Assembly: GCF_013745115.1 (NCBI RefSeq)
Contig: NZ_CP051151.1
Coordinates: 744,001-808,000 of the forward strand
Direction of reading: 5' to 3'
DNA from: Hujiaoplasma nucleasis
Lineage (GTDB): Bacteria; Bacillota_I; Bacilli_A; Izemoplasmatales; Hujiaoplasmataceae
Length of the DNA: 64,000 nucleotides
The notes below the pieces were generated by a model. That model did not search any database and was not told the DNA's origin. It was given only the letters and a program-made list of their open reading frames with translations. The translations under genes and the position numbers were made by a program. Below are positions 1 through 64,000 of this stretch, one piece after another. Numbering within the stretch: position 1 is the first letter of the stretch; each line of letters starts with the position of its first letter.

Positions 1-1
1 G

Positions 2-1930
2 AATGATAAGGTTAAGGAAATAGCTGGTTATATTAAAGAGGGAGCCAATGCCTTTTTAAGTAGAGAATACCGGATTATCATTATCTTTGTTATCCTAGGA
101 TTCTTTGGCTTATGGCTGGCTTTAAGTATCGCAAGTGCTTTAGCTTTTGTCTTAGGAGCTACGTTTTCTGGAATAGCGGGTTTAGTTGGCATGAAAACTG
201 CCACAGAAGCTAATTCAAGAACAGCTACTGCAGCCAATAATCACGGCATGAATGAAGCTTTAAATGTTGCTTTTAAAGGCGGAACTGTCATGGGAATGTC
301 AGTGGTAGGTTTTGGTTTATTAGGACTAATTATTGTATATCTAATTGCTGAAAACCTATTTTCTTTAGATGCTTCCACTGCTATTGAAATAGCTGCTGGC
401 TATTCTTTAGGAGCATCAACCATCGCTTTATTTTCTAGAGTTGGTGGAGGTATATATACAAAAGCAGCTGATGTTGGTGCTGATATGGTTGGTAAGATAG
501 AACTAGATGTGCCTGAAGATGACCCAAGAAATCCAGCTACCATCGCTGATAATGTTGGCGACAATGTTGGTGATGTTGCAGGTATGGGATCTGATTTATT
601 AGAATCTTATGTTTCTTCAATTATTGGCGCAGCCACTATAGGAGCCTTATGGTTTGGTAGCCAAGGCGTTATTTTTGTTTTAATCATTGCTGGTGTAGGA
701 ATACTTTCTTCGATATTAGGAACCTTCTTTGTTAAAACAGGAAAGAATGGTAACCCACATCACTCCTTAAAACTAGGGACCTATATGAGTGCTTTATTCT
801 TTGTTATTGGTTCTTTTATAGTCACTTATTTTTTCAATATAAAACAATATGATGCATCAGGTTTATCAGAATTACCATCCAATATGGGACCTTTTTATAG
901 TATCATCGTTGGTTTAGCTGTAGGATTATTTATTGCCTTTATCAGTGAATACTACACTTCAGAAAAGTATAAATTTGTTAAAGAAATAGCCAAACAATCA
1001 GAAACAGGACATGCTACAAACATTATTGCAGGCATAGCAACCGGTATGCAATCTACTGTTTTTCCTATTTTAGCTATTGCTTTAGGTTCTCTATTAGCAT
1101 TTGAAGTTGGTGGATTATTTGGTATTGGTTTAGCTGCAGTTGGTATGTTAGGTACTGCGGGTATGACTGTTAGTGTTGATGCATATGGACCGATTGCTGA
1201 TAATGCTGGCGGTATAGCTCAAATGTCTAAAATGGATGATCATGTAAGAAAGATTACTGATAAATTAGATAGTGTTGGTAATACAACTGCTGCAGTTGCT
1301 AAAGGTTTTGCTATTGGTTCAGCTGCCTTAACTGCCCTAGCTTTATTTAGTTCATATGCTGTAAAAACAGGTTTAGAAACCATCAATTTAATTAATTCTC
1401 ATGTTATTTCAGGCTTGGTTGTAGGGGGTATGCTTGCCTTTCTATTTTCTTCAATGACAATCTTTAGTGTTGGTAAAGCAGCAAATAAAATGATTGATGA
1501 AATTAGAAGACAATTTCGGGATATTCCTGGGATATTAGAAGGAAATGCTACGCCTGATTATTCTAAATGTGTAGCCATATCTACTGACTCAGCCCTTAAA
1601 GAAATGTTAGCACCAGCCTTGCTTGCAATCATCACACCTGTTGTGGTAGGCTTTGTTTTTGGCCCCGCAGCTTTGGGCGGTTTATTAGCAGGAACTTTAA
1701 TCACCGGTATCATGTTAGCAATTTTTATGGCTAACTCTGGTGGTGCCTGGGATAATGCTAAAAAATATATCGAAGATGGTCATCACGGTGGAAAAGGTTC
1801 TGCTGCTCATAAGGCTTCAGTGACTGGAGATACTGTAGGTGATCCATTAAAAGACACTTCAGGCCCAGCATTAAATATTCTAATTAAATTAATGACAACT
1901 GTATCTTTATTATTAGCCGCTATGTTTTAA
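2..1930 (+). CDS. hppA: Membrane-bound ion-translocating pyrophosphatase (5' end outside window)
   Basis: Hydrolyses cytoplasmic pyrophosphate and pumps H+ or Na+ across the membrane. The reading frame is open from base 2, before the first internal ATG at 191, so the N-terminus lies outside the window; 642 residues are visible. Family signatures are clear: [18 protein letters not shown], then [20 protein letters not shown], many membrane segments, and a late DNAKKYIE. The motif GNTTAA has Ala where K+-independent enzymes carry Lys, so a K+-dependent enzyme is expected from family knowledge. The Glu in SDLLESYV sits where Na+-pumping members have it, which suggests but does not prove Na+ transport. 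Confidence 0.95.
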
Positions 1931-1936
1931 GTAATC

Positions 1937-1969
1937 ATCCCAAGTATATTATGCTTGGGATTTTTTTTT
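1937..1969 (+). terminator. Intrinsic terminator of hppA
   Basis: The 8-bp arms ATCCCAAG and CTTGGGAT are separated by a 9-nt loop and followed by nine T residues. It lies 6 bp after the pyrophosphatase stop codon. Confidence 0.85.
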
Positions 1970-2047
1970 GTAAAAAAGTACAAGCTATTCGCATAAGATC
2001 TTTATCTATGATAAAATTAAAATAGTAAATGAAAAGGAGATTGAAAA

Positions 2048-3739
2048 ATGAAATTTAAAGATTACAGGTATCACCGCCCAGATATTGAAAATTATCAAGA
2101 AAAAATAAGCGACTTATTAGAAAAAATAGGTGGCAATGTTGATGAGGAAACAGAACTTAAAGCGATTCATGAATTCTTTGATTTGAATGACCAATTAGAT
2201 TCTATGGCTACCCTGGTTTCTATTAGAAACTCTTTAGACACAAAAGATGAATTTTATCAAAAAGAACAAGACTTCTTTGATGAAAACGGTCCTAAGTTAC
2301 AAATGTATAACAATCTTTTTTCAAAACAATTGATTGCATCAAAAAACAGAAAATTCTTAGAAGAAAAATTAGGCCAATTAATTTTTAAACAAGCTGAACT
2401 TCAAGAAAAAACATTTTCTGAAGAAATCATCCCAGATTTACAAAAAGAAAACAAACTTTCAACAAAATATTCAAAATTATTGGCAGGAGCTGAAATTGAA
2501 TTTGAGGGTAAAATTTACAACTTAACTCAAATGGGGCCTTTTTTACAAAGTCTCGATAGAGATACTAGACATAAAGCTCAATTAAAAACATCACAATTTT
2601 TTGAAGAAAATGAAAAAGAGATAGATCAAATTTATGATGATATGGTAAAAGTCAGACATAAAATAGCAAAAACTTTGGGATATGAAAATTATGTTCAATT
2701 AGGTTATGATCGATTAGGACGTACCGATTACAATCATAAGGATGTAAAAAACTACCGTGACCAAATTTATAATGAAGTCGTTCCTTTAGTCAAGGAATTG
2801 GTGGAAAGAAAAGCTAAAAGAATTGGCATTGAAAATCCTAAATCATATGATTTAGCCTTATCTTTTAAAACTGGAAACCCTACACCAAAAGGTGACTTAA
2901 ATTGGCAAGTAAATATTGCCAAAAATATGTACGAAGAAATGTCAAAAGAAACCGGTGAATTCTTTAATTTCATGTTAGAACATGAATTACTAGAACTAGA
3001 CTCTAAACCTGGCAAAGCTGGTGGAGGATACTGCACTTACATTCCTAATTATAAATCACCATTTATTTTCGCTAACTTTAATGGGACAAGCCATGATGTT
3101 AATGTTTTGACTCATGAGGCTGGACATGCCTTCCAAATTTATTCAAGTCAAGAACAAATTCCTTCATATAGATGGCCAACAATGGAAGCCGCTGAAATTC
3201 ATTCCATGAGCATGGAATTCTTAGCTTGGCCATGGATTGATGGTTTCTTTAAAGAAGATACTGACAAATATAAATTCTATCATTTAGACTCATCTTTATC
3301 TTTCTTACCTTACGGAGTTGCTGTTGATGAGTTTCAACATGAAGTTTATAATAAGCCGGAAATGACTCCAGACCAAAGAAAAGCAACTTGGCGAAAAATA
3401 GAAAAAAAATACTTACCTTTTAAAGATTATGATGATGACCATTTCATGGAAAAAGGTACTTACTGGTTTAAACAAGGCCATATATTCTCTGTGCCTTTCT
3501 ATTATATTGACTATACACTAGCCCAAGTCTTAGCTTTCCAATTCTTTGTATTAAGTCAAGAAAATCACGAATTAGCTTTAGATAAATATATTAAATTATG
3601 TCGTTTAGGCGGATCAAAAAGCTTTGTTGATTTAGTAGAATCAACTAAGCTAAATAATCCTTTTAAAAAAGGCACCATTAAATCTGTAATAGAACCTATT
3701 AAAGCATTCTTAGATCAAGTTAATGATCAAGATTTATAA
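2048..3739 (+). CDS. M3-family oligoendopeptidase (PepF-like)
   Basis: Cytoplasmic zinc metallopeptidase that cleaves short peptides. At 563 residues it has the usual length for this family. The zinc site is THEAGHAFQ with the HExxH at about residue 356, followed about 25 residues later by the second-half EAAEIHSMSMEF, which supplies the third ligand. The start is supported by AAAAGGAGATTG just upstream. It is monocistronic, with its own leader after the hppA terminator. A housekeeping peptide-turnover role is inferred; the sequence does not distinguish PepF from closely related M3 enzymes. Confidence 0.93.
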   Translation: MKFKDYRYHRPDIENYQEKISDLLEKIGGNVDEETELKAIHEFFDLNDQLDSMATLVSIRNSLDTKDEFYQKEQDFFDENGPKLQMYNNLFSKQLIASKNRKFLEEKLGQLIFKQAELQEKTFSEEIIPDLQKENKLSTKYSKLLAGAEIEFEGKIYNLTQMGPFLQSLDRDTRHKAQLKTSQFFEENEKEIDQIYDDMVKVRHKIAKTLGYENYVQLGYDRLGRTDYNHKDVKNYRDQIYNEVVPLVKELVERKAKRIGIENPKSYDLALSFKTGNPTPKGDLNWQVNIAKNMYEEMSKETGEFFNFMLEHELLELDSKPGKAGGGYCTYIPNYKSPFIFANFNGTSHDVNVLTHEAGHAFQIYSSQEQIPSYRWPTMEAAEIHSMSMEFLAWPWIDGFFKEDTDKYKFYHLDSSLSFLPYGVAVDEFQHEVYNKPEMTPDQRKATWRKIEKKYLPFKDYDDDHFMEKGTYWFKQGHIFSVPFYYIDYTLAQVLAFQFFVLSQENHELALDKYIKLCRLGGSKSFVDLVESTKLNNPFKKGTIKSVIEPIKAFLDQVNDQDL

Positions 3740-3750
3740 AATCTATTTAA

Positions 3751-3778
3751 TTGAATAAATATTTATTTTTGTTATAAT
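3751..3778 (+). promoter_or_regulatory. Sigma-70-type promoter of the ferritin gene
   Basis: TTGAAT and TATAAT are separated by 16 bp, and the ferritin start lies 25 bp downstream of the -10 box. Confidence 0.7.
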
Positions 3779-3802
3779 AGAGAACTGAAGGAGATGAAAA
3801 TT

Positions 3803-4285
3803 ATGAATGAAAAAATGGTAAAAGCAATCAATAAACAATTAAATTTTGAATTAGAATCTGCACATGTATATTTAGCCATGCAAAACTACTTTGCATCATT
3901 ATCTTTAGAAGGATTTGAAAAATGGTTTAATGTACAATACAAAGAGGAAGTTGAACATGCTGAAAAATTCATGGGATACTTAAATGATCGTGGACAAAGA
4001 GTTGAAATCACAGGTTTTGAATCTCCACAAAATGAATTTAAATCTGTATTAGAAGTATTAGAAACATCTTTAAACCATGAAAAAGAAGTAACAAGACGCA
4101 TCAATGAATTAATGACCTTAGCAATTGAGTTGAATGATTATGCTTCAATTTCTTTCCTACAATGGTATGTGGATGAACAAGTTGAAGAGGAAGCAAATTT
4201 CTCAGCTTTAATTGACAAAGTTAAAATGATGGATGGTAAAGGCTTATTTATGTTAGACCATCAATTAGGAAAAAGAGAAGAATAA
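3803..4285 (+). CDS. ftnA: Bacterial non-heme ferritin
   Basis: Iron-storage protein that oxidises Fe2+ at a di-iron ferroxidase centre and stores ferric mineral in a 24-subunit shell. The 160 residues match ferritin length. Ferroxidase ligands are visible as the Glu in NFELESAHVYLAM, the EVEHAE helix with Glu and His, and the later Glu/Gln positions in EQVEEEANF. An upstream in-frame ATG at 3794 directly abuts the AAGGAG ribosome site, so the ATG at 3803, nine bases from GGAG, is preferred. No heme-binding Met was looked for. It has its own promoter and a terminator shared with the convergent tetR gene. Confidence 0.93.
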   Translation: MNEKMVKAINKQLNFELESAHVYLAMQNYFASLSLEGFEKWFNVQYKEEVEHAEKFMGYLNDRGQRVEITGFESPQNEFKSVLEVLETSLNHEKEVTRRINELMTLAIELNDYASISFLQWYVDEQVEEEANFSALIDKVKMMDGKGLFMLDHQLGKREE

Positions 4286-4296
4286 ATAATAAAATA

Positions 4297-4328
4297 AAAC
4301 GCATTTCCATTTTGGAGATGCGTTTTTA
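4297..4328. terminator. Bidirectional terminator between ferritin and tetR
   Basis: Inverted arms AAACGCAT and ATGCGTTT have A-rich and T-rich flanks on both sides, so it can serve both convergent genes. Confidence 0.8.
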
Positions 4329-4329
4329 T

Positions 4330-4866
4330 TTATATTAAAATTTTAATGTAAGCATCTATTAAATCATCCATTGACACTTCTGCTTTTCCTGGCACAACCA
4401 CTAAAGATAATAATAAACCCGCAATCAGTCTTGCATTGACTTTAGAGTTATCTTTGATTTGATGATAATTACAATGCATTTCTATGACTTTAAGTAAATG
4501 TTTATAGATTATTTCTGTAAACCTTAAATCCTCAGGTAAATAATCTGAAAAGGATTCTTTAATGATGAATTTTAAGAATTCTTTTCTTTTTACAGCGACT
4601 TTTATCCGATTATTTAAAAGTGTCTTATAAAATTCCTCAGAAGGTAATTGAATAATATTTCTTATTTTTCCATCTTCTATAAAGACAGAAAGATAACTTC
4701 TAATACTTTGTTCAAACAATTCTAACTTCGAATTAAAATTTCTAAACAAGGTGACTTCCGCCACTCCAGCCATTTGAGCAATTTCAAGAGTTGTTGTTTC
4801 TAAATAACCTTTTTTTTCAAACAACTTCATGCTGGCATGCATGATTTTTTCTTTTGTTCCCTTCAT
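4330..4866 (-). CDS. TetR-family transcriptional repressor of the MMPL exporter operon
   Basis: A 178-residue regulator with an N-terminal TetR helix-turn-helix (about residues 5-50, including GVAEVTLFRNF) and an all-helical ligand domain without a recognisable inducer signature. It is the last gene of the operon behind the two MMPL half-genes, starting one base after the preceding stop, with AGAGGATAAG as ribosome site. A TetR-like palindrome lies at the operon promoter (7631-7648). I infer that it represses its own operon and perhaps the divergent gene, inducible by an exporter substrate. Confidence 0.88.
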   Translation of the reverse strand: MKGTKEKIMHASMKLFEKKGYLETTTLEIAQMAGVAEVTLFRNFNSKLELFEQSIRSYLSVFIEDGKIRNIIQLPSEEFYKTLLNNRIKVAVKRKEFLKFIIKESFSDYLPEDLRFTEIIYKHLLKVIEMHCNYHQIKDNSKVNARLIAGLLLSLVVVPGKAEVSMDDLIDAYIKILI

Positions 4867-4867
4867 C

Positions 4868-6229
4868 TTATCCTCTTTTGAAATTAATTTTTGTCCTTAT
4901 TCTAGTTTGCATGTACAAGACAATTGGCATAATCAATAATGTAGATATAATCGCTAAAATAAGATTTATCACAGTCATTATACCAAAGTTCTTAAGGATT
5001 TCAAAGTCCGAAATAATTAAAGCAGAAAATCCACCCATGGTTGTAATCGCAGAAATCAATATAGGTTTTCCGATCATTTGAACTGAATCAGCAATGATTT
5101 CCTCCGCAGGCATGAAATCATTAATATTTTTATAGTATCGGTCCATGATTAATATGGTAAACTCTGTACCAATTCCAATAATGAGGGCTCCTAGGGTTGC
5201 GGTTAAAGGGGTATATGCTATATCTAGTGTATACATGAGTAAACCAGACCATCCGATAATAAGAGTGATAGGAATTAAAGGTGTAATAGCTTTGAAAAAA
5301 TTTCTATAGATAAGAAGTAAGCCTAAAAAAACAGCCAACATTCCCAATAAAGTAATGGTATATCTTCCGCTTGTTAATGATGATATCATCGCCACGTCAA
5401 TAGTGGCCTGTCCAGTGATGGTAATTTGAGTGCGATCATTTTCTACAGATGTTAAATATCGATCTAACTCAATTAAAAACGAATCTAATTCAATAGTTTC
5501 CATTTTCTTTATCATGAGCTGAACCACCATTTTACTATGATCTTCATTGATCCAGACTTTACTTTGCTCCTCAGACAAAGCATCAACAAGTGAAGTTACA
5601 CTTGACTCGTTAAAATCCAGCCCCATCTCATTGGCCAAAGAGAATAGTGAATTAATTTGAATAATTTGATTTGAGTATTGATTGTTTAAATCACTAATTT
5701 GTGTATTAACATACTCAATATTTTCATTAGAAACCATGTTATCCGATTCAAAAACCAAAACAACTTGGTCAGTTGATCCCATCCTATCTCTTAATTCATG
5801 AATATCATCTAAGGCTTGAGAATTTTGTGGCATAAAGGTTTCAACATCAGTTTCAACTCTGACTGATTGATCTAAATATAAGCCGACAAGAGCCAAAGCA
5901 AAAGCAATAATGATAATTAAATATTTAAACTTTAAAACGAAACGTGTTATGTGATATAAAAACAGTGAATTTTTCTTCCTTTTTTTCTTTCCTTTATCTT
6001 CATTAGAAAAGTGTTTGTCTCTCACAAAGACCAAAGGCAATAAAAACAAAGACGCTACAATAAAACTGATGATAATTCCAATGGTTAACATTTTTCCAAA
6101 ATCAGCAATCATAGGCACATCAGAAGTAAATAATGCTAAAAACCCTAGACCAGTCGCAATCATCGCAACAAAGATCGCTGGTGCCATTTCTTTATATGTT
6201 TTTATCAATGCTTTTTTTGATTTATTCAT
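4868..6229 (-). CDS. MMPL/RND-type exporter, C-terminal part (TM5-TM12)
   Basis: 453 residues corresponding to the second part of a single MMPL/RND permease: TM5-6 (APAIFVAMIATGLGFLALF onward), a cytoplasmic linker, TM7, a large extracytoplasmic domain (about residues 120-270), then TM8-12 with GIGTEFTILIMDRYY as the second RND core motif. It starts with ATG inside the end of the upstream half-gene (8-nt overlap), preceded by GGAGGAAGACA, a strong ribosome site. In one-piece homologues the two halves are continuous through this loop. Translational coupling of two subunits is the simplest reading; a frameshift of an ancestral fused gene is the alternative. Confidence 0.85.
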   Translation of the reverse strand: MNKSKKALIKTYKEMAPAIFVAMIATGLGFLALFTSDVPMIADFGKMLTIGIIISFIVASLFLLPLVFVRDKHFSNEDKGKKKRKKNSLFLYHITRFVLKFKYLIIIIAFALALVGLYLDQSVRVETDVETFMPQNSQALDDIHELRDRMGSTDQVVLVFESDNMVSNENIEYVNTQISDLNNQYSNQIIQINSLFSLANEMGLDFNESSVTSLVDALSEEQSKVWINEDHSKMVVQLMIKKMETIELDSFLIELDRYLTSVENDRTQITITGQATIDVAMISSLTSGRYTITLLGMLAVFLGLLLIYRNFFKAITPLIPITLIIGWSGLLMYTLDIAYTPLTATLGALIIGIGTEFTILIMDRYYKNINDFMPAEEIIADSVQMIGKPILISAITTMGGFSALIISDFEILKNFGIMTVINLILAIISTLLIMPIVLYMQTRIRTKINFKRG

Positions 6230-7613
6230 TGTCTTCCTCCATGGCTAAATGATATCTATTTTGGAACTGAATGGCATAATCAATCCCCAACCCTATTAAA
6301 ATTGGGAAAACTGCCATAGATACCATGGTAATAGGGATAGATAAATACCCCATGGTTCCAACCGTCATAATCACAGCTATCATGACAGTCACAAGTGGTA
6401 AAATCCGCCAACGAACTTTAAAAGTGATTAACATAATTAAAATCATGACACTCACCGATAACATCAACATCTTTTGCATAGATGACATCATAGAATTTTG
6501 AATTGATAAATCTAAAACTGACTTACCAGATAACAAATATTGTCCTGAAAAATCATTGTCTTCAATCCTCAGTTCAATAGCATCAACGATGGACTGTTTC
6601 TCTTCTTTACTTACTTGACCTTCTAGAGTCACTTGCATCATTACATACTTTTCTTCAATAATAAAAACATCAAATATACTCCTTCTAACTTTATTATCAT
6701 ATAGCAAGTTTTCTAGAGTATCTTCAGTTCTCGGAATACCCGCATAAAAAGAATCTGAATAAGATTCAATCATTAATAAGGTTTCAGACATTGTTTGCAA
6801 ATTAGCACTTAAAACATTTAATTGACCGATGAATCCTTGAATTTCATCCAAGTCATTCAGCAATTGTGTAAACAACTGATCTAATTGAAAAGCCATTGCA
6901 TCTAAAGCATGAATACTTTGCAAAGGGAGATCTTGAATATTTTCAAGCCCTGCAATCAGTGTGTTCATTTCTGTAATTACTTGCGATAACTGATTGGCCT
7001 TTTGAATGTCTCCTTCATTTTCAAGAGCATTTTGTAATAAAAGTAAGATATCATTTAATGATGTGAATCCACTTTCTAGTCGAACTAGTGAATCGCTTAA
7101 TTGCCCTTGTCCAGTGCTTAATAAGCCAAGGGCATTTTGAAGTTCACTAGAAGCAGTTTCTAGGACTACTGGATCAAGCTGATTAACTAAATCGGCTTGT
7201 TGAGTCAAGAGTAAACCAAGCTCGCCTAAACCAAGTCCTATTTCCTTGATTCCTTCTTGAAACTGAACATACTGGTTTTGAGTCATGTTTTTAACTAAAG
7301 TGGCTGGACTTTGGTAAGAAAAGACACCTTCTAAACTTGATAAATCTTCTTCTAAATCATTAAACAATTCAATAACATTTAAAGTTAATAAATCACCATT
7401 AGGTTCCAAGTGTAAGATGATAGTTTCTCCACCAAATTCATTCTCATAAGCTAAATTATCTCTATAGGTCTTTGTATCTTCTTTAACCATGGTGGAATTC
7501 CCTGTTGATAAGCTAATACTGGTAATACCAATGATTAGAATAAGTAAGGTAAAGACCATAAATAATATGACATATATGGGATGTTTTGAAATTACTGACA
7601 CAATTTTGTTCAT
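6222..7613 (-). CDS. MMPL/RND-type exporter, N-terminal part (TM1-TM4)
   Basis: 463 residues from the preferred ATG at 7613, which has AAAGGAG seven bases upstream; a GTG at 7643 would lie inside the operator. It contains TM1, a long extracytoplasmic domain rich in Leu/Gln heptads (probable coiled coil, about residues 110-260), and TM2-4 ending in GLGIDYAIQFQNRY, the first RND core motif. TM5-6 of the normal N-half are encoded by the next, overlapping gene. It is likely a lipid or hydrophobic-compound exporter of the plasma membrane. First gene of a three-gene operon with the other half and tetR. Confidence 0.85.
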   Translation of the reverse strand: MNKIVSVISKHPIYVILFMVFTLLILIIGITSISLSTGNSTMVKEDTKTYRDNLAYENEFGGETIILHLEPNGDLLTLNVIELFNDLEEDLSSLEGVFSYQSPATLVKNMTQNQYVQFQEGIKEIGLGLGELGLLLTQQADLVNQLDPVVLETASSELQNALGLLSTGQGQLSDSLVRLESGFTSLNDILLLLQNALENEGDIQKANQLSQVITEMNTLIAGLENIQDLPLQSIHALDAMAFQLDQLFTQLLNDLDEIQGFIGQLNVLSANLQTMSETLLMIESYSDSFYAGIPRTEDTLENLLYDNKVRRSIFDVFIIEEKYVMMQVTLEGQVSKEEKQSIVDAIELRIEDNDFSGQYLLSGKSVLDLSIQNSMMSSMQKMLMLSVSVMILIMLITFKVRWRILPLVTVMIAVIMTVGTMGYLSIPITMVSMAVFPILIGLGIDYAIQFQNRYHLAMEEDNE

Positions 7614-7630
7614 ATTAATTCTCCTTTTTT

Positions 7631-7648
7631 TGTAAGTATTCACTTACA
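7631..7648. promoter_or_regulatory. Palindromic TetR-type operator
   Basis: Perfect 7-bp arms TGTAAGT and ACTTACA flank a 4-bp centre, immediately downstream of the minus-strand -10 box. The half-site ACTTACAT recurs at 7735-7742 beyond the divergent plus-strand promoter. Assignment to the operon's TetR protein is inferred from position and symmetry. Confidence 0.7.
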
Positions 7649-7649
7649 T

Positions 7650-7678
7650 ACTTTAACAAAATAAAATTCCTTTGTCAA
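7650..7678 (-). promoter_or_regulatory. Promoter of the MMPL-tetR operon
   Basis: On the minus strand TTGACA (7673-7678) and TAAAGT (7650-7655) are separated by 17 bp. The operator palindrome covers the expected transcription start. Confidence 0.75.
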
Positions 7679-7691
7679 GATAAAAATCCTA

Positions 7692-7742
7692 TTGACAAAA
7701 GAATCAACATACATTATTATATATGATAGTGGTCACTTACAT
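7692..7742 (+). promoter_or_regulatory. Divergent promoter with operator half-site
   Basis: TTGACA (7692-7697), 17 bp, TATTAT (7715-7720). ACTTACAT at 7735-7742, identical to one arm of the upstream operator, lies within the predicted 5' leader. Confidence 0.7.
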
Positions 7743-7754
7743 TAAGGAGAAACT

Positions 7755-8363
7755 ATGATTACATTTATTATTTTCATTATATTAAGTTTTTTGCTTTATT
7801 ATAAATCAACTTGGATTAAAAAACACAATACAAGTTTATACACATTTTTTATAATTCTATCTCTTATAGCATTTCTAATATCACAATTAGCTACTCACAC
7901 TATTTTTAACTCCCTTACCCTTCCCTGGATTAAAGGATTTTTAGGTTTAGCCTTGTTTTACATGGTCATGTTGGCGGGAGCTTTACCTAATTGGACATAC
8001 CAAAAAAAATTATACTCAGTAAGAACCGAATTATCAATCATTGGTTTTATCGCTATAAGTCCTCATGCTATTTTTAACTTAGTAAAAATAATTAAGGGGA
8101 CAATTGAGCCAACATATTTTGGCATTATTGCTTATATCATCATGATACCTTTATTCATAACATCATTTATAAGCATTAGAAAAAAAATGAAACCTAAAGA
8201 TTGGAAAAAATTACAAAGATTGGCTTATATTGTTTATATTTTATTATTCATTCATCTTATTATTCATTATTCTTTACCAATCAATCAAATTCTATATATA
8301 GTTCTTTTGGTCAATTACCTCATATTTAAATTGATTAAGATTTTCAAGAATAGTAAAAGATAA
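7755..8363 (+). CDS. Ferric reductase-like transmembrane protein
   Basis: A 202-residue, roughly six-helix integral membrane protein. The late segment WKKLQRLAYIVYILLFIHLIIHY resembles the heme-binding His helix of the ferric reductase-like family (YedZ/MsrQ relatives), with another His in the preceding core (ISPHAIFNL). No soluble FAD or NAD domain is present, so an electron partner must be separate. It starts seven bases after AAGGAGA and is divergent from the MMPL-tetR operon, sharing operator-like sequence, so co-regulation is likely. The exact substrate is unknown. Confidence 0.65.
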   Translation: MITFIIFIILSFLLYYKSTWIKKHNTSLYTFFIILSLIAFLISQLATHTIFNSLTLPWIKGFLGLALFYMVMLAGALPNWTYQKKLYSVRTELSIIGFIAISPHAIFNLVKIIKGTIEPTYFGIIAYIIMIPLFITSFISIRKKMKPKDWKKLQRLAYIVYILLFIHLIIHYSLPINQILYIVLLVNYLIFKLIKIFKNSKR

Positions 8364-8387
8364 CCTCATACATTGCACCCCCCCTCT

Positions 8388-8417
8388 AAACAGACTCAAT
8401 TTTGAGTCTGTTTTTTC
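8388..8417 (+). terminator. Intrinsic terminator
   Basis: 11-bp arms AAACAGACTCA and TGAGTCTGTTT enclose a 4-nt loop and continue into a T run. A run of seven C residues at 8378-8384, unusual in this AT-rich DNA, lies just before it. Confidence 0.85.
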
Positions 8418-8450
8418 AAGAAAATTTGTTATAATAGTTAAGAGGTGACT

Positions 8451-8849
8451 ATGGATACTATTGACTACAGAAAAAATCATAAACATTTAAACTGTTCAGA
8501 AACAATCTTACACTTTGCGAATGACTATTACAAGCTAAATTTAAACCCTATAGCTTTAAAGGCTATGTCTGGCTTTGGAGGCGGGATATTTGAAGAAGAT
8601 TTATGTGGTCTTGTGAGTGGTGGGGTTACCGTTATTTCTATGCTTTTAACCCAACAAACAGCCTATCAAAGCCCTGATCTTAGTAAGGCTGTAATTGCAT
8701 ATAAAAAACGCATCAGAGATGCGTTTGGTTCAATTGATTGTCGCTTAATTAAGCCTAATCACAGAGATGAAATCAATGGCTGTGATCAAATCATTATTAA
8801 GGCTATGAATATTTTAATTCAAGTTATAAACGACTTTAAAGTTTCTTAA
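8451..8849 (+). CDS. C_GCAxxG_C_C-family putative redox protein
   Basis: 132 residues with the spaced-cysteine layout of this family: NCSETIL near residue 15, FGGGI..EDLCGLVSGG around residues 45-60, then DCRLI and NGCDQII in the C-terminal third. These cysteines are thought to carry a redox or metal function, but no reaction is established. ATG at 8451 is chosen over GTG at 8447-adjacent frame position 8445 because AAGAGGTG then has normal spacing. A TATAAT at 8430-8435 may be its -10 box. Its 3' end overlaps the convergent Nudix gene by 14 bp. Confidence 0.8.
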   Translation: MDTIDYRKNHKHLNCSETILHFANDYYKLNLNPIALKAMSGFGGGIFEEDLCGLVSGGVTVISMLLTQQTAYQSPDLSKAVIAYKKRIRDAFGSIDCRLIKPNHRDEINGCDQIIIKAMNILIQVINDFKVS

Positions 8850-9393
8850 TTTTATCAAAGGCTTTTTGATAGACAGGGACCATTCTTGGTTCTGTTATTT
8901 TATGAAAAACTTCATCTAACTTAAACCAAGCGACAGCTTGGTTTTCGTCTTTTTTGACATACAATGTTTGTTTATCATCTGCAACCAATAAATAAGTAAC
9001 ATTTAAGTGTAAATGATCAGGAACTCTCTTATGATGTTTGATATGATTTTCTACATAAATCACATCTATCATAAATATATCTTTAGAGTAAGCTTCTACT
9101 TCTTTAATCCCAGTTTCTTCCTTAGCTTCTTTAATGGCGACTTTTAGAAGGTCTGGATCTCCATCGTTATGACCACCTAACCAGCCCCAAGAATCATATA
9201 TATTGTGATAAGCAAATAATACTTTAGTTTTTTCTTTGTTTATCACTATGCTAGACGAAGTCATATGGGCAGTTAGATTTTCTCTATATAAATGATTTGA
9301 GTTATTTTCAATAAAATCTAAGATTAACTTCTTATCCACTTCTTCTTGTTCATTATAGGGTTGATATTTTTTAATTAGATCAACATAATCCAT
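8836..9393 (-). CDS. Nudix hydrolase
   Basis: 185-residue Nudix-fold protein. The Nudix box reads GGHNDGD... followed by AIKEAKEETGI (about residues 73-98); the usual Arg of REUxEE is Lys here and the helix Glu residues that bind Mg2+ are retained. It begins two bases after the pncB stop and is the last gene of the pncA-pncB-Nudix operon. Context suggests it acts on a dinucleotide or pyrophosphate compound in NAD metabolism; that substrate is inferred, not shown by sequence. Confidence 0.87.
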   Translation of the reverse strand: MDYVDLIKKYQPYNEQEEVDKKLILDFIENNSNHLYRENLTAHMTSSSIVINKEKTKVLFAYHNIYDSWGWLGGHNDGDPDLLKVAIKEAKEETGIKEVEAYSKDIFMIDVIYVENHIKHHKRVPDHLHLNVTYLLVADDKQTLYVKKDENQAVAWFKLDEVFHKITEPRMVPVYQKAFDKIKKL

Positions 9394-9395
9394 TT

Positions 9396-10823
9396 TTATC
9401 CTCTTAAATCTTCAATCATTTTATTTTTGATTTTCCATAGTGCTTTTGATAAATCTACGTAATATTGATGAGGGAAATCAAAACGTCTAACTTCTGGCCA
9501 TAGCGAATTTAACTGATTTTGAGCAAAATCTCTGATTTCTTTTAATGAAGGTCTTTCATAGACTCTTTGGCCATTTTCATAGATAATTTCATGCATTTGT
9601 ATAAGTTGATAATTATCAAATGTTTTTTGTTTCCAAATATTAATAGGATCAAAAATAGTCAGAGGTTTTTTTGTATTAAGCTTTTCACTATCCAAAGAAA
9701 TCAAATCCGCATCAAAATGACCTTCTTCATCCATAATACGCCAAACTGTTTTAAAATGAGGTGTTGTAATTTTTTCAACATTATCAGATATTTTTATTTT
9801 AGGAACGATTTCATTATTTTCTTCTATAGCCACTAATTTATAAACGGAACCAAATACTGGGTCACTTTTCGCAGTAATTAATCTTTCACCAACACCAAAA
9901 ATATCAATTGGCGCACCTTGAATTAATAAATCTTTAATAATTCTTTCATCTAATGAGTTGCTGACGGTGATTGTGCAGTTTTCTAAACCAGCTTGATCTA
10001 ATAATTTTCTTGTTGCTTTAGATAAATAAGTTAAGTCTCCAGAATCAATTCTTACTGAATATTTCTTAACACCCTTAGGTATTAAGACTTCTTTAATAAC
10101 CCTAATGGCATTAGGAACACCAGAACTTAAAGTATCATAAGTATCCAACAAAAAAGTTGAATGATTCGGATAAATATTGGCGTAAGTTTTAAAAGCCTCA
10201 TATTCAGAATCAAACATCTGAATCCAAGAATGGGCCATCGTTCCACCAGATGGTACTCCATACACTTGATCACTAATGACATTAGATGTTGCATCTATAC
10301 CACCTATATAAGCAGCGCGAGCCCCATTCAATGAAGCCGTTAACCCTTGAGCACGACGAGCACCCATTTCAATCACAGTTCTACCCTTGGCTGCGTATTT
10401 TATTCTTGATGCTTTTGTTGCTATAAGCGTTTGATGATTAATCACTTGTAATAAATAAGTTTCTAATATCTGAGCTTCTATAATGGGTGCTTTAATGGTG
10501 ACAATAGGCTCATTAGGGAAAATAATGCTACCTTCTTTAAAAGAATAAATATCACCAGAGAATTTAAAATTTCTTAAATATTTTAAAAAACCCTCTGAAA
10601 ACATTTTTTTTGATTTTAAGAATTCAATATCCTCATCGTCAAAACTCAAATCATCAATAAAATCCATAATCGTTTCAAGTCCTGCAAATAAAGCATAACC
10701 TCCACCATCCGGATTTTTTCTATAATATAAATCAAAATAGGCTATTTGATCTTTCATTCCAGATTCAAAATACCCATTGGCCATTGTTAATTCATAAAAA
10801 TCTATTACCATCGCTTTATTCAT
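9396..10823 (-). CDS. pncB: Nicotinate phosphoribosyltransferase
   Basis: Makes nicotinate mononucleotide from nicotinate and PRPP, the committed step of NAD salvage by deamidation. At 475 residues it is of the longer Firmicutes type, opening with the characteristic DFYELTMANGYF and containing RIDSGDLTYLSK and a phosphate-binding IFGVGERLITAK. It starts with an ATGA overlap on the pncA stop codon, so the two are translationally coupled. Together with pncA it converts nicotinamide to NaMN. No de novo NAD genes are in the window. Confidence 0.95.
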   Translation of the reverse strand: MNKAMVIDFYELTMANGYFESGMKDQIAYFDLYYRKNPDGGGYALFAGLETIMDFIDDLSFDDEDIEFLKSKKMFSEGFLKYLRNFKFSGDIYSFKEGSIIFPNEPIVTIKAPIIEAQILETYLLQVINHQTLIATKASRIKYAAKGRTVIEMGARRAQGLTASLNGARAAYIGGIDATSNVISDQVYGVPSGGTMAHSWIQMFDSEYEAFKTYANIYPNHSTFLLDTYDTLSSGVPNAIRVIKEVLIPKGVKKYSVRIDSGDLTYLSKATRKLLDQAGLENCTITVSNSLDERIIKDLLIQGAPIDIFGVGERLITAKSDPVFGSVYKLVAIEENNEIVPKIKISDNVEKITTPHFKTVWRIMDEEGHFDADLISLDSEKLNTKKPLTIFDPINIWKQKTFDNYQLIQMHEIIYENGQRVYERPSLKEIRDFAQNQLNSLWPEVRRFDFPHQYYVDLSKALWKIKNKMIEDLRG

Positions 10824-11347
10824 CTGTTTATAACTTCTATATGAAGTCCCTCCATTACATCTAAAGATTTTTTATGCAAAACATCATCAGCTGAAGCCGT
10901 AGCTAGAGCATCAACAAGTATATGAGCATTGGGCAAAGCAGCTTTAGCAATCACAGCATTCGATATCACACAAATATTGGAAACTAAACCACACAATTCA
11001 ATAAACTCATAGCCCTTATCTTTTAAATATATACCTAAATCAATTGAAGGAAAAGTCTTTTTTTCGAAAATCATATCTTCCTTATCAATTAACTTTAAAA
11101 CATCTTCTTGAATTTCATGTCCTCTACTACCCTTGATACAGTGATCAACCGGTAAGTGTTTGCCTTCTTCTGTATTTAAGTAATCAAAGTCATGTGTATC
11201 TTTAGTAAAGATGATGTCATGATCATTAAATCGATAATTTTTTACTTTATTGATAATTTGATCTTTAATTTCCAAAGCATTTTTGAAACCTAAAGACCCA
11301 TCAATAAAATCATTTTGATAATCGACAACAATTAAACATTTTTTCAT
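10820..11347 (-). CDS. pncA: Nicotinamidase / isochorismatase-family cysteine hydrolase
   Basis: Deamidates nicotinamide to nicotinate. 175 residues from ATG 11347, preferred over an upstream in-frame start because GGTGGTGATTG is correctly spaced. Catalytic residues of the family are visible: Asp in VVDYQNDF, Lys in FEKKTF, and nucleophilic Cys in GLVSNICVISN, preceded by the cis-peptide region. The metal-binding DTHDFDYL and HLPVDHCIKGSRGHE are typical of nicotinamidases. First gene of the operon feeding pncB. Confidence 0.92.
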   Translation of the reverse strand: MKKCLIVVDYQNDFIDGSLGFKNALEIKDQIINKVKNYRFNDHDIIFTKDTHDFDYLNTEEGKHLPVDHCIKGSRGHEIQEDVLKLIDKEDMIFEKKTFPSIDLGIYLKDKGYEFIELCGLVSNICVISNAVIAKAALPNAHILVDALATASADDVLHKKSLDVMEGLHIEVINR

Positions 11348-11408
11348 ACAATCACCACCACGCATTATATTATAACACTTAATGCATAATTTAATAAAAA
11401 ATTACATT

Positions 11409-11436
11409 AAAAAAGTCTGTGAATCAACACAGACTT
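11409..11436 (-). terminator. Intrinsic terminator of sodA
   Basis: 9-bp arms AAGTCTGTG and CACAGACTT with a 6-nt loop; on the minus strand it runs into six T residues, ten bases after the sodA stop. Confidence 0.85.
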
Positions 11437-11445
11437 AATCTTTAT

Positions 11446-12063
11446 TTATACTAATGCTTGATAATATTTTGAAACTTGTTCCCAATTAATCACTTTAAAG
11501 AAGTTTTCAACGTATTCAGGACGTTTATTTTGATAGTTTAAGTAATAAGCATGTTCCCAAACATCAAGTGCTAGGATAGGTTGTCCCATATCAAATGGTG
11601 TATCTTGATTGGCTGTTGAAACAACTTTTAACTTCTTGTCATTAGTCACGACTAACCATGCCCAACCACTTCCAAATCTAGTATTGGCTGCTTGCATAAA
11701 TTCTTCTTTGAACTGATCAAAAGAACCAAATTGATTATTGATGGCTTTTTCTAAATCACTTGACATTTTAGATTCTTTCGGTGAAAGAATTGTCCAAAAT
11801 AATCGATGGTTATAATAACCTCCACCATTATTAATAACTGCTTGTTTTTTTCCTTCAGGCACAAGATCTAAGTTCTTTAAAACTTCTTCAACATCTTTAT
11901 CTAGCAAATCATTATGCCCCTCTAAAGCATTAACATACTTAGTGATGTATCCTTGGTGGTGTTTACTATAATGAATCTCCATAGTTAAAGCATCAATATA
12001 AGGTTCTAAGTCTTTATAATTATAAGTTAGTTCTGGTAAAATATGTTTCATTTTTTCATTCAA
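11446..12063 (-). CDS. sodA: Superoxide dismutase, Mn type
   Basis: Dismutates superoxide in the cytoplasm. 205 residues with all four metal ligands: His in HYSKHHQGY, His in NNGGGYYNHRLFW, and Asp plus His in DVWEHAYY. The NNGGG motif and Gln in STANQDTP are the pattern associated with manganese rather than iron enzymes. The start has GGGAG four bases upstream; a second in-frame ATG four codons on is possible. Monocistronic. It fits an anaerobe or microaerobe coping with oxygen. Confidence 0.95.
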   Translation of the reverse strand: MNEKMKHILPELTYNYKDLEPYIDALTMEIHYSKHHQGYITKYVNALEGHNDLLDKDVEEVLKNLDLVPEGKKQAVINNGGGYYNHRLFWTILSPKESKMSSDLEKAINNQFGSFDQFKEEFMQAANTRFGSGWAWLVVTNDKKLKVVSTANQDTPFDMGQPILALDVWEHAYYLNYQNKRPEYVENFFKVINWEQVSKYYQALV

Positions 12064-12087
12064 CTCCCTTTCTATATTTGTACTCTT

Positions 12088-12116
12088 ATTATCTCATATA
12101 TTTATTTCGAATTCAA
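12088..12116 (-). promoter_or_regulatory. sodA promoter
   Basis: Minus-strand TTGAAT (12111-12116) and GATAAT (12088-12093) with 17-bp spacing, 25 bp ahead of the sodA start. Confidence 0.6.
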
Positions 12117-12131
12117 AAGATGTGCTTAAAA

Positions 12132-12153
12132 GAAAAAGAGACCTAAGGTCTCT
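12132..12153 (-). terminator. Intrinsic terminator of the hemolysin III-like gene
   Basis: Arms AGAGACC and GGTCTCT with a 3-nt loop; the minus strand continues with five T residues. Confidence 0.75.
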
Positions 12154-12157
12154 CAAT

Positions 12158-12778
12158 TTATAAGATAATTTGATATATCACTAGGTAATGTAGTAAACTG
12201 CCTATCATTACAAATAAATGCCATATAAAATGATGATATTTAAATTTAGCTAGATAAAAAACCACACCAAGAGTATATGATAAACCACCAAATACCAAGA
12301 ACCATAACTGAGGTTTTATTAATGGATACACATCATTCCATACAAAAACCACAGACCAACCCATCAACAAGTATATGGCTAAATGAACATATTGGTATTT
12401 CTTTATCCATATGGCCTTAAAGACAATACCAGTAATGGTTAAGGTCCACATTATAGATAAATAGATTAAGGCAAAAGATAATTCTAAGGTATGTAAAATT
12501 ATAGGGGTATAGGTTCCTACAATTAATAAGAAAATAGCAGAATGATCAAATCTTTGAAATACAGCCCTTGTTCTTTTAAAAAAATCGGGAAAACTATGAA
12601 ATAAAGTACTAGATAAATATAAAAAGAATAAACAAAAACCATAGATAATCCCGGATATATAACCCATTGTTGTATCAGCTTTAATGATTAATAAGATTAA
12701 ACCAAGTATAGACAACAAAGCACCTAGACCATGTGTGATTGAATCAGCAAGTAATTCTCCTAATGATGACTTTTTCAT
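12158..12778 (-). CDS. Hemolysin III / TrhA-family membrane protein
   Basis: 206-residue seven-helix membrane protein of the hemolysin III (PAQR-like) family. Metal-binding motif residues are present: SxxxH in LSSTLFHSF, DHS in QRFDHSAIF, and a C-terminal HHFIWHLFVMIGSLLHY with the paired His of the family. ATG at 12778 is chosen because GGAGG lies four bases upstream. Family members are linked to membrane-lipid homeostasis; true hemolysin activity should not be assumed. Monocistronic. Confidence 0.9.
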   Translation of the reverse strand: MKKSSLGELLADSITHGLGALLSILGLILLIIKADTTMGYISGIIYGFCLFFLYLSSTLFHSFPDFFKRTRAVFQRFDHSAIFLLIVGTYTPIILHTLELSFALIYLSIMWTLTITGIVFKAIWIKKYQYVHLAIYLLMGWSVVFVWNDVYPLIKPQLWFLVFGGLSYTLGVVFYLAKFKYHHFIWHLFVMIGSLLHYLVIYQIIL

Positions 12779-12833
12779 GTGACCTCCAATTACTATGTCA
12801 CACATAATACTTTAAAATTAATAAAAAGTCAAT

Positions 12834-13538
12834 TTAATCGATATATTTTTTATAAAAATCTTCAAGAGAACCTTGATCAAAATGACTGATATCTAAATTT
12901 TGATTGTTCTTTAAGCAATCTTTAACTAAATAGACTTTCACACCTAATTCTTGAACTATCATATCCTCATAAGCATCATTTCCAACCATAATTGTCATTT
13001 TTGGATCTAAATTATAGTTTTTAAGAATACTATCGTAATATTCGATATTTGGTTTAGCATAGGCTGAATTTTCATAAGTCGTTACTAGTTCAAAATCATC
13101 TATATTTAATCCAGCCCACTCAACTCTTCTTTGTGTAGCGACTAATGGAAAAATAGGATTCGTCAACAAAAACACTCTTTTGCCTTTTACTTTTAAATTT
13201 TCTATGATTTTCTTAGAAAATGGATTAGGAGAAGTTGAATCAAAGACATGAGAAAACTCATTTTTATAAAAGTTTTCTAGCTTAATCTTTAAGGCTTGTC
13301 TACCTTCTATTTCTGGATGAAAAATATTCCAGAAAACCTCTTCATTAGAATATAATCCGTTATTATTAACCATGGCTTTAGTTCCTTGCCATAACCGATC
13401 AATCATGACTTTAGAATCATAGCCCAATTCAATAAATTTTTTAGATAAAAGCCCTAAGTATTTTTGTAAAAAAACATCTTCATCAAGGGGTAACAATGTC
13501 CCATCTAAATCAAATAAGTAATTTTCTATCATAGTCAT
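12834..13538 (-). CDS. HAD-superfamily hydrolase
   Basis: About 234 residues with the HAD phosphatase motifs: DLDGTLLPLD (nucleophile and acid/base Asp) at the N-terminus, FLLTNP as motif II, Lys in AKPNIEYYD as motif III, and MVGNDAYED as motif IV. The cap is helical (C1 type). Substrate cannot be read from sequence. No strong ribosome site is visible; ATG at 13538 or 13532 are both possible. It follows rpiB behind a hairpin that may reduce readthrough from the long upstream operon. Confidence 0.85.
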   Translation of the reverse strand: MTMIENYLFDLDGTLLPLDEDVFLQKYLGLLSKKFIELGYDSKVMIDRLWQGTKAMVNNNGLYSNEEVFWNIFHPEIEGRQALKIKLENFYKNEFSHVFDSTSPNPFSKKIIENLKVKGKRVFLLTNPIFPLVATQRRVEWAGLNIDDFELVTTYENSAYAKPNIEYYDSILKNYNLDPKMTIMVGNDAYEDMIVQELGVKVYLVKDCLKNNQNLDISHFDQGSLEDFYKKYID

Positions 13539-13542
13539 TTTC

Positions 13543-13566
13543 AAAAATAACCGCTTTTCAGCGGCT
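13543..13566 (-). terminator. Weak terminator or attenuator after rpiB
   Basis: GC-rich arms AACCGC and GCGGCT with a 6-nt loop overlap the rpiB stop, and the minus strand continues ATTTTTG. It separates rpiB from the HAD gene. Confidence 0.55.
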
Positions 13567-14014
13567 ATTTAATTTCTCCTGTTTCATCAATTTCTTTTAT
13601 TTGGTCCACTCGAATTTGGTGGCGATCTCCTAAAAAGCTAGTCTCCAACCAAATCTTTACAATCATTTTAGCAAGTTCATCTCCAACAACCCTTGACCCT
13701 AAGGCTAACATATTAGCGTCATTATGTTCTCTAGACATTTGTGCTGAATACGGTTCAGAACAATTGACACAACGAATACCTTTAACCTTATTGGCTGTTA
13801 TAGAAATACCTACACCAGTTCCACAAAAAATAATGCCTTTTTCACATTCTCCTGAAGCTACAGCTTGTGCTGCTTTTAAACCATATTCTGGATAGTGGAC
13901 TGATTGATTTGAGTAAGTTCCATAGTCCTTGTAATCTAACTTAAGTTCATCTAAATATTCCATAATTACTTTTTTTAATGGCAAACCTGCATGATCTGAT
14001 CCTAACGCTATCAT
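13565..14014 (-). CDS. rpiB: Ribose-5-phosphate isomerase B
   Basis: Interconverts ribose 5-phosphate and ribulose 5-phosphate in the pentose phosphate pathway. 149 residues from ATG 14014, chosen because AAGGAG is seven bases upstream. Substrate motifs are intact: GSDHAG at the N-terminus, catalytic Cys in FCGTGVGIS, NKVKGIRC and REHNDANMLALGSR. It follows the radical SAM gene closely on the same strand and is probably co-transcribed, without an obvious functional link. Confidence 0.94.
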   Translation of the reverse strand: MIALGSDHAGLPLKKVIMEYLDELKLDYKDYGTYSNQSVHYPEYGLKAAQAVASGECEKGIIFCGTGVGISITANKVKGIRCVNCSEPYSAQMSREHNDANMLALGSRVVGDELAKMIVKIWLETSFLGDRHQIRVDQIKEIDETGEIK

Positions 14015-14031
14015 TATTTCACTCCTTTTCA

Positions 14032-14898
14032 TTAAAACAAAGATAATTGATTGGGATTTCTGTTATCAAAATAATTGATATAATCCCAAATTTCATCTTC
14101 CTTATACATGATACCAAATTTTTCACAAAAATTGTGAAGATAATTGGTTAATTCTTCATTATTTTTACTCATCACATGGTATCTAAAACCAAACTCTTCT
14201 ATATATTTTTTCTTTAATCCAGGATACAATCTATCTAATTGTTGGTAAAAATACTCCCGATTACCCCTTCTTAAAGTTAAGCCAGCACCATACCAAATAA
14301 CACCCTTAACACCCAACTCTTTAGATCTATTTAATATTGCTTTTAAATTATCTAAATCATCATTGATATAAGGTAACAAAGGAGATATCCATAAAATGAC
14401 TGGTATATTTAAATCTCTTAATATTTTTATAGCTTCAAATCTAGCGGATGTTGAAGTCACATTTGGTTCTATTTTTAATGATAAATCATCATCCATACAA
14501 GTAATAGTCATTTGTACAACTAAGCGAGAAGTTTTATGAATTTTTTTTAATAAATCTAAATCTTTAAGAAATAAATCTGATTTTGTTTGAAAAGACAAGG
14601 GAAAACCATGTTTTGAAATCACTTCAAAACAGGCTCTAGTTTGCTTTAATACAGGTTCTAAATCCATAAAAGGATCACTCATAGCCCCTGTTTTAATCAT
14701 AATCTTCTTCTTTTTTCTAGATAACTCTTGATCAAGCATCATAGCTGCATCTTCTTTAATTTCAATATCAGTAAAATCATGGTTCATTTGATAACAGTCA
14801 CTTCTAGAATCACAATATATACAAGCATGAATACAACCTCTTGTTAAATTTAGCCTACCATTGGCTTGTAATATGTGTTTATATTTTTTATAATGCAT
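14032..14898 (-). CDS. Radical SAM protein, spore-photoproduct-lyase-like subfamily
   Basis: 288 residues with the [4Fe-4S] motif CIHACIYC (about residues 22-29), preceded by NLTRGC, as in SPL-like radical SAM proteins of the PA0069/Rv2578c type. Downstream GAMSDPF and IEPNVTSTSARFE are typical for that group. The substrate is unknown and a DNA photoproduct role is not implied, because family members occur in non-sporulating bacteria. It starts two bases after the ABC ATPase stop, so it is probably part of the transporter operon. Confidence 0.85.
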   Translation of the reverse strand: MHYKKYKHILQANGRLNLTRGCIHACIYCDSRSDCYQMNHDFTDIEIKEDAAMMLDQELSRKKKKIMIKTGAMSDPFMDLEPVLKQTRACFEVISKHGFPLSFQTKSDLFLKDLDLLKKIHKTSRLVVQMTITCMDDDLSLKIEPNVTSTSARFEAIKILRDLNIPVILWISPLLPYINDDLDNLKAILNRSKELGVKGVIWYGAGLTLRRGNREYFYQQLDRLYPGLKKKYIEEFGFRYHVMSKNNEELTNYLHNFCEKFGIMYKEDEIWDYINYFDNRNPNQLSLF

Positions 14899-14900
14899 AC

Positions 14901-15605
14901 TTATCTCACTTTTTTCATAAATTCCTTAAGTTCATATGTTTTAGGATAATCCAATATTTCAGGTTTACCATGTTCTCTAATTTGCCCATCATGCATAAAA
15001 ATAACATAGTCTGCAAAATCCCTTACAAAGCTAAGGACATGGGTCACAAAAATAAATTCTTTTCCTAAATCTTTTAACTCTTCAACAGCGGTTAATACTT
15101 CATAAGTTAAAATTGGATCTAATGAGGCTGTAGGTTCATCCAAAAATATAAATTCAGGATTAATCGATAATGCTCTAGCGATAGAAGCTCTTTGAGCCTG
15201 TCCGCCAGAAACTTTATTAGGCTTTTTTTTCATTTGATCAGATAAATGCAATAAATTCAAATATTTTTCAGCAATTGCATTGGCCTGATCTTTACCAATT
15301 TTTCTTGTTTTTTCTAAGACTAAAGTAATATTTCTCTTTAATGTTAAATGAGGAAATAAATTATGATTTTGAAATACAAAACCAACTCTCTTTTTATGAT
15401 TAGGATCCCTTACACTCATGTCATTAATGTATATATCTCCTATTGTTGGTTTTTCTACACCAGACATCAATCTTAGTAAAGTTGACTTACCAGAACCAGA
15501 AACACCAATAATAGCGATAGAGTGATGGTTTTCTAAGATAAAATTTAAGTCTTTTAATACATGAACATCGTATTGATGAGTAATATTTTCAATTTGAATT
15601 TTCAT
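14901..15605 (-). CDS. Polar amino-acid ABC transporter ATP-binding protein
   Basis: 235 residues from ATG 15605, preferred because AAGGAA lies at normal distance and it forms an ATGA overlap with the permease stop. Walker A GVSGSGKST, Q-loop VFQNHNLFPH, signature VSGGQAQRASIARAL, Walker B FIFLDEPTASLDP and the His switch FVTHV are all complete. It energises uptake with the neighbouring permease and binding lipoprotein (GlnQ/HisP type). Confidence 0.93.
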   Translation of the reverse strand: MKIQIENITHQYDVHVLKDLNFILENHHSIAIIGVSGSGKSTLLRLMSGVEKPTIGDIYINDMSVRDPNHKKRVGFVFQNHNLFPHLTLKRNITLVLEKTRKIGKDQANAIAEKYLNLLHLSDQMKKKPNKVSGGQAQRASIARALSINPEFIFLDEPTASLDPILTYEVLTAVEELKDLGKEFIFVTHVLSFVRDFADYVIFMHDGQIREHGKPEILDYPKTYELKEFMKKVR

Positions 15606-16354
15606 AATGACCATTTCCTTTCTATCCACTTTGTCATTTGTGATAATGGAATAGTAATAATTAAATAAAGAACCCACATTAATAAATAACCTTCCACGAA
15701 AGCAAATGTCCTTGATTGTGCAGATGAAATGGCTTGAAATAATTCAAAATAACTTAAGAAATGCAAGAGTGCAGAACCCTTAATAATCAAAGAAAAATTA
15801 TTCATCATCGGAGGCATTAATATTCTTATCGCCTGAGGAAAAATGATATAAAGATATCTTTGAAAAGATGTGAAACCAAAAAGATCCATGGCTAAATATT
15901 GTTCATCCGAAATAGAAGAAAAAGCTGATTTAAAGACATTTTTCATGTAAGGAGCCATATAAATAACCAAGGCATAGACCCCAACATAAGTAATGTCCCT
16001 TAAACCAAAAGCTGGACCAATTAAAAAACCCATTAGAATAATTAAGACCATTAATGGTGTTCCATATACTATCTCAGTTAAAACATCAATCAAAGCATTA
16101 AAGTATTTAATTTTAGATTTTTGCATCAAGAAAAAGATAAAACCTAATATCATTGACCCTATTAAAGCTAAAACAGATACAATAATGGTATTTTTCATAC
16201 CATCAATGATGATAGGTTCATAGGGCTTATACATGGTAAAATCTAATTCTGATGTTTGTCTTAATGCAATAAAGATTATTAGGGCAATAAGCGTTAATAT
16301 TGCTAATAAATAAGCAATAAAAGTCCTAACTTTATTCGTTAATATAGAACTCAA
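15602..16354 (-). CDS. Polar amino-acid ABC transporter permease
   Basis: 250-residue integral membrane subunit of the HisM/GlnP type. It has about five helices; the EAA-like cytoplasmic loop reads AMDLFGFTSFQRYLYIIFPQAIR. The start appears to be TTG within the end of the binding-protein gene, with AGGAAGG seven bases upstream; overlap is 23 bp. No in-frame ATG occurs before the first membrane helix. One permease gene implies a homodimer. Confidence 0.88.
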   Translation of the reverse strand: MSSILTNKVRTFIAYLLAILTLIALIIFIALRQTSELDFTMYKPYEPIIIDGMKNTIIVSVLALIGSMILGFIFFLMQKSKIKYFNALIDVLTEIVYGTPLMVLIILMGFLIGPAFGLRDITYVGVYALVIYMAPYMKNVFKSAFSSISDEQYLAMDLFGFTSFQRYLYIIFPQAIRILMPPMMNNFSLIIKGSALLHFLSYFELFQAISSAQSRTFAFVEGYLLMWVLYLIITIPLSQMTKWIERKWSL

Positions 16355-17243
16355 GTCCGTACCTTCCTAACTGAGCCAATAGCACCTCATCCCAATCCTC
16401 AGCAAGTTGATCATACAATCCGTCTTGGTCGCTAAAAGTTCCTATAAAATTATTTACTTGTGTTAGAAGTTCAGTATTTCCTGATTTAACAGCCATACCA
16501 ATGGCGCTTGATTGAAATGAATCCCATATAACCATCGTACGGCTCTTATTGGCATTATAGCCAGCTACAACTGGATTGGCAGACATTAATAAGATGTCAG
16601 CATATCCATTAGCAACTGATTCAACAGCAGTGACTAAATCGATAGCTTCAGTAACGTCTTTACCATATGATTCTGGGATAGAGGTAGATACTTGAGACAC
16701 AACACCGATATATCTAGTCTCTTCAATGGCTAAAATATCTTCAACAGTTGAATCTTCAGTTAATCCATGCTCATCAGCAAAATCTTGGTTAACCAAAGAA
16801 ATAATCTTGAAATAAAAATAAGGTTCAGAGAAATCCACTGATTCTTCTCTTTCAGGTGTAATACTCATAGAAGCAATGGCTATATCAATATTGCCAGCAT
16901 TAATGGCAGGTATAATAGAAGCAAAATTTGTATTGACAATTTCAACAGTTCTTCCGAGATAATCTCCTAGAGCATAAGCGATATCAACAGAAATTCCTTC
17001 AGGTTTGTTGGTTCCAATGGTTGTCGTTTCAAATGGTGGATACCTTAAATCCATCCCCACTCTTAAAGGTTCTAAGGGCTGAAAGTCAGTCGTTGAATTA
17101 TTGGCTGTCGATGAGCCTTCATTCGTCGTTAAATTTTCTGTATTTGAAGTATTCAATTCACTTGTTTCTTCTCCCGTCGTTGAACAAGCAAGAACGGCTA
17201 AAGCTAAAAATCCTATAGAAAACATAAGATAAAATTTTTTCAT
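16332..17243 (-). CDS. Amino-acid-binding lipoprotein of ABC transporter
   Basis: 303-residue extracellular solute-binding protein, family 3. A lipoprotein signal peptide ends in LAVLAC (Cys about residue 20), followed by a Ser/Thr/Asn-rich linker and the binding domain starting LRVGMDLRYPPFE, with INAGNIDIAIASMSITPEREESVDFSEPYF, the family signature region in part. The amino acid carried cannot be told. First gene of the transporter operon; AAAGGGGGATT is the ribosome site. Confidence 0.93.
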   Translation of the reverse strand: MKKFYLMFSIGFLALAVLACSTTGEETSELNTSNTENLTTNEGSSTANNSTTDFQPLEPLRVGMDLRYPPFETTTIGTNKPEGISVDIAYALGDYLGRTVEIVNTNFASIIPAINAGNIDIAIASMSITPEREESVDFSEPYFYFKIISLVNQDFADEHGLTEDSTVEDILAIEETRYIGVVSQVSTSIPESYGKDVTEAIDLVTAVESVANGYADILLMSANPVVAGYNANKSRTMVIWDSFQSSAIGMAVKSGNTELLTQVNNFIGTFSDQDGLYDQLAEDWDEVLLAQLGRYGLEFYINE

Positions 17244-17377
17244 TATAAATCCCCCTTTTTTTATATCTTACCATATTTGATAACTTTTCTTTAATAGAAT
17301 ACCCTATTTATTCATGGGAATTTAAGATTTTAAATAAATATGGTAAAATAGATTAAAGATTAATAAAGGATAAAGCC

Positions 17378-18313
17378 ATGAAATCAATTGAGATTAAAAA
17401 TATTTTCAAAAAAGAGTTTGACTTAGTCGGTGTTATTCACACAAAAGAATATATAGAAAAAGCTAAGTTAATGAATAAGGCTATCCCAGACAAGAAATTT
17501 CCTACTATGGTTGTCTTGGCTTTAGCTTACCCAAAAAGAATGATTAAACAAAACCATACACATTTGGTTGCTTCTTTTTATACTTTTGGAAAAGATTATC
17601 ATCTTGTAATGAAAGAGAAAATTCAATCAATCTGTGATCATTTTGATTTTGCCTATGAATATGGGGTAGACAATCATCCTCTAGACGAACGCTTGGCCGC
17701 TAGTATAGCTGGCTTAGGTTATTTTGCAAAAAACCAACTAATAATCAATAAAGACTATGGGTCATATATATTTCTAGCCTATGTCTTATTAGATATCAAA
17801 TTAGACCAGGAAATCAAATATCTTATAGATGATGATTGCAAGGATTGTACAAAATGTATTGAAGCTTGCCCGACCAATGCCTTACAAGAAGGTTCTTATA
17901 TTCAGGAAAGATGTATGAGTCATTATAATCAAAGTAAAAAAATCCTCTCTGAAGAAGAAATCAAGAAAAATTACACTTTATTTGGCTGTGATATTTGCCA
18001 AATGGTTTGTCCAAAAAACATCAAAAAAGGCCAAATAGTCCATCCAGAATTTGAACTTTCTAACAAAGAAAAAGTATCCATAGAAGATCTTTTTACCTTG
18101 TCTCAAAAAGATTTTAATCAAAAATACAATGACATGGCCTACCTCTGGAAGGGAAAAACCATTCTCATGAGAAACGCTTTAACCCTTCTCCACAATCAAA
18201 AAAACACTTCTTATAATCATCTTATTGAAAAAAGTATTTCAAAATTCAATATGCCATGGTATAAAGAAACAGCTGAACACATACTCAAAGAACTAAAAAA
18301 GGTGGAAAATTAA
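17378..18313 (+). CDS. queG: Epoxyqueuosine reductase
   Basis: Cobalamin- and iron-sulfur-dependent reductase for the last step of queuosine synthesis in tRNA. 311 residues, a short version lacking most of the C-terminal HEAT-like extension. Two [4Fe-4S] motifs are present, CKDCTKCIEACPTNAL (about residue 150) and CDICQMVCPKN (about 205), with the active-site region LDERLAASIAGLGYFAKN before them. Ribosome site AAAGGA. No other queuosine genes are nearby, so substrate is probably made from salvaged precursor or elsewhere in the genome. Confidence 0.92.
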   Translation: MKSIEIKNIFKKEFDLVGVIHTKEYIEKAKLMNKAIPDKKFPTMVVLALAYPKRMIKQNHTHLVASFYTFGKDYHLVMKEKIQSICDHFDFAYEYGVDNHPLDERLAASIAGLGYFAKNQLIINKDYGSYIFLAYVLLDIKLDQEIKYLIDDDCKDCTKCIEACPTNALQEGSYIQERCMSHYNQSKKILSEEEIKKNYTLFGCDICQMVCPKNIKKGQIVHPEFELSNKEKVSIEDLFTLSQKDFNQKYNDMAYLWKGKTILMRNALTLLHNQKNTSYNHLIEKSISKFNMPWYKETAEHILKELKKVEN

Positions 18314-18325
18314 TCCACCTTTTTA
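18298..18325. terminator. Terminator between queG and the permease pair
   Basis: Arms AAAGGTGGA and TCCACCTTT with a 7-nt loop and T-rich sequence on both strands; it spans the end of queG. Confidence 0.8.
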
Positions 18326-18862
18326 TTTTGAATAATCTTGAGCTTTTTCATTAAAGATAAGCTTTTCATCTTTAGTAAATACTTTATCAACCAATAAAGC
18401 AGAGATAATAAATACAATAATCATGGTCACATTAATAATCAAAGAAAACTTTAATCCTAGTGTTGTTATTTGATAAAATACGATAGGTAGTTTTAAAGAA
18501 GACCAAACCATTAAAAAGAAAATTACATTTGAATACTTTGCGCCTTTCTTTAACATCATCATCGCAATCGGAAAAGCAATCAATGTAGGACCTGCACTAA
18601 AAGCCCCTAAAACAAAAGCCAATACCATACCTTTGGTTTTGGATCCTTCTCCCATAAGTTTAATAATGGTTTCTCTTGGAATCCAAACATCAAACAAACC
18701 TATTAATATAAAAATAGGAGGTACAATCATTAACATACTTAGTATTTGTTTATAAGAATTTTCTAAAGCCTTGTAAGTTAGTTTAATATCTATAAAAGTA
18801 ATAACAATTAATACTATGACTGATAAGACCAAAAATTTATTTTTCTTAATAAAAACCATCAT
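18323..18862 (-). CDS. Predicted permease (COG0701/ArsP-like), half-size subunit 2
   Basis: 179-residue membrane protein with about five helices. It carries the family landmark GEGSKTKGMVLAFVLGAFSAGPT in its middle (loop plus pore helix, Gly/Ala-rich). It overlaps the preceding paralogous half-gene by ATGA. Full-length members contain two such halves in one chain, so the two products probably assemble as one permease. Substrate unknown; some relatives export organoarsenicals, which should not be transferred here. Confidence 0.72.
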   Translation of the reverse strand: MMVFIKKNKFLVLSVIVLIVITFIDIKLTYKALENSYKQILSMLMIVPPIFILIGLFDVWIPRETIIKLMGEGSKTKGMVLAFVLGAFSAGPTLIAFPIAMMMLKKGAKYSNVIFFLMVWSSLKLPIVFYQITTLGLKFSLIINVTMIIVFIISALLVDKVFTKDEKLIFNEKAQDYSK

Positions 18863-19305
18863 GAGTAAATCACCACCACGACTAAAACAACAAGTATAGC
18901 TCCAATAAAACTAATAATATTTCTATAAATCGCTGCTTTCTTATTGAAAAACTTACTTTCCATTGCGAAATACACCAGTCCCACACTCATTAAGGTGACT
19001 AAAAATCCAGCCACTTGAGGATAAGCAACAAAGGGTGACATAAAAGTAATACTACCAATAGACATCCCAATAACATATCCTAAAAAACCAGATTCTTCAC
19101 CTAAAATCGAAGATATGAATGATGGGGTAATAACCGCTAATAAAATTCCCACAAACAGAAATAAAGGAATTAAAACAGGCATGAGTTTAACAAAACTTTT
19201 ATAAGCTTTTATCAAAGCTTTTTTGGTTTTTTCTTTATCTTTAAAAAAAGATACTAATAATAGCACAATCGCTAATCCGTAAATTATATAAGTTTCTGTA
19301 GACAT
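18859..19305 (-). CDS. Predicted permease (COG0701/ArsP-like), half-size subunit 1
   Basis: 148 residues from ATG 19305, which has AAAGGAG six to seven bases upstream; the longer reading frame beginning at 19353 lacks a ribosome site. It contains the matching half-motif GEESGFLGYVIGMSIGSITFMSP and about four helices, plus a charged cytoplasmic loop after TM1. First gene of a two-gene operon divergent from glnA. Confidence 0.72.
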   Translation of the reverse strand: MSTETYIIYGLAIVLLLVSFFKDKEKTKKALIKAYKSFVKLMPVLIPLFLFVGILLAVITPSFISSILGEESGFLGYVIGMSIGSITFMSPFVAYPQVAGFLVTLMSVGLVYFAMESKFFNKKAAIYRNIISFIGAILVVLVVVVIYS

Positions 19306-19431
19306 TTTATCTCCTTTATGACTTATTCTATCTATATGTTTTTGATAAGTCAAAACAAGTGCTTATTTTTCAATAACCACTTATATGTTTATTTTAAAAG
19401 TGATATAATAAAAACCTATAAAGGAGGCATT

Positions 19432-20862
19432 ATGTTTAAAACAATTCAAGAAATGATTTCTTACGTAAAGAAGGAAAACATCGAAATCATTGATTTAAAA
19501 GTTTGTGATATGCTTGGCATATGGCACAGAATAAGCATTACATCTAATAAACTTGATGAAAGTATTATGGAAAAGGGCATTGGTTTTGATGGTTCAAGTT
19601 ATCACTTTTTGACTGTAGAAAAATCAGATATGGTGATGATTCCTGATGTATCCACAGCCTATATAGATCCTTTTAGATCATATAAAACCATAAATGTGAT
19701 TGCTAATATCTATGTCATTAAAGATAATCAATATCTAAGATTTTCTGATGATCCACGTTACGTTGCTGAAAAAACAGAAAACTTATTTAAAAAAGATAAT
19801 ATTTCTGATGAAATATTACTTGGGCCGGAATATGAATTTTACGTCCTAGATCATATGTCTTACAAAATTAGTGACCATCATTTAGAAGTGAAAATCGATA
19901 GTGAACAAGCCCAATGGTCATCATCAAAAACTGAAAACAATCTAGGTTTACATGTTAGAGATCATGGAGCTTATCATTTAGATTCACCATTGGATCATTC
20001 TTATGATTTAAGAACTAAGGTTGTTGTTGAAGCAGAAAAGATAAATATACCAATTAAATACCACCATTCAGAAAATGGCGGACCAGGACAAGTGGAAATT
20101 GAAGTCAATTTTGCTGGAGTTAAAGAGATGGGTGATAGGACAATGAAAATCAAACATCTACTCAAAAACACTGCAAAATCAATGAATAAAACCATTAGTT
20201 TTATGCCAAAACCATTCTCTAATGAATTGGGTAGTGGTATGCATGTTCATATTCAATTAAAACATCAAGGAAAATATATTTTCTTTGATAAATCAGGCTA
20301 TTCAGGCTTATCAAAAATAGCTCATTATGCTATTGGCGGAATTTTAAAGCATGCCAAAAGTTTATGTGCCTTTACAAATCCTAGCACCAACTCATACAAA
20401 CGATTAGTCCCAGGTTTTGAAGCTCCTGTAACCTTAGCTTATGCGACAGCCAATCGATCAGCTGTAATTAGAATTCCTGGCTACACCATCCAAGAAGATG
20501 AAAAAAGATTTGAACTTAGAAGCCCTGATGCTATGAGTAATCCTTATCTTTGTTTTTCAGCCATTATGATGGCTGCTTATGATGGAATTAAAAATAAAAT
20601 AGACCCAAGTCTTTTAGGCTTTGGTCCCTATGATATCAATCTCTATGACTTACCTGCATCAGAACAAAACAAAATACAAAGTCTACCGACAAACTTAAAA
20701 GAAGCTGCGTCGGAATTAGAGAATGATTATGAATATTTATTGGTTGGAAATGTTTTTTCTAAAATAATGATTGATAATCAAATAAAACAACTACTAACTG
20801 AAGAAAAAGAAATATCAAAGTTACCACATCCAAAAGAATTTGAACTGTATTACAATAGATAA
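19432..20862 (+). CDS. glnA: Glutamine synthetase, type I
   Basis: Condenses ammonium and glutamate to glutamine using ATP. 476 residues from ATG 19432, fixed by AAAGGAGG; the frame is open further upstream but has no ribosome site there. Active-site elements are intact: GFDGSSYHF, PEYEFYV with metal Glu, HHSENGGPGQVEIEVNFA, MHVHIQL, and the substrate loop NPSTNSYKRLVPGFEAP. The C-terminal INLYDLP corresponds to the adenylylation-site region, but no adenylyltransferase is seen. Monocistronic with a strong terminator. Confidence 0.95.
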   Translation: MFKTIQEMISYVKKENIEIIDLKVCDMLGIWHRISITSNKLDESIMEKGIGFDGSSYHFLTVEKSDMVMIPDVSTAYIDPFRSYKTINVIANIYVIKDNQYLRFSDDPRYVAEKTENLFKKDNISDEILLGPEYEFYVLDHMSYKISDHHLEVKIDSEQAQWSSSKTENNLGLHVRDHGAYHLDSPLDHSYDLRTKVVVEAEKINIPIKYHHSENGGPGQVEIEVNFAGVKEMGDRTMKIKHLLKNTAKSMNKTISFMPKPFSNELGSGMHVHIQLKHQGKYIFFDKSGYSGLSKIAHYAIGGILKHAKSLCAFTNPSTNSYKRLVPGFEAPVTLAYATANRSAVIRIPGYTIQEDEKRFELRSPDAMSNPYLCFSAIMMAAYDGIKNKIDPSLLGFGPYDINLYDLPASEQNKIQSLPTNLKEAASELENDYEYLLVGNVFSKIMIDNQIKQLLTEEKEISKLPHPKEFELYYNR

Positions 20863-20865
20863 AAA

Positions 20866-20893
20866 AAATCCACATACTCATGTGGATTTTTTA
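20866..20893. terminator. Terminator downstream of glnA
   Basis: Arms AAATCCACA and TGTGGATTT with a short loop, flanked by A and T runs. Bidirectional, serving the convergent membrane-protein gene too. Confidence 0.85.
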
Positions 20894-21295
20894 TTGATTA
20901 AATAATTCAAAAAATAACATTAGCACCCCAACAAACATCATTTTTGATATAACGGCGCCTTTTATTGCGAATGAAAATGGTTTATGATTCTTTGAAATGT
21001 TTATTCTCCTATAAGTTAATACATCCTTAAGAACCCATAATAATACCATTGCTAAATATCCAGTTATTAAGTTAGATTGTAAACTTGTTAAATGAGTCAT
21101 GAAAGTATTTTCTTGTGAACCAGCCATTAATACATTGACAAACAAGAGTGTTAAAAAGAATATAATGATTAAAGACATAAGTACCCAAAGTTTTATTCTT
21201 TTCCCTTTAAGAACATGTATTTGGTATGAAATGAGTATTTGAAAGACAATAAAAATCGTAATCAGTATAAGACCTAATATTTTAGCAATTTGCAT
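20891..21295 (-). CDS. Four-helix membrane protein of unknown function
   Basis: 134 residues with four predicted membrane helices (about residues 5-27, 36-60, 75-95 and 110-130) and short basic loops. AGGAGATCCTT precedes the ATG, so it is probably expressed. I do not recognise a family. It stands alone between the glnA terminator and an AT-rich gap. Confidence 0.7.
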   Translation of the reverse strand: MQIAKILGLILITIFIVFQILISYQIHVLKGKRIKLWVLMSLIIIFFLTLLFVNVLMAGSQENTFMTHLTSLQSNLITGYLAMVLLWVLKDVLTYRRINISKNHKPFSFAIKGAVISKMMFVGVLMLFFELFNQ

Positions 21296-21383
21296 AAGGA
21301 TCTCCTAAATTAAATTATTAATTTAATCATATCAATAAATATAGATAAAAGTCAACATCAAAATATGAAAGCCCCTAAAATAA

Positions 21384-21411
21384 AACTGAGTTATCAAGCG
21401 ATAACTCAGTT
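21384..21411 (-). terminator. Terminator of the EIIC-DUF2087 operon
   Basis: Perfect 12-bp arms AACTGAGTTATC and GATAACTCAGTT with a 4-nt loop overlap the stop codon of the DUF2087 gene; T-rich sequence follows on the minus strand. Confidence 0.8.
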
Positions 21412-21693
21412 ATTGTTTACCCAATATTTTGATCCATCTAATTCTCTTTTTAATAAACCATAATCAACCAAATATCTTCTAATCATGACATAATCATCAA
21501 GAACTGGTTCTAATATTTGATTAACTTCTTTTTCTGAATAAGCTTTATAGGTATCAAATAAAGTAATAATCCACAATAAACAAAGGTATTTTTGTTTTAA
21601 CTTCTTAGGAAATCTAATCATTATTAATTTATCTTTATCAATAAAAAACTTATTTAAAACTTCTTCTTTTTCTTGTAAGCTATAATCAAACAT
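21406..21693 (-). CDS. DUF2087 domain protein
   Basis: 95 residues that are almost entirely a DUF2087 domain: IRFPKKLKQKYLCLLWI, then YSEKEVNQILEPVLDDYVMIRRYLVDYGLLKRE and a final Tyr-Trp. The domain resembles a winged-helix fold and is often attached to HTH regulators, so DNA or RNA binding is possible but unproven. It follows the EIIC gene by 15 bp with AAAGGAG as ribosome site, so the two are co-transcribed. Confidence 0.82.
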   Translation of the reverse strand: MFDYSLQEKEEVLNKFFIDKDKLIMIRFPKKLKQKYLCLLWIITLFDTYKAYSEKEVNQILEPVLDDYVMIRRYLVDYGLLKRELDGSKYWVNNN

Positions 21694-21708
21694 AATATCT
21701 CCTTTAAA

Positions 21709-22713
21709 TTAAAGTTTTAAGTCTCCTTCAACAATAAGTCCTTTTTTTCTAAAAATATAATCTACGATAAATATTAAAATAATAGGCAATACAAGATGCA
21801 ATATACTTATAGATAAATAAGAACCTAAAGAATAATCCATAGCGTCTAAAGTTCCAAACTGACCAACAAATCCAGATGTACCCATACCAGCACCTATTGA
21901 TGTTGTTTCTGTTTTAAATAATAAAGTCGAAATAGGTCCTAATATAGCAGACACAATAATGGTTGGCAGCCAGATAATCGGTTTCTTTAGGATGTTTTTG
22001 AACTGCAACATAGAGGTACCGATTGCTATAGAAATCACAGTACCAATATTGTTATCTTTTCTAGACATAATAGCAAAACCAATCATTTGAACACTACAAC
22101 CAACCACTGCAGCACCTCCTGCGATACCACCAATAGAAATTGCAATAGCTATGGCTGCCGAAGAGATTGGAGCTGTTAAAGCCATACCCATAACAACTGC
22201 GATAACAAGCCCCATTAAGAATGGTTGTAAATTCGTTGCATATTGAATGAAATCACCTAGTGATGTCATTGTGGCTTGAACTGGTGAGCCTATAAGTTTC
22301 GTAATAATTAAAGCTGTAATAACTCCAGTTAATGGCACCAATAATATATCAATAGGTGTTTTCTTTTTTAATAAATAAATAAAGACAAAATATACAGAAA
22401 TCGTTGTCAAATAAGCCACCATAGGATCATTATAAAAACCAGTAGCAATCCCACCTGCAACTCCACTAACAACTAACTTAATACCCTCTAAATTCAATGC
22501 AATAGCTATTCCAAAACCAATACCTATACCCATAAAGGCTTTAAGTATTGTTGATAAGCTAGTTAAAGCGACTTCAATTGAATCTAAACCTATTTTTCCT
22601 GATAAAAAACCAAGTTGACCAATAATAACCCCAATGATTAGGGTTGAGAATAAACCAATTGCCATACCATTAAAACTTGTAATAAAGAAATTCAATACAC
22701 CTTTTTTTGTCAT
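21709..22713 (-). CDS. Orphan PTS_EIIC_2-type membrane protein
   Basis: 334 residues, about ten helices, very rich in Gly/Ala/Ile. It matches the stand-alone EIIC_2 type, with repeated small-residue helices such as GIGIGFGIAIAL and ISSAAIAIAISIGGIAGGAA. No EIIA, EIIB, HPr or sugar-catabolic gene lies nearby. Stand-alone members may not use the phosphotransferase mechanism, so the substrate is unknown. AGGAGGCATCAG precedes the ATG; DUF2087 follows in the same operon. Confidence 0.8.
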   Translation of the reverse strand: MTKKGVLNFFITSFNGMAIGLFSTLIIGVIIGQLGFLSGKIGLDSIEVALTSLSTILKAFMGIGIGFGIAIALNLEGIKLVVSGVAGGIATGFYNDPMVAYLTTISVYFVFIYLLKKKTPIDILLVPLTGVITALIITKLIGSPVQATMTSLGDFIQYATNLQPFLMGLVIAVVMGMALTAPISSAAIAIAISIGGIAGGAAVVGCSVQMIGFAIMSRKDNNIGTVISIAIGTSMLQFKNILKKPIIWLPTIIVSAILGPISTLLFKTETTSIGAGMGTSGFVGQFGTLDAMDYSLGSYLSISILHLVLPIILIFIVDYIFRKKGLIVEGDLKL

Positions 22714-22779
22714 CTGATGCCTCCTTATATAAACCGTGATTCTATTTTATCAAATATATTTTGAAATTTAAAAGAAAAT

Positions 22780-23757
22780 TCATTTTTCTTGTGGATACTT
22801 TAACTTCCAAGTTTCTCTTAAGTCATCCATTTGTTTTAACATGTTGATGGTATCCTTATGAGACATGATTTGACTTTCAAGTTTATTTTGATGTATACAT
22901 TCAATAACTTCCTTAATCTCATACTCAAAGCCATTGACTTTATGTGGGATATCTATAACTTTAATAAGCTGTTTTTGATGGTTATAAACGCTAGCCTTTT
23001 CTGCATAAAAGAAACCCTCTATGACAACATAAGCTAAGTCACCATAAATATAGGCTATGATAGGTTGATTTTCAATGATAGATGCCTTTAAATGAGCTTT
23101 AGCGTTTTGATAATAATATTCAATAGATTCTGACAAATCTATACCCTTATCGCTAAGTTGAACTTGTGATTTAAATGACTGAGCTTGACCTAAAAAAATA
23201 TTAGCAAAGGTAATTGGATATATACCAACATCTAATAAGGCTCCCCCACCTAGTTTTGGATTCAATAAACGATGACTTTCATCAACATCAGCCTTAAAAC
23301 AAAAGTCAGCTTTTATATACATTACTTTTCCAATATTTCCATCTTTTACTTCTTTTTGAATAGCTTGAATGACTGGTAAAAACCTAGTCCACATGGCTTC
23401 CATAACAAAACATTGTTTGACTTTAGCCTTTTTAAAAACCCGGTCAGCTTGACTAGCATTTAAGGTGAAGGCTTTTTCACATAAGATATGTTTTTTATAA
23501 TCTAAAATATCCATCATTTGTTCAAAATGTAATCCATGAGGTGTTGCTATATAGATAAGATCAACTTGAGGATCACTATAAAGTTCTTGGTATGAATTAT
23601 AAGTCTTCTCAAAAGAATATTTATCTTGATATAACTTAGCTCTTTTTATATCCCTAGATGCAATCGCATATAAGCATAAATCATCTTTATAATATAAAGC
23701 AGCTTGACAGAAGGTGTGGCCTATATTGCCTGCCCCAATAATACCAACATTTATCAT
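22780..23757 (-). CDS. Gfo/Idh/MocA-family NAD(P)-dependent oxidoreductase
   Basis: 325 residues. N-terminal Rossmann motif GIIGAGNIGHTF, then YIATPHGLHFEQ, the catalytic-region Lys in CEKAFTLN (about residue 95), and EAMWTRFLP, a pattern shared with dihydrodiol-dehydrogenase-like and sugar dehydrogenases. The C-terminal half is the GFO_IDH_MocA substrate domain with GGGALLDVGIYP. The sugar or polyol substrate is unknown. Monocistronic. Confidence 0.9.
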   Translation of the reverse strand: MINVGIIGAGNIGHTFCQAALYYKDDLCLYAIASRDIKRAKLYQDKYSFEKTYNSYQELYSDPQVDLIYIATPHGLHFEQMMDILDYKKHILCEKAFTLNASQADRVFKKAKVKQCFVMEAMWTRFLPVIQAIQKEVKDGNIGKVMYIKADFCFKADVDESHRLLNPKLGGGALLDVGIYPITFANIFLGQAQSFKSQVQLSDKGIDLSESIEYYYQNAKAHLKASIIENQPIIAYIYGDLAYVVIEGFFYAEKASVYNHQKQLIKVIDIPHKVNGFEYEIKEVIECIHQNKLESQIMSHKDTINMLKQMDDLRETWKLKYPQEK

Positions 23758-23883
23758 ATAATTTACCCTTTCATAAGCATAATACTAAACAATAAAGCAA
23801 TACATAAAAAAATGAAAATACCTATTTATGGCTTTAATCCATAAATAACAATAAATCAAAAACAAGAATAAATATAAATCAAA

Positions 23884-25038
23884 TTATAGACCTAAAGTAA
23901 ACTTTTTTACGCCCAATACGAATAGACACATTAAAGAAATACCCATAATAATTAAATACAAAGCTTGAGTCGCCTTTAATGCATCTAAAATAAGTCCACT
24001 AACAGATACACCTATAATGGCTCCTAAGCCATAAGCAGTAAATAAAACTCCATATCTTTTAGAATAATTATTTAGCCCATAAATTGTTTTTATTGCATTG
24101 GGAGCAATGGCTAGCCAAGCACCTAATATAAACCAAAAGCCAGAAAAAGATAAAAGGTATAAACCAAAGAATCTACCCTTGTTTATATAAGCAATAATCC
24201 CACTTAAGAAAAGGATAAAAACAGCTAATCTTATAATATTTTTTAAATTAAATCTGTCAGACAAGTAACCGAACAAGAGTCTTGACATACCATTAGCTAA
24301 GGCGAACATAGTCATCGCCAATGTAACCTTCGATGGCGAGAAGTCATAATATTGAACACCTACTTGATAAGAAAGTCCAATCATCATCAAACCTATGGTT
24401 GTCCCAAACAAGAAAAGAAAATATAAGATAATAAATACTTTATCTATCTTAATTTTCGATCCTACCGATACATCTTTTTCTAGTGACTTATCAAGACTCG
24501 TCAACTTGGTACTTGTGATCATTAGAATGATAAAACTTAATAAGCCTATAAGCATAAAAGTTTGGTGTAAAGTCACATTATTTAATAAAGTTTTTATAAT
24601 AGGAGCTGTCACCAAAGGTGATAAACCAAAACCAGCAAGTACCAATCCTGTATAAAAACCACTATTTTTATTAAATAAAGACTGAATAATCATAATAGGT
24701 ATGCCATAGAGTATCCCTACACCTAAGCCAATGAAAACACCATACATGATGACCAATCCAAAAATAGTTGTGGTTAACCCTGCCATTACCCAACCAAAGA
24801 CAATCAATAACACCCCAATAAAAGCAAACTTTTTCATATTTATTAAATTTAGGAATCTTCCTGAAATAACCATTGATAGTGCATAAAACCATAAAGAAAC
24901 CATATATGGAAGTCCACTCATAAAGGTATTAATTTCATAAAAGCTTTCAACAGGAATTCTGAATACACTCCAAGTATAAACTGAACCAAGCATAATCATT
25001 GTGATTAAACTCATTGTAATCAAAGTCGTTTTTTTCAT
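23884..25038 (-). CDS. MFS transporter, oxalate/formate-antiporter-like (OFA) family
   Basis: 384 residues and 12 helices. The opening segment MIMLGSVYTWSVFRIP is characteristic of the OFA branch, as are the GxGxGxxYG-like GLGVGILYGIPI and the central SRLLFGYLSDRF MFS loop motif. ATG 25038 is preferred over TTG 25050, with GGGGTGG upstream. It probably moves a small monocarboxylate or oxalate-like anion; the substrate is not determined. It stands alone, facing the divergent flavoprotein gene. Confidence 0.82.
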   Translation of the reverse strand: MKKTTLITMSLITMIMLGSVYTWSVFRIPVESFYEINTFMSGLPYMVSLWFYALSMVISGRFLNLINMKKFAFIGVLLIVFGWVMAGLTTTIFGLVIMYGVFIGLGVGILYGIPIMIIQSLFNKNSGFYTGLVLAGFGLSPLVTAPIIKTLLNNVTLHQTFMLIGLLSFIILMITSTKLTSLDKSLEKDVSVGSKIKIDKVFIILYFLFLFGTTIGLMMIGLSYQVGVQYYDFSPSKVTLAMTMFALANGMSRLLFGYLSDRFNLKNIIRLAVFILFLSGIIAYINKGRFFGLYLLSFSGFWFILGAWLAIAPNAIKTIYGLNNYSKRYGVLFTAYGLGAIIGVSVSGLILDALKATQALYLIIMGISLMCLFVLGVKKFTLGL

Positions 25039-25204
25039 AAGCCACCCCAAATCATATTTTTTGATAACTTATTATATCATTATTCTAATAAAATAGAATA
25101 ATAAAGACTAAGCAGCTAAACAATGAAAAGAAAAATGTCTTATCATCAATATAAAAAAATATGTTACAATATATAAGTAAAAGATTAAGAAAGAAGGTGA
25201 TTCA

Positions 25205-26431
25205 ATGATCTATGACGCCATAATTATTGGTGGGGGTCCAGCAGGACTTATGGCCGCCAATATTTTTTCTCAAGAAAAAGTAAATTTTTTATTATTAGAG
25301 AAGAATGACCAAGTTGGTAAAAAATTATTAATGACTGGTGGGGGTCGGTCAAATGTTACAAACAACCTATCTGTTCCTGCATTTATTGATGAACTAGACT
25401 TCAAACACAAAAAGTTTCTTTATTCAACCTTGAGTTCTTTTGGTCCTCATGATGTACTTACCTTCTTCAAGAAAAAAGGTTTGAATCTAATACTTGAACC
25501 GCCAATTAAGTATTTTCCTGAAACAGGTAAAGCTTCTAGCATCCTTGCTGCCCTGACAAGAGACATCGATAAAGCTAAAATAAAATTAAAAGAACATGTC
25601 ATTGAAGTAAAAAAAGAGAGACAATATTTTCAAATAAAAACAAAAGAAAATGAATACCTAAGCAAATATTTAATCATTGCAACTGGATCTAAAAGTTTTC
25701 CAGAAACGGGGTCTAATGGTGATGGATTAATCTTCGCTAATCATTTTAATATATCAATCAAAGAATTCACACCTGCGGAAACCTCAGTCTATGGTTTTAA
25801 AGATCAATTACCTTTTAAACAACTTAAAGGAGCAAAATTATCAAATGTAAGATTATTTATTAATGGTAAAAAAAGCAAATTCCAAGATGATATGATTTTC
25901 ACTCATTTTGGATTGTCTGGGCCAGTGATTTTTCATGCTTCCCACCAAATATTCAATCATTTACAAAAAGGCAATACCAAAGTTTCATTTTCTCTTTGTG
26001 GTTTAGATTATAATGCGTTAAATCAATATTTTATCAATCTTGATAAGGAAGCTAAACAAGTAAAGACTATATTATCCAAGTTAATACCCAATCAACTTGC
26101 TACTTATATCGAATCAAGAATAAATTATGGACATAAACCCTTCCGTGATCTTACTAAAGAAGAAAGAATTAATTTAGTTGAAATCCTTACTAATTTTGAA
26201 GTAAATATTAATCATGTGGAAGATATTCAACGTGCTTATGTAAATGCTGGTGGTATTGATACTTTAGCTTTAAACCCAAAATCATTTGAAAGTAAAACCA
26301 TCGAACATCTATATTTTGTAGGTGAAACTGTTGATATCTTTGGCCCAATAGGCGGTTTTAATATTACCATGGCCTTATCTTCAGGACACACTGCAGCCAA
26401 TCACATTTATCATCAATTAACTCATAAATAA
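25205..26431 (+). CDS. FAD-dependent oxidoreductase of the HI0933/BaiN family
   Basis: 408 residues. N-terminal dinucleotide-binding motif IIGGGPAGLMAA, then GKKLLMTGGGRSNVTN, the family fingerprint, and the C-terminal GGFNITMALSSGHTAA closing the FAD site. The inserted domain includes FTHFGLSGPVIF. Members are flavoproteins of mostly unknown reaction; BaiN relatives have been linked to bile-acid reduction in gut clostridia, which is not implied here. AAGAAGGTGATTC is the ribosome site; monocistronic. Confidence 0.9.
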   Translation: MIYDAIIIGGGPAGLMAANIFSQEKVNFLLLEKNDQVGKKLLMTGGGRSNVTNNLSVPAFIDELDFKHKKFLYSTLSSFGPHDVLTFFKKKGLNLILEPPIKYFPETGKASSILAALTRDIDKAKIKLKEHVIEVKKERQYFQIKTKENEYLSKYLIIATGSKSFPETGSNGDGLIFANHFNISIKEFTPAETSVYGFKDQLPFKQLKGAKLSNVRLFINGKKSKFQDDMIFTHFGLSGPVIFHASHQIFNHLQKGNTKVSFSLCGLDYNALNQYFINLDKEAKQVKTILSKLIPNQLATYIESRINYGHKPFRDLTKEERINLVEILTNFEVNINHVEDIQRAYVNAGGIDTLALNPKSFESKTIEHLYFVGETVDIFGPIGGFNITMALSSGHTAANHIYHQLTHK

Positions 26432-26456
26432 GAGTCATAGAAAATCATTATATAAA

Positions 26457-26494
26457 AATAACAGTATCAGATAACTTCTGATACTGTTATTAAA
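26457..26494. terminator. Bidirectional terminator
   Basis: Perfect 14-bp arms AATAACAGTATCAG and CTGATACTGTTATT with a 7-nt loop, between the convergent flavoprotein and DUF445 genes. Confidence 0.85.
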
Positions 26495-26505
26495 TTTAAT
26501 TTTAT

Positions 26506-27102
26506 CTACAAGAATATAGTGATAATATATTGGATTATACCAATAAAAGCACCTAAAAATAAACCAATTATTTCGACAAATCTTAATTCTTTGTTCATAA
26601 GACCAAAGATAATTTTTTCAAATTCAACAAAATCTAGTTCATCAATACGTCTTTTGACTAAGTCATGAATGTTTAAATTTTCTAAACCTATCGTCCTAAA
26701 TTCATCAAGCATTTGATTGAAAATATCATCACCATTTTTATCAATATATTTTTTTACAAAAGACTTAACATCTCCACCTAGAAACATTGAAGCTATGGGT
26801 GGAATTGATTCGGATAATTTTTCAACAATTTTATCTTTTAACTTTGTTTTTATCTCTTCAATTCTATCTTGACTTAGAATTTGATCCATAATGACTTCTT
26901 TAGACAGCAATTCTTCTTCAATGATATCAGCGAGTGAGATAGCAATTTGGTCTTTTCTTCTTGGAAATACTCCTTGAAAAGTAAGACCTAGAATTTTAAC
27001 TGGATTTATAGGCCTAAAAAGCATTTTAATTGCAATTTTATTGGTTATCCAACCAATAAAACCACCAATGATTACCAATAAAATAAATCGTAAAATTTCC
27101 AT
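26506..27102 (-). CDS. DUF445-family membrane protein
   Basis: 198 residues with one N-terminal and one C-terminal membrane helix bracketing an amphipathic helical domain. The N-terminal GGFIGWITNKIAIKMLFRPINP and GVFPRRKDQIA are diagnostic for DUF445 (YheB-like). The function is unknown. It is shorter than many members, which are 350-450 residues, but the two-helix bracket is complete. GGAGAATACTAT precedes the ATG. It follows the exonuclease III gene on the same strand. Confidence 0.85.
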   Translation of the reverse strand: MEILRFILLVIIGGFIGWITNKIAIKMLFRPINPVKILGLTFQGVFPRRKDQIAISLADIIEEELLSKEVIMDQILSQDRIEEIKTKLKDKIVEKLSESIPPIASMFLGGDVKSFVKKYIDKNGDDIFNQMLDEFRTIGLENLNIHDLVKRRIDELDFVEFEKIIFGLMNKELRFVEIIGLFLGAFIGIIQYIITIFL

Positions 27103-27143
27103 ATAGTATTCTCCATATTTTTATAATGTTTTATATTTTATAA

Positions 27144-27971
27144 TCACAAATCAATTTCTAATAATATTGGTGTATGATCTTGTCTATCTCCAGAATCTAT
27201 CATTTCAGACTTTCTTACTTTATTGGCTAATTTTTCACTAACCAACCAGTAATCAATTCTCCAGCCTGAATTATTGATTTTACTAGTGACGACTCTTTGA
27301 GCCCACCAAGTATATTGATCCTTTATTTGTCCATGTACATGCCTAAATGTATCAATAAAACCTTTATTTAATAAATAAGTGAAACCTTCACGTTCTTCAT
27401 CTGTAAAACCAGCAGACTGACGATTCGACTCAGGATTTGCTAGGTCTATTTCATGATGGGCAACATTATAATCTCCGGTTGCTATTACAGGTTTTTCTTC
27501 ATTCAAAGCACTTAAATAATCAGCATAAGCTTTATCCCATAACTGTCTATCTTTTAACCTTCGAAGACCATCACCAGCATTTGGTGTATAAACTTGACTT
27601 ATATAAAAATCGCCAAAGTCCAAAGTGATGATTCTCCCTTCATCATCCATAGTATCCGGTGCTTGGATTTCTGGGTAAGAAACTTGAGGAGAATATTTAT
27701 CTTTATACAAAAACATAGTTCCTGCATAGCTTTTTCTTGCGGGTTCTTGTGAACTTCTCCAAACATATTTATATGATTTAAATAAAGATTCAAGAATCTC
27801 CTTATGCTTTTTGTTTGGTCCATTGGCTGGCAATTTAGTTTCTTGTATGGCTATTACATCAGCATCCTCTTTTATAATTGTATTTAATACTTCTCTTGAT
27901 AATACAGCTCTATTAGAATCACTTGTTAAAGCCGCATTTAATGAATCAATATTCCATGAAATGAGTTTCAT
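27144..27971 (-). CDS. xth: Exodeoxyribonuclease III (AP endonuclease)
   Basis: Cuts DNA at abasic sites and trims 3' ends in base-excision repair. 275 residues with ISWNIDSLNA, catalytic Glu in IAIQETKLP, the Tyr-Pro-Asn-like VYTPNAGDGLRR, DYNVAH and the C-terminal SGDRQDHTPILLEI with the catalytic His. AGGAGGATAAA precedes the ATG. Length and motifs are normal. Confidence 0.95.
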   Translation of the reverse strand: MKLISWNIDSLNAALTSDSNRAVLSREVLNTIIKEDADVIAIQETKLPANGPNKKHKEILESLFKSYKYVWRSSQEPARKSYAGTMFLYKDKYSPQVSYPEIQAPDTMDDEGRIITLDFGDFYISQVYTPNAGDGLRRLKDRQLWDKAYADYLSALNEEKPVIATGDYNVAHHEIDLANPESNRQSAGFTDEEREGFTYLLNKGFIDTFRHVHGQIKDQYTWWAQRVVTSKINNSGWRIDYWLVSEKLANKVRKSEMIDSGDRQDHTPILLEIDL

Positions 27972-28225
27972 TTTATCCTCCTATGATATATTTCTTGTAA
28001 GTGGAATCTAATGCTTAAGATAAGCATATTAAAATTCAATAAGATTAAGAAAATTTATCTTACGTATTAAAGATATTATAGCATTTTTTATTAATTATTA
28101 AAACTTTTCTACCTTAATTTTTCTTGTTTTAATTCATATAATTGTTAATTTTACATGATCAAAATTATCACTTAAATGAAAAAGCAAGAACTAGCATTGA
28201 AAACACCCATTTTTGGCTAATAAGA

Positions 28226-28254
28226 TTGAAATATTCTCATATATATATTATACT
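28226..28254 (+). promoter_or_regulatory. Promoter of the DUF1538-PII operon
   Basis: TTGAAA (28226-28231), 17 bp, TATACT (28249-28254). The roughly 250 bp back to xth hold no gene; a short palindrome around 28010-28030 (AATGCTTA/TAAGCAT) lies near the xth side. Confidence 0.6.
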
Positions 28255-28289
28255 AATAGGTGAATGATAAATGTAAAGGAGTGAATTAT

Positions 28290-29774
28290 TTGGGCAAAAA
28301 TCTTATACTCAGCAAACTTCGAGAATCCCTTATGGCGGTTACTCCTATTTCTATCATTATTATTATTTTAAGTATCATTTTACGTTTACCACTAAATTTA
28401 TTTTTTAATTTCTTTATTGGGAATATATTCCTTGTATTTGGCCTTACTTTATTTTCAATAGGTAGTCAACATTCAACAGTAGCCATTGCGGAATCTATTG
28501 GTGAATATGTTGTAAAAAGAAAAAAATTATGGTTTTTTATTTTCATTGCCTTTCTGGTAGGATTCTTAATTACAGTAGCTGAACCTGCACTTTGGGTTCT
28601 AGCTGACCAAGTCAAATCTGTAGTCATTGAACCAGTAATGATTCTTTCAGTAGCGGCGGGCGTCGGATTCTTTTTGATCATCGCTCTACTAAGAATTTTA
28701 TTTCAATTTCAATTAAGAATTTTGATTCTCATCAGTTATGGCATTTTGTTTATCCTTGCCGTGATTGTAACGACAGTTAATCCAGAATTTATACCTTTAT
28801 CATTTGATTCAGGCGGAGTCACAACTGGGCCAATGGCTGTACCTTTTATTATGTCATTAGGTTATGGTATTTCTAAATCACGTGGAGATAAGTCTTCCGA
28901 TGAAGATTCATTTGGTTTGATAGGGGTTGCATCAATTGGACCTATTCTTTCTGTATTGGTTTTAGGTTTATTTAATTCTCCAACAATTCCTTCACTAGAT
29001 ACTTCTACTACTTTTTTTGAATATTTAGTCCTATATATCATTCAAATGGCGATTGCTATTGTACCTTTTATTTTGTTTTTCTTAGTTTTTCATATTTTTG
29101 TATTTAAATTCAGTAAATCAAAAGTTATTAAAATAAGTATTGCCTTCTTTTACACTTATGTTGGCTTAGTCTTATTCTTAACTGGAGCAAACGCTGGATT
29201 AGTGAATATAGGTAATTATATCGGAGGTTTCTTTGGTAATAAGGGGTTTGCATGGATTTTAATTCCTTTGGGTATGGTTTTCGGTTTCACAATTGTAGCC
29301 GCTGAACCTTCTGTGATTACTCTCAACCGTCAGGTTGAAGAGGTTTCAGCAGGTGCCATTAATCGAAAATTTATGATGGCTTCCTTGTCTATAGGCGTTT
29401 CACTTGCTGTTGGATTAGCCATGTTAAGAGTCCTTACAGGTATATCAATTTGGTGGATAATTTTTCCAGGATATACTTTGGCATTAGCATTAATGTTTTT
29501 TACACCAAAAATCTTTTCATCCATAGCTTTTGATTCAGGTGGGGCTGTTTCCGGTGCGATGACTTCTGCTTTTCTTATCCCTTTTGCTTTAGGTGCCGCA
29601 GAAGTTTCAGGTGCTAATATTCTATTAGATGCTTTCGGTCTAGTTGCTTTAGTTGCTATGACACCATTAATTACAATCCAATTACTAGGATTTATTTATA
29701 AGGTAAAATCAGAAAAAATCAGGCCAGTACCTGAGGATGATGAAATCATAGAATTAAGCGAGGTAAAAGAATGA
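28290..29774 (+). CDS. DUF1538 membrane protein with internal duplication
   Basis: 494 residues from a TTG at 28290, chosen because AAAGGAG sits eight bases upstream; the GTG at 28260 overlaps the promoter. It has two tandem DUF1538 halves of six or so helices. Each has an AEP motif (AEPALWVLADQV near residue 100, AEPSVITLNRQVEEVSAG near 340) and an FDSGG motif (FDSGGVTTGPMAVP, FDSGGAVSGAMTSA). The inverted-repeat layout looks like a transporter or channel. It overlaps by ATGA with the first of two PII-like genes, suggesting PII-gated transport. The substrate is unknown. Confidence 0.85.
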   Translation: MGKNLILSKLRESLMAVTPISIIIIILSIILRLPLNLFFNFFIGNIFLVFGLTLFSIGSQHSTVAIAESIGEYVVKRKKLWFFIFIAFLVGFLITVAEPALWVLADQVKSVVIEPVMILSVAAGVGFFLIIALLRILFQFQLRILILISYGILFILAVIVTTVNPEFIPLSFDSGGVTTGPMAVPFIMSLGYGISKSRGDKSSDEDSFGLIGVASIGPILSVLVLGLFNSPTIPSLDTSTTFFEYLVLYIIQMAIAIVPFILFFLVFHIFVFKFSKSKVIKISIAFFYTYVGLVLFLTGANAGLVNIGNYIGGFFGNKGFAWILIPLGMVFGFTIVAAEPSVITLNRQVEEVSAGAINRKFMMASLSIGVSLAVGLAMLRVLTGISIWWIIFPGYTLALALMFFTPKIFSSIAFDSGGAVSGAMTSAFLIPFALGAAEVSGANILLDAFGLVALVAMTPLITIQLLGFIYKVKSEKIRPVPEDDEIIELSEVKE

Positions 29775-30109
29775 AATTAATGATCTTAATTGTACCAAAA
29801 ACAGAAAGTGATCAAATATCTAAGATTATTGGAAGTTATAAAATTGATTTTCAAGCAGCACTTCCTGCTAAAGGTACTGCTCCAACAGAGATGTTAGAGT
29901 ATTTAAGTCTAGGAGAAAAGGAAAGAGATTTAATTTTTAGTATTGTTGATGATTTAGATGTTGAAAAGATATTTGAAGAACTGAAATCTAAAATGAATTT
30001 CTTAGATAGTGGACACGGTGTCGCTTTTACAATATCAATTGATGCAATCACTAAATTAAGTTATCAATACTTATATAATGAATTACAAACGGATGGAGGA
30101 AATGCATAA
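29771..30109 (+). CDS. PII-like signal protein, divergent copy
   Basis: 112 residues with a PII-like ferredoxin fold. LPAKGTAPTEMLEYL lies in the T-loop region and HGVAFTISIDAI near the C-terminus matches the nucleotide-site strand of PII proteins. The classical uridylylated Tyr of the T-loop is not evident. It is translationally coupled to DUF1538 (ATGA) and to the next PII gene (TAATG). I infer that it senses a nucleotide or metabolite and controls the DUF1538 protein. Confidence 0.75.
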   Translation: MKLMILIVPKTESDQISKIIGSYKIDFQAALPAKGTAPTEMLEYLSLGEKERDLIFSIVDDLDVEKIFEELKSKMNFLDSGHGVAFTISIDAITKLSYQYLYNELQTDGGNA

Positions 30110-30447
30110 TGAATAATCAACCAATAGAAGTAATTTTGTATGTCTGTAATCACGGCTATGCTTATGAAGCCATGTCAGAAGCTAGAAAAGCTGGCGCTAG
30201 AGGTGGCACAATTATCCATGGACGAAGTTCAATCTCTACTGAAAAAGAAAAATTCTTTGGGATCACTTTACACCCAGAGAAGGATATATTAATGATCGTA
30301 TGTCTAGCAGACCAAAAAAATGATTTAATGAAAGCATTAACCTCCAAGTATGGTGTGACCACTGAAGCTAGGGGTTTGTGTTTTTCAATGCCTGTAAGTG
30401 ATGCCATAGGTTTTTCTTTTGAATCAATACCGTTTCCTAAAGAATAA
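30109..30447 (+). CDS. PII-family signal protein
   Basis: 112 residues, closer to canonical PII than its neighbour: the B-loop-like KAGARGGTIIHGR (about residues 28-40) and ARGLCFSMPVSDAIGF near the C-terminus. The T-loop is short, SSISTEKEKFFGI, without a standard Tyr51 setting. GGAGG precedes its ATG, which overlaps the previous stop codon. It may form homotrimers or mixed trimers with the first copy. No ammonium transporter, GlnB or GlnD is in the window. Confidence 0.85.
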   Translation: MNNQPIEVILYVCNHGYAYEAMSEARKAGARGGTIIHGRSSISTEKEKFFGITLHPEKDILMIVCLADQKNDLMKALTSKYGVTTEARGLCFSMPVSDAIGFSFESIPFPKE

Positions 30448-30737
30448 AAAGAATAATATCTTAAAAATTATACTTGAACACTAAATTAATTACTTTGTAG
30501 ATTTTATTCATGATTTATGTATTATAATTATAATTGAATATTTTTTGTGTTATAAAAACTTTTCCAAGCGATTTAATTAAAGCTCTTCATTCATAAAACA
30601 TCCTAAAAGTAAACACAAGAAAATAGAATAACCCCATATAGTGGACACTAAATAAAAAGACAAAAAAAGATGTTAGTAATAAAATACTAGCATCTTTTTT
30701 AGTATAGAAAGATGTATGATATATGTAGGATAAGTCT
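30448..30737. other. 290-bp intergenic stretch with bidirectional terminator
   Basis: No gene is seen. A hairpin at 30668-30695 (AGATGTTAGTA/TACTAGCATCT, one mismatch) with A and T flanks can end both the PII operon and the convergent phosphorylase operon. ATAGTGGACACTAAATAAA at about 30636-30655 resembles an insertion-sequence end but has no partner. Confidence 0.6.
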
Positions 30738-31502
30738 TTAAAGACTAATCGCAATTTCTAACATGATTCTATTCATCTTTTCTTTAAGAGATAATCGAGT
30801 ATCAAGAAAATCAGACCATCCTTCTTGTTTTACAATATCTGAAAAATAAAGAACTTGAGAAAAGGGAATATTTCTATATTTGCAAACCGCAGCCATTGAA
30901 GCGCATTCCATTTCTACTGCAATGGCTCCTTGTTCTTTTCTTATATTTAATCTTGATCTTGTTTCCCTATAAAATGCGTCCGTTGTCCAGCTAATACCTT
31001 CTCCATAGTTTAAATGATGTTTTTTAAGTTCATTTTCTATCTTTTTATTTTGAAATTTGTCTGTATCAACATAAATACTTGGTTCTAAATAATAATATGA
31101 TAAGCCTTCATCTCTAATTGCTTTTGATACAATTAAAAAATTGTCTGAAGGAAAATCACCAATTAAACCGCTACTGCCACAAGCAATTACTTTTTTAATA
31201 CCAAAAGCTATAAGTTCCTCCACAAGACCTCCTGCTGCAGGACCTCCTAACGGAGAATAAGCTACTAAAACTTTATCATCATAAATATATTGAGGTAACA
31301 CACTTGACGCAGCTACAAATTTAAATAATTCTTTTGATTTATCTAATATTTCCTGTGAAGGCTTATTGTCAAATAATATTAAAGCCGTTGTAATATGCTC
31401 AGGGAGTATTGGAAGATTTCTTGATTCAAATATTTTCTTAGGAGAAATAATCCCTTCTTCAGCTAAACCTATACCATCAATTATCGGAATATCTTTTTTC
31501 AT
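30738..31502 (-). CDS. Nucleoside phosphorylase (PNP/UDP family)
   Basis: 254 residues. Family motifs are GSSGLIGD (phosphate site, about residue 115), VEMECASMAAVC (ribose-binding Met-Glu pair, about 195) and the acidic base site near YFSDIV. It probably phosphorolyses uridine or a purine nucleoside; the base preference cannot be fixed, and the N-terminal 60 residues are divergent. Its start overlaps the upstream GNAT gene by ATGA, so the pair are translationally coupled. Confidence 0.85.
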   Translation of the reverse strand: MKKDIPIIDGIGLAEEGIISPKKIFESRNLPILPEHITTALILFDNKPSQEILDKSKELFKFVAASSVLPQYIYDDKVLVAYSPLGGPAAGGLVEELIAFGIKKVIACGSSGLIGDFPSDNFLIVSKAIRDEGLSYYYLEPSIYVDTDKFQNKKIENELKKHHLNYGEGISWTTDAFYRETRSRLNIRKEQGAIAVEMECASMAAVCKYRNIPFSQVLYFSDIVKQEGWSDFLDTRLSLKEKMNRIMLEIAISL

Positions 31503-31993
31503 AATGAGCCCCCATCTAAATACTTAATCATCCTTATGACTTCTTCACCGTGAAGGATTTTAACTTTTCCATCAGGAGTGAAACCTTGTCTTTTATAAAA
31601 ACCTACTGACTTCATATTACTTTTTAATACCCAAAGAGAAATTACACTATATTTTTCTAGTTCCTTATAGCAAACTTCCATTAGTTTCTTTCCTATACCA
31701 AGTCCTTGAAATTTTTTTAAAATATAGATAGCGGAAATTTCACCCGCGTCTTCTAAATCCTCATCTCTTGACTCAAGATAACACGCGAAACCAATGATTT
31801 TATCTTCTACGATGGCTACATAAGTATTTTCAGGATGATTTTGAGCTATTTCAATAGATTTATCAAGTGACAATCTACTCATAACATCATCAGGAAAAAG
31901 TCCTGTATAAGTTTCTATCCAACTTTGATAATGAACATAACCCTTACCCCTAGCATCATCAACACTTGCTTTTCTAATGATTAAGTTTTCCAT
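31499..31993 (-). CDS. GNAT-family N-acetyltransferase
   Basis: 164 residues with a complete GNAT fold. The acetyl-CoA loop is FQGLGIGKKLM (about residues 95-105), preceded by ISAIYILKKF, with the late VLKSNMKSVGFYKRQGF motif. The N-terminal QSWIETYTGLFPDDVMSRLS is common in GNATs acting on small molecules or peptides. The acceptor is unknown. First gene of a two-gene operon with the nucleoside phosphorylase, a pairing that might modify a nucleoside or an antibiotic. Confidence 0.9.
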   Translation of the reverse strand: MENLIIRKASVDDARGKGYVHYQSWIETYTGLFPDDVMSRLSLDKSIEIAQNHPENTYVAIVEDKIIGFACYLESRDEDLEDAGEISAIYILKKFQGLGIGKKLMEVCYKELEKYSVISLWVLKSNMKSVGFYKRQGFTPDGKVKILHGEEVIRMIKYLDGGSL

Positions 31994-32083
31994 AATCTTC
32001 TCCTAAAAAAATCTATTATATTTATGATTATCTAGATTCTATTTCTATTATTTATTTTGTGGAATAGGTTTACTTAACGTGAC

Positions 32084-32812
32084 TCACATACTTGTAACTA
32101 GAATTTCTTCTTTATCAAAAGCTATAGATCTATAGTCAGACTCAGTAAAGATGAAGGCTCCTCCATGTGTATGGGGTTCAAGTATATTATTAATTAATAA
32201 CACTTGACGAGAAAATTTGAGAGCTTGTTTATGATAATGTTTAATTTCATTTGACCATGCTTGTAAAGAAAAATCAACATGAACCGGCCAAATGATATTG
32301 GTTTGAAATACTTGATTTTTAGCAAACAAGGATACCGTCTCTTCATCCCATAAATCTCCACATAAGGCTAGAGTGAAATCAAATGAATCTATTCTAAAGT
32401 GTTTAACTGAATTTCCTTCTTTATAGCGCTTATCTGTTTTTCTATACTCTTTCCATCCTTTAGATACTCTCCTATAATTAATAAGCTCTTTACCTTCTGG
32501 TGATACGACTAAATAGCTACTATAAATTGATGCTTGGGCTAATTCAAAATATCCAAAGCCCAATCCCACACCATACTTTTTTGAAAGATGTTTAATCTTC
32601 CTAATGATTATTGAATTTCTCTTAACAGCTATATCCTTATCAATATCATAAGACCAAGATAAACTATCAAAGCCTTGTAAGAATGATTCACCAAAAAAAA
32701 TATAGTCAACATTCTCTTTAGAAGCCATCTCTAAAAACCTAATTATCTGACTTAAATTAAAAGATATATCATTGTTTATGCATCTTGCAGGTATTAATCC
32801 TATTTTCATCAT
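32084..32812 (-). CDS. Carbon-nitrogen hydrolase (nitrilase superfamily)
   Basis: 242 residues with a Glu-Lys-Cys triad arrangement: Glu in IFFGESFLQG (about residue 43), a basic segment YRRVSKGWKEYRKTDKRY containing the probable catalytic Lys, and nucleophilic Cys in LALCGDLWDEE (about 148). It hydrolyses an amide or nitrile; the substrate is unknown. It starts about four bases after the GNAT-methyltransferase stop with AGAGGTAATC as ribosome site, so the two form an operon. Confidence 0.85.
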   Translation of the reverse strand: MMKIGLIPARCINNDISFNLSQIIRFLEMASKENVDYIFFGESFLQGFDSLSWSYDIDKDIAVKRNSIIIRKIKHLSKKYGVGLGFGYFELAQASIYSSYLVVSPEGKELINYRRVSKGWKEYRKTDKRYKEGNSVKHFRIDSFDFTLALCGDLWDEETVSLFAKNQVFQTNIIWPVHVDFSLQAWSNEIKHYHKQALKFSRQVLLINNILEPHTHGGAFIFTESDYRSIAFDKEEILVTSM

Positions 32813-32815
32813 TGA

Positions 32816-33940
32816 TTACCTCTTAATAAATTCAAAAATACCTGAGACTTCATTTATTTTATTATAAGAAATCTCATACAATTCATTTAACTTACTTTTT
32901 ATATATATCTCATTTATTGGATAATATTCCTCATCATCCCAGATTGATTCATATTTAAGATGTAGATTTTCCATATCCACTAAATTAAATGTTGAAACAT
33001 CACCAATCAAAATTTTAGCTTGGTATTTAAGATATTTGTTCAATCTTATTAATAAGTTTATTTGACTTTCATAATCAAGATGATGAATTGAATAATTGAA
33101 TATGATAAAGTCGTATTGATCATTTAATCTTTCTAAAGAATTGTAGAAACTATCACAAACAAAAATCGCTTTTGGCAACTTCTTTTGAGCTATATTGATC
33201 ATCTTTTCTGATAGATCTACGCCTGTAATCTCATATCCTAAATCATATAAGGGACTGGTAATTTGTCCAGTACCTATACCCATATCAAGTATCTTTGCGG
33301 TTGTTTTTTTGCTTATGATATCCAATATTTGATATTTAATTTTTGAATAGCCTGCAAATGGATAAGTGCCTTCCTCTTCTGATTTAATGATGCTCTTATT
33401 ATAATTTATAGACCAAGAATCAAAAAGGTCTTTTCTTAATTTATCTTCTATATTTAATACAAATTTAGTATTTATTGGGTCTTTTTCCTTTTCTACAAAA
33501 CCATTTTTATAATGAAACTTTAATGATTGTTCATTATGATTTCTAACAAAAGAATAAATCTCTTTTATATTCTTTCTTTTTAAGTCATAGAGGACTTGTA
33601 TAAGCAAGGAACTTGCATAACCTTGACGATAATAGTCTCTATGTGTCTCTAATCCTTCAAGATAATAAGCTTGATTCTTTAATACTATTCTTAATAGTGA
33701 GACAATAATCCCACCAGATTTTCGTAATATATAATAAGCATAAAAATCTGGATCAACTGAACAACTTTTTAAGTAGTCAATATAGTCTTTCTTAATAGAT
33801 TTTCTTATCTCTTCTATATTGGGGGTAGATAAGTCATATCCCCTATCTTCTTCTAAACCTTGATTTAATACATCAAACCATTGATCTTTATCCATAGGAG
33901 ATAGATTTTTTATCTTATCATTATTCCAGACTTCAAGCAT
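32816..33940 (-). CDS. GNAT acetyltransferase-methyltransferase fusion, copy 1
   Basis: 374 residues in two domains. Residues 1-165 are a GNAT domain with YRQGYASSLLIQVL as acetyl-CoA loop and SFVRNHNEQSLKFHYKNGF. Residues 180-374 are a class I SAM methyltransferase with ILDMGIGTGQIT (motif I, about 215), VDLSEKMI and NYSIHHLDY. It is a same-length, clearly similar paralogue of the gene at 42654-43778, including the leader (AGAGGTG five bases before the start). Acceptor molecules are unknown; dual modification of one substrate is a reasonable inference. Confidence 0.85.
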   Translation of the reverse strand: MLEVWNNDKIKNLSPMDKDQWFDVLNQGLEEDRGYDLSTPNIEEIRKSIKKDYIDYLKSCSVDPDFYAYYILRKSGGIIVSLLRIVLKNQAYYLEGLETHRDYYRQGYASSLLIQVLYDLKRKNIKEIYSFVRNHNEQSLKFHYKNGFVEKEKDPINTKFVLNIEDKLRKDLFDSWSINYNKSIIKSEEEGTYPFAGYSKIKYQILDIISKKTTAKILDMGIGTGQITSPLYDLGYEITGVDLSEKMINIAQKKLPKAIFVCDSFYNSLERLNDQYDFIIFNYSIHHLDYESQINLLIRLNKYLKYQAKILIGDVSTFNLVDMENLHLKYESIWDDEEYYPINEIYIKSKLNELYEISYNKINEVSGIFEFIKR

Positions 33941-34231
33941 TGCTTCACCTCTTCTATAAAATTATACCACTAAATTTATAATAAATTAGTGATAAATTGA
34001 TAAAGATTTGTCTAAAAATCAGATATCAAGATCAAATTAAAAAAAAATCGAAAAATATCCATTCATAATAGTTGAAGTAAGTTAAATATTTTATATGACT
34101 TACATCTATAAAAGTTTTTTAATATTAAAATGTATGCTAATATTAGCTTTTATAATCAAAAAAAAATAAATAAACTATTGAAAAATAAATATCTAGGTGC
34201 TATGATAAACGAGAAAAAGGGGAGGAAATTT

Positions 34232-35551
34232 ATGATTAGAAAGCTTAAATACGTATTTTTATTATTCTTTTTGATTGGATTATCATCTTGTGCAGGCACC
34301 AATACCAACCTAACTAAGATTGATAACAATTTAACAACCAATGCTTCTACTGAAAGACCGACCAATGATTTTGAAAATACTACAGACCAAACAACTACTA
34401 CTGAAACAACAACTTATGAAATTACTACAACTGAACCTACTATTGAAACGACAACTAATGAAATTACTAGCAATTTTATGACCACAGAACAACCCACAAC
34501 AAGTGAAAATCAAAAAACCACTCAACCCATAACTGAGGAACCAACAACAGTTCAACCTACTGAAACTCCGACAGAGGAGCCTACGATTAAAGAACCAACA
34601 ACTCAAGTACCTACGACTCAACCTACATCTGTAGAACCTACTACAGTAGAGCCTACGACAGAAGCACCAACCATTCATTATGTTACTATAACATTTTCAA
34701 ATATGGCTGGCGCATTAGGTACGACGAGCATTGAAGGTATTGCTGGCAATCCATTTTCATTGCCAGATGATCCTACGAGAAGTGGATATGTTTTTGATGG
34801 TTGGTATTTAGAAGATACATTCAACACTGTATTTAATATCAATGAATTTCCTCAAAACAATTTGACTGTTTATGCCAAATGGCAAAAACTGATTACTATA
34901 TATTTTGAAACTTTAAATGGCTCGTCTTCAACACCATTTGTAACTGGCTTACCAGGTGATTCCTATGTATTACCAAATGAGCCTGTACGCTCAGGTTATG
35001 TATTTGATGGCTGGTATATGGATCAATCATATACTACTCCATTGACATTATCATCAATACCAAATAATGATACAACCGTTTATGCAAAATGGGTTGAAGA
35101 GGTCACAGTGATTGATGAAATCATTGCTGTCTTAGAAAACGACTTTGGATTTACTTGTTTAAATAATGTCTGTGAATTAGAAGAATATTCTTGGTTAACC
35201 TATACCTTCAACTTAAATAACATCACCTTCACAAAAGCATCTATCGATAATGATTCTTCAGGCGACCAGCAAACCAAGACTGAAATCGTTGTTATTGATA
35301 GTGATTGGTCAGTTGAATACAACGTATCTATCACTTACTTATCAACTCAAAAAGCAAGCATGAGAGTCACAGGTAATGGATTAACTGGTTCTTATAAAGT
35401 TCGAAGTTTCTCTTCTAATTATTTATCAGAATCCAATATGTATGATGATGCCATTCAGTTTATTGATGGACCTTATGGTTCTGGGGCAGTCGGATTACTA
35501 AAATATATTTTACAAGCTGCAGATTTAACTTTAGATGATCTACAATCTTAA
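34232..35551 (+). CDS. Lipoprotein with Thr/Pro stalk and two InlB-type repeats
   Basis: 439 residues from ATG 34232, which has GGGGAGG upstream; the frame is open earlier, but only this start gives a signal peptide. Lipobox GLSSC (Cys about residue 20), then a Thr/Glu/Pro-rich low-complexity stalk to about residue 150. Next come two InlB B-repeat (Flg_new/Listeria-Bacteroides) units, each with SGYVFDGWY (about residues 182 and 255), and a roughly 150-residue C-terminal domain I do not recognise. It is a surface-exposed protein, perhaps an adhesin. A strong terminator follows. Confidence 0.85.
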   Translation: MIRKLKYVFLLFFLIGLSSCAGTNTNLTKIDNNLTTNASTERPTNDFENTTDQTTTTETTTYEITTTEPTIETTTNEITSNFMTTEQPTTSENQKTTQPITEEPTTVQPTETPTEEPTIKEPTTQVPTTQPTSVEPTTVEPTTEAPTIHYVTITFSNMAGALGTTSIEGIAGNPFSLPDDPTRSGYVFDGWYLEDTFNTVFNINEFPQNNLTVYAKWQKLITIYFETLNGSSSTPFVTGLPGDSYVLPNEPVRSGYVFDGWYMDQSYTTPLTLSSIPNNDTTVYAKWVEEVTVIDEIIAVLENDFGFTCLNNVCELEEYSWLTYTFNLNNITFTKASIDNDSSGDQQTKTEIVVIDSDWSVEYNVSITYLSTQKASMRVTGNGLTGSYKVRSFSSNYLSESNMYDDAIQFIDGPYGSGAVGLLKYILQAADLTLDDLQS

Positions 35552-35556
35552 TAAAT

Positions 35557-35588
35557 AGTCCGTATTCTCGATGAATACGGACTTTTTT
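35557..35588 (+). terminator. Terminator of the InlB-repeat lipoprotein
   Basis: 11-bp arms AGTCCGTATTC and GAATACGGACT with a 5-nt loop, followed by six T residues. Confidence 0.9.
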
Positions 35589-35656
35589 ATCTCTATAAAA
35601 TTAAATCACATGAATTATTTTTTATAATCTATTTTCAATTATAAAAGTAATCTTTC

Positions 35657-35992
35657 TTAGAAATTAAACCATGGACACGATTTATAAATTTCAGGCTTGA
35701 TACCATCATAAGCTTCCCAATCTAAGGTCTCTACATACGTTGAAGTTTCATTAGGGAATTTTATTTTATTTAACCAGTATATAAAAGCAGTCTCATCATA
35801 AGACAAGGTCATCTCATGATTGCTTTCAACATGAACATCATCTATAATTTCAAATTCACGATCATTTTCAAAATCATAAAGCGCAGAAAACTCTAAACAA
35901 TATTCTCTTAGATTCTCTGCAACAATATCCGGAACCAAATACACACTAGGTTTTGCATCAGCACTCAATATTATATTTTTCATTAGACACAC
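35657..35992 (-). CDS. Hypothetical protein
   Basis: 111 residues (108 from the internal ATG). It is an acidic soluble protein with aromatic-rich C-terminus (KSCPWFNF); no signal peptide or recognised domain. The ribosome site is weak. It follows the membrane-protein gene at 36003 by about ten bases and may share its transcript. Codon use looks like its neighbours. Function unknown. Confidence 0.55.
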   Translation of the reverse strand: MCLMKNIILSADAKPSVYLVPDIVAENLREYCLEFSALYDFENDREFEIIDDVHVESNHEMTLSYDETAFIYWLNKIKFPNETSTYVETLDWEAYDGIKPEIYKSCPWFNF

Positions 35993-36002
35993 TATATATT
36001 GT

Positions 36003-36668
36003 TTAATCTACAATATATGACTCCCTCTCCTTATTTTCTATAATTAAATCCTTAATAGATACTAAATGATATGTTCCAGTGATTCTTGTATAAATATTTA
36101 ATACAATCACAAAAGGTAAAAAAAGAATTAAGAAGAAAATTTTCTCAAAAGAAAATGAATAAGCTTGCGATAAATGATAAGCAGCACTATAAGGTATAAG
36201 TTTATACAATAATAAAACAATTAGCCATATATATGACTGATTAACCAAGTAAATCGCAGTTAAAAAAACTGAGATAAATAGGGTTATAAATACTAATAAA
36301 AATAAGATGTGATATTTTTTACTAAGTTTTTTAAAACCAAATAAAGCCAATATTATTGATAGTATAAATAAAGGCCCAATAATTAATAAATAATCATTAA
36401 GTACTAGTTTAATTTGATATTCTTGGAAAATATAATTAAATATAAGGGCACTAGCCAGTATCCAAAACAAATGAAGTCTTCCATCCATTTTTAGAATATT
36501 TTTCATAAAAAAAGTAAAACAGAAAAAAATAAAGAACAAAAAGTATATAGGGATGATAATAGGTGAAATTGTATCATTTCTAAAGATATAATGAAAGGCA
36601 AAAAATAAATTTATGTACAAGACAGAATTCATCAATATTGCTTTAAATCTATTCATGTATTCTTTCAT
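36003..36668 (-). CDS. Polytopic membrane protein of unknown function
   Basis: 221 residues from ATG 36668 (GGAG eight bases upstream). About seven hydrophobic helices rich in Phe and Ile, with short cytoplasmic loops. No recognised family. It precedes the small hypothetical gene and lies in a cluster of orphan membrane proteins, typical of accessory DNA. Confidence 0.65.
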   Translation of the reverse strand: MKEYMNRFKAILMNSVLYINLFFAFHYIFRNDTISPIIIPIYFLFFIFFCFTFFMKNILKMDGRLHLFWILASALIFNYIFQEYQIKLVLNDYLLIIGPLFILSIILALFGFKKLSKKYHILFLLVFITLFISVFLTAIYLVNQSYIWLIVLLLYKLIPYSAAYHLSQAYSFSFEKIFFLILFLPFVIVLNIYTRITGTYHLVSIKDLIIENKERESYIVD

Positions 36669-37081
36669 TATTCCCACTCCAATTCTAAATTCACACTTAA
36701 ACTCATTATATCCTATAATTGATTAAAGTGAGTCACATATTTTAAATTTTTATTCTTTCCAGCAATAAAATATAAAGCCTTGTATGAAAAAAAAGACATA
36801 TCAAAAAATTACTGAAAAACCTCTACATTCAAAGAATAACTAAGTATCTAATTAGATTAAAATTTTCTAATATAGTCTTTAAATAAACGCTTAAGGAAGT
36901 TAAGAAAATAATTATTATATATAAAATAGCCTGATATATATTCGCACCAAGCCAAAGCTAATTTTTTTCTATTTATTACAACTTTCTACCTAAAATAATT
37001 CCTATAAACACAATAAAAAGCACTTGAGAAAATATCATCCATTTAAGCTAGACAATGATTAAATTGATATATAAAAAGCTT
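36669..37081. other. About 400 bp without a gene
   Basis: Very AT-rich with stops in all frames. I see no convincing promoter, RNA or coding relic beyond scattered TATAAT-like words. Confidence 0.5.
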
Positions 37082-37924
37082 CTAATCTATATTCAATATT
37101 TCTTTTTCATTATCTGTCAATAAGCCTTTAGCAAGAACCCTATTCAAATATAATAAAGGATAATTCATTAATATAGGAAGAATCATTAATATAGTAATAG
37201 AATTAGGGCCTTCTATCACTTTAATACCAATAGTAAGTATAAAAGAACTATGAAGAAGTATCTGTCCCAAAATAAATAATCTTTTGAGTTTGATACTATC
37301 CATAAGTTTATGTTCTTGTATACGGTCATATGTCTTTTTATATGCTATTTGTAATCTTCGATAAAGATAAATTGCTAATATAGCAACAAGTCCATTAATT
37401 AAAATATCATAAAACTCAATTTTAGGTATTTCTAAATAATGTATGCTTCCAAGCAAGAATGCCAAAGTAAAAATAGATAAGCCTGTTTCATTTGAATATT
37501 TTACCTTTTCTCTAGCTTTATCAATATCAGTCATTACTTGGTATTTACTATTCAAAAATAAATCTTTGTATCTAATGACTTGTGTCTTTCCTCTTAATAA
37601 AAAATACTCTATGATGCTTATAGATAATATGATCGATCCAAATATAACTAATGTTATTTGAAAAGAAAAAGATTGCATTAACCCTGCAGTCAAATATATT
37701 AATACAAATTTAAGAAGAAACAAAAGGTGATGGATTATTTTATTGAATAATGAATCATTTCTTGTATGATTGAGCTGTGTGGTTAAATATATATAATACA
37801 AAAGAGGTAAAAACCAAAAAGCTAAAACTGATAAGTTATTTTCATCATTAATTAACCATGATGATAATACCAATATCAGTAAATAGAAAAAAATATTTTG
37901 TATATAAACTCTTTTTAATGCCAC
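37082..37924 (-). CDS. Membrane protein of unknown function
   Basis: 280 residues from a GTG at 37924, with GAGGTG six bases upstream; an upstream GTG overlaps that site. Four N-terminal helices, a basic cytoplasmic stretch (about residues 120-155, including KYQVMTDIDKAREKVKYS), then four more helices. The helical layout is unlike known transporters I can name. It is flanked by the orphan membrane gene at 36003 and a broken lipoprotein gene. Confidence 0.6.
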   Translation of the reverse strand: MALKRVYIQNIFFYLLILVLSSWLINDENNLSVLAFWFLPLLYYIYLTTQLNHTRNDSLFNKIIHHLLFLLKFVLIYLTAGLMQSFSFQITLVIFGSIILSISIIEYFLLRGKTQVIRYKDLFLNSKYQVMTDIDKAREKVKYSNETGLSIFTLAFLLGSIHYLEIPKIEFYDILINGLVAILAIYLYRRLQIAYKKTYDRIQEHKLMDSIKLKRLFILGQILLHSSFILTIGIKVIEGPNSITILMILPILMNYPLLYLNRVLAKGLLTDNEKEILNID

Positions 37925-38045
37925 AGAAAACACCTCAAATACTATTCATTTCTTTAAACAGTCGAATCTTTTTTTACTTTGAATCGCCTAATCTATGTTA
38001 TAAACGCGTATCTTTTCATTAATTATTATCCATATTCTATTTTTT

Positions 38046-39074
38046 TTATACATAATATATATCATCATTCAAACCAATATATTTTAAGCTATTTGTTTCA
38101 AAATCAAATCTAAATATAAGATATGGACTACTACCTAATAAACTCTTGTTAAATAAAAAACCTAAGTTATATTTATAATAAAGATAAATCTCATTATTCA
38201 CAAGAGAAAATCCAAACTGGTTCGGATCATTTTCTTGGTCTAAATCAATCAAAATTTTATTTGCTTGGATACCTAGATTAGATGATTCATACAGTGTCAT
38301 AATAGTTGTTTCAAAATATACTTTATTATCTTTATCTTTTATAGAAAGCATATCATTTATACTTACATTATACATATTGTTATTGAAAAATATTGTTTTC
38401 TGAGAATCTTCAGAAATAATATTTGGATTTATCGATATTATTTTCTCTTCTAAATTAATATAGTCATATGCATCTATAAAGGCAATGTTTTCATCATCTA
38501 CGATGTAGCGAATAAACATTCCTTGATCAACCATATAGCTTATCCTACCATCAACCTTGTTACGCACTATATTGGTTTGAGTAATTACACTTCCCGTATT
38601 TGTATAAAGAACAAGATTGTGATCTTGCTGGCTATATAACCACATATTTTGCCATTCATCAATACCAATCACATAATTACTATTATTGATAGAGCTAGAA
38701 GGTGTTAACAACTCAAAATGAATCGTTTCTTGTTTGATGAAATCATACATGATAATTGCTTGCATAAAATTTTCATCGTCATCCCATGAATAGCCTATGA
38801 TAGCATAAAGAATATCACCAGCAATATAATAGCTATAGTTAAAAAAATCATAATGAATCTCATTTTCTTAAAATACTGCTTTTAATATAATCATCAAATC
38901 ATATTCATCTTCCTCATCTATGATTTTATTAGATGTAAAAAAAATATAGCCGGATTCTTCCACTACAATTGACTCAAGTTTTTCATTAAATTGATTATAA
39001 TTATTGGTTTCACATCCATTAAAAGAAAATACAATTATGCCAGTTATTATAAGTAACATTAATTTCTTCATCAA
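38046..39074 (-). pseudogene. Lipoprotein gene interrupted by one in-frame TAA
   Basis: The frame opens at 39074 with a lipoprotein signal (FSFNGC, Cys about residue 20), runs 68 codons to TAA at 38868-38870, then continues in the same frame without another stop for about 273 codons to 38046. The first residues after the stop read ENEIHYDFFNYSYYIAGD. The next ATG (38765) has no ribosome site. The product is rich in short beta strands (YIVDDEN, NNEIYLYYKY), suggesting a propeller-like extracytoplasmic protein. A nonsense mutation is the simplest explanation. Confidence 0.75.
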
Positions 39075-39349
39075 TATTCACCTTTGTAAATTTTTTACTC
39101 GAATCTCTTGTGAGTATTATAACATATTCAAGGGTTAATATCGTCTCATTATTCATAGTCTTTTGCTTTATTATTTATTCGATACCATCTAATAATGAAA
39201 ATATTCTTGCTTTTAGGCTAAAGCCTCATAAATCACTTATATTTATATTGTTTTTATTAAAGTTCATCGTATAAGAGCAATAATATTCAAAATCAAACTT
39301 GCTTATAACTGACTAGCATTATTAAAACAAGTTCAATTTGTATAAAAGA

Positions 39350-39376
39350 AAACCGTCAATTCTGACGGTTATTTTA
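39350..39376. terminator. Hairpin terminator
   Basis: 8-bp arms AACCGTCA and TGACGGTT with a 4-nt loop and T-rich flanks on both strands. It stands downstream of the GNAT relic in minus orientation. Confidence 0.65.
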
Positions 39377-39472
39377 TATTTAAAAACACTGAAATATCCA
39401 CAAGGATACTTAGATATTACTATAGAGCCAATTTATCATACGATTCGGAACACTATTTAATGAATTAATTCT

Positions 39473-39800
39473 CTACAAAGAAATCATCATCAAAGAACTC
39501 TTATCGTTCTCTTTGATTGTCTTATAGCCCAAACTAGAATATAAATATCTAGCAGGATTTTTGTGAAGAACATAGAGTATAATCCTCTGATAACCCTTTA
39601 ATTTCATTACTTGGCGCATTTGAAGAAGCATCATTCTTCCAAACCCTTGACGTCTAAAATCATGCTTTATTAGGACAAGTATTATATTTTGGCATAATCG
39701 TTCCTTTTACTATAAAAGCGAGTACTTCATTCCCAGGAACGTCGCCAAACAATTCAGGAATAAAATACTCGCTTTTATAGTTCCTTATAAGAATTGTTTG
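39473..39800 (-). pseudogene. Decayed GNAT acetyltransferase
   Basis: Minus-strand translation from about 39685 to the TAG at 39473 gives an uninterrupted GNAT C-terminal half: IKHDFRRQGFGRMML (acetyl-CoA loop), then IILYVLHKNPARYLYSSLGY. A plausible upstream part, with ELFGDVPGNEVLAFIVKG, lies in another frame, so there is a frameshift near 39685-39695, and no start codon or N-terminal 40 residues are found. The upstream part also contains long inverted repeats. No functional product is expected. Confidence 0.6.
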
Positions 39801-39801
39801 G
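39710..39801. repeat. Two interleaved perfect inverted repeats
   Basis: CTATAAAAGCGAGTA (39710-39724) pairs with 39766-39780, and CCAAACAATTC (39745-39755) pairs with 39791-39801. The arms alternate a-b-a'-b', so only one hairpin, or a pseudoknot, can form at once. Confidence 0.6.
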
Positions 39802-39951
39802 CATATATATTATACCATTTTTTAATCAATATTTTATTTTAAAAATAAAAACCTTTATTTAATCCTAAATATGGATGTAAACTAGTTGCGTCACCAACAC
39901 TCTTCACCAAACGTTAGAAAAAAAAGATGTTTATGTAAGTATTTAATACTG

Positions 39952-39968
39952 TCTTGTCATTATGGAGT
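39952..39968 (-). repeat. Partial copy of the TGTCTTGTC repeat
   Basis: TGTCTTGTCATTATGGA matches the core of the dispersed repeat, then diverges. The surrounding 39802-40069 has no gene. Confidence 0.5.
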
Positions 39969-40069
39969 TTTAATCCATTTCGTATGGAAAACTCTTGTCT
40001 TTACTATGTTGATTTTTTTCATACGATATTTTATTCTTCTATTCTAGAAACTGCCAATTCATTCTTTAA

Positions 40070-41317
40070 TTATTCATAATTAAACCATTCAGAAAACACA
40101 ATACCATAATCATTTGATTGATATAATTCAATTTTTTCGCCCAGATATAATTTATACACTTCGCTATCAAACCAAGTAGTTTCTCCACTTGATAAAGTTG
40201 TATCTATTTTTATTAGGCTATATAGAGCTTCAGCATCAACTTCAAAGTCTCTTAATTCATTTAAATTATTAAGTGATGTTTCTTTAATAAGATCATTATT
40301 CTTATCATACTCATATACCAATATAGATGTATATGAGAACTTCCATTGAATGTGAATATTGAAAGTAACATTGAAGTTATCAATATAATCTCTATCAGAT
40401 GAATTAAGAGCCACCTCACCTTGATAAGTATACACGCTTTGCAAGTCATTAACATCAATAGTCTGTGCAACTCTAACACCATTAGATGTTATTAATCCAA
40501 TATGTATGTCATCTTGAACTTCGAGTGGATTTACTAAAATATAGACATCATAGATTTGTTCGTTGTATAAATCCTCTAAGATATAGTCGTAACTATATGC
40601 TTGTGTTAATCGTGAGGAAGATCCTCCATCAGAAACAGCAACATACATTATATTATAATCAACTTTTAGTTCAGCAAATGTTGAGTAATCGTTATCTATT
40701 GGACTAATGTATACCCCGAAAAATTCTTCATCAATTTTTGAATCCATTACAGTAAGTTTGTACTCTTTTAACTCTATTTGATCCACGTGCAATTTATCTC
40801 CTAAATTAATATTATCAAATGCAATCCTATTACTTCTATTATCTTCTACATTTAAGTACATACCCCAATAATCAAAGAAAATAACTTCTTTAGTATCAAA
40901 ATCTTCAATCGTTAAAGTCAACAAATCGTAATCTATTTCTTTAACGTAACCATAATAATCTTTATATTCTTCTGCTGATACTTCTTTTGGTTTATTGAAT
41001 ATAAATATTGACAACATGGTTCCTATTATAGCTAAAATGCTAATGCTTAGTGTAAGCCATAAAAACTTCTTGGTCTTTTTGCTTTTAATTGCTTCATTTA
41101 TCGTTAATAACTTAATTGAACTATCATCTACTAAATCATTTATCGAGCAATCTAATAAATCAGTTAATACTTCAATACTATTAATATCTGGTAGCGTCTT
41201 ACCTTGTTCCCATCTAGAAATGCATTGTCTAGTTACATATAACTTGTCTGCTAGTTCTTGTTGAGTCAAGCCTTTTTTTGTTCTTAGCGCTTTTAAGTTC
41301 TTGTTAATTGTGTTCAT
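40070..41317 (-). CDS. XRE-family regulator with membrane anchor and large C-terminal domain
   Basis: 415 residues from ATG 41317 (GAGGTG upstream). Residues 1-65 are an XRE/HTH_3 domain (LRTKKGLTQQELADKLYVTRQCISRWEQG in part). A single membrane helix (about 90-110) follows, then a roughly 300-residue extracytoplasmic region rich in Asp/Tyr and beta strands. The layout suggests a one-component sensor relaying an external signal to DNA, or a degradable anti-sigma-like protein. GTAAA/TTTAC repeats upstream (about 41334-41364) could be its operator. The target genes are unknown. Confidence 0.8.
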   Translation of the reverse strand: MNTINKNLKALRTKKGLTQQELADKLYVTRQCISRWEQGKTLPDINSIEVLTDLLDCSINDLVDDSSIKLLTINEAIKSKKTKKFLWLTLSISILAIIGTMLSIFIFNKPKEVSAEEYKDYYGYVKEIDYDLLTLTIEDFDTKEVIFFDYWGMYLNVEDNRSNRIAFDNINLGDKLHVDQIELKEYKLTVMDSKIDEEFFGVYISPIDNDYSTFAELKVDYNIMYVAVSDGGSSSRLTQAYSYDYILEDLYNEQIYDVYILVNPLEVQDDIHIGLITSNGVRVAQTIDVNDLQSVYTYQGEVALNSSDRDYIDNFNVTFNIHIQWKFSYTSILVYEYDKNNDLIKETSLNNLNELRDFEVDAEALYSLIKIDTTLSSGETTWFDSEVYKLYLGEKIELYQSNDYGIVFSEWFNYE

Positions 41318-41390
41318 TTTTATCACCTCATGTAAAGTTTAAAACTATTATACACTATTTACAAGCAATTCAATAGCAACAGATTGTTTA

Positions 41391-41423
41391 CAAAAAAAAG
41401 TTTACCCCATTTGGAATAAACTT
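41391..41423 (-). terminator. Terminator beyond the 3' repeat
   Basis: Arms AAGTTTA and TAAACTT around a short loop, with the minus strand running into eight T residues. It lies just past repeat copy A, downstream of the RDD-nucleotidyltransferase gene. Confidence 0.6.
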
Positions 41424-41434
41424 AGTTAATTATT

Positions 41435-41540
41435 TGTCTTGTCATTATGGACTTTATCTTTATTTTGTATAACCTCTTTATGAACTTTACTGCAACCTCT
41501 TTATGGACTTTATCTGTTTTTGTGCTAAAAGTTCATATTT
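41435..41540 (-). repeat. Dispersed 3' repeat, copy A
   Basis: Plus strand runs from TGTCTTGTCATTATGGAC to GCTAAAAGTTCATATTT, with two internal copies of an AACCTCTTTATGRACTTTA unit. It begins about 30 bp after the stop codon of the minus-strand gene at 41569. Confidence 0.75.
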
Positions 41541-41568
41541 AAAATAAATTTAGATTCAAAAAAATTAT

Positions 41569-42561
41569 CTATTTAATTCTAAGTCTTTCCTCTATCATGG
41601 AAACTTTATCAGCTCTGTTCATCGCTCTATAAGCTTTCAACCACTCTTCTAAAGAAGATATATATATAACGACATTATTCATTTTTAATTCTTCAATCTT
41701 GTCATCATCATTAAATGTATAAATTCCAATATTAGTTTTCACTTTAAAGCCAACCATTATATCAACTTCAATTTCGTCAATAACAAGTTCATAAAAGTGA
41801 TCGGTTAGATACTTAGATGAACGGATTTCCTTCTTAAAGCCAAAGGTAATTAAGACGCGTTCAAGTTTTTCAATTTCATCTGTATTTACAATGATATCAA
41901 TATCCTTAACTGTAACATTAAATCCTCTTAATTTTAGCATTAACGATGCGCCTAAAGACCACTTTAGGTCATAATCATTTAACAATTTTGCTAACTTGAT
42001 TAAAACTTTCATATGGTTATCTAAACCAGGATCAATGTCTAAGTTTTTGATTCTATTCTTGAATATTGTCACCTTACTTTTCGATAATATATCTCCTAAA
42101 TGACGATGTTCTTTTGTAAAGATTACTTGTGATATAAACAGAATGACTAGTCCTAAACTTAAAACATAAAAAATGATGAAAACCGTCGTACCAAACCCTT
42201 GATAAATACCATATATTACAGCAATATGTGCTAGTTGCCAAGGTAAGAACTTTATAATGTTTCGGATAATCGGATGATAAATCACCTTACTACTTTTGAC
42301 AACGTTTAATCCCATTATTCTTTTGCCAATACTTCCATACTTACTCTTTATTTCATAAACAATAGAAAAAATACATATTGGTATCACCGTAGTCAAAGCA
42401 GCTATGAATTGTGTGCCCATTTGCGTGATTTCAGGAACTTTTCCAAAGAAAACAAAATAAAATAGGATTGTTATAGAGAGTAATAATACAATGTACAAAC
42501 TCATAATCAGCCAATCAATTAAAAGGGCTGTAAATCTTTTCCTTATGTAATTAAGCCTCAT
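41569..42561 (-). CDS. RDD membrane domain fused to a nucleotidyltransferase domain
   Basis: 330 residues from ATG 42561, set by AAGGAGG. Residues 1-165 form an RDD membrane domain (RFTALLIDWLI, GSIGKRIMGLNV, HRHLGDIL) with four helices. Residues 175-330 look like a nucleotidyltransferase of the AbiEii/DUF1814-like type: WSLGASLMLKLRGFNVTVKDIDIIV (helix, Gly-Ser and DxD), then EVDIMVGF as the third acidic strand. Joining these domains is unusual and would place the transferase at the inner membrane face. Function unknown. Confidence 0.75.
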   Translation of the reverse strand: MRLNYIRKRFTALLIDWLIMSLYIVLLLSITILFYFVFFGKVPEITQMGTQFIAALTTVIPICIFSIVYEIKSKYGSIGKRIMGLNVVKSSKVIYHPIIRNIIKFLPWQLAHIAVIYGIYQGFGTTVFIIFYVLSLGLVILFISQVIFTKEHRHLGDILSKSKVTIFKNRIKNLDIDPGLDNHMKVLIKLAKLLNDYDLKWSLGASLMLKLRGFNVTVKDIDIIVNTDEIEKLERVLITFGFKKEIRSSKYLTDHFYELVIDEIEVDIMVGFKVKTNIGIYTFNDDDKIEELKMNNVVIYISSLEEWLKAYRAMNRADKVSMIEERLRIK

Positions 42562-42610
42562 AAAACCCTCCTTACTTTTTTTTGTGGAATATAAAATAGT
42601 GTCTAAATTT

Positions 42611-42661
42611 TGTCTTGTCTTTATGGACTTTATCTGTTTTTGTGCTAAAAATTTCATATTT
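42611..42661 (-). repeat. Dispersed 3' repeat, copy B (short)
   Basis: TGTCTTGTCTTTATGGAC then GTGCTAAAA-TTCATATTT, lacking the internal units. The TGA stop codon of the GNAT-methyltransferase gene lies inside its TTCATATTT end. Confidence 0.7.
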
Positions 42662-43778
42662 TTAACAACTCAAATATACCTGTTACATCATTTATTTTTT
42701 TATAATAAATCTTATAATATTTCTTAAGTTCACTATTTCGATATATATTTACTATAGGATAATATTCTTCATCATCCCAAATAGAATCGTATTTCTCCTG
42801 TAGTTGTTTAATATCTTTTGTGTTAAGCGTTGATACATCACCAATAATAATCATTCCATGGTCACTAAGATAATCATAAACATTTAGAAGAAGATCTATA
42901 TGATTTTGATAGTCAAGATGATGAATCGAATAATTGAAAATGATAAAATCATACTGATTATTCAACTTAGCTAGAGAGTTTTGGAAAGTATCACATATGA
43001 ACATTGCATTTGGCATTTTGCTTTTTGCCAAGTCTATCATTTTATCTGATAAGTCTACACCTGTTATATTGTATCCTAAATCATGTAAAGGCCCCGTAAT
43101 TTCTCCTGTACCAACACCCATATCTAGAATACGTGCATATGGTTTTTTCGTAATCATATCAATAATTTGATATTTGACTTTAGAATATCCCGCAAAAGGA
43201 TATGTTACTTCTTTTTCTGATTTAATGACACTTTTATTATAGTTGGTGACCCAGTTATCAAACAAATCTTTTCTTATTTGATCCTCAACATTTAAGATGA
43301 GTTGGATGTTTAAATCATCCTTATTTTCTACTCTAAATCCATTTTTATAATGGAAATTTATTGATTTATGATTATGATTTCTCACTATGGAATAGATGGT
43401 TTTGATGTTGTCTCGTTTTAACTCATACATTACTTTATTAAATAACTTACTAGCGTAGCCTTTATAATAATAATCTCGATGCGTTTCTAAACCCTCTAGA
43501 TAATATTGATTATCAACAATCACTATCCTACAAACAGATACAATCTTTCCATCATCATCCCGTAATATATAATAAGCATAGAAGTTCTGATTTTTTTCAC
43601 AGCTTTTTAAATAATCAATATAGTCCGTTTTAATACCAGCTCTAATATCTTCAATGTTAGGTTCTGATAAATCATATCCTCTATCTTCTTCAAGTCCTTG
43701 ATTAAGAACATCAAACCATTGCTCGATTTCTGTTTGAGATAAATTGCTAATTCTTTGCTTATTCCAAATTTCAAACAC
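42654..43778 (-). CDS. GNAT acetyltransferase-methyltransferase fusion, copy 2
   Basis: 374 residues, exactly the length of copy 1, with matching domains throughout: GNAT residues 1-165 (YYKGYASKLFNKVM, RNHNHKSINFHYKNGF) and methyltransferase residues 180-374 (ARILDMGVGTGEIT, VDLSDKMID, NYSIHHLDY). The start appears to be GTG with AGAGGTG five bases upstream, as in copy 1. It has no carbon-nitrogen hydrolase after it; the RDD-nucleotidyltransferase follows instead. Roughly half or more of the residues are identical to copy 1 by eye, so the duplication is old. Confidence 0.85.
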   Translation of the reverse strand: MFEIWNKQRISNLSQTEIEQWFDVLNQGLEEDRGYDLSEPNIEDIRAGIKTDYIDYLKSCEKNQNFYAYYILRDDDGKIVSVCRIVIVDNQYYLEGLETHRDYYYKGYASKLFNKVMYELKRDNIKTIYSIVRNHNHKSINFHYKNGFRVENKDDLNIQLILNVEDQIRKDLFDNWVTNYNKSVIKSEKEVTYPFAGYSKVKYQIIDMITKKPYARILDMGVGTGEITGPLHDLGYNITGVDLSDKMIDLAKSKMPNAMFICDTFQNSLAKLNNQYDFIIFNYSIHHLDYQNHIDLLLNVYDYLSDHGMIIIGDVSTLNTKDIKQLQEKYDSIWDDEEYYPIVNIYRNSELKKYYKIYYKKINDVTGIFELLKI

Positions 43779-43854
43779 AAAGCCACCTCTTCTTATAAAT
43801 TATACCATCTAATGTATAATAATAAAGTTGTAAAATTAGAAAGGTGGCAAATAA

Positions 43855-44954
43855 ATGAATTACACATTAGAGTTAAAAAAGCGTATCACTAAAAAATACC
43901 AGAAAGGAGAAAGCGTCTCAAACTTATCAAAATATTATAATATTCCCAGGACCTCTATCTATAACTGGATAAATAAACTTTCTAAAAAATCATTTCATGA
44001 ATTATCTATCAGTAAAAGACAACTTTATGAGTATCAAAGAAAGATAGAAAAACTTAACAGAGAGAATCAAATCCAACATTATATAATATCAAATCTTAAT
44101 ATCCCTAAAAGAAATAAGATTGATTTGGTATATTTACTAGAAGAAAAATAATATCCAATCAAAGCAATTTGCAGGGTACTTAATCTAAATACTTCTACAT
44201 TCTACCATGATAAGAATAGAAAACCTGTGGTATATCAAGTTGATGAAGAAGATGAACAATTTAAACCATTAATATTATCTATATTTAATAATTCAGCTGG
44301 TAGATTTGGCGGACGTAAAATTCGTATCTTATTGAAAAAGATAATTATGTGATCAGTCACGCTCGTGTCGTCAGATTAATGAATGAAATGAATCTTAAAC
44401 CCAACCAACCTGATGAAAACTATAATAATTATCATAAAAGGAAATAATAATATAAACCAAACATAATTTCCAAATCCGATCATTATCCAGAAGTTAATAA
44501 AATTTGGGTTAGCGATATCACATATATCCGCGTGAGGAAAGAACACTATTATTTGACTGTAATTATCGACTTATATTCTAGAAAAGTTATAGTTCATAGT
44601 TTGGCTAAAACTTTAGAAGCCTCAGAATTAATCAATCTAATGAAAAAGACGTATTATATTCGAAACAATCCTAAAAAGTTAATATTCCATAGCGATCAAG
44701 GACAACAATATACATCCAAATCATTCAAAAGTTTACTCAAAGAAAATGAAATTACGCAATCATTTTCCAAGAAAGGTTGTCCCTATGATAACTTAGTTGT
44801 CGAGAGTTTCTTTGCGAGTTTAAAGAAAGAAGAAATTCATCGTCACATCTATAATAATTTTGAGGAATTAGAAAAAGTTATTGACGAATATGTTGTCTTT
44901 TTTAACACACAGCATAGCAGAGCATACTTTATAGAAATGATTAAAGAAAAATAA
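43855..44954 (+). mobile_element. Decayed IS3-family insertion sequence (IS150-like)
   Basis: OrfA-like HTH protein at 43855-44151 (98 residues, ITKKYQKGESVSNLSKYYNIP). OrfB follows in the same frame after a TAA, with a frameshift near 44338 and a double TAA near 44447, so it is dead. The DDE catalytic triad is still readable in the 44532-44954 frame: WVSDITYI, FHSDQGQQYTS and VVESFFASLKKE. The C-terminus is truncated (FFNTQHSRAYFIE then stop). No terminal inverted repeats or target duplications could be identified. Confidence 0.85.
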
Positions 44955-44997
44955 AAATGTGAACCGAGTAGATTAACTCTACCGGTTCACATTTTTT
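44954..44997. terminator. Bidirectional terminator of the hydrogenase operon
   Basis: Arms AAAATGTGAACCG and CGGTTCACATTTT with an imperfect upper stem and T runs on both strands; it abuts the hydrogenase stop codon. Confidence 0.85.
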
Positions 44998-46381
44998 AAG
45001 ATTGTTTAGATGATTTTCCGAATGTATCAACCTTCATCTTATCTTTAAGAGAGTGAGAAATACTACCTGGACCGCCTATACAACCGCCTACACATGACAT
45101 ACCTTCAATAAAATGACCAATGTTGACATGGTTTTTAATTTTGATTAATGCTTTTTTACATTCATCTATTCCATTACAAGAGAAGGGCTCAAATTTAAAA
45201 CCTTCGATATTTTTTTTGTTTACTTGATGCTGAATCGATTCAATCAAACCACCACTTCTTGCGAATATACGACCGTAATAACTGGCATCATTAATTGCAA
45301 TCGATTCACATGCTGATATATCAATATGTTGACTATCAAACAAGGCATCTAATTCTTCAAATGTCAATACAGCATCTATATAAGGAGAGACATTTGGAAG
45401 TTTTGCTTCGCCTTTTTTAGCTATACAAGGACCAATGAAAACACATTTGTTATAAGGATTTGATTTCTTAATTAATTGACCTACAACAGCCATTGGAGAT
45501 AGATTATGAGATATATGCTGCACTTGATCAGGATAATGTTTTTTTATCAATGATACAAAGGCAGGACAACAAGAACTTGTTAAAAAGCCTTTATCAATCA
45601 GTTCTTCTGTTTCTCGTTCAGAAACAATATCAGCACCCATCGCGGCTTCTACCACTTCATCAAAACCCAGTTTAATTAAAGCGCCGATGATGTTTTCTGG
45701 CATATATTGGTGATATTGGCTGGCAATAGATGGAGCAATAATCGCCACAACCTTAGATTGAACAGTTTTTTTCTGAATATAGTCGATGACATCAATGATA
45801 TATGATTTATCAACCATCGCTCCAAAGGGACATTGAACCACACATGCGCCACACGATATACAACGTTCATGATCAATCACAGCCACTTTATTCTCATCCA
45901 TTCTAATGGCGTCAACTTTACAAGCAGCCACACACGGACGTTGATTATTTTTAATCGCTGAATAAGGACATACCTTTGCACATAAACCACATTCAATACA
46001 TTTTTCCTTATCGATCATTGCTCGGTTATGCGAATCAAATGATATTGCATTTTTAGGACAAACACTTTGACATTTATGAGCCAAACATCCTCGACATCCA
46101 TTGGTCACTTCATAGCCACCAACTGGACATTCATCACAAGCTATATCGATTACTTCAACGATATGTTTAGATCTCGAACCACCAACTGCGAGTTTTACTC
46201 TTTCAGCTAAAATGGCTTGTTCTTTATACACGCAACATCTTGAAATTGGCTTTCTTGTAGGATTAATTGTCTTTGGAATATCCAACAAATGATCATACAA
46301 CTGATGGTGCCAAGCATGTGTTGCGACTTCTTTTAAAACTTTATACTTAATATACTCTACTTGCGTATCAAACTTTCTCAT
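44996..46381 (-). CDS. [FeFe]-hydrogenase, monomeric group-B-like
   Basis: 461 residues from ATG 46381 (AGGTGATAATT upstream). An N-terminal Cys-rich region has several ferredoxin-type [4Fe-4S] motifs (CRGCLAHKCQSVCP, CIECGLCAKVCP, CISCGACVVQCP; about residues 95-205). The H-cluster domain then has all three signature loops: TSCCPAFV (about 270), FIGPCIAKKGE (about 325) and EGMSCVGGCIGGPG (about 435). It therefore should bind an H-cluster and make or use H2 with ferredoxin. No HydE/F/G maturases are in the window. Last gene of the Rex-led operon. Confidence 0.88.
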   Translation of the reverse strand: MRKFDTQVEYIKYKVLKEVATHAWHHQLYDHLLDIPKTINPTRKPISRCCVYKEQAILAERVKLAVGGSRSKHIVEVIDIACDECPVGGYEVTNGCRGCLAHKCQSVCPKNAISFDSHNRAMIDKEKCIECGLCAKVCPYSAIKNNQRPCVAACKVDAIRMDENKVAVIDHERCISCGACVVQCPFGAMVDKSYIIDVIDYIQKKTVQSKVVAIIAPSIASQYHQYMPENIIGALIKLGFDEVVEAAMGADIVSERETEELIDKGFLTSSCCPAFVSLIKKHYPDQVQHISHNLSPMAVVGQLIKKSNPYNKCVFIGPCIAKKGEAKLPNVSPYIDAVLTFEELDALFDSQHIDISACESIAINDASYYGRIFARSGGLIESIQHQVNKKNIEGFKFEPFSCNGIDECKKALIKIKNHVNIGHFIEGMSCVGGCIGGPGSISHSLKDKMKVDTFGKSSKQS

Positions 46382-46390
46382 AATTATCAC

Positions 46391-47560
46391 CTAAAAATAG
46401 CTCATTGTTATTTGTTTGCCCATGTCTTTTAATGCATGACTTAATGCTTCAACCAATTGCATTTTAATATTAAACTGTATCGGTAAGTCCGGATTTTGAT
46501 GTGCAGGATTGATGGCCTGTCCAACATAGAAATGGATGTCCGTTGACTTCTCTATGAGCATTCTAGTTAACAAAGAAGCACCATCCTTTTTATAACCCCA
46601 TCTTTGATAGGTCTGATTGTCTTTAACATAGTCTTTAATATTTTCTAACACCTTGTTGATGGTAATTACCCCTTCAGTCACTAAATCTACCCCAGGAATA
46701 AAAGCAATGGGAGGAATGTTAGGGTCAACATACTCAATGGATGTCTTTAAATCTTGATGCAAATACCTTGCGACCAACTCTGAGGTAGTACCTCCACATA
46801 TCACCTTTTTTCCTGTCTTAGAGAAAAATAGTTTCATTACACGTTGATCATCAAAATTCTTTTTTGGTGGACCAATCATTAGATGTAAAGGTTCTCTTTT
46901 TACGACTCTAGCAATACCTACTGTGGTATCATCGCCAGGTTTATATGCATACAATTTTTCACATTTTTCTAGCAATATTTTAACTAAATTTTTAGCAGTA
47001 ATATCGGCTCTATAAAAAGCCTTCATATAATCAAAAATTTGCTCTTTCTGCCAACCAAAATTAAATTCATTACCAACCCCAGCATATACACATCCATCAC
47101 TCATTGAAATAAAAATATCTTCCTCTTTTAATTCTAAAGATGCATAATAAATCTTTTTCCCAGATACTTCTTTCTCAACTCGGCGAATCGGATAATCGAT
47201 TGAATCTCTAATTAAGATTACTTCAGGGTTATCAAATTCAATGATTTCCACTCGAGTTGAATCAATAAATCTCATCACTGTAAATGTTGAATATGCAATC
47301 CCGCGTTTTTTACATATAGGTAAAGTATGAGCTATTGTTTCAATACAATCTTTTAAACTCATACCTTGAGAAATCATTGTCGATATGATTTTGGATGTGA
47401 GTGTTGAAAGAATACTTGCTTTAACCCCACTTCCTAAACCATCAGCTAAAACGATGACCAATTGATCATTTTGATTAACGACATCAATATGATCACCACA
47501 AATAGGCTCTAGATATTTATTTAATGATCCATAGTCAAATTCAATAAACAAACTATTCAT
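46391..47560 (-). CDS. SpoIIE/PP2C-family phosphatase of the hydrogenase operon
   Basis: 389 residues. N-terminal about 220 residues are a SpoIIE-type PP2C phosphatase with metal Asp residues in IVLADGLGSG, FISMSDGC and PGDDTTVGI. The remaining 170 residues form a domain beginning LMIGPPKKNFDDQR with VICGGTTSELVARYL, which I cannot name but which looks conserved in this kind of operon. It overlaps the PAS-hydrogenase gene by 8 bp. It probably dephosphorylates a Ser/Thr target in response to the sensor hydrogenase. Confidence 0.85.
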   Translation of the reverse strand: MNSLFIEFDYGSLNKYLEPICGDHIDVVNQNDQLVIVLADGLGSGVKASILSTLTSKIISTMISQGMSLKDCIETIAHTLPICKKRGIAYSTFTVMRFIDSTRVEIIEFDNPEVILIRDSIDYPIRRVEKEVSGKKIYYASLELKEEDIFISMSDGCVYAGVGNEFNFGWQKEQIFDYMKAFYRADITAKNLVKILLEKCEKLYAYKPGDDTTVGIARVVKREPLHLMIGPPKKNFDDQRVMKLFFSKTGKKVICGGTTSELVARYLHQDLKTSIEYVDPNIPPIAFIPGVDLVTEGVITINKVLENIKDYVKDNQTYQRWGYKKDGASLLTRMLIEKSTDIHFYVGQAINPAHQNPDLPIQFNIKMQLVEALSHALKDMGKQITMSYF

Positions 47561-49232
47561 CTAAGATTTGCTCCTTCAAATGTGTTAAAGCAATCTTCGT
47601 TTCAGCCGCTGTTTCACCTAATAAAGATGCAATCTCTTGAACAATTCGCATTTGTTTTTCAACCACTTGATCAGTCACTTCAATGGTTTGCTTGCTCATT
47701 AATACTTTATTCTTGCGATTGATGATTTCTTGTGAAATATCATCAATGATGATCATTGTAATCCGATAATTATCATCATAAACAATGGTTTCCTTAACTG
47801 TTTTTTTGTACTCAGCCAAGTAGACATTTTTATGATTGACTTGAGTGTGTTTATGCAATATATCTTCTAAATCTTTATGATTTAAGATATTAAATATTTT
47901 CTCTCCTAAGATATCGCGTCGATGATGAATATTAAATATCCTCTTAGCCATTTTATTAAATTGTTGAATTTCTAATTGTTCATTTAAAACAATAATTCCT
48001 GATGGCGTATGATCTAAAATATTATGAAAAAAACTTTCTGCTCTTTCCTTTAGAAAAGGTAAACACATGGTGAAATCGGCCTTACCCTGATGAATCGCTA
48101 AAGCTTTCTCTCTACAGGTATTATAGCCACATGATCCACAATTCAGCTCATCCATAGGATTGTTTTTCCCCATTTGTTTTAAAATGCTAGATATCTCTTC
48201 AATGGTTGGTTCATTTCTCTTTTTAGTGATTGGCATAAAATATTTCGTTAAACTTTTCGATGTTTTTCTTCCTAAGTTATGCTCACCAGCATAATCAACA
48301 ATACGCAAATAATCCCTTAAAGGTGTTTTGTGGTGTTTTTCCATAATTGGACCACCGACACAACTCCCCTCACAAGCAGACATCTCAATAAAGCAATGAG
48401 TTAGATTCCCTTTTCGTATATCATCTAAAGTGGCCATACATCTTTCAACGCCATCGATTGATAAGTAATGAATATCATCGTTATAATGATTTAAACTTTT
48501 AATGATACCACCATTGGTTGGAAAGAATCGCGATTTAAAAGGTTCATCGTCTTTATCACCATTCTTGTACTGATTAAATGACATACCTTTCTCTTGAATC
48601 ATCATTGACAATTCATCAAAAGTTAATACGGCATCAATAAAACCGGGGTATGAATCTGCTTCATCCTTTTTAGAAATACAAGGACCAATAAATACTACCG
48701 CAGCATCTTGATATCTAGTTTTTATATCTTGCCCATGTGCTTGCATAGGTGACTTAACCGGAACTAAATACTCTAATAAATCAGGATAATATTTTTGAAT
48801 CAATAAATTGACTGAATGACAAGCTGAAGTGATCAAAATAGAAGGTTGATATTGTTCCAAATAATCTTGATAAGAATCTTTAACCCATTCTGCCGCAATC
48901 GCTGTTTCTTCAACATCATAAAAACCTAGCTCAATTAATAACTCTCTTAAAACATCAATATCGACACCATCATAATTGGCTATAAAAGATGGCGCAATAC
49001 TTACTATCACTTTTTCTTTTTGTTGAAGCAATACCTTAACCTTCTCTAAGTCACTCGATATTTCTTTCGCATTTTGAGGACAATGGACGTAACATCTTCC
49101 ACATAAAATGCACTCACCAGGAACGACTTTCGCTTGATGTGTAGTAAATTCAATTGATTTTACAGGACAGTTTCGGATACATTTATAACAATTTTTACAT
49201 TGGTTTTTGTTTAATATGATATATTCATTCAT
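47553..49232 (-). CDS. PAS-containing [FeFe]-hydrogenase-like sensor (group C, HydS-like)
   Basis: 559 residues. Domains in order: two [4Fe-4S] motifs (CKNCYKCIRNCP, CILCGRCYVHCP; residues 12-50), an H-cluster-type domain (about 75-330), a CGSCGYNTC iron-sulfur domain ending FTMCLPF (about 365-395), a PAS domain (about 405-490) and a C-terminal helix. H-cluster loops are altered: TSACHSV replaces TSCCP, while FIGPCISKKDE and EMSACEGSCVGGP are kept. PAS without a kinase domain suggests signal output through the neighbouring phosphatase and kinase-like proteins. It is likely a sensor of H2 or redox state, not a bulk catalyst. Confidence 0.85.
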   Translation of the reverse strand: MNEYIILNKNQCKNCYKCIRNCPVKSIEFTTHQAKVVPGECILCGRCYVHCPQNAKEISSDLEKVKVLLQQKEKVIVSIAPSFIANYDGVDIDVLRELLIELGFYDVEETAIAAEWVKDSYQDYLEQYQPSILITSACHSVNLLIQKYYPDLLEYLVPVKSPMQAHGQDIKTRYQDAAVVFIGPCISKKDEADSYPGFIDAVLTFDELSMMIQEKGMSFNQYKNGDKDDEPFKSRFFPTNGGIIKSLNHYNDDIHYLSIDGVERCMATLDDIRKGNLTHCFIEMSACEGSCVGGPIMEKHHKTPLRDYLRIVDYAGEHNLGRKTSKSLTKYFMPITKKRNEPTIEEISSILKQMGKNNPMDELNCGSCGYNTCREKALAIHQGKADFTMCLPFLKERAESFFHNILDHTPSGIIVLNEQLEIQQFNKMAKRIFNIHHRRDILGEKIFNILNHKDLEDILHKHTQVNHKNVYLAEYKKTVKETIVYDDNYRITMIIIDDISQEIINRKNKVLMSKQTIEVTDQVVEKQMRIVQEIASLLGETAAETKIALTHLKEQILDE

Positions 49233-49476
49233 GATGATTCAAAACCTTTAACACATAAGTATTAAACACTGTTTCAACATCACTAGGTTCAACAGAAATC
49301 ATTTGTTGATTAATCGTTACATTCACTCCTTTTTGACACTGTCCCATACAAAACTGCCCAAGTAACTTGACTTCATCTGTCAGTTGATGTTTTTCTAGTA
49401 ATCGTTGAAATTGCTCCACAATCATTCTTGATCCTTTTAAATGGCATGAACTGCCAATACATATCTTAATAACCAT
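49225..49476 (-). CDS. Thioredoxin-like [2Fe-2S] protein (NuoE C-domain type)
   Basis: 83 residues with the four-Cys pattern of the thioredoxin-fold [2Fe-2S] proteins: ICIGSSCHLKG (Cys 6 and 11) and GQFCMGQCQKGVNV (Cys about 43 and 47). It lacks the N-terminal helical part of NuoE/HydC. It is embedded between the kinase-like gene (11-bp overlap) and the sensor (8-bp overlap), with GGAGGAGAAC as ribosome site. It probably passes electrons between the hydrogenase-like proteins and a partner. Confidence 0.88.
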   Translation of the reverse strand: MVIKICIGSSCHLKGSRMIVEQFQRLLEKHQLTDEVKLLGQFCMGQCQKGVNVTINQQMISVEPSDVETVFNTYVLKVLNHHE

Positions 49477-50227
49477 TGTTCTCCTCCATTGATTGTTGAA
49501 CCAACTTTAATAAGAAGTCTCGTTCAGATTTGATACCACGATTCGATCTAGCCGCTGATACAATTGGAAGCCATGATAAAATTTCTTCTCTTGAGTCATT
49601 TGTTAAATCAATATACATGTTTAAATACATTTCAGCCACTGACCGATCAAACTCAACCCATAAATCTAAAAAGGTATTTGCAATATCAGCCAACTTTGGC
49701 CCTAAAGAAACATGAGCCCAATCGATAATAAATGGTTGATTATTTTCATCAATGATAATGTTCCCTGGAAAAAAATCACCGTGGCATAAAAATAAATCTG
49801 ATTTCTTTTGATCTAACGACTGTCTTACAAACATTCTCACTGTTGCACTTAACATTGAATCTTCAATTTTATACCCAAGCTTATCTTTCATTTTGGATAA
49901 CATCGGCGCTTTAGTATGATGGACTTTAATTTGTAACTCTATAAACTGTTTTAAATATTCATTAAATCTCGATGGATGCTCCTGCATTAATCGCAACAAA
50001 GTTTTTCCCTTGATAAATGACAGTTCAATCACCCAATGATTATTTTCTTGATAGACAGCTCTTACCTTAGGGACATTTAAATCCGTTTCTTCTACTTTCG
50101 CCAAATTCAAAGCTTCGTTTAAGACCTGTGACTTTTTATAATGATGGTTAAAAACCTTAATCACTCGAGTACCATCTTTATATATCGTTTTATCGGTTCT
50201 TACACCAATAATTTTTTCATAATCCAT
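49466..50227 (-). CDS. APH/choline-kinase-fold phosphotransferase
   Basis: 253 residues. The catalytic loop LCHGDFFPGNII (about residue 147) and metal Asp in PFIIDWAHVSLGP (about 165) are the Brenner-type motifs of aminoglycoside-phosphotransferase-like kinases. An N-terminal ATP-lobe Lys is likely in TRVIKVF. It overlaps rex and the ferredoxin gene by 11 bp each, so it belongs functionally to the hydrogenase operon. A protein or small-molecule kinase opposing the PP2C phosphatase is a testable inference; resistance to an antibiotic is less likely in this setting. Confidence 0.82.
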   Translation of the reverse strand: MDYEKIIGVRTDKTIYKDGTRVIKVFNHHYKKSQVLNEALNLAKVEETDLNVPKVRAVYQENNHWVIELSFIKGKTLLRLMQEHPSRFNEYLKQFIELQIKVHHTKAPMLSKMKDKLGYKIEDSMLSATVRMFVRQSLDQKKSDLFLCHGDFFPGNIIIDENNQPFIIDWAHVSLGPKLADIANTFLDLWVEFDRSVAEMYLNMYIDLTNDSREEILSWLPIVSAARSNRGIKSERDFLLKLVQQSMEENNGY

Positions 50228-50822
50228 GATTTTTTCTCCGATCGTTATAATGTTTAATCAATATCGACAAAGATACAGCCAAATTTTCGTTTTGGACCAC
50301 CACATCAGATGGAACATTAAGACGTGTTGGAGAAAAATTCCATATCGCCTTAATACCTGCCTTAATGATTATATCTGATATTTTTTGCGCTTCATCCTTC
50401 GGTACAGTCAAAATCGCAACATCAATATGATGCTCTTGGCAATATTCGTTCAACTGATCAACATGTATAAACGATTCCCGAATATCAAAGGCACCAATAA
50501 TTTCGATATGATATTGTTGGAAACCATGATAGTTATATAAAGAACGACCTAACTTTCCCATACCAATGATCACTGCGTTTGTAGGTTGATCAAAACCCAT
50601 ATACCGCTCTATATCAGCTTTTAAATCGTTTAATATATACCCTACTTTTGGTTTTCCCCCTCGACTGATCTTGGCCAAGTCCTTGCGAACTTGAACTTCT
50701 CCTAGGCCTAAATCTTTAGCCAAAATAGAAGCGGATACATAATCACTTGAATATTGACTTAATTGGTTTAAATAGATTGGTAATCTCTCTAAAAAAGCCT
50801 CTGTTTGACAATTTTGTAACAC
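50217..50822 (-). CDS. rex: Redox-sensing transcriptional repressor Rex
   Basis: About 201 residues from a GTG at 50822 (GGGGGCG upstream; a TTG at 50852 is an alternative). N-terminal winged helix with SASILAKDLGLGEVQVRKDLA (wing and recognition region, read in part), then the Rossmann motif VIIGMGKLGRSLYNY for NADH, and the domain-swapped C-terminal helix with LSILIKHY. Rex senses the NADH/NAD+ ratio and represses fermentative and hydrogenase genes. It heads the operon and probably controls it; its own upstream region carries twin palindromes. Confidence 0.93.
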   Translation of the reverse strand: MLQNCQTEAFLERLPIYLNQLSQYSSDYVSASILAKDLGLGEVQVRKDLAKISRGGKPKVGYILNDLKADIERYMGFDQPTNAVIIGMGKLGRSLYNYHGFQQYHIEIIGAFDIRESFIHVDQLNEYCQEHHIDVAILTVPKDEAQKISDIIIKAGIKAIWNFSPTRLNVPSDVVVQNENLAVSLSILIKHYNDRRKNHGL

Positions 50823-50884
50823 TCTATCACGCCCCCATAGATATCTTATCAAAACGGTAATATAAAATATAATATCAAAAATAA

Positions 50885-50910
50885 ATATCGATATATCATT
50901 ATCGATATAT
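50885..50910. promoter_or_regulatory. Twin TATCGATA palindromes upstream of rex
   Basis: TATCGATA occurs at 50886-50893 and 50900-50907, flanked by AT, in the leader region of the hydrogenase operon. It is not the usual Rex box (TTGTGA/TCACAA type), so the binder is uncertain. Confidence 0.4.
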
Positions 50911-50917
50911 ACGTACT

Positions 50918-50948
50918 GATAAAAGAAAAAGCCAACAAATGTTGGCTT
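50918..50948 (-). terminator. Terminator of the lysR gene
   Basis: 9-bp arms AAGCCAACA and TGTTGGCTT with a 2-nt loop overlap the stop codon; the minus strand continues with T-rich sequence. Confidence 0.8.
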
Positions 50949-51876
50949 AAAGTTTTAATAAATCTCGTTTTGACTTTATAATTTCTTCCAAAAATTCATG
51001 GTCTAATGGAGATAATCGATATGACTTTAAATAAATTAGCACGTCTTTATGTACCTTTGATAAATCATCACACTTAATTTGAACCAAATCGTATTTGTCT
51101 AACAAATCATCAGATAAAGGTGATCCCCACATATACGTTGAATGAACCGATGAAAGCAACTCAAATTGACTGGCTCTTTCATAAACAAAAATTCGTCTCT
51201 TAATATCATTTGAGAACTCTTCTTTCTTAACATCAACCATCGATAATGATGGCACATAAGGATCAGCGTGAGCAATCTCGATATATTGTGATAAATCTTC
51301 TAAGAGAATCTGATCTTTTTGAGCCAAAGGATGATGTCTAGACATAAATAGTTGATAAGAGAATTCTGAAATAACTTCATATTTAAATCCTTTTTCTTTA
51401 ATCAATGCTTTGAAATAATTATCATAATTGATTTGATATCGAATGATTGCTAAATTGTAATAAGAGTTTAATATATTATTAATCGCCTTTAAAGAGTTGG
51501 TTTCTTTATAATAGATTTCACATTTTTTTGTTTGGCTCAACTTCTTTGCGAAATTGGTAAATGCATTTGAGATATAACTCGCTCTTGGTACTGATATTGA
51601 AAACTTTGATATAGAAAAATCTTCATTTAAATATAGAGATTCAATATCTCTTACTTCAGATAGAATTTTCTTAGCATAATATAAAAACTCTTCACCTTTA
51701 ACCGTTAGTTTCATTCCTTTTGGTGTACGCTCAAAAATTTGAATATTTAATGAAGATTCCAAATCCTTCATCGCTCTAGATAAGTTTGGCTGAGACATAT
51801 AAAGATTTTCAGCTGCTTTTGATATTGACATGGTCTTTTCAATTTCACAAGCATATTTTAAATGTAATAGATTCAT
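50947..51876 (-). CDS. LysR-family transcriptional regulator
   Basis: 309 residues from ATG 51876. N-terminal HTH is typical: LKYACEIEKTMSISKAAENLY then MSQPNLSRAMKDLE. The effector domain follows and is divergent, so the inducer cannot be told. It lies downstream of etfA on the same strand behind its own promoter (TATAAT just before the GTGATGGGTG leader). It may regulate the adjacent acyl-CoA dehydrogenase-Etf operon or the hydrogenase operon; neither is proven. Confidence 0.9.
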   Translation of the reverse strand: MNLLHLKYACEIEKTMSISKAAENLYMSQPNLSRAMKDLESSLNIQIFERTPKGMKLTVKGEEFLYYAKKILSEVRDIESLYLNEDFSISKFSISVPRASYISNAFTNFAKKLSQTKKCEIYYKETNSLKAINNILNSYYNLAIIRYQINYDNYFKALIKEKGFKYEVISEFSYQLFMSRHHPLAQKDQILLEDLSQYIEIAHADPYVPSLSMVDVKKEEFSNDIKRRIFVYERASQFELLSSVHSTYMWGSPLSDDLLDKYDLVQIKCDDLSKVHKDVLIYLKSYRLSPLDHEFLEEIIKSKRDLLKL

Positions 51877-51899
51877 CAAATCACCCATCACATTATAAC

Positions 51900-51913
51900 A
51901 TAACGATTGTTAT
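51900..51913. promoter_or_regulatory. Candidate LysR operator
   Basis: ATAACGATTGTTAT, with perfect ATAAC/GTTAT arms, lies about 25 bp ahead of the lysR start and overlaps its promoter region. Confidence 0.4.
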
Positions 51914-51956
51914 TTTTAAAGAATATTATTAGCCTAAATATTCTTTTTTTTAGTGA

Positions 51957-52943
51957 TTACTTAGTTAACATTTTGTTGATTGCATCAATGACTTTTGAAG
52001 CATCACCAATGATGCCAATATCAGCGACATCAAAAATGGCAGCTGCTGGATTCTTATTGATGGCAATGATTAATCCTGAATCATCCATTCCTGAAACATG
52101 TTGAATTGCGCCTGAAATACCACAAGCAATATAAACATCAGGACGAACAGTTACACCTGTTTGTCCGACTTGGCGACTTTTATCAAGCCAACCACTTTCA
52201 ATCACTGGCCTTGTTCCAGATAACTCACCAGATAATCTTTTAGCAAGTCTTTCACAAATTTTCATCTGGTTGATTGACCCAACACCTCTTCCTACAGATA
52301 CCAACACTTTAGCATCTTGAATATTAATTTTTTCCTTTTCCTCAAACACTTCTTCAAGTAACTCAATGTTCATATCTGATGGCACCAACACTGATTTAAG
52401 TTTGGTGATTTTCGCTTGATGATTTAAGTCGATTTGAGGCTTGACCATAACACCTGGACGAACAGTTGACATTTGAGGACGGTGGTCTGGACAAATGATA
52501 GTTGCCATTAAATGCCCTCCAAAAGCTGGTCTTGTCATCAGCAATTGTCGATTTTCATCAATATCTAGTTCAGTGCAATCAGCGGTTAATCCTGTATGCA
52601 ATCTTGAACTCACTCGTGGTGCTAAATCACGACCTATCGTTGTAGCTCCAATTAATACAACTTCAGGCTTAATTCGATGAATAACTTCAGTTAAGGCTTT
52701 TGTATATGGTTCATTGATGTATTTATCCAAAAGCATATCATCCATCCAATAGATTTCATCTGGACCATATTGATTAATGAGTGGTAATAACCCTTCAATT
52801 TGATAACCTAAAACACAAGCATATAATGATACGTTTAATTGATTCGCTAATTTTCTTCCTGCTCCTAACAACTCAATTCCCACTTGATGCAAAACACCAT
52901 CTCTTTGTTCAATAAAAACTAAAACACCTTGATAATTTTCCAT
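51957..52943 (-). CDS. etfA: Electron-transfer flavoprotein alpha subunit
   Basis: 328 residues from ATG 52943 (GAGGAAATT upstream). N-terminal Rossmann-like half, then the FAD-binding C-terminal half with VSVGRGVGS, ESGWLDKSRQVGQTG, SGAIQHVSGM and INKNPAAAIFDVADIGIIGD, all typical EtfA signatures. It accepts electrons with EtfB from the acyl-CoA dehydrogenase. Last gene of the operon. Whether the complex bifurcates electrons cannot be decided by eye. Confidence 0.95.
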   Translation of the reverse strand: MENYQGVLVFIEQRDGVLHQVGIELLGAGRKLANQLNVSLYACVLGYQIEGLLPLINQYGPDEIYWMDDMLLDKYINEPYTKALTEVIHRIKPEVVLIGATTIGRDLAPRVSSRLHTGLTADCTELDIDENRQLLMTRPAFGGHLMATIICPDHRPQMSTVRPGVMVKPQIDLNHQAKITKLKSVLVPSDMNIELLEEVFEEKEKINIQDAKVLVSVGRGVGSINQMKICERLAKRLSGELSGTRPVIESGWLDKSRQVGQTGVTVRPDVYIACGISGAIQHVSGMDDSGLIIAINKNPAAAIFDVADIGIIGDASKVIDAINKMLTK

Positions 52944-52950
52944 AATTTCC

Positions 52951-53733
52951 TCACAAAACATAGTTTTCTTTTAACTTATCAATAATGATTGTTGCAGCTT
53001 CGCCGGGTGAAACGTCAAATATTTTACCGGCTGACTTAGCGCCTTTAGTGAATGATTTCTTCACTTTTGTAGGAGACCCTTTTAACCCTAATTGATCTAC
53101 AGATATATTTAAATATGAGTTATCCCACACAACAACCAATCCTTCTTGGAAGGCTTGATAGATTTTTCGAACATTCATATATCTTGGCTTATTCAGTTCT
53201 TTCAGCACGGTCATTAAACATGGTTTTTTTACCTTTATTCGATAATATCTATCTTCAAAGTCACGCTTCACAATGAAACCATCTTCAATCACATCAATTT
53301 GACTAACATAGGCCACACTCGGAATCTTCAAATGTTCAGCAATTTGTGGCCCAACTTGGGCGGTGTCACCATCAATTGCTTGTCTTCCAGCAATCACCAA
53401 GTCTGGTTGAATCATTTCAATAGCTTTTGACAAGACCAAACTAGTGACCCAAGTATCGGCTCCGGCGAACAAACGATCAGATAATAAAATGGCCTTATCA
53501 ACGCCCATCGCTAAACATTCTCTTAAAGCCTTATCTGCCTGTAATGGCCCCATTGTTAAAGCAATGATCTCACCACCTGATTGTTCTTTGATTCTAAGTG
53601 CTGCTTCGACTGCTGCCAAATCATCAGGATTGATGATAGATTCAACACCCTCGCGTATCATCGTGCCTGTCACTGGGTCAATTTTAACATTCGCTGTATT
53701 TGGTACTTGCTTAACACAAACAACTATTTTCAT
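52951..53733 (-). CDS. etfB: Electron-transfer flavoprotein beta subunit
   Basis: 260 residues, starting VVCVKQVPNTANVKIDP, with the NPDDLAAVEAAL helix, the nucleotide-binding RQAIDGDTAQVGPQIAEHL and a C-terminal recognition extension. AGGAGGAATCG precedes the ATG. It sits between acd and etfA, spaced 11 and 7 bp, so the three form one operon. In clostridial butyrate pathways the same trio couples crotonyl-CoA reduction to ferredoxin; that coupling is inferred. Confidence 0.95.
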   Translation of the reverse strand: MKIVVCVKQVPNTANVKIDPVTGTMIREGVESIINPDDLAAVEAALRIKEQSGGEIIALTMGPLQADKALRECLAMGVDKAILLSDRLFAGADTWVTSLVLSKAIEMIQPDLVIAGRQAIDGDTAQVGPQIAEHLKIPSVAYVSQIDVIEDGFIVKRDFEDRYYRIKVKKPCLMTVLKELNKPRYMNVRKIYQAFQEGLVVVWDNSYLNISVDQLGLKGSPTKVKKSFTKGAKSAGKIFDVSPGEAATIIIDKLKENYVL

Positions 53734-53744
53734 TTCGATTCCTC

Positions 53745-54884
53745 CTATTTCAACAAGTATGATGCAATGACCATTTTTTGAACTTCTGAAGTTCCTTCAT
53801 ATATTTCCGTGATTTTTGCATCACGCATCATTCGCTCCACTGGATATTCTCTTGAATAACCATATCCTCCATGAAGCTGTATAGCTTTATTTGCCATTTC
53901 TACAGCAACTTCAGAAGCATACAACTTTGCCATCGCAGCCTCTTTGCTAAAAGACATTTTATGTTGTTTATTGTAAGCTGCTCGATAAGTTAATAGACGT
54001 GCTGCATCAATTTTTGTCGCTAAATCAGCTAAAACAAACTGTGTGTTTTGAAACTGTGAAATTGTTTTATTGAATTGTTTTCTTTCTTTAACATAGGTTA
54101 GGGTTTCGTTCAAAGCTCCCTTGGCAATTCCACAAGCTTGAGCTGCTATTCCGATTCTTCCTGAATCTAAAGTACTCATAGCTATTTTAAATCCATAGCC
54201 AGGTTTCCCTAACATATTCATTTCAGGTACTACAACGTCTTCGAATATCAACTCACAGGTTGATGACCCCCTAATACCCATTTTCTTTTCCTTTTTTCCA
54301 ACCGTAAAACCTTTCATTCCTTTTTCCAAAATGAAAGCACTAATTCCTCTTGTTCCTAATGTCCTATCAGTCATGGCCATCACAATAAATACATCAGCAT
54401 ACTCAGCATTTGTAATAAAGATTTTCGAACCATTGATGATATAGTTATTTCCATCCTTAACCGCAATTGTTTCTTGTTTTGATGCATCAGTTCCAGCGTT
54501 TGGCTCAGTTAAAGCAAAAGCTCCGAGTTTTTCTCCAGAGGCCAAAGGCTTCAAATATCTCTGCTTTTGATCTTCCGTGCCATACTCGTAAATCGGTCCC
54601 GCACATAGTGATGTATGTGCCGAAAGAATAACTCCAGTCGTCGCACAAGCTTGAGATAGTTTTTCTACAGCTAAAATATATCCTATATAATCACCATCAA
54701 CGCCACCGTATTGATTCGGAAAAGGAATTCCCATCAAACCCACTTCAGCCATTTTCTTTACAGTTTCTTCAGGGAATCTTTCTAACTCATCAATTTCACT
54801 TGCCAAAGGCTTTACTTCATTGAGTGTAAAATAATCCAACATTTGTTCTAACAACAAGTGCTCTTTATCAAAACTTAAATCCAT
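53745..54884 (-). CDS. Acyl-CoA dehydrogenase (butyryl-CoA dehydrogenase-like)
   Basis: 379 residues from ATG 54884, set by GAGGTGAAAAAA; upstream frame is not needed. Motifs: FALTEPNAGTDAS (FAD/substrate loop), GSKIFITNAEYAD, KMGIRGSSTCEL, RKQFNKTISQFQ, and LHGGYGYSREYPVERMMRDAKITEIYEGTSE in part, the catalytic Glu being in YEGTSE. The size and SCAD-like motif set suggest a short-chain acyl-CoA substrate. The other butyrate-pathway genes are not in the window. First gene of the acd-etfB-etfA operon. Confidence 0.92.
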   Translation of the reverse strand: MDLSFDKEHLLLEQMLDYFTLNEVKPLASEIDELERFPEETVKKMAEVGLMGIPFPNQYGGVDGDYIGYILAVEKLSQACATTGVILSAHTSLCAGPIYEYGTEDQKQRYLKPLASGEKLGAFALTEPNAGTDASKQETIAVKDGNNYIINGSKIFITNAEYADVFIVMAMTDRTLGTRGISAFILEKGMKGFTVGKKEKKMGIRGSSTCELIFEDVVVPEMNMLGKPGYGFKIAMSTLDSGRIGIAAQACGIAKGALNETLTYVKERKQFNKTISQFQNTQFVLADLATKIDAARLLTYRAAYNKQHKMSFSKEAAMAKLYASEVAVEMANKAIQLHGGYGYSREYPVERMMRDAKITEIYEGTSEVQKMVIASYLLK

Positions 54885-54964
54885 TTTTTTCACCTCAAAA
54901 TATGAATATTTATTCACTATAATTATAGGTGATAATTTAATATAAAACAATAACTCAAGGTATA

Positions 54965-54996
54965 TAAAAAAGTGATGTGCTTATAACATATCACTT
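54965..54996 (-). terminator. Terminator of the former alr gene
   Basis: Arms AAGTGATGTG and CATATCACTT with one mismatch and a T run on the minus strand, downstream of the alr relic. Confidence 0.6.
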
Positions 54997-55012
54997 ATAC
55001 CTAATTGAACAA

Positions 55013-55986
55013 TTAAGTTTCTAAATAATGAAAACAAATTCTCTTTTTACTCATATTTGTCAACAACTCATAGGTAATGGTTTGAACCGTTTTTGCCATG
55101 AAATCTAAAGACTTATTTAATCCAAAAACCTCGACTTGATCGCCAACCGAAAGATGAACATCAGTTGCATCCATCGTCACGCCCATGCATACACGCCCAA
55201 CCATAGGCAAAGATTATTGTTTAAATACAAAGAAGTCTTGATTCGAAAAAAGCCTTTGGTAGCCGTCTGCATAGCCAATGCCAATAGAAGCAAATACTCG
55301 TGGCTGTTCAACTTTGTATGTATGTCCATAACTTACCCCATCACCAGGCAATACCTTCCTTATCGCTATAACCCTAGCCTTCACTTCCATGACCGGAAGA
55401 AATGGCTCATCGGTTTGAACCGGTGGGTAACCATACAAAGCAATCCCACATCTAACCATATCCAAACTGTGGTTAGGAAACTTAATCGTCGAAGCACTAT
55501 TTGAACAATGTTTAATACCTAAATCACGACCTTTTCCTTCTAATCTTTTTATCAAGGTTTCAAATAAATGAAACTGTTTAAAGTGATATGGTTATTCGTT
55601 TCATCGGCACAGGCAAAATGTGTATAAAAACCCTTGAAAGTTAGATTAGGCAATTGATCGATTTGAATCACTTCTTCAATGGTTTGATCAAGGCCTGTTT
55701 CTTGATGACAATAAATACCAAAACGACTCATTGCTGTATCAATAATCAAATGAACATTGATGGGAATATTGAGTTCATTAATCTGTTTAGCATAATCTAA
55801 TGAATCAATGGTTTGAACCAAATCATATTCTTTGATCATAGGGATTTGCTCAATGGTGGTTTTACCAAGAATTAAAATGACATCTTTAATTCCTGCTTTT
55901 CTTAGTTCGATGGCTTCGAACAAATCAGCCACCGCAAAAAACTCCACATAAAACAGAAAGTAGAGTTTGCATAATTTAGCACTCAT
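55013..55986 (-). pseudogene. alr: Alanine racemase pseudogene
   Basis: Three collinear pieces read as Alr. The upstream piece (55986 to about 55580) has VEFFAVADLFEAIELRKAGI and HLIIDTAMSRFGI. The middle (about 55575-55214) has NSAS, DMVRCGIALYGYPP and the catalytic Tyr region GVSYGHTY. The last (55213-55013) has GRVCMGVTMDATDV. A frameshift near 55575 and an in-frame TAA at 55214-55216 interrupt it, and the N-terminal part with the PLP-binding Lys is missing. It cannot make D-alanine. Loss of this cell-wall enzyme would fit a wall-less lineage, unless a second alr exists. Confidence 0.88.
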
Positions 55987-55992
55987 AACACA

Positions 55993-56021
55993 TTGAATAA
56001 CAAAAAAATCTGTGGTATATA
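55993..56021 (+). promoter_or_regulatory. Promoter of a candidate small RNA
   Basis: TTGAAT (55993-55998), 17 bp, TATATA (56016-56021), pointing at a short non-coding transcript. Confidence 0.5.
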
Positions 56022-56027
56022 TAAAGT

Positions 56028-56117
56028 GCGACTTGGTCGCAACTTATCCCTTACATAGCATGTGTGGATTTACACACACATCCCCTTCCTTAAGATCGCC
56101 GAGAGGCGGTCTTTTTC
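56028..56117 (+). ncRNA. Candidate C-rich small regulatory RNA
   Basis: About 90 nt between a recognisable promoter and a clear terminator, with no open frame. Three hairpins in order: GTGCGAC/GTCGCaAC, ATGTGTGG/CACACACAT-like, and the terminator AGATCGCC-GAGA-GGCGGTCT with a T run. Between the second and third lies single-stranded TCCCCTTCCTT, which is complementary to purine-rich ribosome sites. Such exposed C-rich stretches are typical of small RNAs that block translation. No known family was recognised. Confidence 0.5.
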
Positions 56118-56235
56118 TTTGCTTAATATCAAAAGTTCAAGTCCCCCCAACTCCACAATTCTTCTAGTTTTTTTTCAAGTTCAAGTCCCCTCTGCTCTTG
56201 AACACTATTGTACATGTATTTTTACTATTAAAATA

Positions 56236-56263
56236 GAAAAAACAGGTGAATAATCACCTGTTT
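56236..56263 (-). terminator. Terminator of the HEPN/MNT operon
   Basis: 10-bp arms AAACAGGTGA and TCACCTGTTT with a 4-nt loop, continuing on the minus strand into six T residues. It lies beyond repeat copy C. Confidence 0.75.
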
Positions 56264-56349
56264 CACTGTATATATCACAATAAGTCTATCACCGTTAAAG
56301 GCCTTTAATTAGGACTTAAACGGTATAAATAAACTTAGTAATAACAAGT

Positions 56350-56431
56350 TGTCTTGTCTTTATGGACTATATCACTGTTTTTGATAACCTCTATAGGAAC
56401 TTTACTATAAATGCTGTTAAAAGTTCATATT
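56350..56431 (-). repeat. Dispersed 3' repeat, copy C
   Basis: TGTCTTGTCTTTATGGAC, CACTGTTTTTGATAACCTC, one ACTTTACTA unit, then GTTAAAAGTTCATATT abutting the HEPN stop codon. Confidence 0.7.
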
Positions 56432-56750
56432 ATTTATTTAAATTAGATAGCAATTCTGGTATATTTGCTGTAGCAATGTCATAAATGATATTCAGTCTAA
56501 TACCTTCGTATTCATGTGATATCATATTTCTTAAGCCAATAATGCTTGGCCAATGAATAGAATTATAAATTTGTTTTGTCTCATCTGAAAGTTTCTTTGC
56601 TGTTTCCCCGATTTGTTCTAAATTTAATATAACTGCATCGACTTTCTCGTCATTGTTCTCAAAGTCTGTGAATGTATCGACTTCTTCCATATATCTGCAA
56701 ATTTTCTTTGCATACTTAATGATACGATCAATATATATCTTATCTTTCAT
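56430..56750 (-). CDS. hepT: HEPN-domain toxin of a type VII toxin-antitoxin pair
   Basis: 106-residue DUF86/HEPN protein, all helical. The RNase-type motif is RNMISHEYEG (RxxxxH; about residue 76), with the preceding QIGETAKKLSD helix of HepT. HEPN toxins are RNases that the MNT partner silences by adding AMP to a Tyr near the motif; the Tyr in SHEYEG is in the right place. Its ATG overlaps the mntA end by 11 bp. The 3' repeat starts immediately after its stop. Confidence 0.85.
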   Translation of the reverse strand: MKDKIYIDRIIKYAKKICRYMEEVDTFTDFENNDEKVDAVILNLEQIGETAKKLSDETKQIYNSIHWPSIIGLRNMISHEYEGIRLNIIYDIATANIPELLSNLNK

Positions 56751-57234
56751 AAATCAACGCTCCTGACTTTTTAATTTCTTCATCAATTTTCGAATATTCT
56801 TGAACAGTTTTATTACTTAGAACTTCCACTTTTTTCTTTAAATTTTCTCTTAGTTGTTCAACAAATTCAAAATATTTTAAACCGTATAAATCAGACTCCA
56901 TATATAGATCAACATCACTATTTTGTGTAGCTTGACCTTTGACATATGATCCAAACAAATATACTTTTTCAATATCATAATTTTTAGCTATTTTACTTAT
57001 GTTTTCTTTTATTGTTAAAAATGACAAAACACCTGAGGATTCATCGATCTTAGCATATTCTTCCATTTTTACTCTTAGTAACCTATCCATAACTAAATCA
57101 ATTGTCCACTCGCTGGGTTTCCTTACTTCTTGTTCCCAGTTTCTTAATGTTTTTACTGGTATTCCAGTTAATAATGAAACTTGTTCTTGTGTTAATTCTA
57201 AGTTTTCTCTAACTATTTTAATATTATTAGACAT
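56740..57234 (-). CDS. mntA: MNT nucleotidyltransferase antitoxin with N-terminal HTH
   Basis: 164 residues from ATG 57234 (AGGTGGTG upstream). Residues 1-55 form an XRE-like HTH (LTQEQVSLLTGIPVKTLRNWE). Residues 75-164 are a minimal nucleotidyltransferase with FGSYVKGQATQNSDVDLY, the GSx(n)DxD motif, and a third acidic strand KVEVL. It AMPylates and so neutralises HepT. The added HTH is not in the standard MntA and implies direct autoregulation; two matching palindromes in its promoter support this. Confidence 0.85.
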   Translation of the reverse strand: MSNNIKIVRENLELTQEQVSLLTGIPVKTLRNWEQEVRKPSEWTIDLVMDRLLRVKMEEYAKIDESSGVLSFLTIKENISKIAKNYDIEKVYLFGSYVKGQATQNSDVDLYMESDLYGLKYFEFVEQLRENLKKKVEVLSNKTVQEYSKIDEEIKKSGALIYER

Positions 57235-57256
57235 AGTATTCACCACCTACAGTAAT

Positions 57257-57308
57257 ATTATATACTCCATTGGGGTATTTGTCAATTAATTTGTACCCCG
57301 TTGAGGTA
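57257..57308 (-). promoter_or_regulatory. Consensus promoter with two near-identical operators
   Basis: Minus-strand TTGACA (57280-57285) and TATAAT (57257-57262), 17 bp apart. Palindrome TACTCCATTGGGGTA fills the spacer (57263-57277); TACCCCGTTGAGGTA lies upstream of the -35 box (57294-57308). Their centres are 31 bp apart, three helical turns, suiting cooperative binding by the HTH antitoxin. Confidence 0.75.
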
Positions 57309-57320
57309 TCGAATAAGTTT

Positions 57321-57482
57321 TCTCACACTTCAAAAGAGAAGCTGTTTATCCTAGTTATCCTTTTCCAACAGATCAAGCTTACAAACTAAATGTACATGAA
57401 TATATGGATTATTACAATAAGAAAAGACTGCATTCAAGTATTGGTATGATTCCATCTAATCTAAAAAGAGGGACTATATAAA
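57321..57482 (+). pseudogene. IS3-family transposase C-terminal fragment
   Basis: A frame of about 53 codons reading FSHFKREAVYPSYPFPTDQ, then YMDYYNKKRLHSSIGMIPSN and a stop. It is the OrfB C-terminus of an IS3 element, closer to a different subgroup than the relic at 43855. No start and no DDE core remain. A stem AAGCTaACACAT/ATGTGTcAGCTT at 57484-57516 follows and may be its old end. Confidence 0.8.
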
Positions 57483-57897
57483 AAAGCTAACACATAAAAT
57501 ATCATGTGTCAGCTTCGATTATTAAAAATATGTCTTGTCATTACTAAGTTTACGTCAATTTCAAGTACCCCTGACCTAAGTTTACTTTTTTTTGCGTATA
57601 TAGTTAGAGATTTATGTAAATTTTTCTAAATTCTATAACATGTGGGTAATATTGACTTATTTTATCAAAGAATATATTTTCATAAAAAAAGCTCCTTAAA
57701 GTTCTAGGAGCTTCATTTTTATCTTAGATGCAATCTTAACACCATGCTGTGTATTTAATTACTTTCGTCATCTTCTAACTAAACACTGAGTAAAATCAGT
57801 AACTATCTGATCTAACTTTGAAATGTTCAAATTAGTTTTAGAATGAGTGTATTGGGTGCCGCCATACCCACTGCATATTCTCTCCCCCATAACACGA
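57483..57897. other. About 410 bp without a gene
   Basis: Holds a partial TGTCTTGTCATTA repeat word at 57531-57543, tandem TAAGTTTAC words to about 57590, and a hairpin at 57689-57713 (AAGCTCCT/AGGAGCTT) with T-rich flanks that may end transcription. Nothing coding is seen. Confidence 0.6.
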
Positions 57898-58263
57898 TTA
57901 GTTATCAATATTTTTGATCTTTCTTATAACGAATATCACAGTAAACCATGTTGTAATTATATATATTAATAAATATATCAATGGAATTATAGTTTCATCA
58001 ACACGCTCAAAACCTTGAAAAGTCAAACCTAACGTTGATAATGAAGTAAATAATTCGATAACTCCAAAAAAAATAAATAATTTACCAAATTCAACATTTG
58101 CAATTTTCCATATCTTTTCACTCGACAAAGACTTTTCAGTTCTAAATCCAAATATTCCATTTCTTTTTGGTGTAAATTTGAAAAATATAATTCCTAAGAT
58201 TATCTTTAGAACCACAAAAGTTTCTAAAAAAATCCAAACACCAATTATTGTCCAATATAGCAT
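57898..58263 (-). CDS. SdpI-like membrane protein
   Basis: 121 residues with three membrane helices. The loop NGIFGFRTEKSLSSEKIWKIAN (about residues 34-55, read in part) carries the GxRT...W..AN signature of the SdpI/YhfL family. SdpI gives immunity to a cannibalism toxin in Bacillus, but most members have no known partner and none is seen here. GGAGGGGTTTG precedes the ATG. Monocistronic in an eroded region. Confidence 0.75.
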   Translation of the reverse strand: MLYWTIIGVWIFLETFVVLKIILGIIFFKFTPKRNGIFGFRTEKSLSSEKIWKIANVEFGKLFIFFGVIELFTSLSTLGLTFQGFERVDETIIPLIYLLIYIITTWFTVIFVIRKIKNIDN

Positions 58264-59023
58264 TCAAACCCCTCCATTAGTACTGCAATCTCTACGCCCA
58301 CCATAGCAAACTAGTAATTATCCTTTTGTACCCCCATAGTTGTTCATGTTATTTTAAGTATAGCACGAGATAACACGTTTTAAAATACAAAATGGGATAT
58401 TCATCTTATTTGCTTGAAAATTACTTCTACTAATGTCTAGTATCTCTACGAATAATAACTCCCCTAAACTCCATGGTTTTTGGCAATATCATTGAAATCC
58501 AAATCTCCTCAAGTACTATTTCCATAAATTAGCGATAAACTAATCAAAACTGCTCATATTTTTAGTTTATTTATCCTTTTAATGAGTCATTTATGTAACA
58601 AATAAAAAAAGTTTATTCTTATAAACCGCTAAACAAAGGCATTAAACCTATGTTTTAGGGTGTGAAATAAACTTTAATAGTTGAAATGTCTTGTCATTAT
58701 GGACTTTATCACTGTTTTTGATAACCTCTAGACTAACTTTACTACAACCTCTAGACTAACTTTACTATAAATAATGCTAAAAGTTCATATTTTAGTTGTT
58801 TTAAAATCACGAAACTATAATCACATTCCACAGGTTATAATAGGCTTAATAATAGAAATATAACTAGTCCCTTATTGTTTTATATATTGATATTAAAGCT
58901 ACAATCGTAATTTGTGTTAGTTGACCTATTTTGATACATTTACGCACCATTATTAAAAATCTGTGCACCTCTTCTCTCACTAATTATATAAAATAATAAC
59001 TATTGTTCAAAAATTATAATATT
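58264..59023. other. About 760 bp without a supported gene
   Basis: Contains repeat copy D, a minus-strand hairpin at about 58607-58677 (AAAGTTTATT/AATAAACTTT) with a T run, and only very short open frames (a 31-codon one near 58420-58520). Probably a graveyard of a former gene. Confidence 0.6.
58687..58793 (-). repeat. Dispersed 3' repeat, copy D
   Basis: TGTCTTGTCATTATGGAC, CACTGTTTTTGATAACCTC, two tandem CTAGACTAACTTTACTA units, then GCTAAAAGTTCATATTTT. No intact gene adjoins it. Confidence 0.75.
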
Positions 59024-59947
59024 TCAAAAAATATGCAAATCATTTGTTGAGTTATTTTGATGAGAATTGTTTTCTTTGATTGCCAAGTATGTTCCGAAAA
59101 TCATTAATATAAACGCTATCCCAAAAACTATAGACAACGAATCTTTTAGCACAATAAAAGAGAAAATGGATCCAACAAAAGGTGCAATAGCATAGAATGC
59201 ACTGGTTCTAGCTGCCCCAAGTTGTCTTTGTGCACTAATATAAAAGTACAAACTCATTCCGTAAGAAACGAATCCAAGTAATAACGCCAGTATAACAAAA
59301 TACCATACTACAGATGCTTGATTCACTACTAATGCGATAATCAACGACCCCAAACCTGAGCCTAGACCTTTAATAACAACAACATGTAGAGGGTTACCTT
59401 TTGATAACATTCTAGTACAATTGTTTTCCAGACCTCAGCTTAAACTTGCTCCTAATACAAAAAGCGCTCCAATTGATATATGAAATCCGGTAAAATCTTC
59501 GAATGTAAGCATAGCTCCCGCAAGTACGATAAGAGATATAGCAACCCACATTTTTCTCCCAACAATTTCTTTAAAAAAAATCATTGCAATGATTCCTGTA
59601 AAGACAATCTCAAAATTATTTAGCAACGACGCTGTAGATGCGTTAGTTGTTGTTAACCCAATCATTAAAAGTATTGGGGCAATAATATCTAGGGCAATCA
59701 TTAGTATGATGAATTTTAGGTCTCTTTTCTTAAATTCATTGACAAACCTTGATTTTCTTTGTGATTTGGTGAACAAGACTACAAATAGCATTCCTATACC
59801 CGCTCCAAAATACAATAAGGATGACAATAGATAAGGTGAAATATGTACAAGCAAAAGTTTTGAGAGTGGTGTTCCAAACCCATAAAATAATGCCGCCAAT
59901 ATGGCATATACAATAGCTATGTATCTTACACTTTTATTCCTAAGCAT
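59024..59947 (-). pseudogene. EamA/DMT-family transporter interrupted by TGA at an expected Trp
   Basis: From ATG 59947 (GGTGGGTGACC upstream) the frame runs about 170 codons to a TGA at 59435-59437, then continues in the same frame to 59024. The break reads LGASLS-stop-GLENNCTRMLS; relatives have CWGLENNCTR, so TGA replaces TGG. Other Trp codons in the gene are TGG and UGA is a stop elsewhere, so a nonsense mutation is most likely. The intact product would be a ten-helix drug/metabolite exporter of about 307 residues. Confidence 0.8.
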
Positions 59948-60164
59948 TTGGTCACCCACCTTATAATATTATCTTGTCATTAACGAATTCTTCATTTTTC
60001 CACTTAAAAAAATTGACATTGATCTCTTCACATAGATTTAGATTATTTACAATTAAAATTCTTGATATTTGATCAATCATAAGAAACATATAATAAGTGT
60101 AAAGGATTGAGGAATCAAGTCCCCTATATTTCATATTATTTCAAATAAAACTGAGTTTAATCTC

Positions 60165-62513
60165 TTAAAGTGATTTATCATACTTATAGTTTAACACTCT
60201 CATTGCATTTAAAACAGCTAATAACGAAACACCGACATCGGCGATTACGGCCTCCCACATAGTTGCTATGCCTAAAGCTCCTAAAGCCAAAAACATGAAT
60301 TTGATTCCTAATGCAAAATAAATATTTTGCCAGACAATTTTACGTGTTCTCTTAGCCACAAATACGGCAGTCCCAATTTTCGATGGTTCATCATTCATGA
60401 TTACAACATCAGCTACGTCTATTGCAGCATCAGCACCAAGTCCACCCATGGCAATACCAATATCAGATCTAGCTAAGACTGGCGTGTCATTAATTCCATC
60501 TCCAACAAAAAATAGTTTTCCTTTTTTTGATTTTTGTTTTAATAATTCTTCAACTTTGATAAGTTTATCTTCTGGTAATAACTCACTATAAACTTCATCA
60601 ATCATAAGTTCTTTACCTACAGAATCTGCCACTAATTTCTTATCACCTGTCAACATCACAATCTTTTTTATTCCAAAGGATTTAAGCATTTGAATAGCTG
60701 TTTTGGAATCCTTCTTGATTTGGTCAGATACTACGATATTTCCTGCATATTGCCCGTCAATTGCAATATAAAGAATTGATCCAAGTGATTTCGACTCTTG
60801 AAAATCAATGCCTTCTTTATCCATAAGTCTTGCATTCCCAATCAAAATTTCCGCACCTTGATACATTGCTTTTACACCATGTCCTGAAATTTCTTCAACT
60901 TTTGATAGAAGATTTTGATTGATTTCTTTATTATATTTACTTACAACAGATACAGCTATAGGATGATTAGAATAACTTTCAACATAAGCAGCTTTTTCTA
61001 ATAATTCCTCATTAGACAATCCATTCATCGTATTGATTTCAGTAACAGTAAACGTTCCTTCTGTTAATGTACCAGTTTTATCAAATACTGCAATCTCTAT
61101 ATCATTTAGTGCTTCTAAGAAATTCCCACCTTTTACTAAAATACCGTTTCTAGACGCAGCTCCTATACCACCGAAAAATCCTAGAGGAATAGAAACAACC
61201 AGCGCACATGGGCATGAGATAACCAAGAAAATAAGTGCTCTATAAATCCACTCATCAAATGTAGCTCCTTCAATTAGCAATGGTGGAATGAATGCTAGAA
61301 GGGCTGCAATTATAACTACAATTGGAGTATAGACTCTAGCAAATTTTGTGATGAATTTTTCAGTTGGCGCTTTTTTACTTGATGCGTTTTCAACAAGCTC
61401 AAGTACTTTCGAAACTGTGGATTCACTAGATAATTTAGTAACCATCACTGTTAGCACCCCATTAATATTAATACAACCTGAGAGTACTTGTTCACCCGGA
61501 AATACACTTGTTGGAACAGATTCACCAGTTAAGACCTTCGTATCTATTGTTGATTTGCCTGTTATAACTTCTCCATCAAGTGGAATTCTCTCACCAGGTC
61601 TAATAATCATGATCTCGCCGATTCCTACTTCTTCAATACGCATTTCCACTGAGTTCTTCCCATTTTGTATCATTGCTGTATCAGGTCTTATATCCAACAA
61701 TTTCTTTATAGATCTTCTTGAACGGTTCACTGCAATATCTTGAAAGAACTCTCCAATTTGAAAGAATATCATAACAGCCACAGCTTCAGGATGCTCTCCA
61801 ATAATAAAAGCACCTACTGTAGCAATTGTCATCAGAAAATTTTCATCAAAAACTTTTCCTCTGAAAATATTTTTAAACGCCTTGAGTACAACTTCCCCAC
61901 CTATAATAAAATAACTTAATATAAGAAGTACATAATGTGGCAGGGTGTCTTCTTTAACAAACAAAGCACTAATAAATAACAATATTCCTACACCAAAAAT
62001 AATAAGATCTTTTTTTAATGTAGATTCATCAACTTCTTCAACATCACTATCGCCACCTTGATTTATCTCACTGATGGTAACCCCAGGTTCCAACTTACTA
62101 ATTATTTTTTGAGTGATGTCTATAATTTTATTTTTCTCTGACACGTTAGATAACACTAATTTTAATTTTTTAGACATGAAGTCAACGCTGGCATCTATTA
62201 TGCCATCTGTTTTAATTAATTTATCTTCGATTTTAGCAGCGCAATTTGCACAATCAAGACCTTCTATCGCAAATAATAGATTTGTGCTAATTTCACAAAC
62301 TTCAGTGCTACTTTCTTCGTCTTTTACTATTTTCTTTATTTTGCTGAAAAGAGTTTCAGAATCATATGATTTTTTCGGTGTGATCGTGATTTCTTTTGTG
62401 ACAAAGTTCACTGAAGCCACCTCAACATCATCTAGTTTATTCACTTTTCTTTCAATTCTATCTGCGCAACTTGCACAACTCAAATCGGATAAACTGTATT
62501 TAATATCTTTCAT
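60165..62513 (-). CDS. cadA: P1B-type Zn/Cd/Pb-exporting ATPase
   Basis: 782 residues from ATG 62513 (GGAG six bases upstream). Two N-terminal heavy-metal domains with CASC (about residue 12) and CANC (about 90), then eight helices. Core motifs: TGES, ion-binding CPC in ISCPCALVVSIPLG, phosphorylated Asp in FDKTGTLTEG, the nucleotide-domain His in SNHPIA, GDGINDTPVLA, and a late Asp in IADVGVSLLAVLNAMR, typical of Zn/Cd pumps. It is co-transcribed with the ArsR-type regulator. Confidence 0.95.
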   Translation of the reverse strand: MKDIKYSLSDLSCASCADRIERKVNKLDDVEVASVNFVTKEITITPKKSYDSETLFSKIKKIVKDEESSTEVCEISTNLLFAIEGLDCANCAAKIEDKLIKTDGIIDASVDFMSKKLKLVLSNVSEKNKIIDITQKIISKLEPGVTISEINQGGDSDVEEVDESTLKKDLIIFGVGILLFISALFVKEDTLPHYVLLILSYFIIGGEVVLKAFKNIFRGKVFDENFLMTIATVGAFIIGEHPEAVAVMIFFQIGEFFQDIAVNRSRRSIKKLLDIRPDTAMIQNGKNSVEMRIEEVGIGEIMIIRPGERIPLDGEVITGKSTIDTKVLTGESVPTSVFPGEQVLSGCININGVLTVMVTKLSSESTVSKVLELVENASSKKAPTEKFITKFARVYTPIVVIIAALLAFIPPLLIEGATFDEWIYRALIFLVISCPCALVVSIPLGFFGGIGAASRNGILVKGGNFLEALNDIEIAVFDKTGTLTEGTFTVTEINTMNGLSNEELLEKAAYVESYSNHPIAVSVVSKYNKEINQNLLSKVEEISGHGVKAMYQGAEILIGNARLMDKEGIDFQESKSLGSILYIAIDGQYAGNIVVSDQIKKDSKTAIQMLKSFGIKKIVMLTGDKKLVADSVGKELMIDEVYSELLPEDKLIKVEELLKQKSKKGKLFFVGDGINDTPVLARSDIGIAMGGLGADAAIDVADVVIMNDEPSKIGTAVFVAKRTRKIVWQNIYFALGIKFMFLALGALGIATMWEAVIADVGVSLLAVLNAMRVLNYKYDKSL

Positions 62514-62526
62514 TTTTTTCTCCATT

Positions 62527-62892
62527 CTATTTATGAGTTATATGATTTAACCCTTGTTTTATCACTGTATGTACATGCTCATCATCTAATGAGTAATAAA
62601 CAACATTTCCTTCTTTACGAAATTTAACTAGTCTTGCTTGTCTTAGGACCCTAAGCTGATGAGATACTGCAGAGCGAGAAATATTAATCACTGTCGATAA
62701 ATCACAAACACAAAGTTCAGTCTCTTCCAAAGCAAGAATTATTTTCATTCGAGTAGAATCACTAATAGATTTGAAAAAATCTGCTAGATCAAAGATAATC
62801 TGATCTTCAGGAAGTGTTTCAATTGCTTTGCTAACTTTTTCTGGATGAACAACATTACACGTGCAAACATCATTTACATTTGTTTTAGACAT
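62527..62892 (-). CDS. cadC: ArsR/SmtB-family metal-responsive repressor (CadC-like)
   Basis: 121 residues from ATG 62892, which has GGAG six to seven bases upstream; an upstream GTG lies inside the operator. Winged-helix fold with recognition segment ISRSAVSHQLRVL. Metal-site cysteines match CadC: DVCTC near the N-terminus and ELCVCDL at the alpha-3N region. Pb, Cd or Zn binding should release it from DNA. It precedes cadA by 13 bp. Confidence 0.93.
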   Translation of the reverse strand: MSKTNVNDVCTCNVVHPEKVSKAIETLPEDQIIFDLADFFKSISDSTRMKIILALEETELCVCDLSTVINISRSAVSHQLRVLRQARLVKFRKEGNVVYYSLDDEHVHTVIKQGLNHITHK

Positions 62893-62906
62893 AAAACGCT
62901 CCAATC

Positions 62907-62963
62907 TATGTGAGAAGTTGCTCACATACGATACATATTATCAAATCTCATTCTTTTTGTCAA
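62907..62963 (-). promoter_or_regulatory. cad promoter and CadC operator
   Basis: Minus-strand TTGACA (62958-62963), 17 bp, TAATAT (62935-62940). Perfect palindrome TATGTGAG-6-CTCACATA at 62907-62928 covers the transcription start. Confidence 0.85.
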
Positions 62964-63040
62964 TTTTTTTGATTATTATTGGTTTGAATATATAGCGGTG
63001 CATTTTCCATTAACACATTATATTTTTACATATTTACTTG

Positions 63041-63100
63041 TAATCGTGTAAATGGTTGAGTAATCGTGTAAATGGTTGGGTAATCGTTAAAAGGTTGAAC
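63041..63100. repeat. 20-bp tandem repeat, three units
   Basis: TAATCGTGTAAATGGTTGAG, TAATCGTGTAAATGGTTGGG and a third diverged unit TAATCGTTAAAAGGTTGAAC, head to tail. It lies in the gap between the cad promoter and the tmRNA terminator. Confidence 0.85.
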
Positions 63101-63194
63101 GAATTAAATAAATATGCCCTGCAAAAAATCTATATTGAACCTAAACAGGCCATATGGAATTTGGAATATAGGGAGAAAACGCCCTTTCTGCATG

Positions 63195-63226
63195 AAAAAA
63201 AGGCCTGATACTTTTGTATCAAACCT
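63195..63226 (-). terminator. tmRNA terminator
   Basis: Minus-strand stem AGGTTTGATAC-AAAA-GTATCAGGCCT with mismatches near the base, followed by seven T residues. Confidence 0.8.
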
Positions 63227-63238
63227 ATGCTTTCAATA

Positions 63239-63584
63239 TGGTGGAGCTGAGGGGATTTGAACCCCTGTCCAAAATAGCCAATCATTTAACCTTCTACATG
63301 CTTAGTAGATTGCAAAGTTTCGATAAACACACGCCAACCTACACACAAATGTTTATCTATTCTTATTCATCTCATGAATACCCTTAAGAAGGCAGGGTCA
63401 TACACTATTCTATATTTCTGGAATTCAAGACAGGTCTATAGACAAACCTGAATGAATTTGCAGCTTCTTCTTAAGCTGCGTAAGCGTAATTTTGATTTCC
63501 GGTTATATTTAACCATGCATTTTTATATCTGCCGATAGCATGCTAGTCAAACTCGAACTACCCTGTCGAATCCAGAACAGCCCC
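63239..63584 (-). ncRNA. ssrA: Transfer-messenger RNA (tmRNA)
   Basis: 346 nt. The 5' end GGGGCTG pairs with 3' CAGCTCC followed by an encoded ACCA, giving the tRNA-like acceptor. GGTTCAAATCC forms the T arm and GGATTCGACAGGG the 5' tRNA-like part. The tag frame reads GNQNYAYAA and stop; an uncoded Ala precedes it, so the tag is probably AGNQNYAYAA. Resume codon GGA is preceded by AUAACC. It starts three bases after the smpB stop codon, so the two may share a transcript. Confidence 0.93.
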
Positions 63585-63587
63585 ATA

Positions 63588-64000
63588 TTAGTAAAGTGCT
63601 TTTTGAATTCTCTTTTCAGCATCTTCACTTTTTTTGCTTTGACGTTTATCGTATAGTTTTTTACCTTTAGCTAAGACAACTTCAACTTTACATAATCCGT
63701 CTTTTAAGTATACTCTTTTTGGAACTAAAGTCAAGCCTTCTAATTTAAGTTTTTGTTCTAGTTTTTTTATAGTGTGTTTATGTGCCAATAACTTCTTTTT
63801 TCTTTTTTCTTCATGATTAAACAAATTTCCGTGATCATATTTTGATACATGCATATTAATAATCATGAGTTCAAAATCCTTTGTAATGGTTACATAAGAC
63901 TCATTAATAGAAAACTTACCTTGTCTAATTGATTTTATTTCAGTACCTTTTAAGACAATACCAAATTCAAATGTTTCCAGTATATGATAATCATGACTGA
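63588..64000 (-). CDS. smpB: SsrA-binding protein SmpB (5' end outside window)
   Basis: The frame stays open to the window edge, above the internal ATG at 63866, giving about 137 visible residues. HDYHILETFEFGIVLKGTEIKSIRQGK (in part) is the classical N-terminal SmpB region. RVYLKDGLCKVEVVLAKGKKLYDKR and the basic C-terminal tail that enters the ribosome channel follow. It works with the tmRNA encoded directly downstream to rescue stalled ribosomes. Confidence 0.95.
   Translation of the reverse strand, partial: SHDYHILETFEFGIVLKGTEIKSIRQGKFSINESYVTITKDFELMIINMHVSKYDHGNLFNHEEKRKKKLLAHKHTIKKLEQKLKLEGLTLVPKRVYLKDGLCKVEVVLAKGKKLYDKRQSKKSEDAEKRIQKALY

What the first reader, a model, noticed from the sequence alone, without database searches (positions are those of the whole stretch)
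44996..50822. Rex-led operon joining an active-looking [FeFe]-hydrogenase to a PAS hydrogenase sensor, a PP2C phosphatase and an APH-fold kinase
Six genes overlap or abut (1 to 11 bp), so they are made together. One hydrogenase keeps all H-cluster loops; the other has altered loops plus PAS and no kinase domain. A phosphatase and a kinase-fold protein flank the sensor, which would allow a reversible phosphorylation switch driven by H2 or redox state, with Rex adding NADH control. PP2C next to group C hydrogenases is known in clostridia; the APH-fold gene as a possible kinase partner is, as far as I know, not characterised.
Basis: partly seen in the sequence, partly recalled or inferred. Interest (0 to 1): 0.78.

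Follow-up and report, generated by a model that had tools for sequence, protein, structure and literature searches.

The report
Hydrogen-sensor operon with ethanol-linked kinase
This is a version of a known bacterial hydrogen-sensing gene cluster that has lost its alcohol dehydrogenase gene; its unusual kinase-like gene turns out, across other genomes, to belong first to that alcohol dehydrogenase and only second to the hydrogen sensor.

Summary
In detail: six coupled genes (rex, APH-fold kinase, thioredoxin-like ferredoxin, HydS sensor, SpoIIE-type PP2C phosphatase, group B hydrogenase) lie on the minus strand between two terminators. The operon is not new in kind. Ruminococcus albus 7 plasmid pRUMAL01 has the same order plus adhE, and a kinase next to HydS was proposed there in 2014. 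The kinase-phosphatase reading is only partly supported. HydS and PP2C are together in 115 of 121 loci, but APH is in only about a quarter. In 40 of 49 APH loci adhE lies directly upstream, including 20 of 20 loci away from HydS. Where adhE is missing, as here, APH has diverged about twice as far relative to HydS, yet every catalytic residue is kept. APH therefore looks like an AdhE companion that remained after adhE was lost. I also found a likely operator, TATCGATA-N6-TATCGATA, upstream of Rex: 15 of 32 Rex-led loci have it, 0 of 106 others, and this genome has one exact copy. HydS ends in a near-invariant helix with a strictly Ser/Thr position, a plausible contact with PP2C or site of phosphorylation. 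No Hanks kinase, STAS protein or anti-sigma kinase was found in the genome. New variant of a known kind.

The parts
50947..51891 (-). LysR-family regulator upstream of the operon, with its own terminator
   Evidence: PF00126; 54% identical to LysR next to the R. albus operon; found in 12 of 29 APH+HydS loci
50929..50948 (-). Intrinsic terminator of lysR, separating it from the operon
   Evidence: sequence
50886..50907 (.). Likely operator TATCGATA-N6-TATCGATA; a weaker overlapping third copy reaches 50921
   Evidence: R. albus has the same boxes with N7
50217..50852 (-). Rex, divergent branch (likely start GTG 50822)
   Evidence: NF003994, 214 bits against a cut-off of 130; recognition region VRKDLAKIS-GGKPKVGY differs from canonical IRQDLNCFGGFGQQGYGY
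49466..50227 (-). APH-fold kinase; catalytic Lys24, Glu38, HGD149-151, Asn156, Asp169 kept
   Evidence: PF01636, alignment, model matches APH enzymes and LicA choline kinase
49225..49476 (-). Thioredoxin-like [2Fe-2S] ferredoxin (HfsA position)
   Evidence: PF01257; present in 105 of 121 HydS loci
47553..49232 (-). HydS, group C [FeFe]-hydrogenase sensor with PAS and a conserved C-terminal helix
   Evidence: loop and tail conservation over 121 sequences
46391..47560 (-). SpoIIE-type PP2C phosphatase with an extra C-terminal domain (residues 223-389)
   Evidence: PF07228; VIA Z 20.5, rmsd 3.0, 210 aligned to SpoIIE 5ucg; no Pfam match for 223-389
44996..46390 (-). Group B monomeric [FeFe]-hydrogenase (HydA2/HfsD position)
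   Evidence: TIGR04105 over cut-off; 57% identical to the R. albus gene
44953..44996 (-). Intrinsic terminator at the end of the operon
   Evidence: -25.8 kcal/mol, z -9.0

Best explanation
This is the hydS/hfs hydrogen-sensing fermentation operon in a form that has lost adhE. Shown from sequence: gene content, order and coupling, intact H-cluster ligands, intact kinase and phosphatase residues, a conserved upstream site, and no AdhE gene found in this genome. Inferred: a divergent Rex represses the operon at the TATCGATA-N6-TATCGATA site and lets go when NADH rises. The operon then makes a ferredoxin-dependent group B hydrogenase plus a slow sensor hydrogenase. HydS turns H2 or redox state into a signal through PAS and its C-terminal helix, and that helix sets the activity of PP2C. 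The APH-fold protein is a working kinase whose main partner in most genomes is AdhE or its pathway. Here it remained after adhE was lost and now serves the same signalling circuit or another substrate under weaker constraint.
For: Same operon on R. albus 7 pRUMAL01: LysR-Rex-adhE-phosphotransferase-2Fe2S Fd-2Fe2S Fd-HydS-SpoIIE PP2C-hydrogenase (identities). That cluster falls 111-fold in co-culture that keeps H2 low (PMC6776011). HydS with PP2C in 115 of 121 loci. adhE directly upstream of APH in 40 of 49 loci. APH/HydS divergence ratio 0.46-0.91 in 21 AdhE+ loci against 0.87-1.52 (7 of 8 at 1.26 or more) in AdhE- loci, with catalytic residues invariant in all. No AdhE match in this genome or its sister G368. 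Operator partition: 15 of 32 Rex-led against 0 of 106 not Rex-led, p 1.3e-11, and one exact copy in 1.8 Mb. HydS tail KQMR..QEIASLLGE[TS]xAETK near-invariant.
Against: No expression, binding or phosphorylation data exist for this organism. The operator could belong to LysR or another protein. The rate test rests on about four independent losses of adhE, and one (L129) shows no acceleration. About half of Rex-led loci, mostly in one family, lack a clear site. The split of adhE+ and adhE- loci depends on fragmented genomes, so some losses could be misjudged.
Confidence: 0.6

Rival explanations
1. One reading: the APH-fold protein and PP2C are a kinase-phosphatase pair that act on HydS or a shared target, giving a reversible switch set by H2.
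For: Overlapping genes; catalytic residues intact; no other Hanks kinase, STAS or HATPase_c_2 found in the genome; APH kept when adhE is lost; strictly Ser/Thr position 541 in the HydS tail; proposed for R. albus in 2014 (cited in PMC5707799).
Against: 86 HydS-PP2C loci have no APH; APH lives without HydS in 33 of 66 genomes that have it, always next to adhE where examined; HydS-linked and unlinked APHs are mixed in the tree; the Ser/Thr tail is conserved without APH as well. A second APH-like gene exists in the genome.
Confidence: 0.25
2. The APH-fold protein is a small-molecule kinase (choline- or thiamine-kinase-like) that acts on a metabolite of the acetyl-CoA to ethanol branch, not on a protein.
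For: Nearest NCBIfam and fold matches are mostly small-molecule kinases: APH(3'), ThiK, LicA choline kinase. Linkage to a metabolic enzyme, AdhE.
Against: Weak matches also to protein kinases (Bud32, StpK7, PknB); no transporter or pathway gene was seen to travel with it; kept in two genomes with no AdhE.
Confidence: 0.3
3. The conserved TATCGATA boxes are the LysR regulator's operator, not Rex's.
For: LysR lies next door here and in R. albus (54% identical); paired boxes about 14-15 bp apart also suit LysR-type regulators (own knowledge).
Against: 0 of 10 loci with LysR but no Rex have the site, while 8 sites lie in Rex-led loci without an adjacent LysR.
Confidence: 0.25
4. The APH gene here is a decaying leftover of the adhE operon with no present function.
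For: Faster divergence where adhE is missing; long branches.
Against: Open reading frame, every catalytic residue and translational coupling kept in both members of the genus at 60% identity.
Confidence: 0.1

Closest known systems
hydS operon of Ruminococcus albus 7 (pRUMAL01, NC_014824.1)
   Same: Same gene order LysR-Rex-APH-Trx-HydS-PP2C-HydB; 42-57% protein identity for the genes compared; same boxes upstream of rex
   Different: R. albus also has adhE between rex and APH and a second Trx-like ferredoxin; box spacing N7 instead of N6
hfsABCD operon of Thermoanaerobacterium saccharolyticum
   Same: HfsB corresponds to HydS and HfsD to HydA2 (PMC13277313); HfsA and HfsC taken as the Trx-like ferredoxin and the PP2C by position (own knowledge)
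   Different: Described as a four-gene operon without rex, APH or adhE; adhE is elsewhere (Tsac_0416), and Rex sites there are the canonical TTGTTA type (PMC5886521)
Group C sensory hydrogenase TmHydS
   Same: Ala at the proton-transfer cysteine position (A131 in TmHydS, A137 here), PAS domain
   Different: This gene sits with PP2C and APH; TmHydS has been characterised as a purified enzyme (PMC10407848)
SpoIIE/RsbU-type PP2C phosphatases
   Same: Catalytic domain fold and metal-binding motifs
   Different: Extra conserved C-terminal domain; no STAS partner found in the genome

Membership tests
hydS/hfs operon | Trx-like ferredoxin, HydS, PP2C and monomeric hydrogenase in this order | tested here: met
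hydS/hfs operon, R. albus type | Rex and LysR at the head with the shared upstream boxes | tested here: met
hydS/hfs operon, R. albus type | adhE in the operon | tested here: not met
   none in the operon; no match at E<=1e-50 in the genome
hydS/hfs operon, R. albus type | expression responds to H2 | not testable with these tools
   reported for R. albus only (PMC6776011)
Group C sensory [FeFe]-hydrogenase | four H-cluster cysteines kept, proton-transfer Cys replaced (mostly by Ala), PAS domain | tested here: met
   criterion from PMC10407848
Group B [FeFe]-hydrogenase | TIGR04105 above its curated cut-off | tested here: met
   530.7 against 450 bits
SpoIIE-type PP2C | PF07228 above cut-off, metal-binding aspartate motifs | tested here: met
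SpoIIE/RsbU partner-switching system | STAS antagonist and HATPase_c_2 kinase present | tested here: not met
   no match in the genome, controls positive
APH-fold kinase | PF01636 above cut-off and catalytic residues | tested here: met
APH(3') aminoglycoside resistance enzyme | equivalog score above cut-off | tested here: not met
   45 against 205 bits
APH-fold protein kinase | phosphotransfer to a protein | not testable with these tools
   no assay
Rex repressor | Rex family model above cut-off, GxGxxG NAD site | tested here: met
   NF003994 214 against 130 bits; GMGKLG
Rex repressor | canonical TTGTTAA-N4-TTAACAA site upstream | tested here: not met
   no site near 50.85 kb

The most novel reading that the evidence does not exclude
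The APH-fold protein is a dedicated AdhE kinase and the HydS-driven PP2C its opposing phosphatase. H2 would then set alcohol dehydrogenase activity by reversible phosphorylation, filling the unexplained link between Hfs and ethanol yield. In the window's lineage the pair would have been re-aimed after adhE was lost. The operon Rex would form a separate branch with its own operator.
Probability: 0.2. Interest if true: 0.78.

Novelty: new variant of a known kind. Interest (0 to 1): 0.52.

Why it matters
How bacteria couple hydrogen pressure to ethanol versus acetate has been open since interspecies hydrogen transfer was described. Deleting hfsB (HydS) raises ethanol yield and adhE expression, and ADH but not ALDH activity changed, which its authors took as a sign of regulation beyond transcription; the link is unknown (PMC5707799). 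A kinase-fold gene that sits directly after adhE in 40 of 49 loci and has diverged further where adhE is gone is a concrete candidate for that link. The operator gives a second testable handle.

Tried and rejected
Canonical Rex site: 22 near matches in the window against 24.7 expected; the only good one (34320) lies inside an ORF and is taken as chance. Pfam and PDB searches with the PP2C C-terminal domain found nothing usable; VIA-align rows nearly all cover residues 2-222, so nothing can be said about the C-terminal fold. Canonical partners of PP2C were sought in the genome and not found; HPr kinase and other kinase families were not searched. The 2014 R. albus paper is not in the library, so its kinase is identified with APH by elimination: it is the only kinase-fold gene in that cluster. 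A fixed 14-bp box spacing misses real sites with 15 bp (R. albus, L136), so the 15 of 32 count is a lower bound.

Full report
What is there. The six genes are as described and overlap or abut. They are bounded by a terminator after the upstream lysR gene and by a very stable one after the last gene. Families: Rex, APH-fold kinase, thioredoxin-like [2Fe-2S] ferredoxin, HydS, SpoIIE-type PP2C and group B hydrogenase. HydS keeps the four cubane cysteines, has Ala where group A enzymes have the proton-transfer cysteine, and carries a PAS domain, as group C enzymes do (PMC10407848). The genome is 1.81 Mb. It also has a group A6 bifurcating-type hydrogenase, so it holds the same three kinds of hydrogenase as R. 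albus. The closest HydS found (63%) is in Mycoplasmatota bacterium zrk2.

It is a known kind of operon. R. albus 7 plasmid pRUMAL01 carries LysR-Rex-adhE-phosphotransferase-ferredoxin-ferredoxin-HydS-PP2C-hydrogenase. The shared genes compared are 42-57% identical (HydS 52%; others). The R. albus cluster is 111-fold down in co-culture, where H2 is kept low (PMC6776011). PMC5707799 reports that Zheng et al. proposed signal transfer from HydS through PAS to an adjacent Ser/Thr kinase; in that cluster the only kinase-fold gene is the APH.

The kinase belongs to adhE first. I collected 121 HydS neighbourhoods from Bacilli and Clostridia genomes plus one MAG. PP2C accompanies HydS in 115, Trx-like ferredoxin in 105 and APH in 29 by rule (30 by eye). 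In 291 Clostridia genomes APH is found in 66 and HydS in 83; 33 have both, where chance would give about 19 (Fisher p 2e-5), and 33 have APH without HydS. In all 20 APH loci fetched away from HydS, adhE is the gene directly upstream. In total that holds for 40 of 49 APH loci. HydS-linked and unlinked APHs do not form separate groups in the tree.

What happened here. This genome and its genus sister G368 have no AdhE match, and in both rex runs straight into APH. A member of the same family (G420) still has adhE before APH. Relative to HydS, APH diverged 0.46-0.91 times as far in 21 loci with adhE, and 1.26-1.52 times as far in seven of eight loci without it (Mann-Whitney p 6e-6, not corrected for shared ancestry; about four independent losses). 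All catalytic residues stay invariant in every copy. The simplest reading is that contact with AdhE or its pathway is what holds the APH sequence in place, and that a second use keeps it alive where adhE is gone.

The operator. Upstream of rex lie TATCGATA boxes 14 bp apart (50886-50907), with a weaker third copy. With at most two mismatches this pattern is found in 15 of 32 Rex-led loci and in none of 106 loci led by another gene. It is the only exact match in this genome, and in four related genomes the best match also lies at this operon. R. albus has the same boxes one base further apart. Loci with LysR but no Rex lack it (0 of 10). The operon Rex differs from canonical Rex in the recognition region (compared in two genomes), and four genomes that carry it also hold a second Rex. 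I therefore favour Rex as its binder, with LysR as the rival.

How it may work. HydS ends in the sequence KQMR..QEIASLLGE[TS]xAETK, near-invariant over 121 proteins whether or not APH is present, with a position that is always Thr or Ser. As HydS and PP2C genes overlap and stay together, I infer that this helix docks on PP2C and sets its activity, much as partner helices do in RsbU-type phosphatases (own knowledge). The usual downstream partners, a STAS protein and an anti-sigma kinase, were not found in the genome, nor was a Hanks kinase. The PP2C substrate is therefore open.

Limits. Genomes are partly fragmented and unnamed, gene calls are mechanical, and loci without adhE near contig ends (L124, L143) were left out of the rate test. 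Nothing here shows phosphotransfer, NADH response or H2 sensing in this organism.

Noticed in passing
L169, L170, L171, L172, L173, L175, L177, L178 (directly after PP2C; e.g. L170:10880-12493): Eight Clostridia HydS-PP2C operons carry a TnpB/Cas12f-like protein (486-537 aa, 29-87% mutually identical) that appears to have lost the RuvC catalytic residues in most or all copies (GIDxG to GI[S/G/V/T]RG, DxN to GxxN) but keeps the zinc ribbon. It looks like a domesticated nuclease-dead TnpB, possibly an RNA-guided repressor.
   Followed up: partly
L170:12494-12625 and the matching 3' flanks of the other seven loci: A conserved structured RNA (TTTGCTGCCGCACC ... CTTACAGAGTAAGC ... GCAGCTATCT) follows that ORF and then a terminator; no Rfam family reached threshold in the five loci searched. 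In L170 a 23-nt exact match joins this flank to a point 142 nt upstream of the Trx-HydS start.
   Followed up: partly
46394-46894 (PP2C residues 223-389): C-terminal domain with strongly conserved motifs (GPP, CGGTTS, PP.A.I.GVDLVTEGVIT, KDGA, VG.AINPAHQNPDLPI) and no Pfam match.
   Followed up: partly
43855-44954: Apparently broken IS3-type insertion element (two ORFs, + strand) just beyond the operon's terminator, judged by eye.
   Followed up: no
42654-43778 and 32816-33940: Two clearly related 374-aa genes that seem to join an acetyltransferase-like and a methyltransferase-like part, judged by eye.
   Followed up: no
51957-54950: EtfA, EtfB and acyl-CoA dehydrogenase, closest to acryloyl-CoA reductase subunits but below the curated cut-offs, on the same strand upstream of lysR; a possible source of reduced ferredoxin.
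   Followed up: no
63239-63584: tmRNA (RF00023, 157 bits).
   Followed up: no
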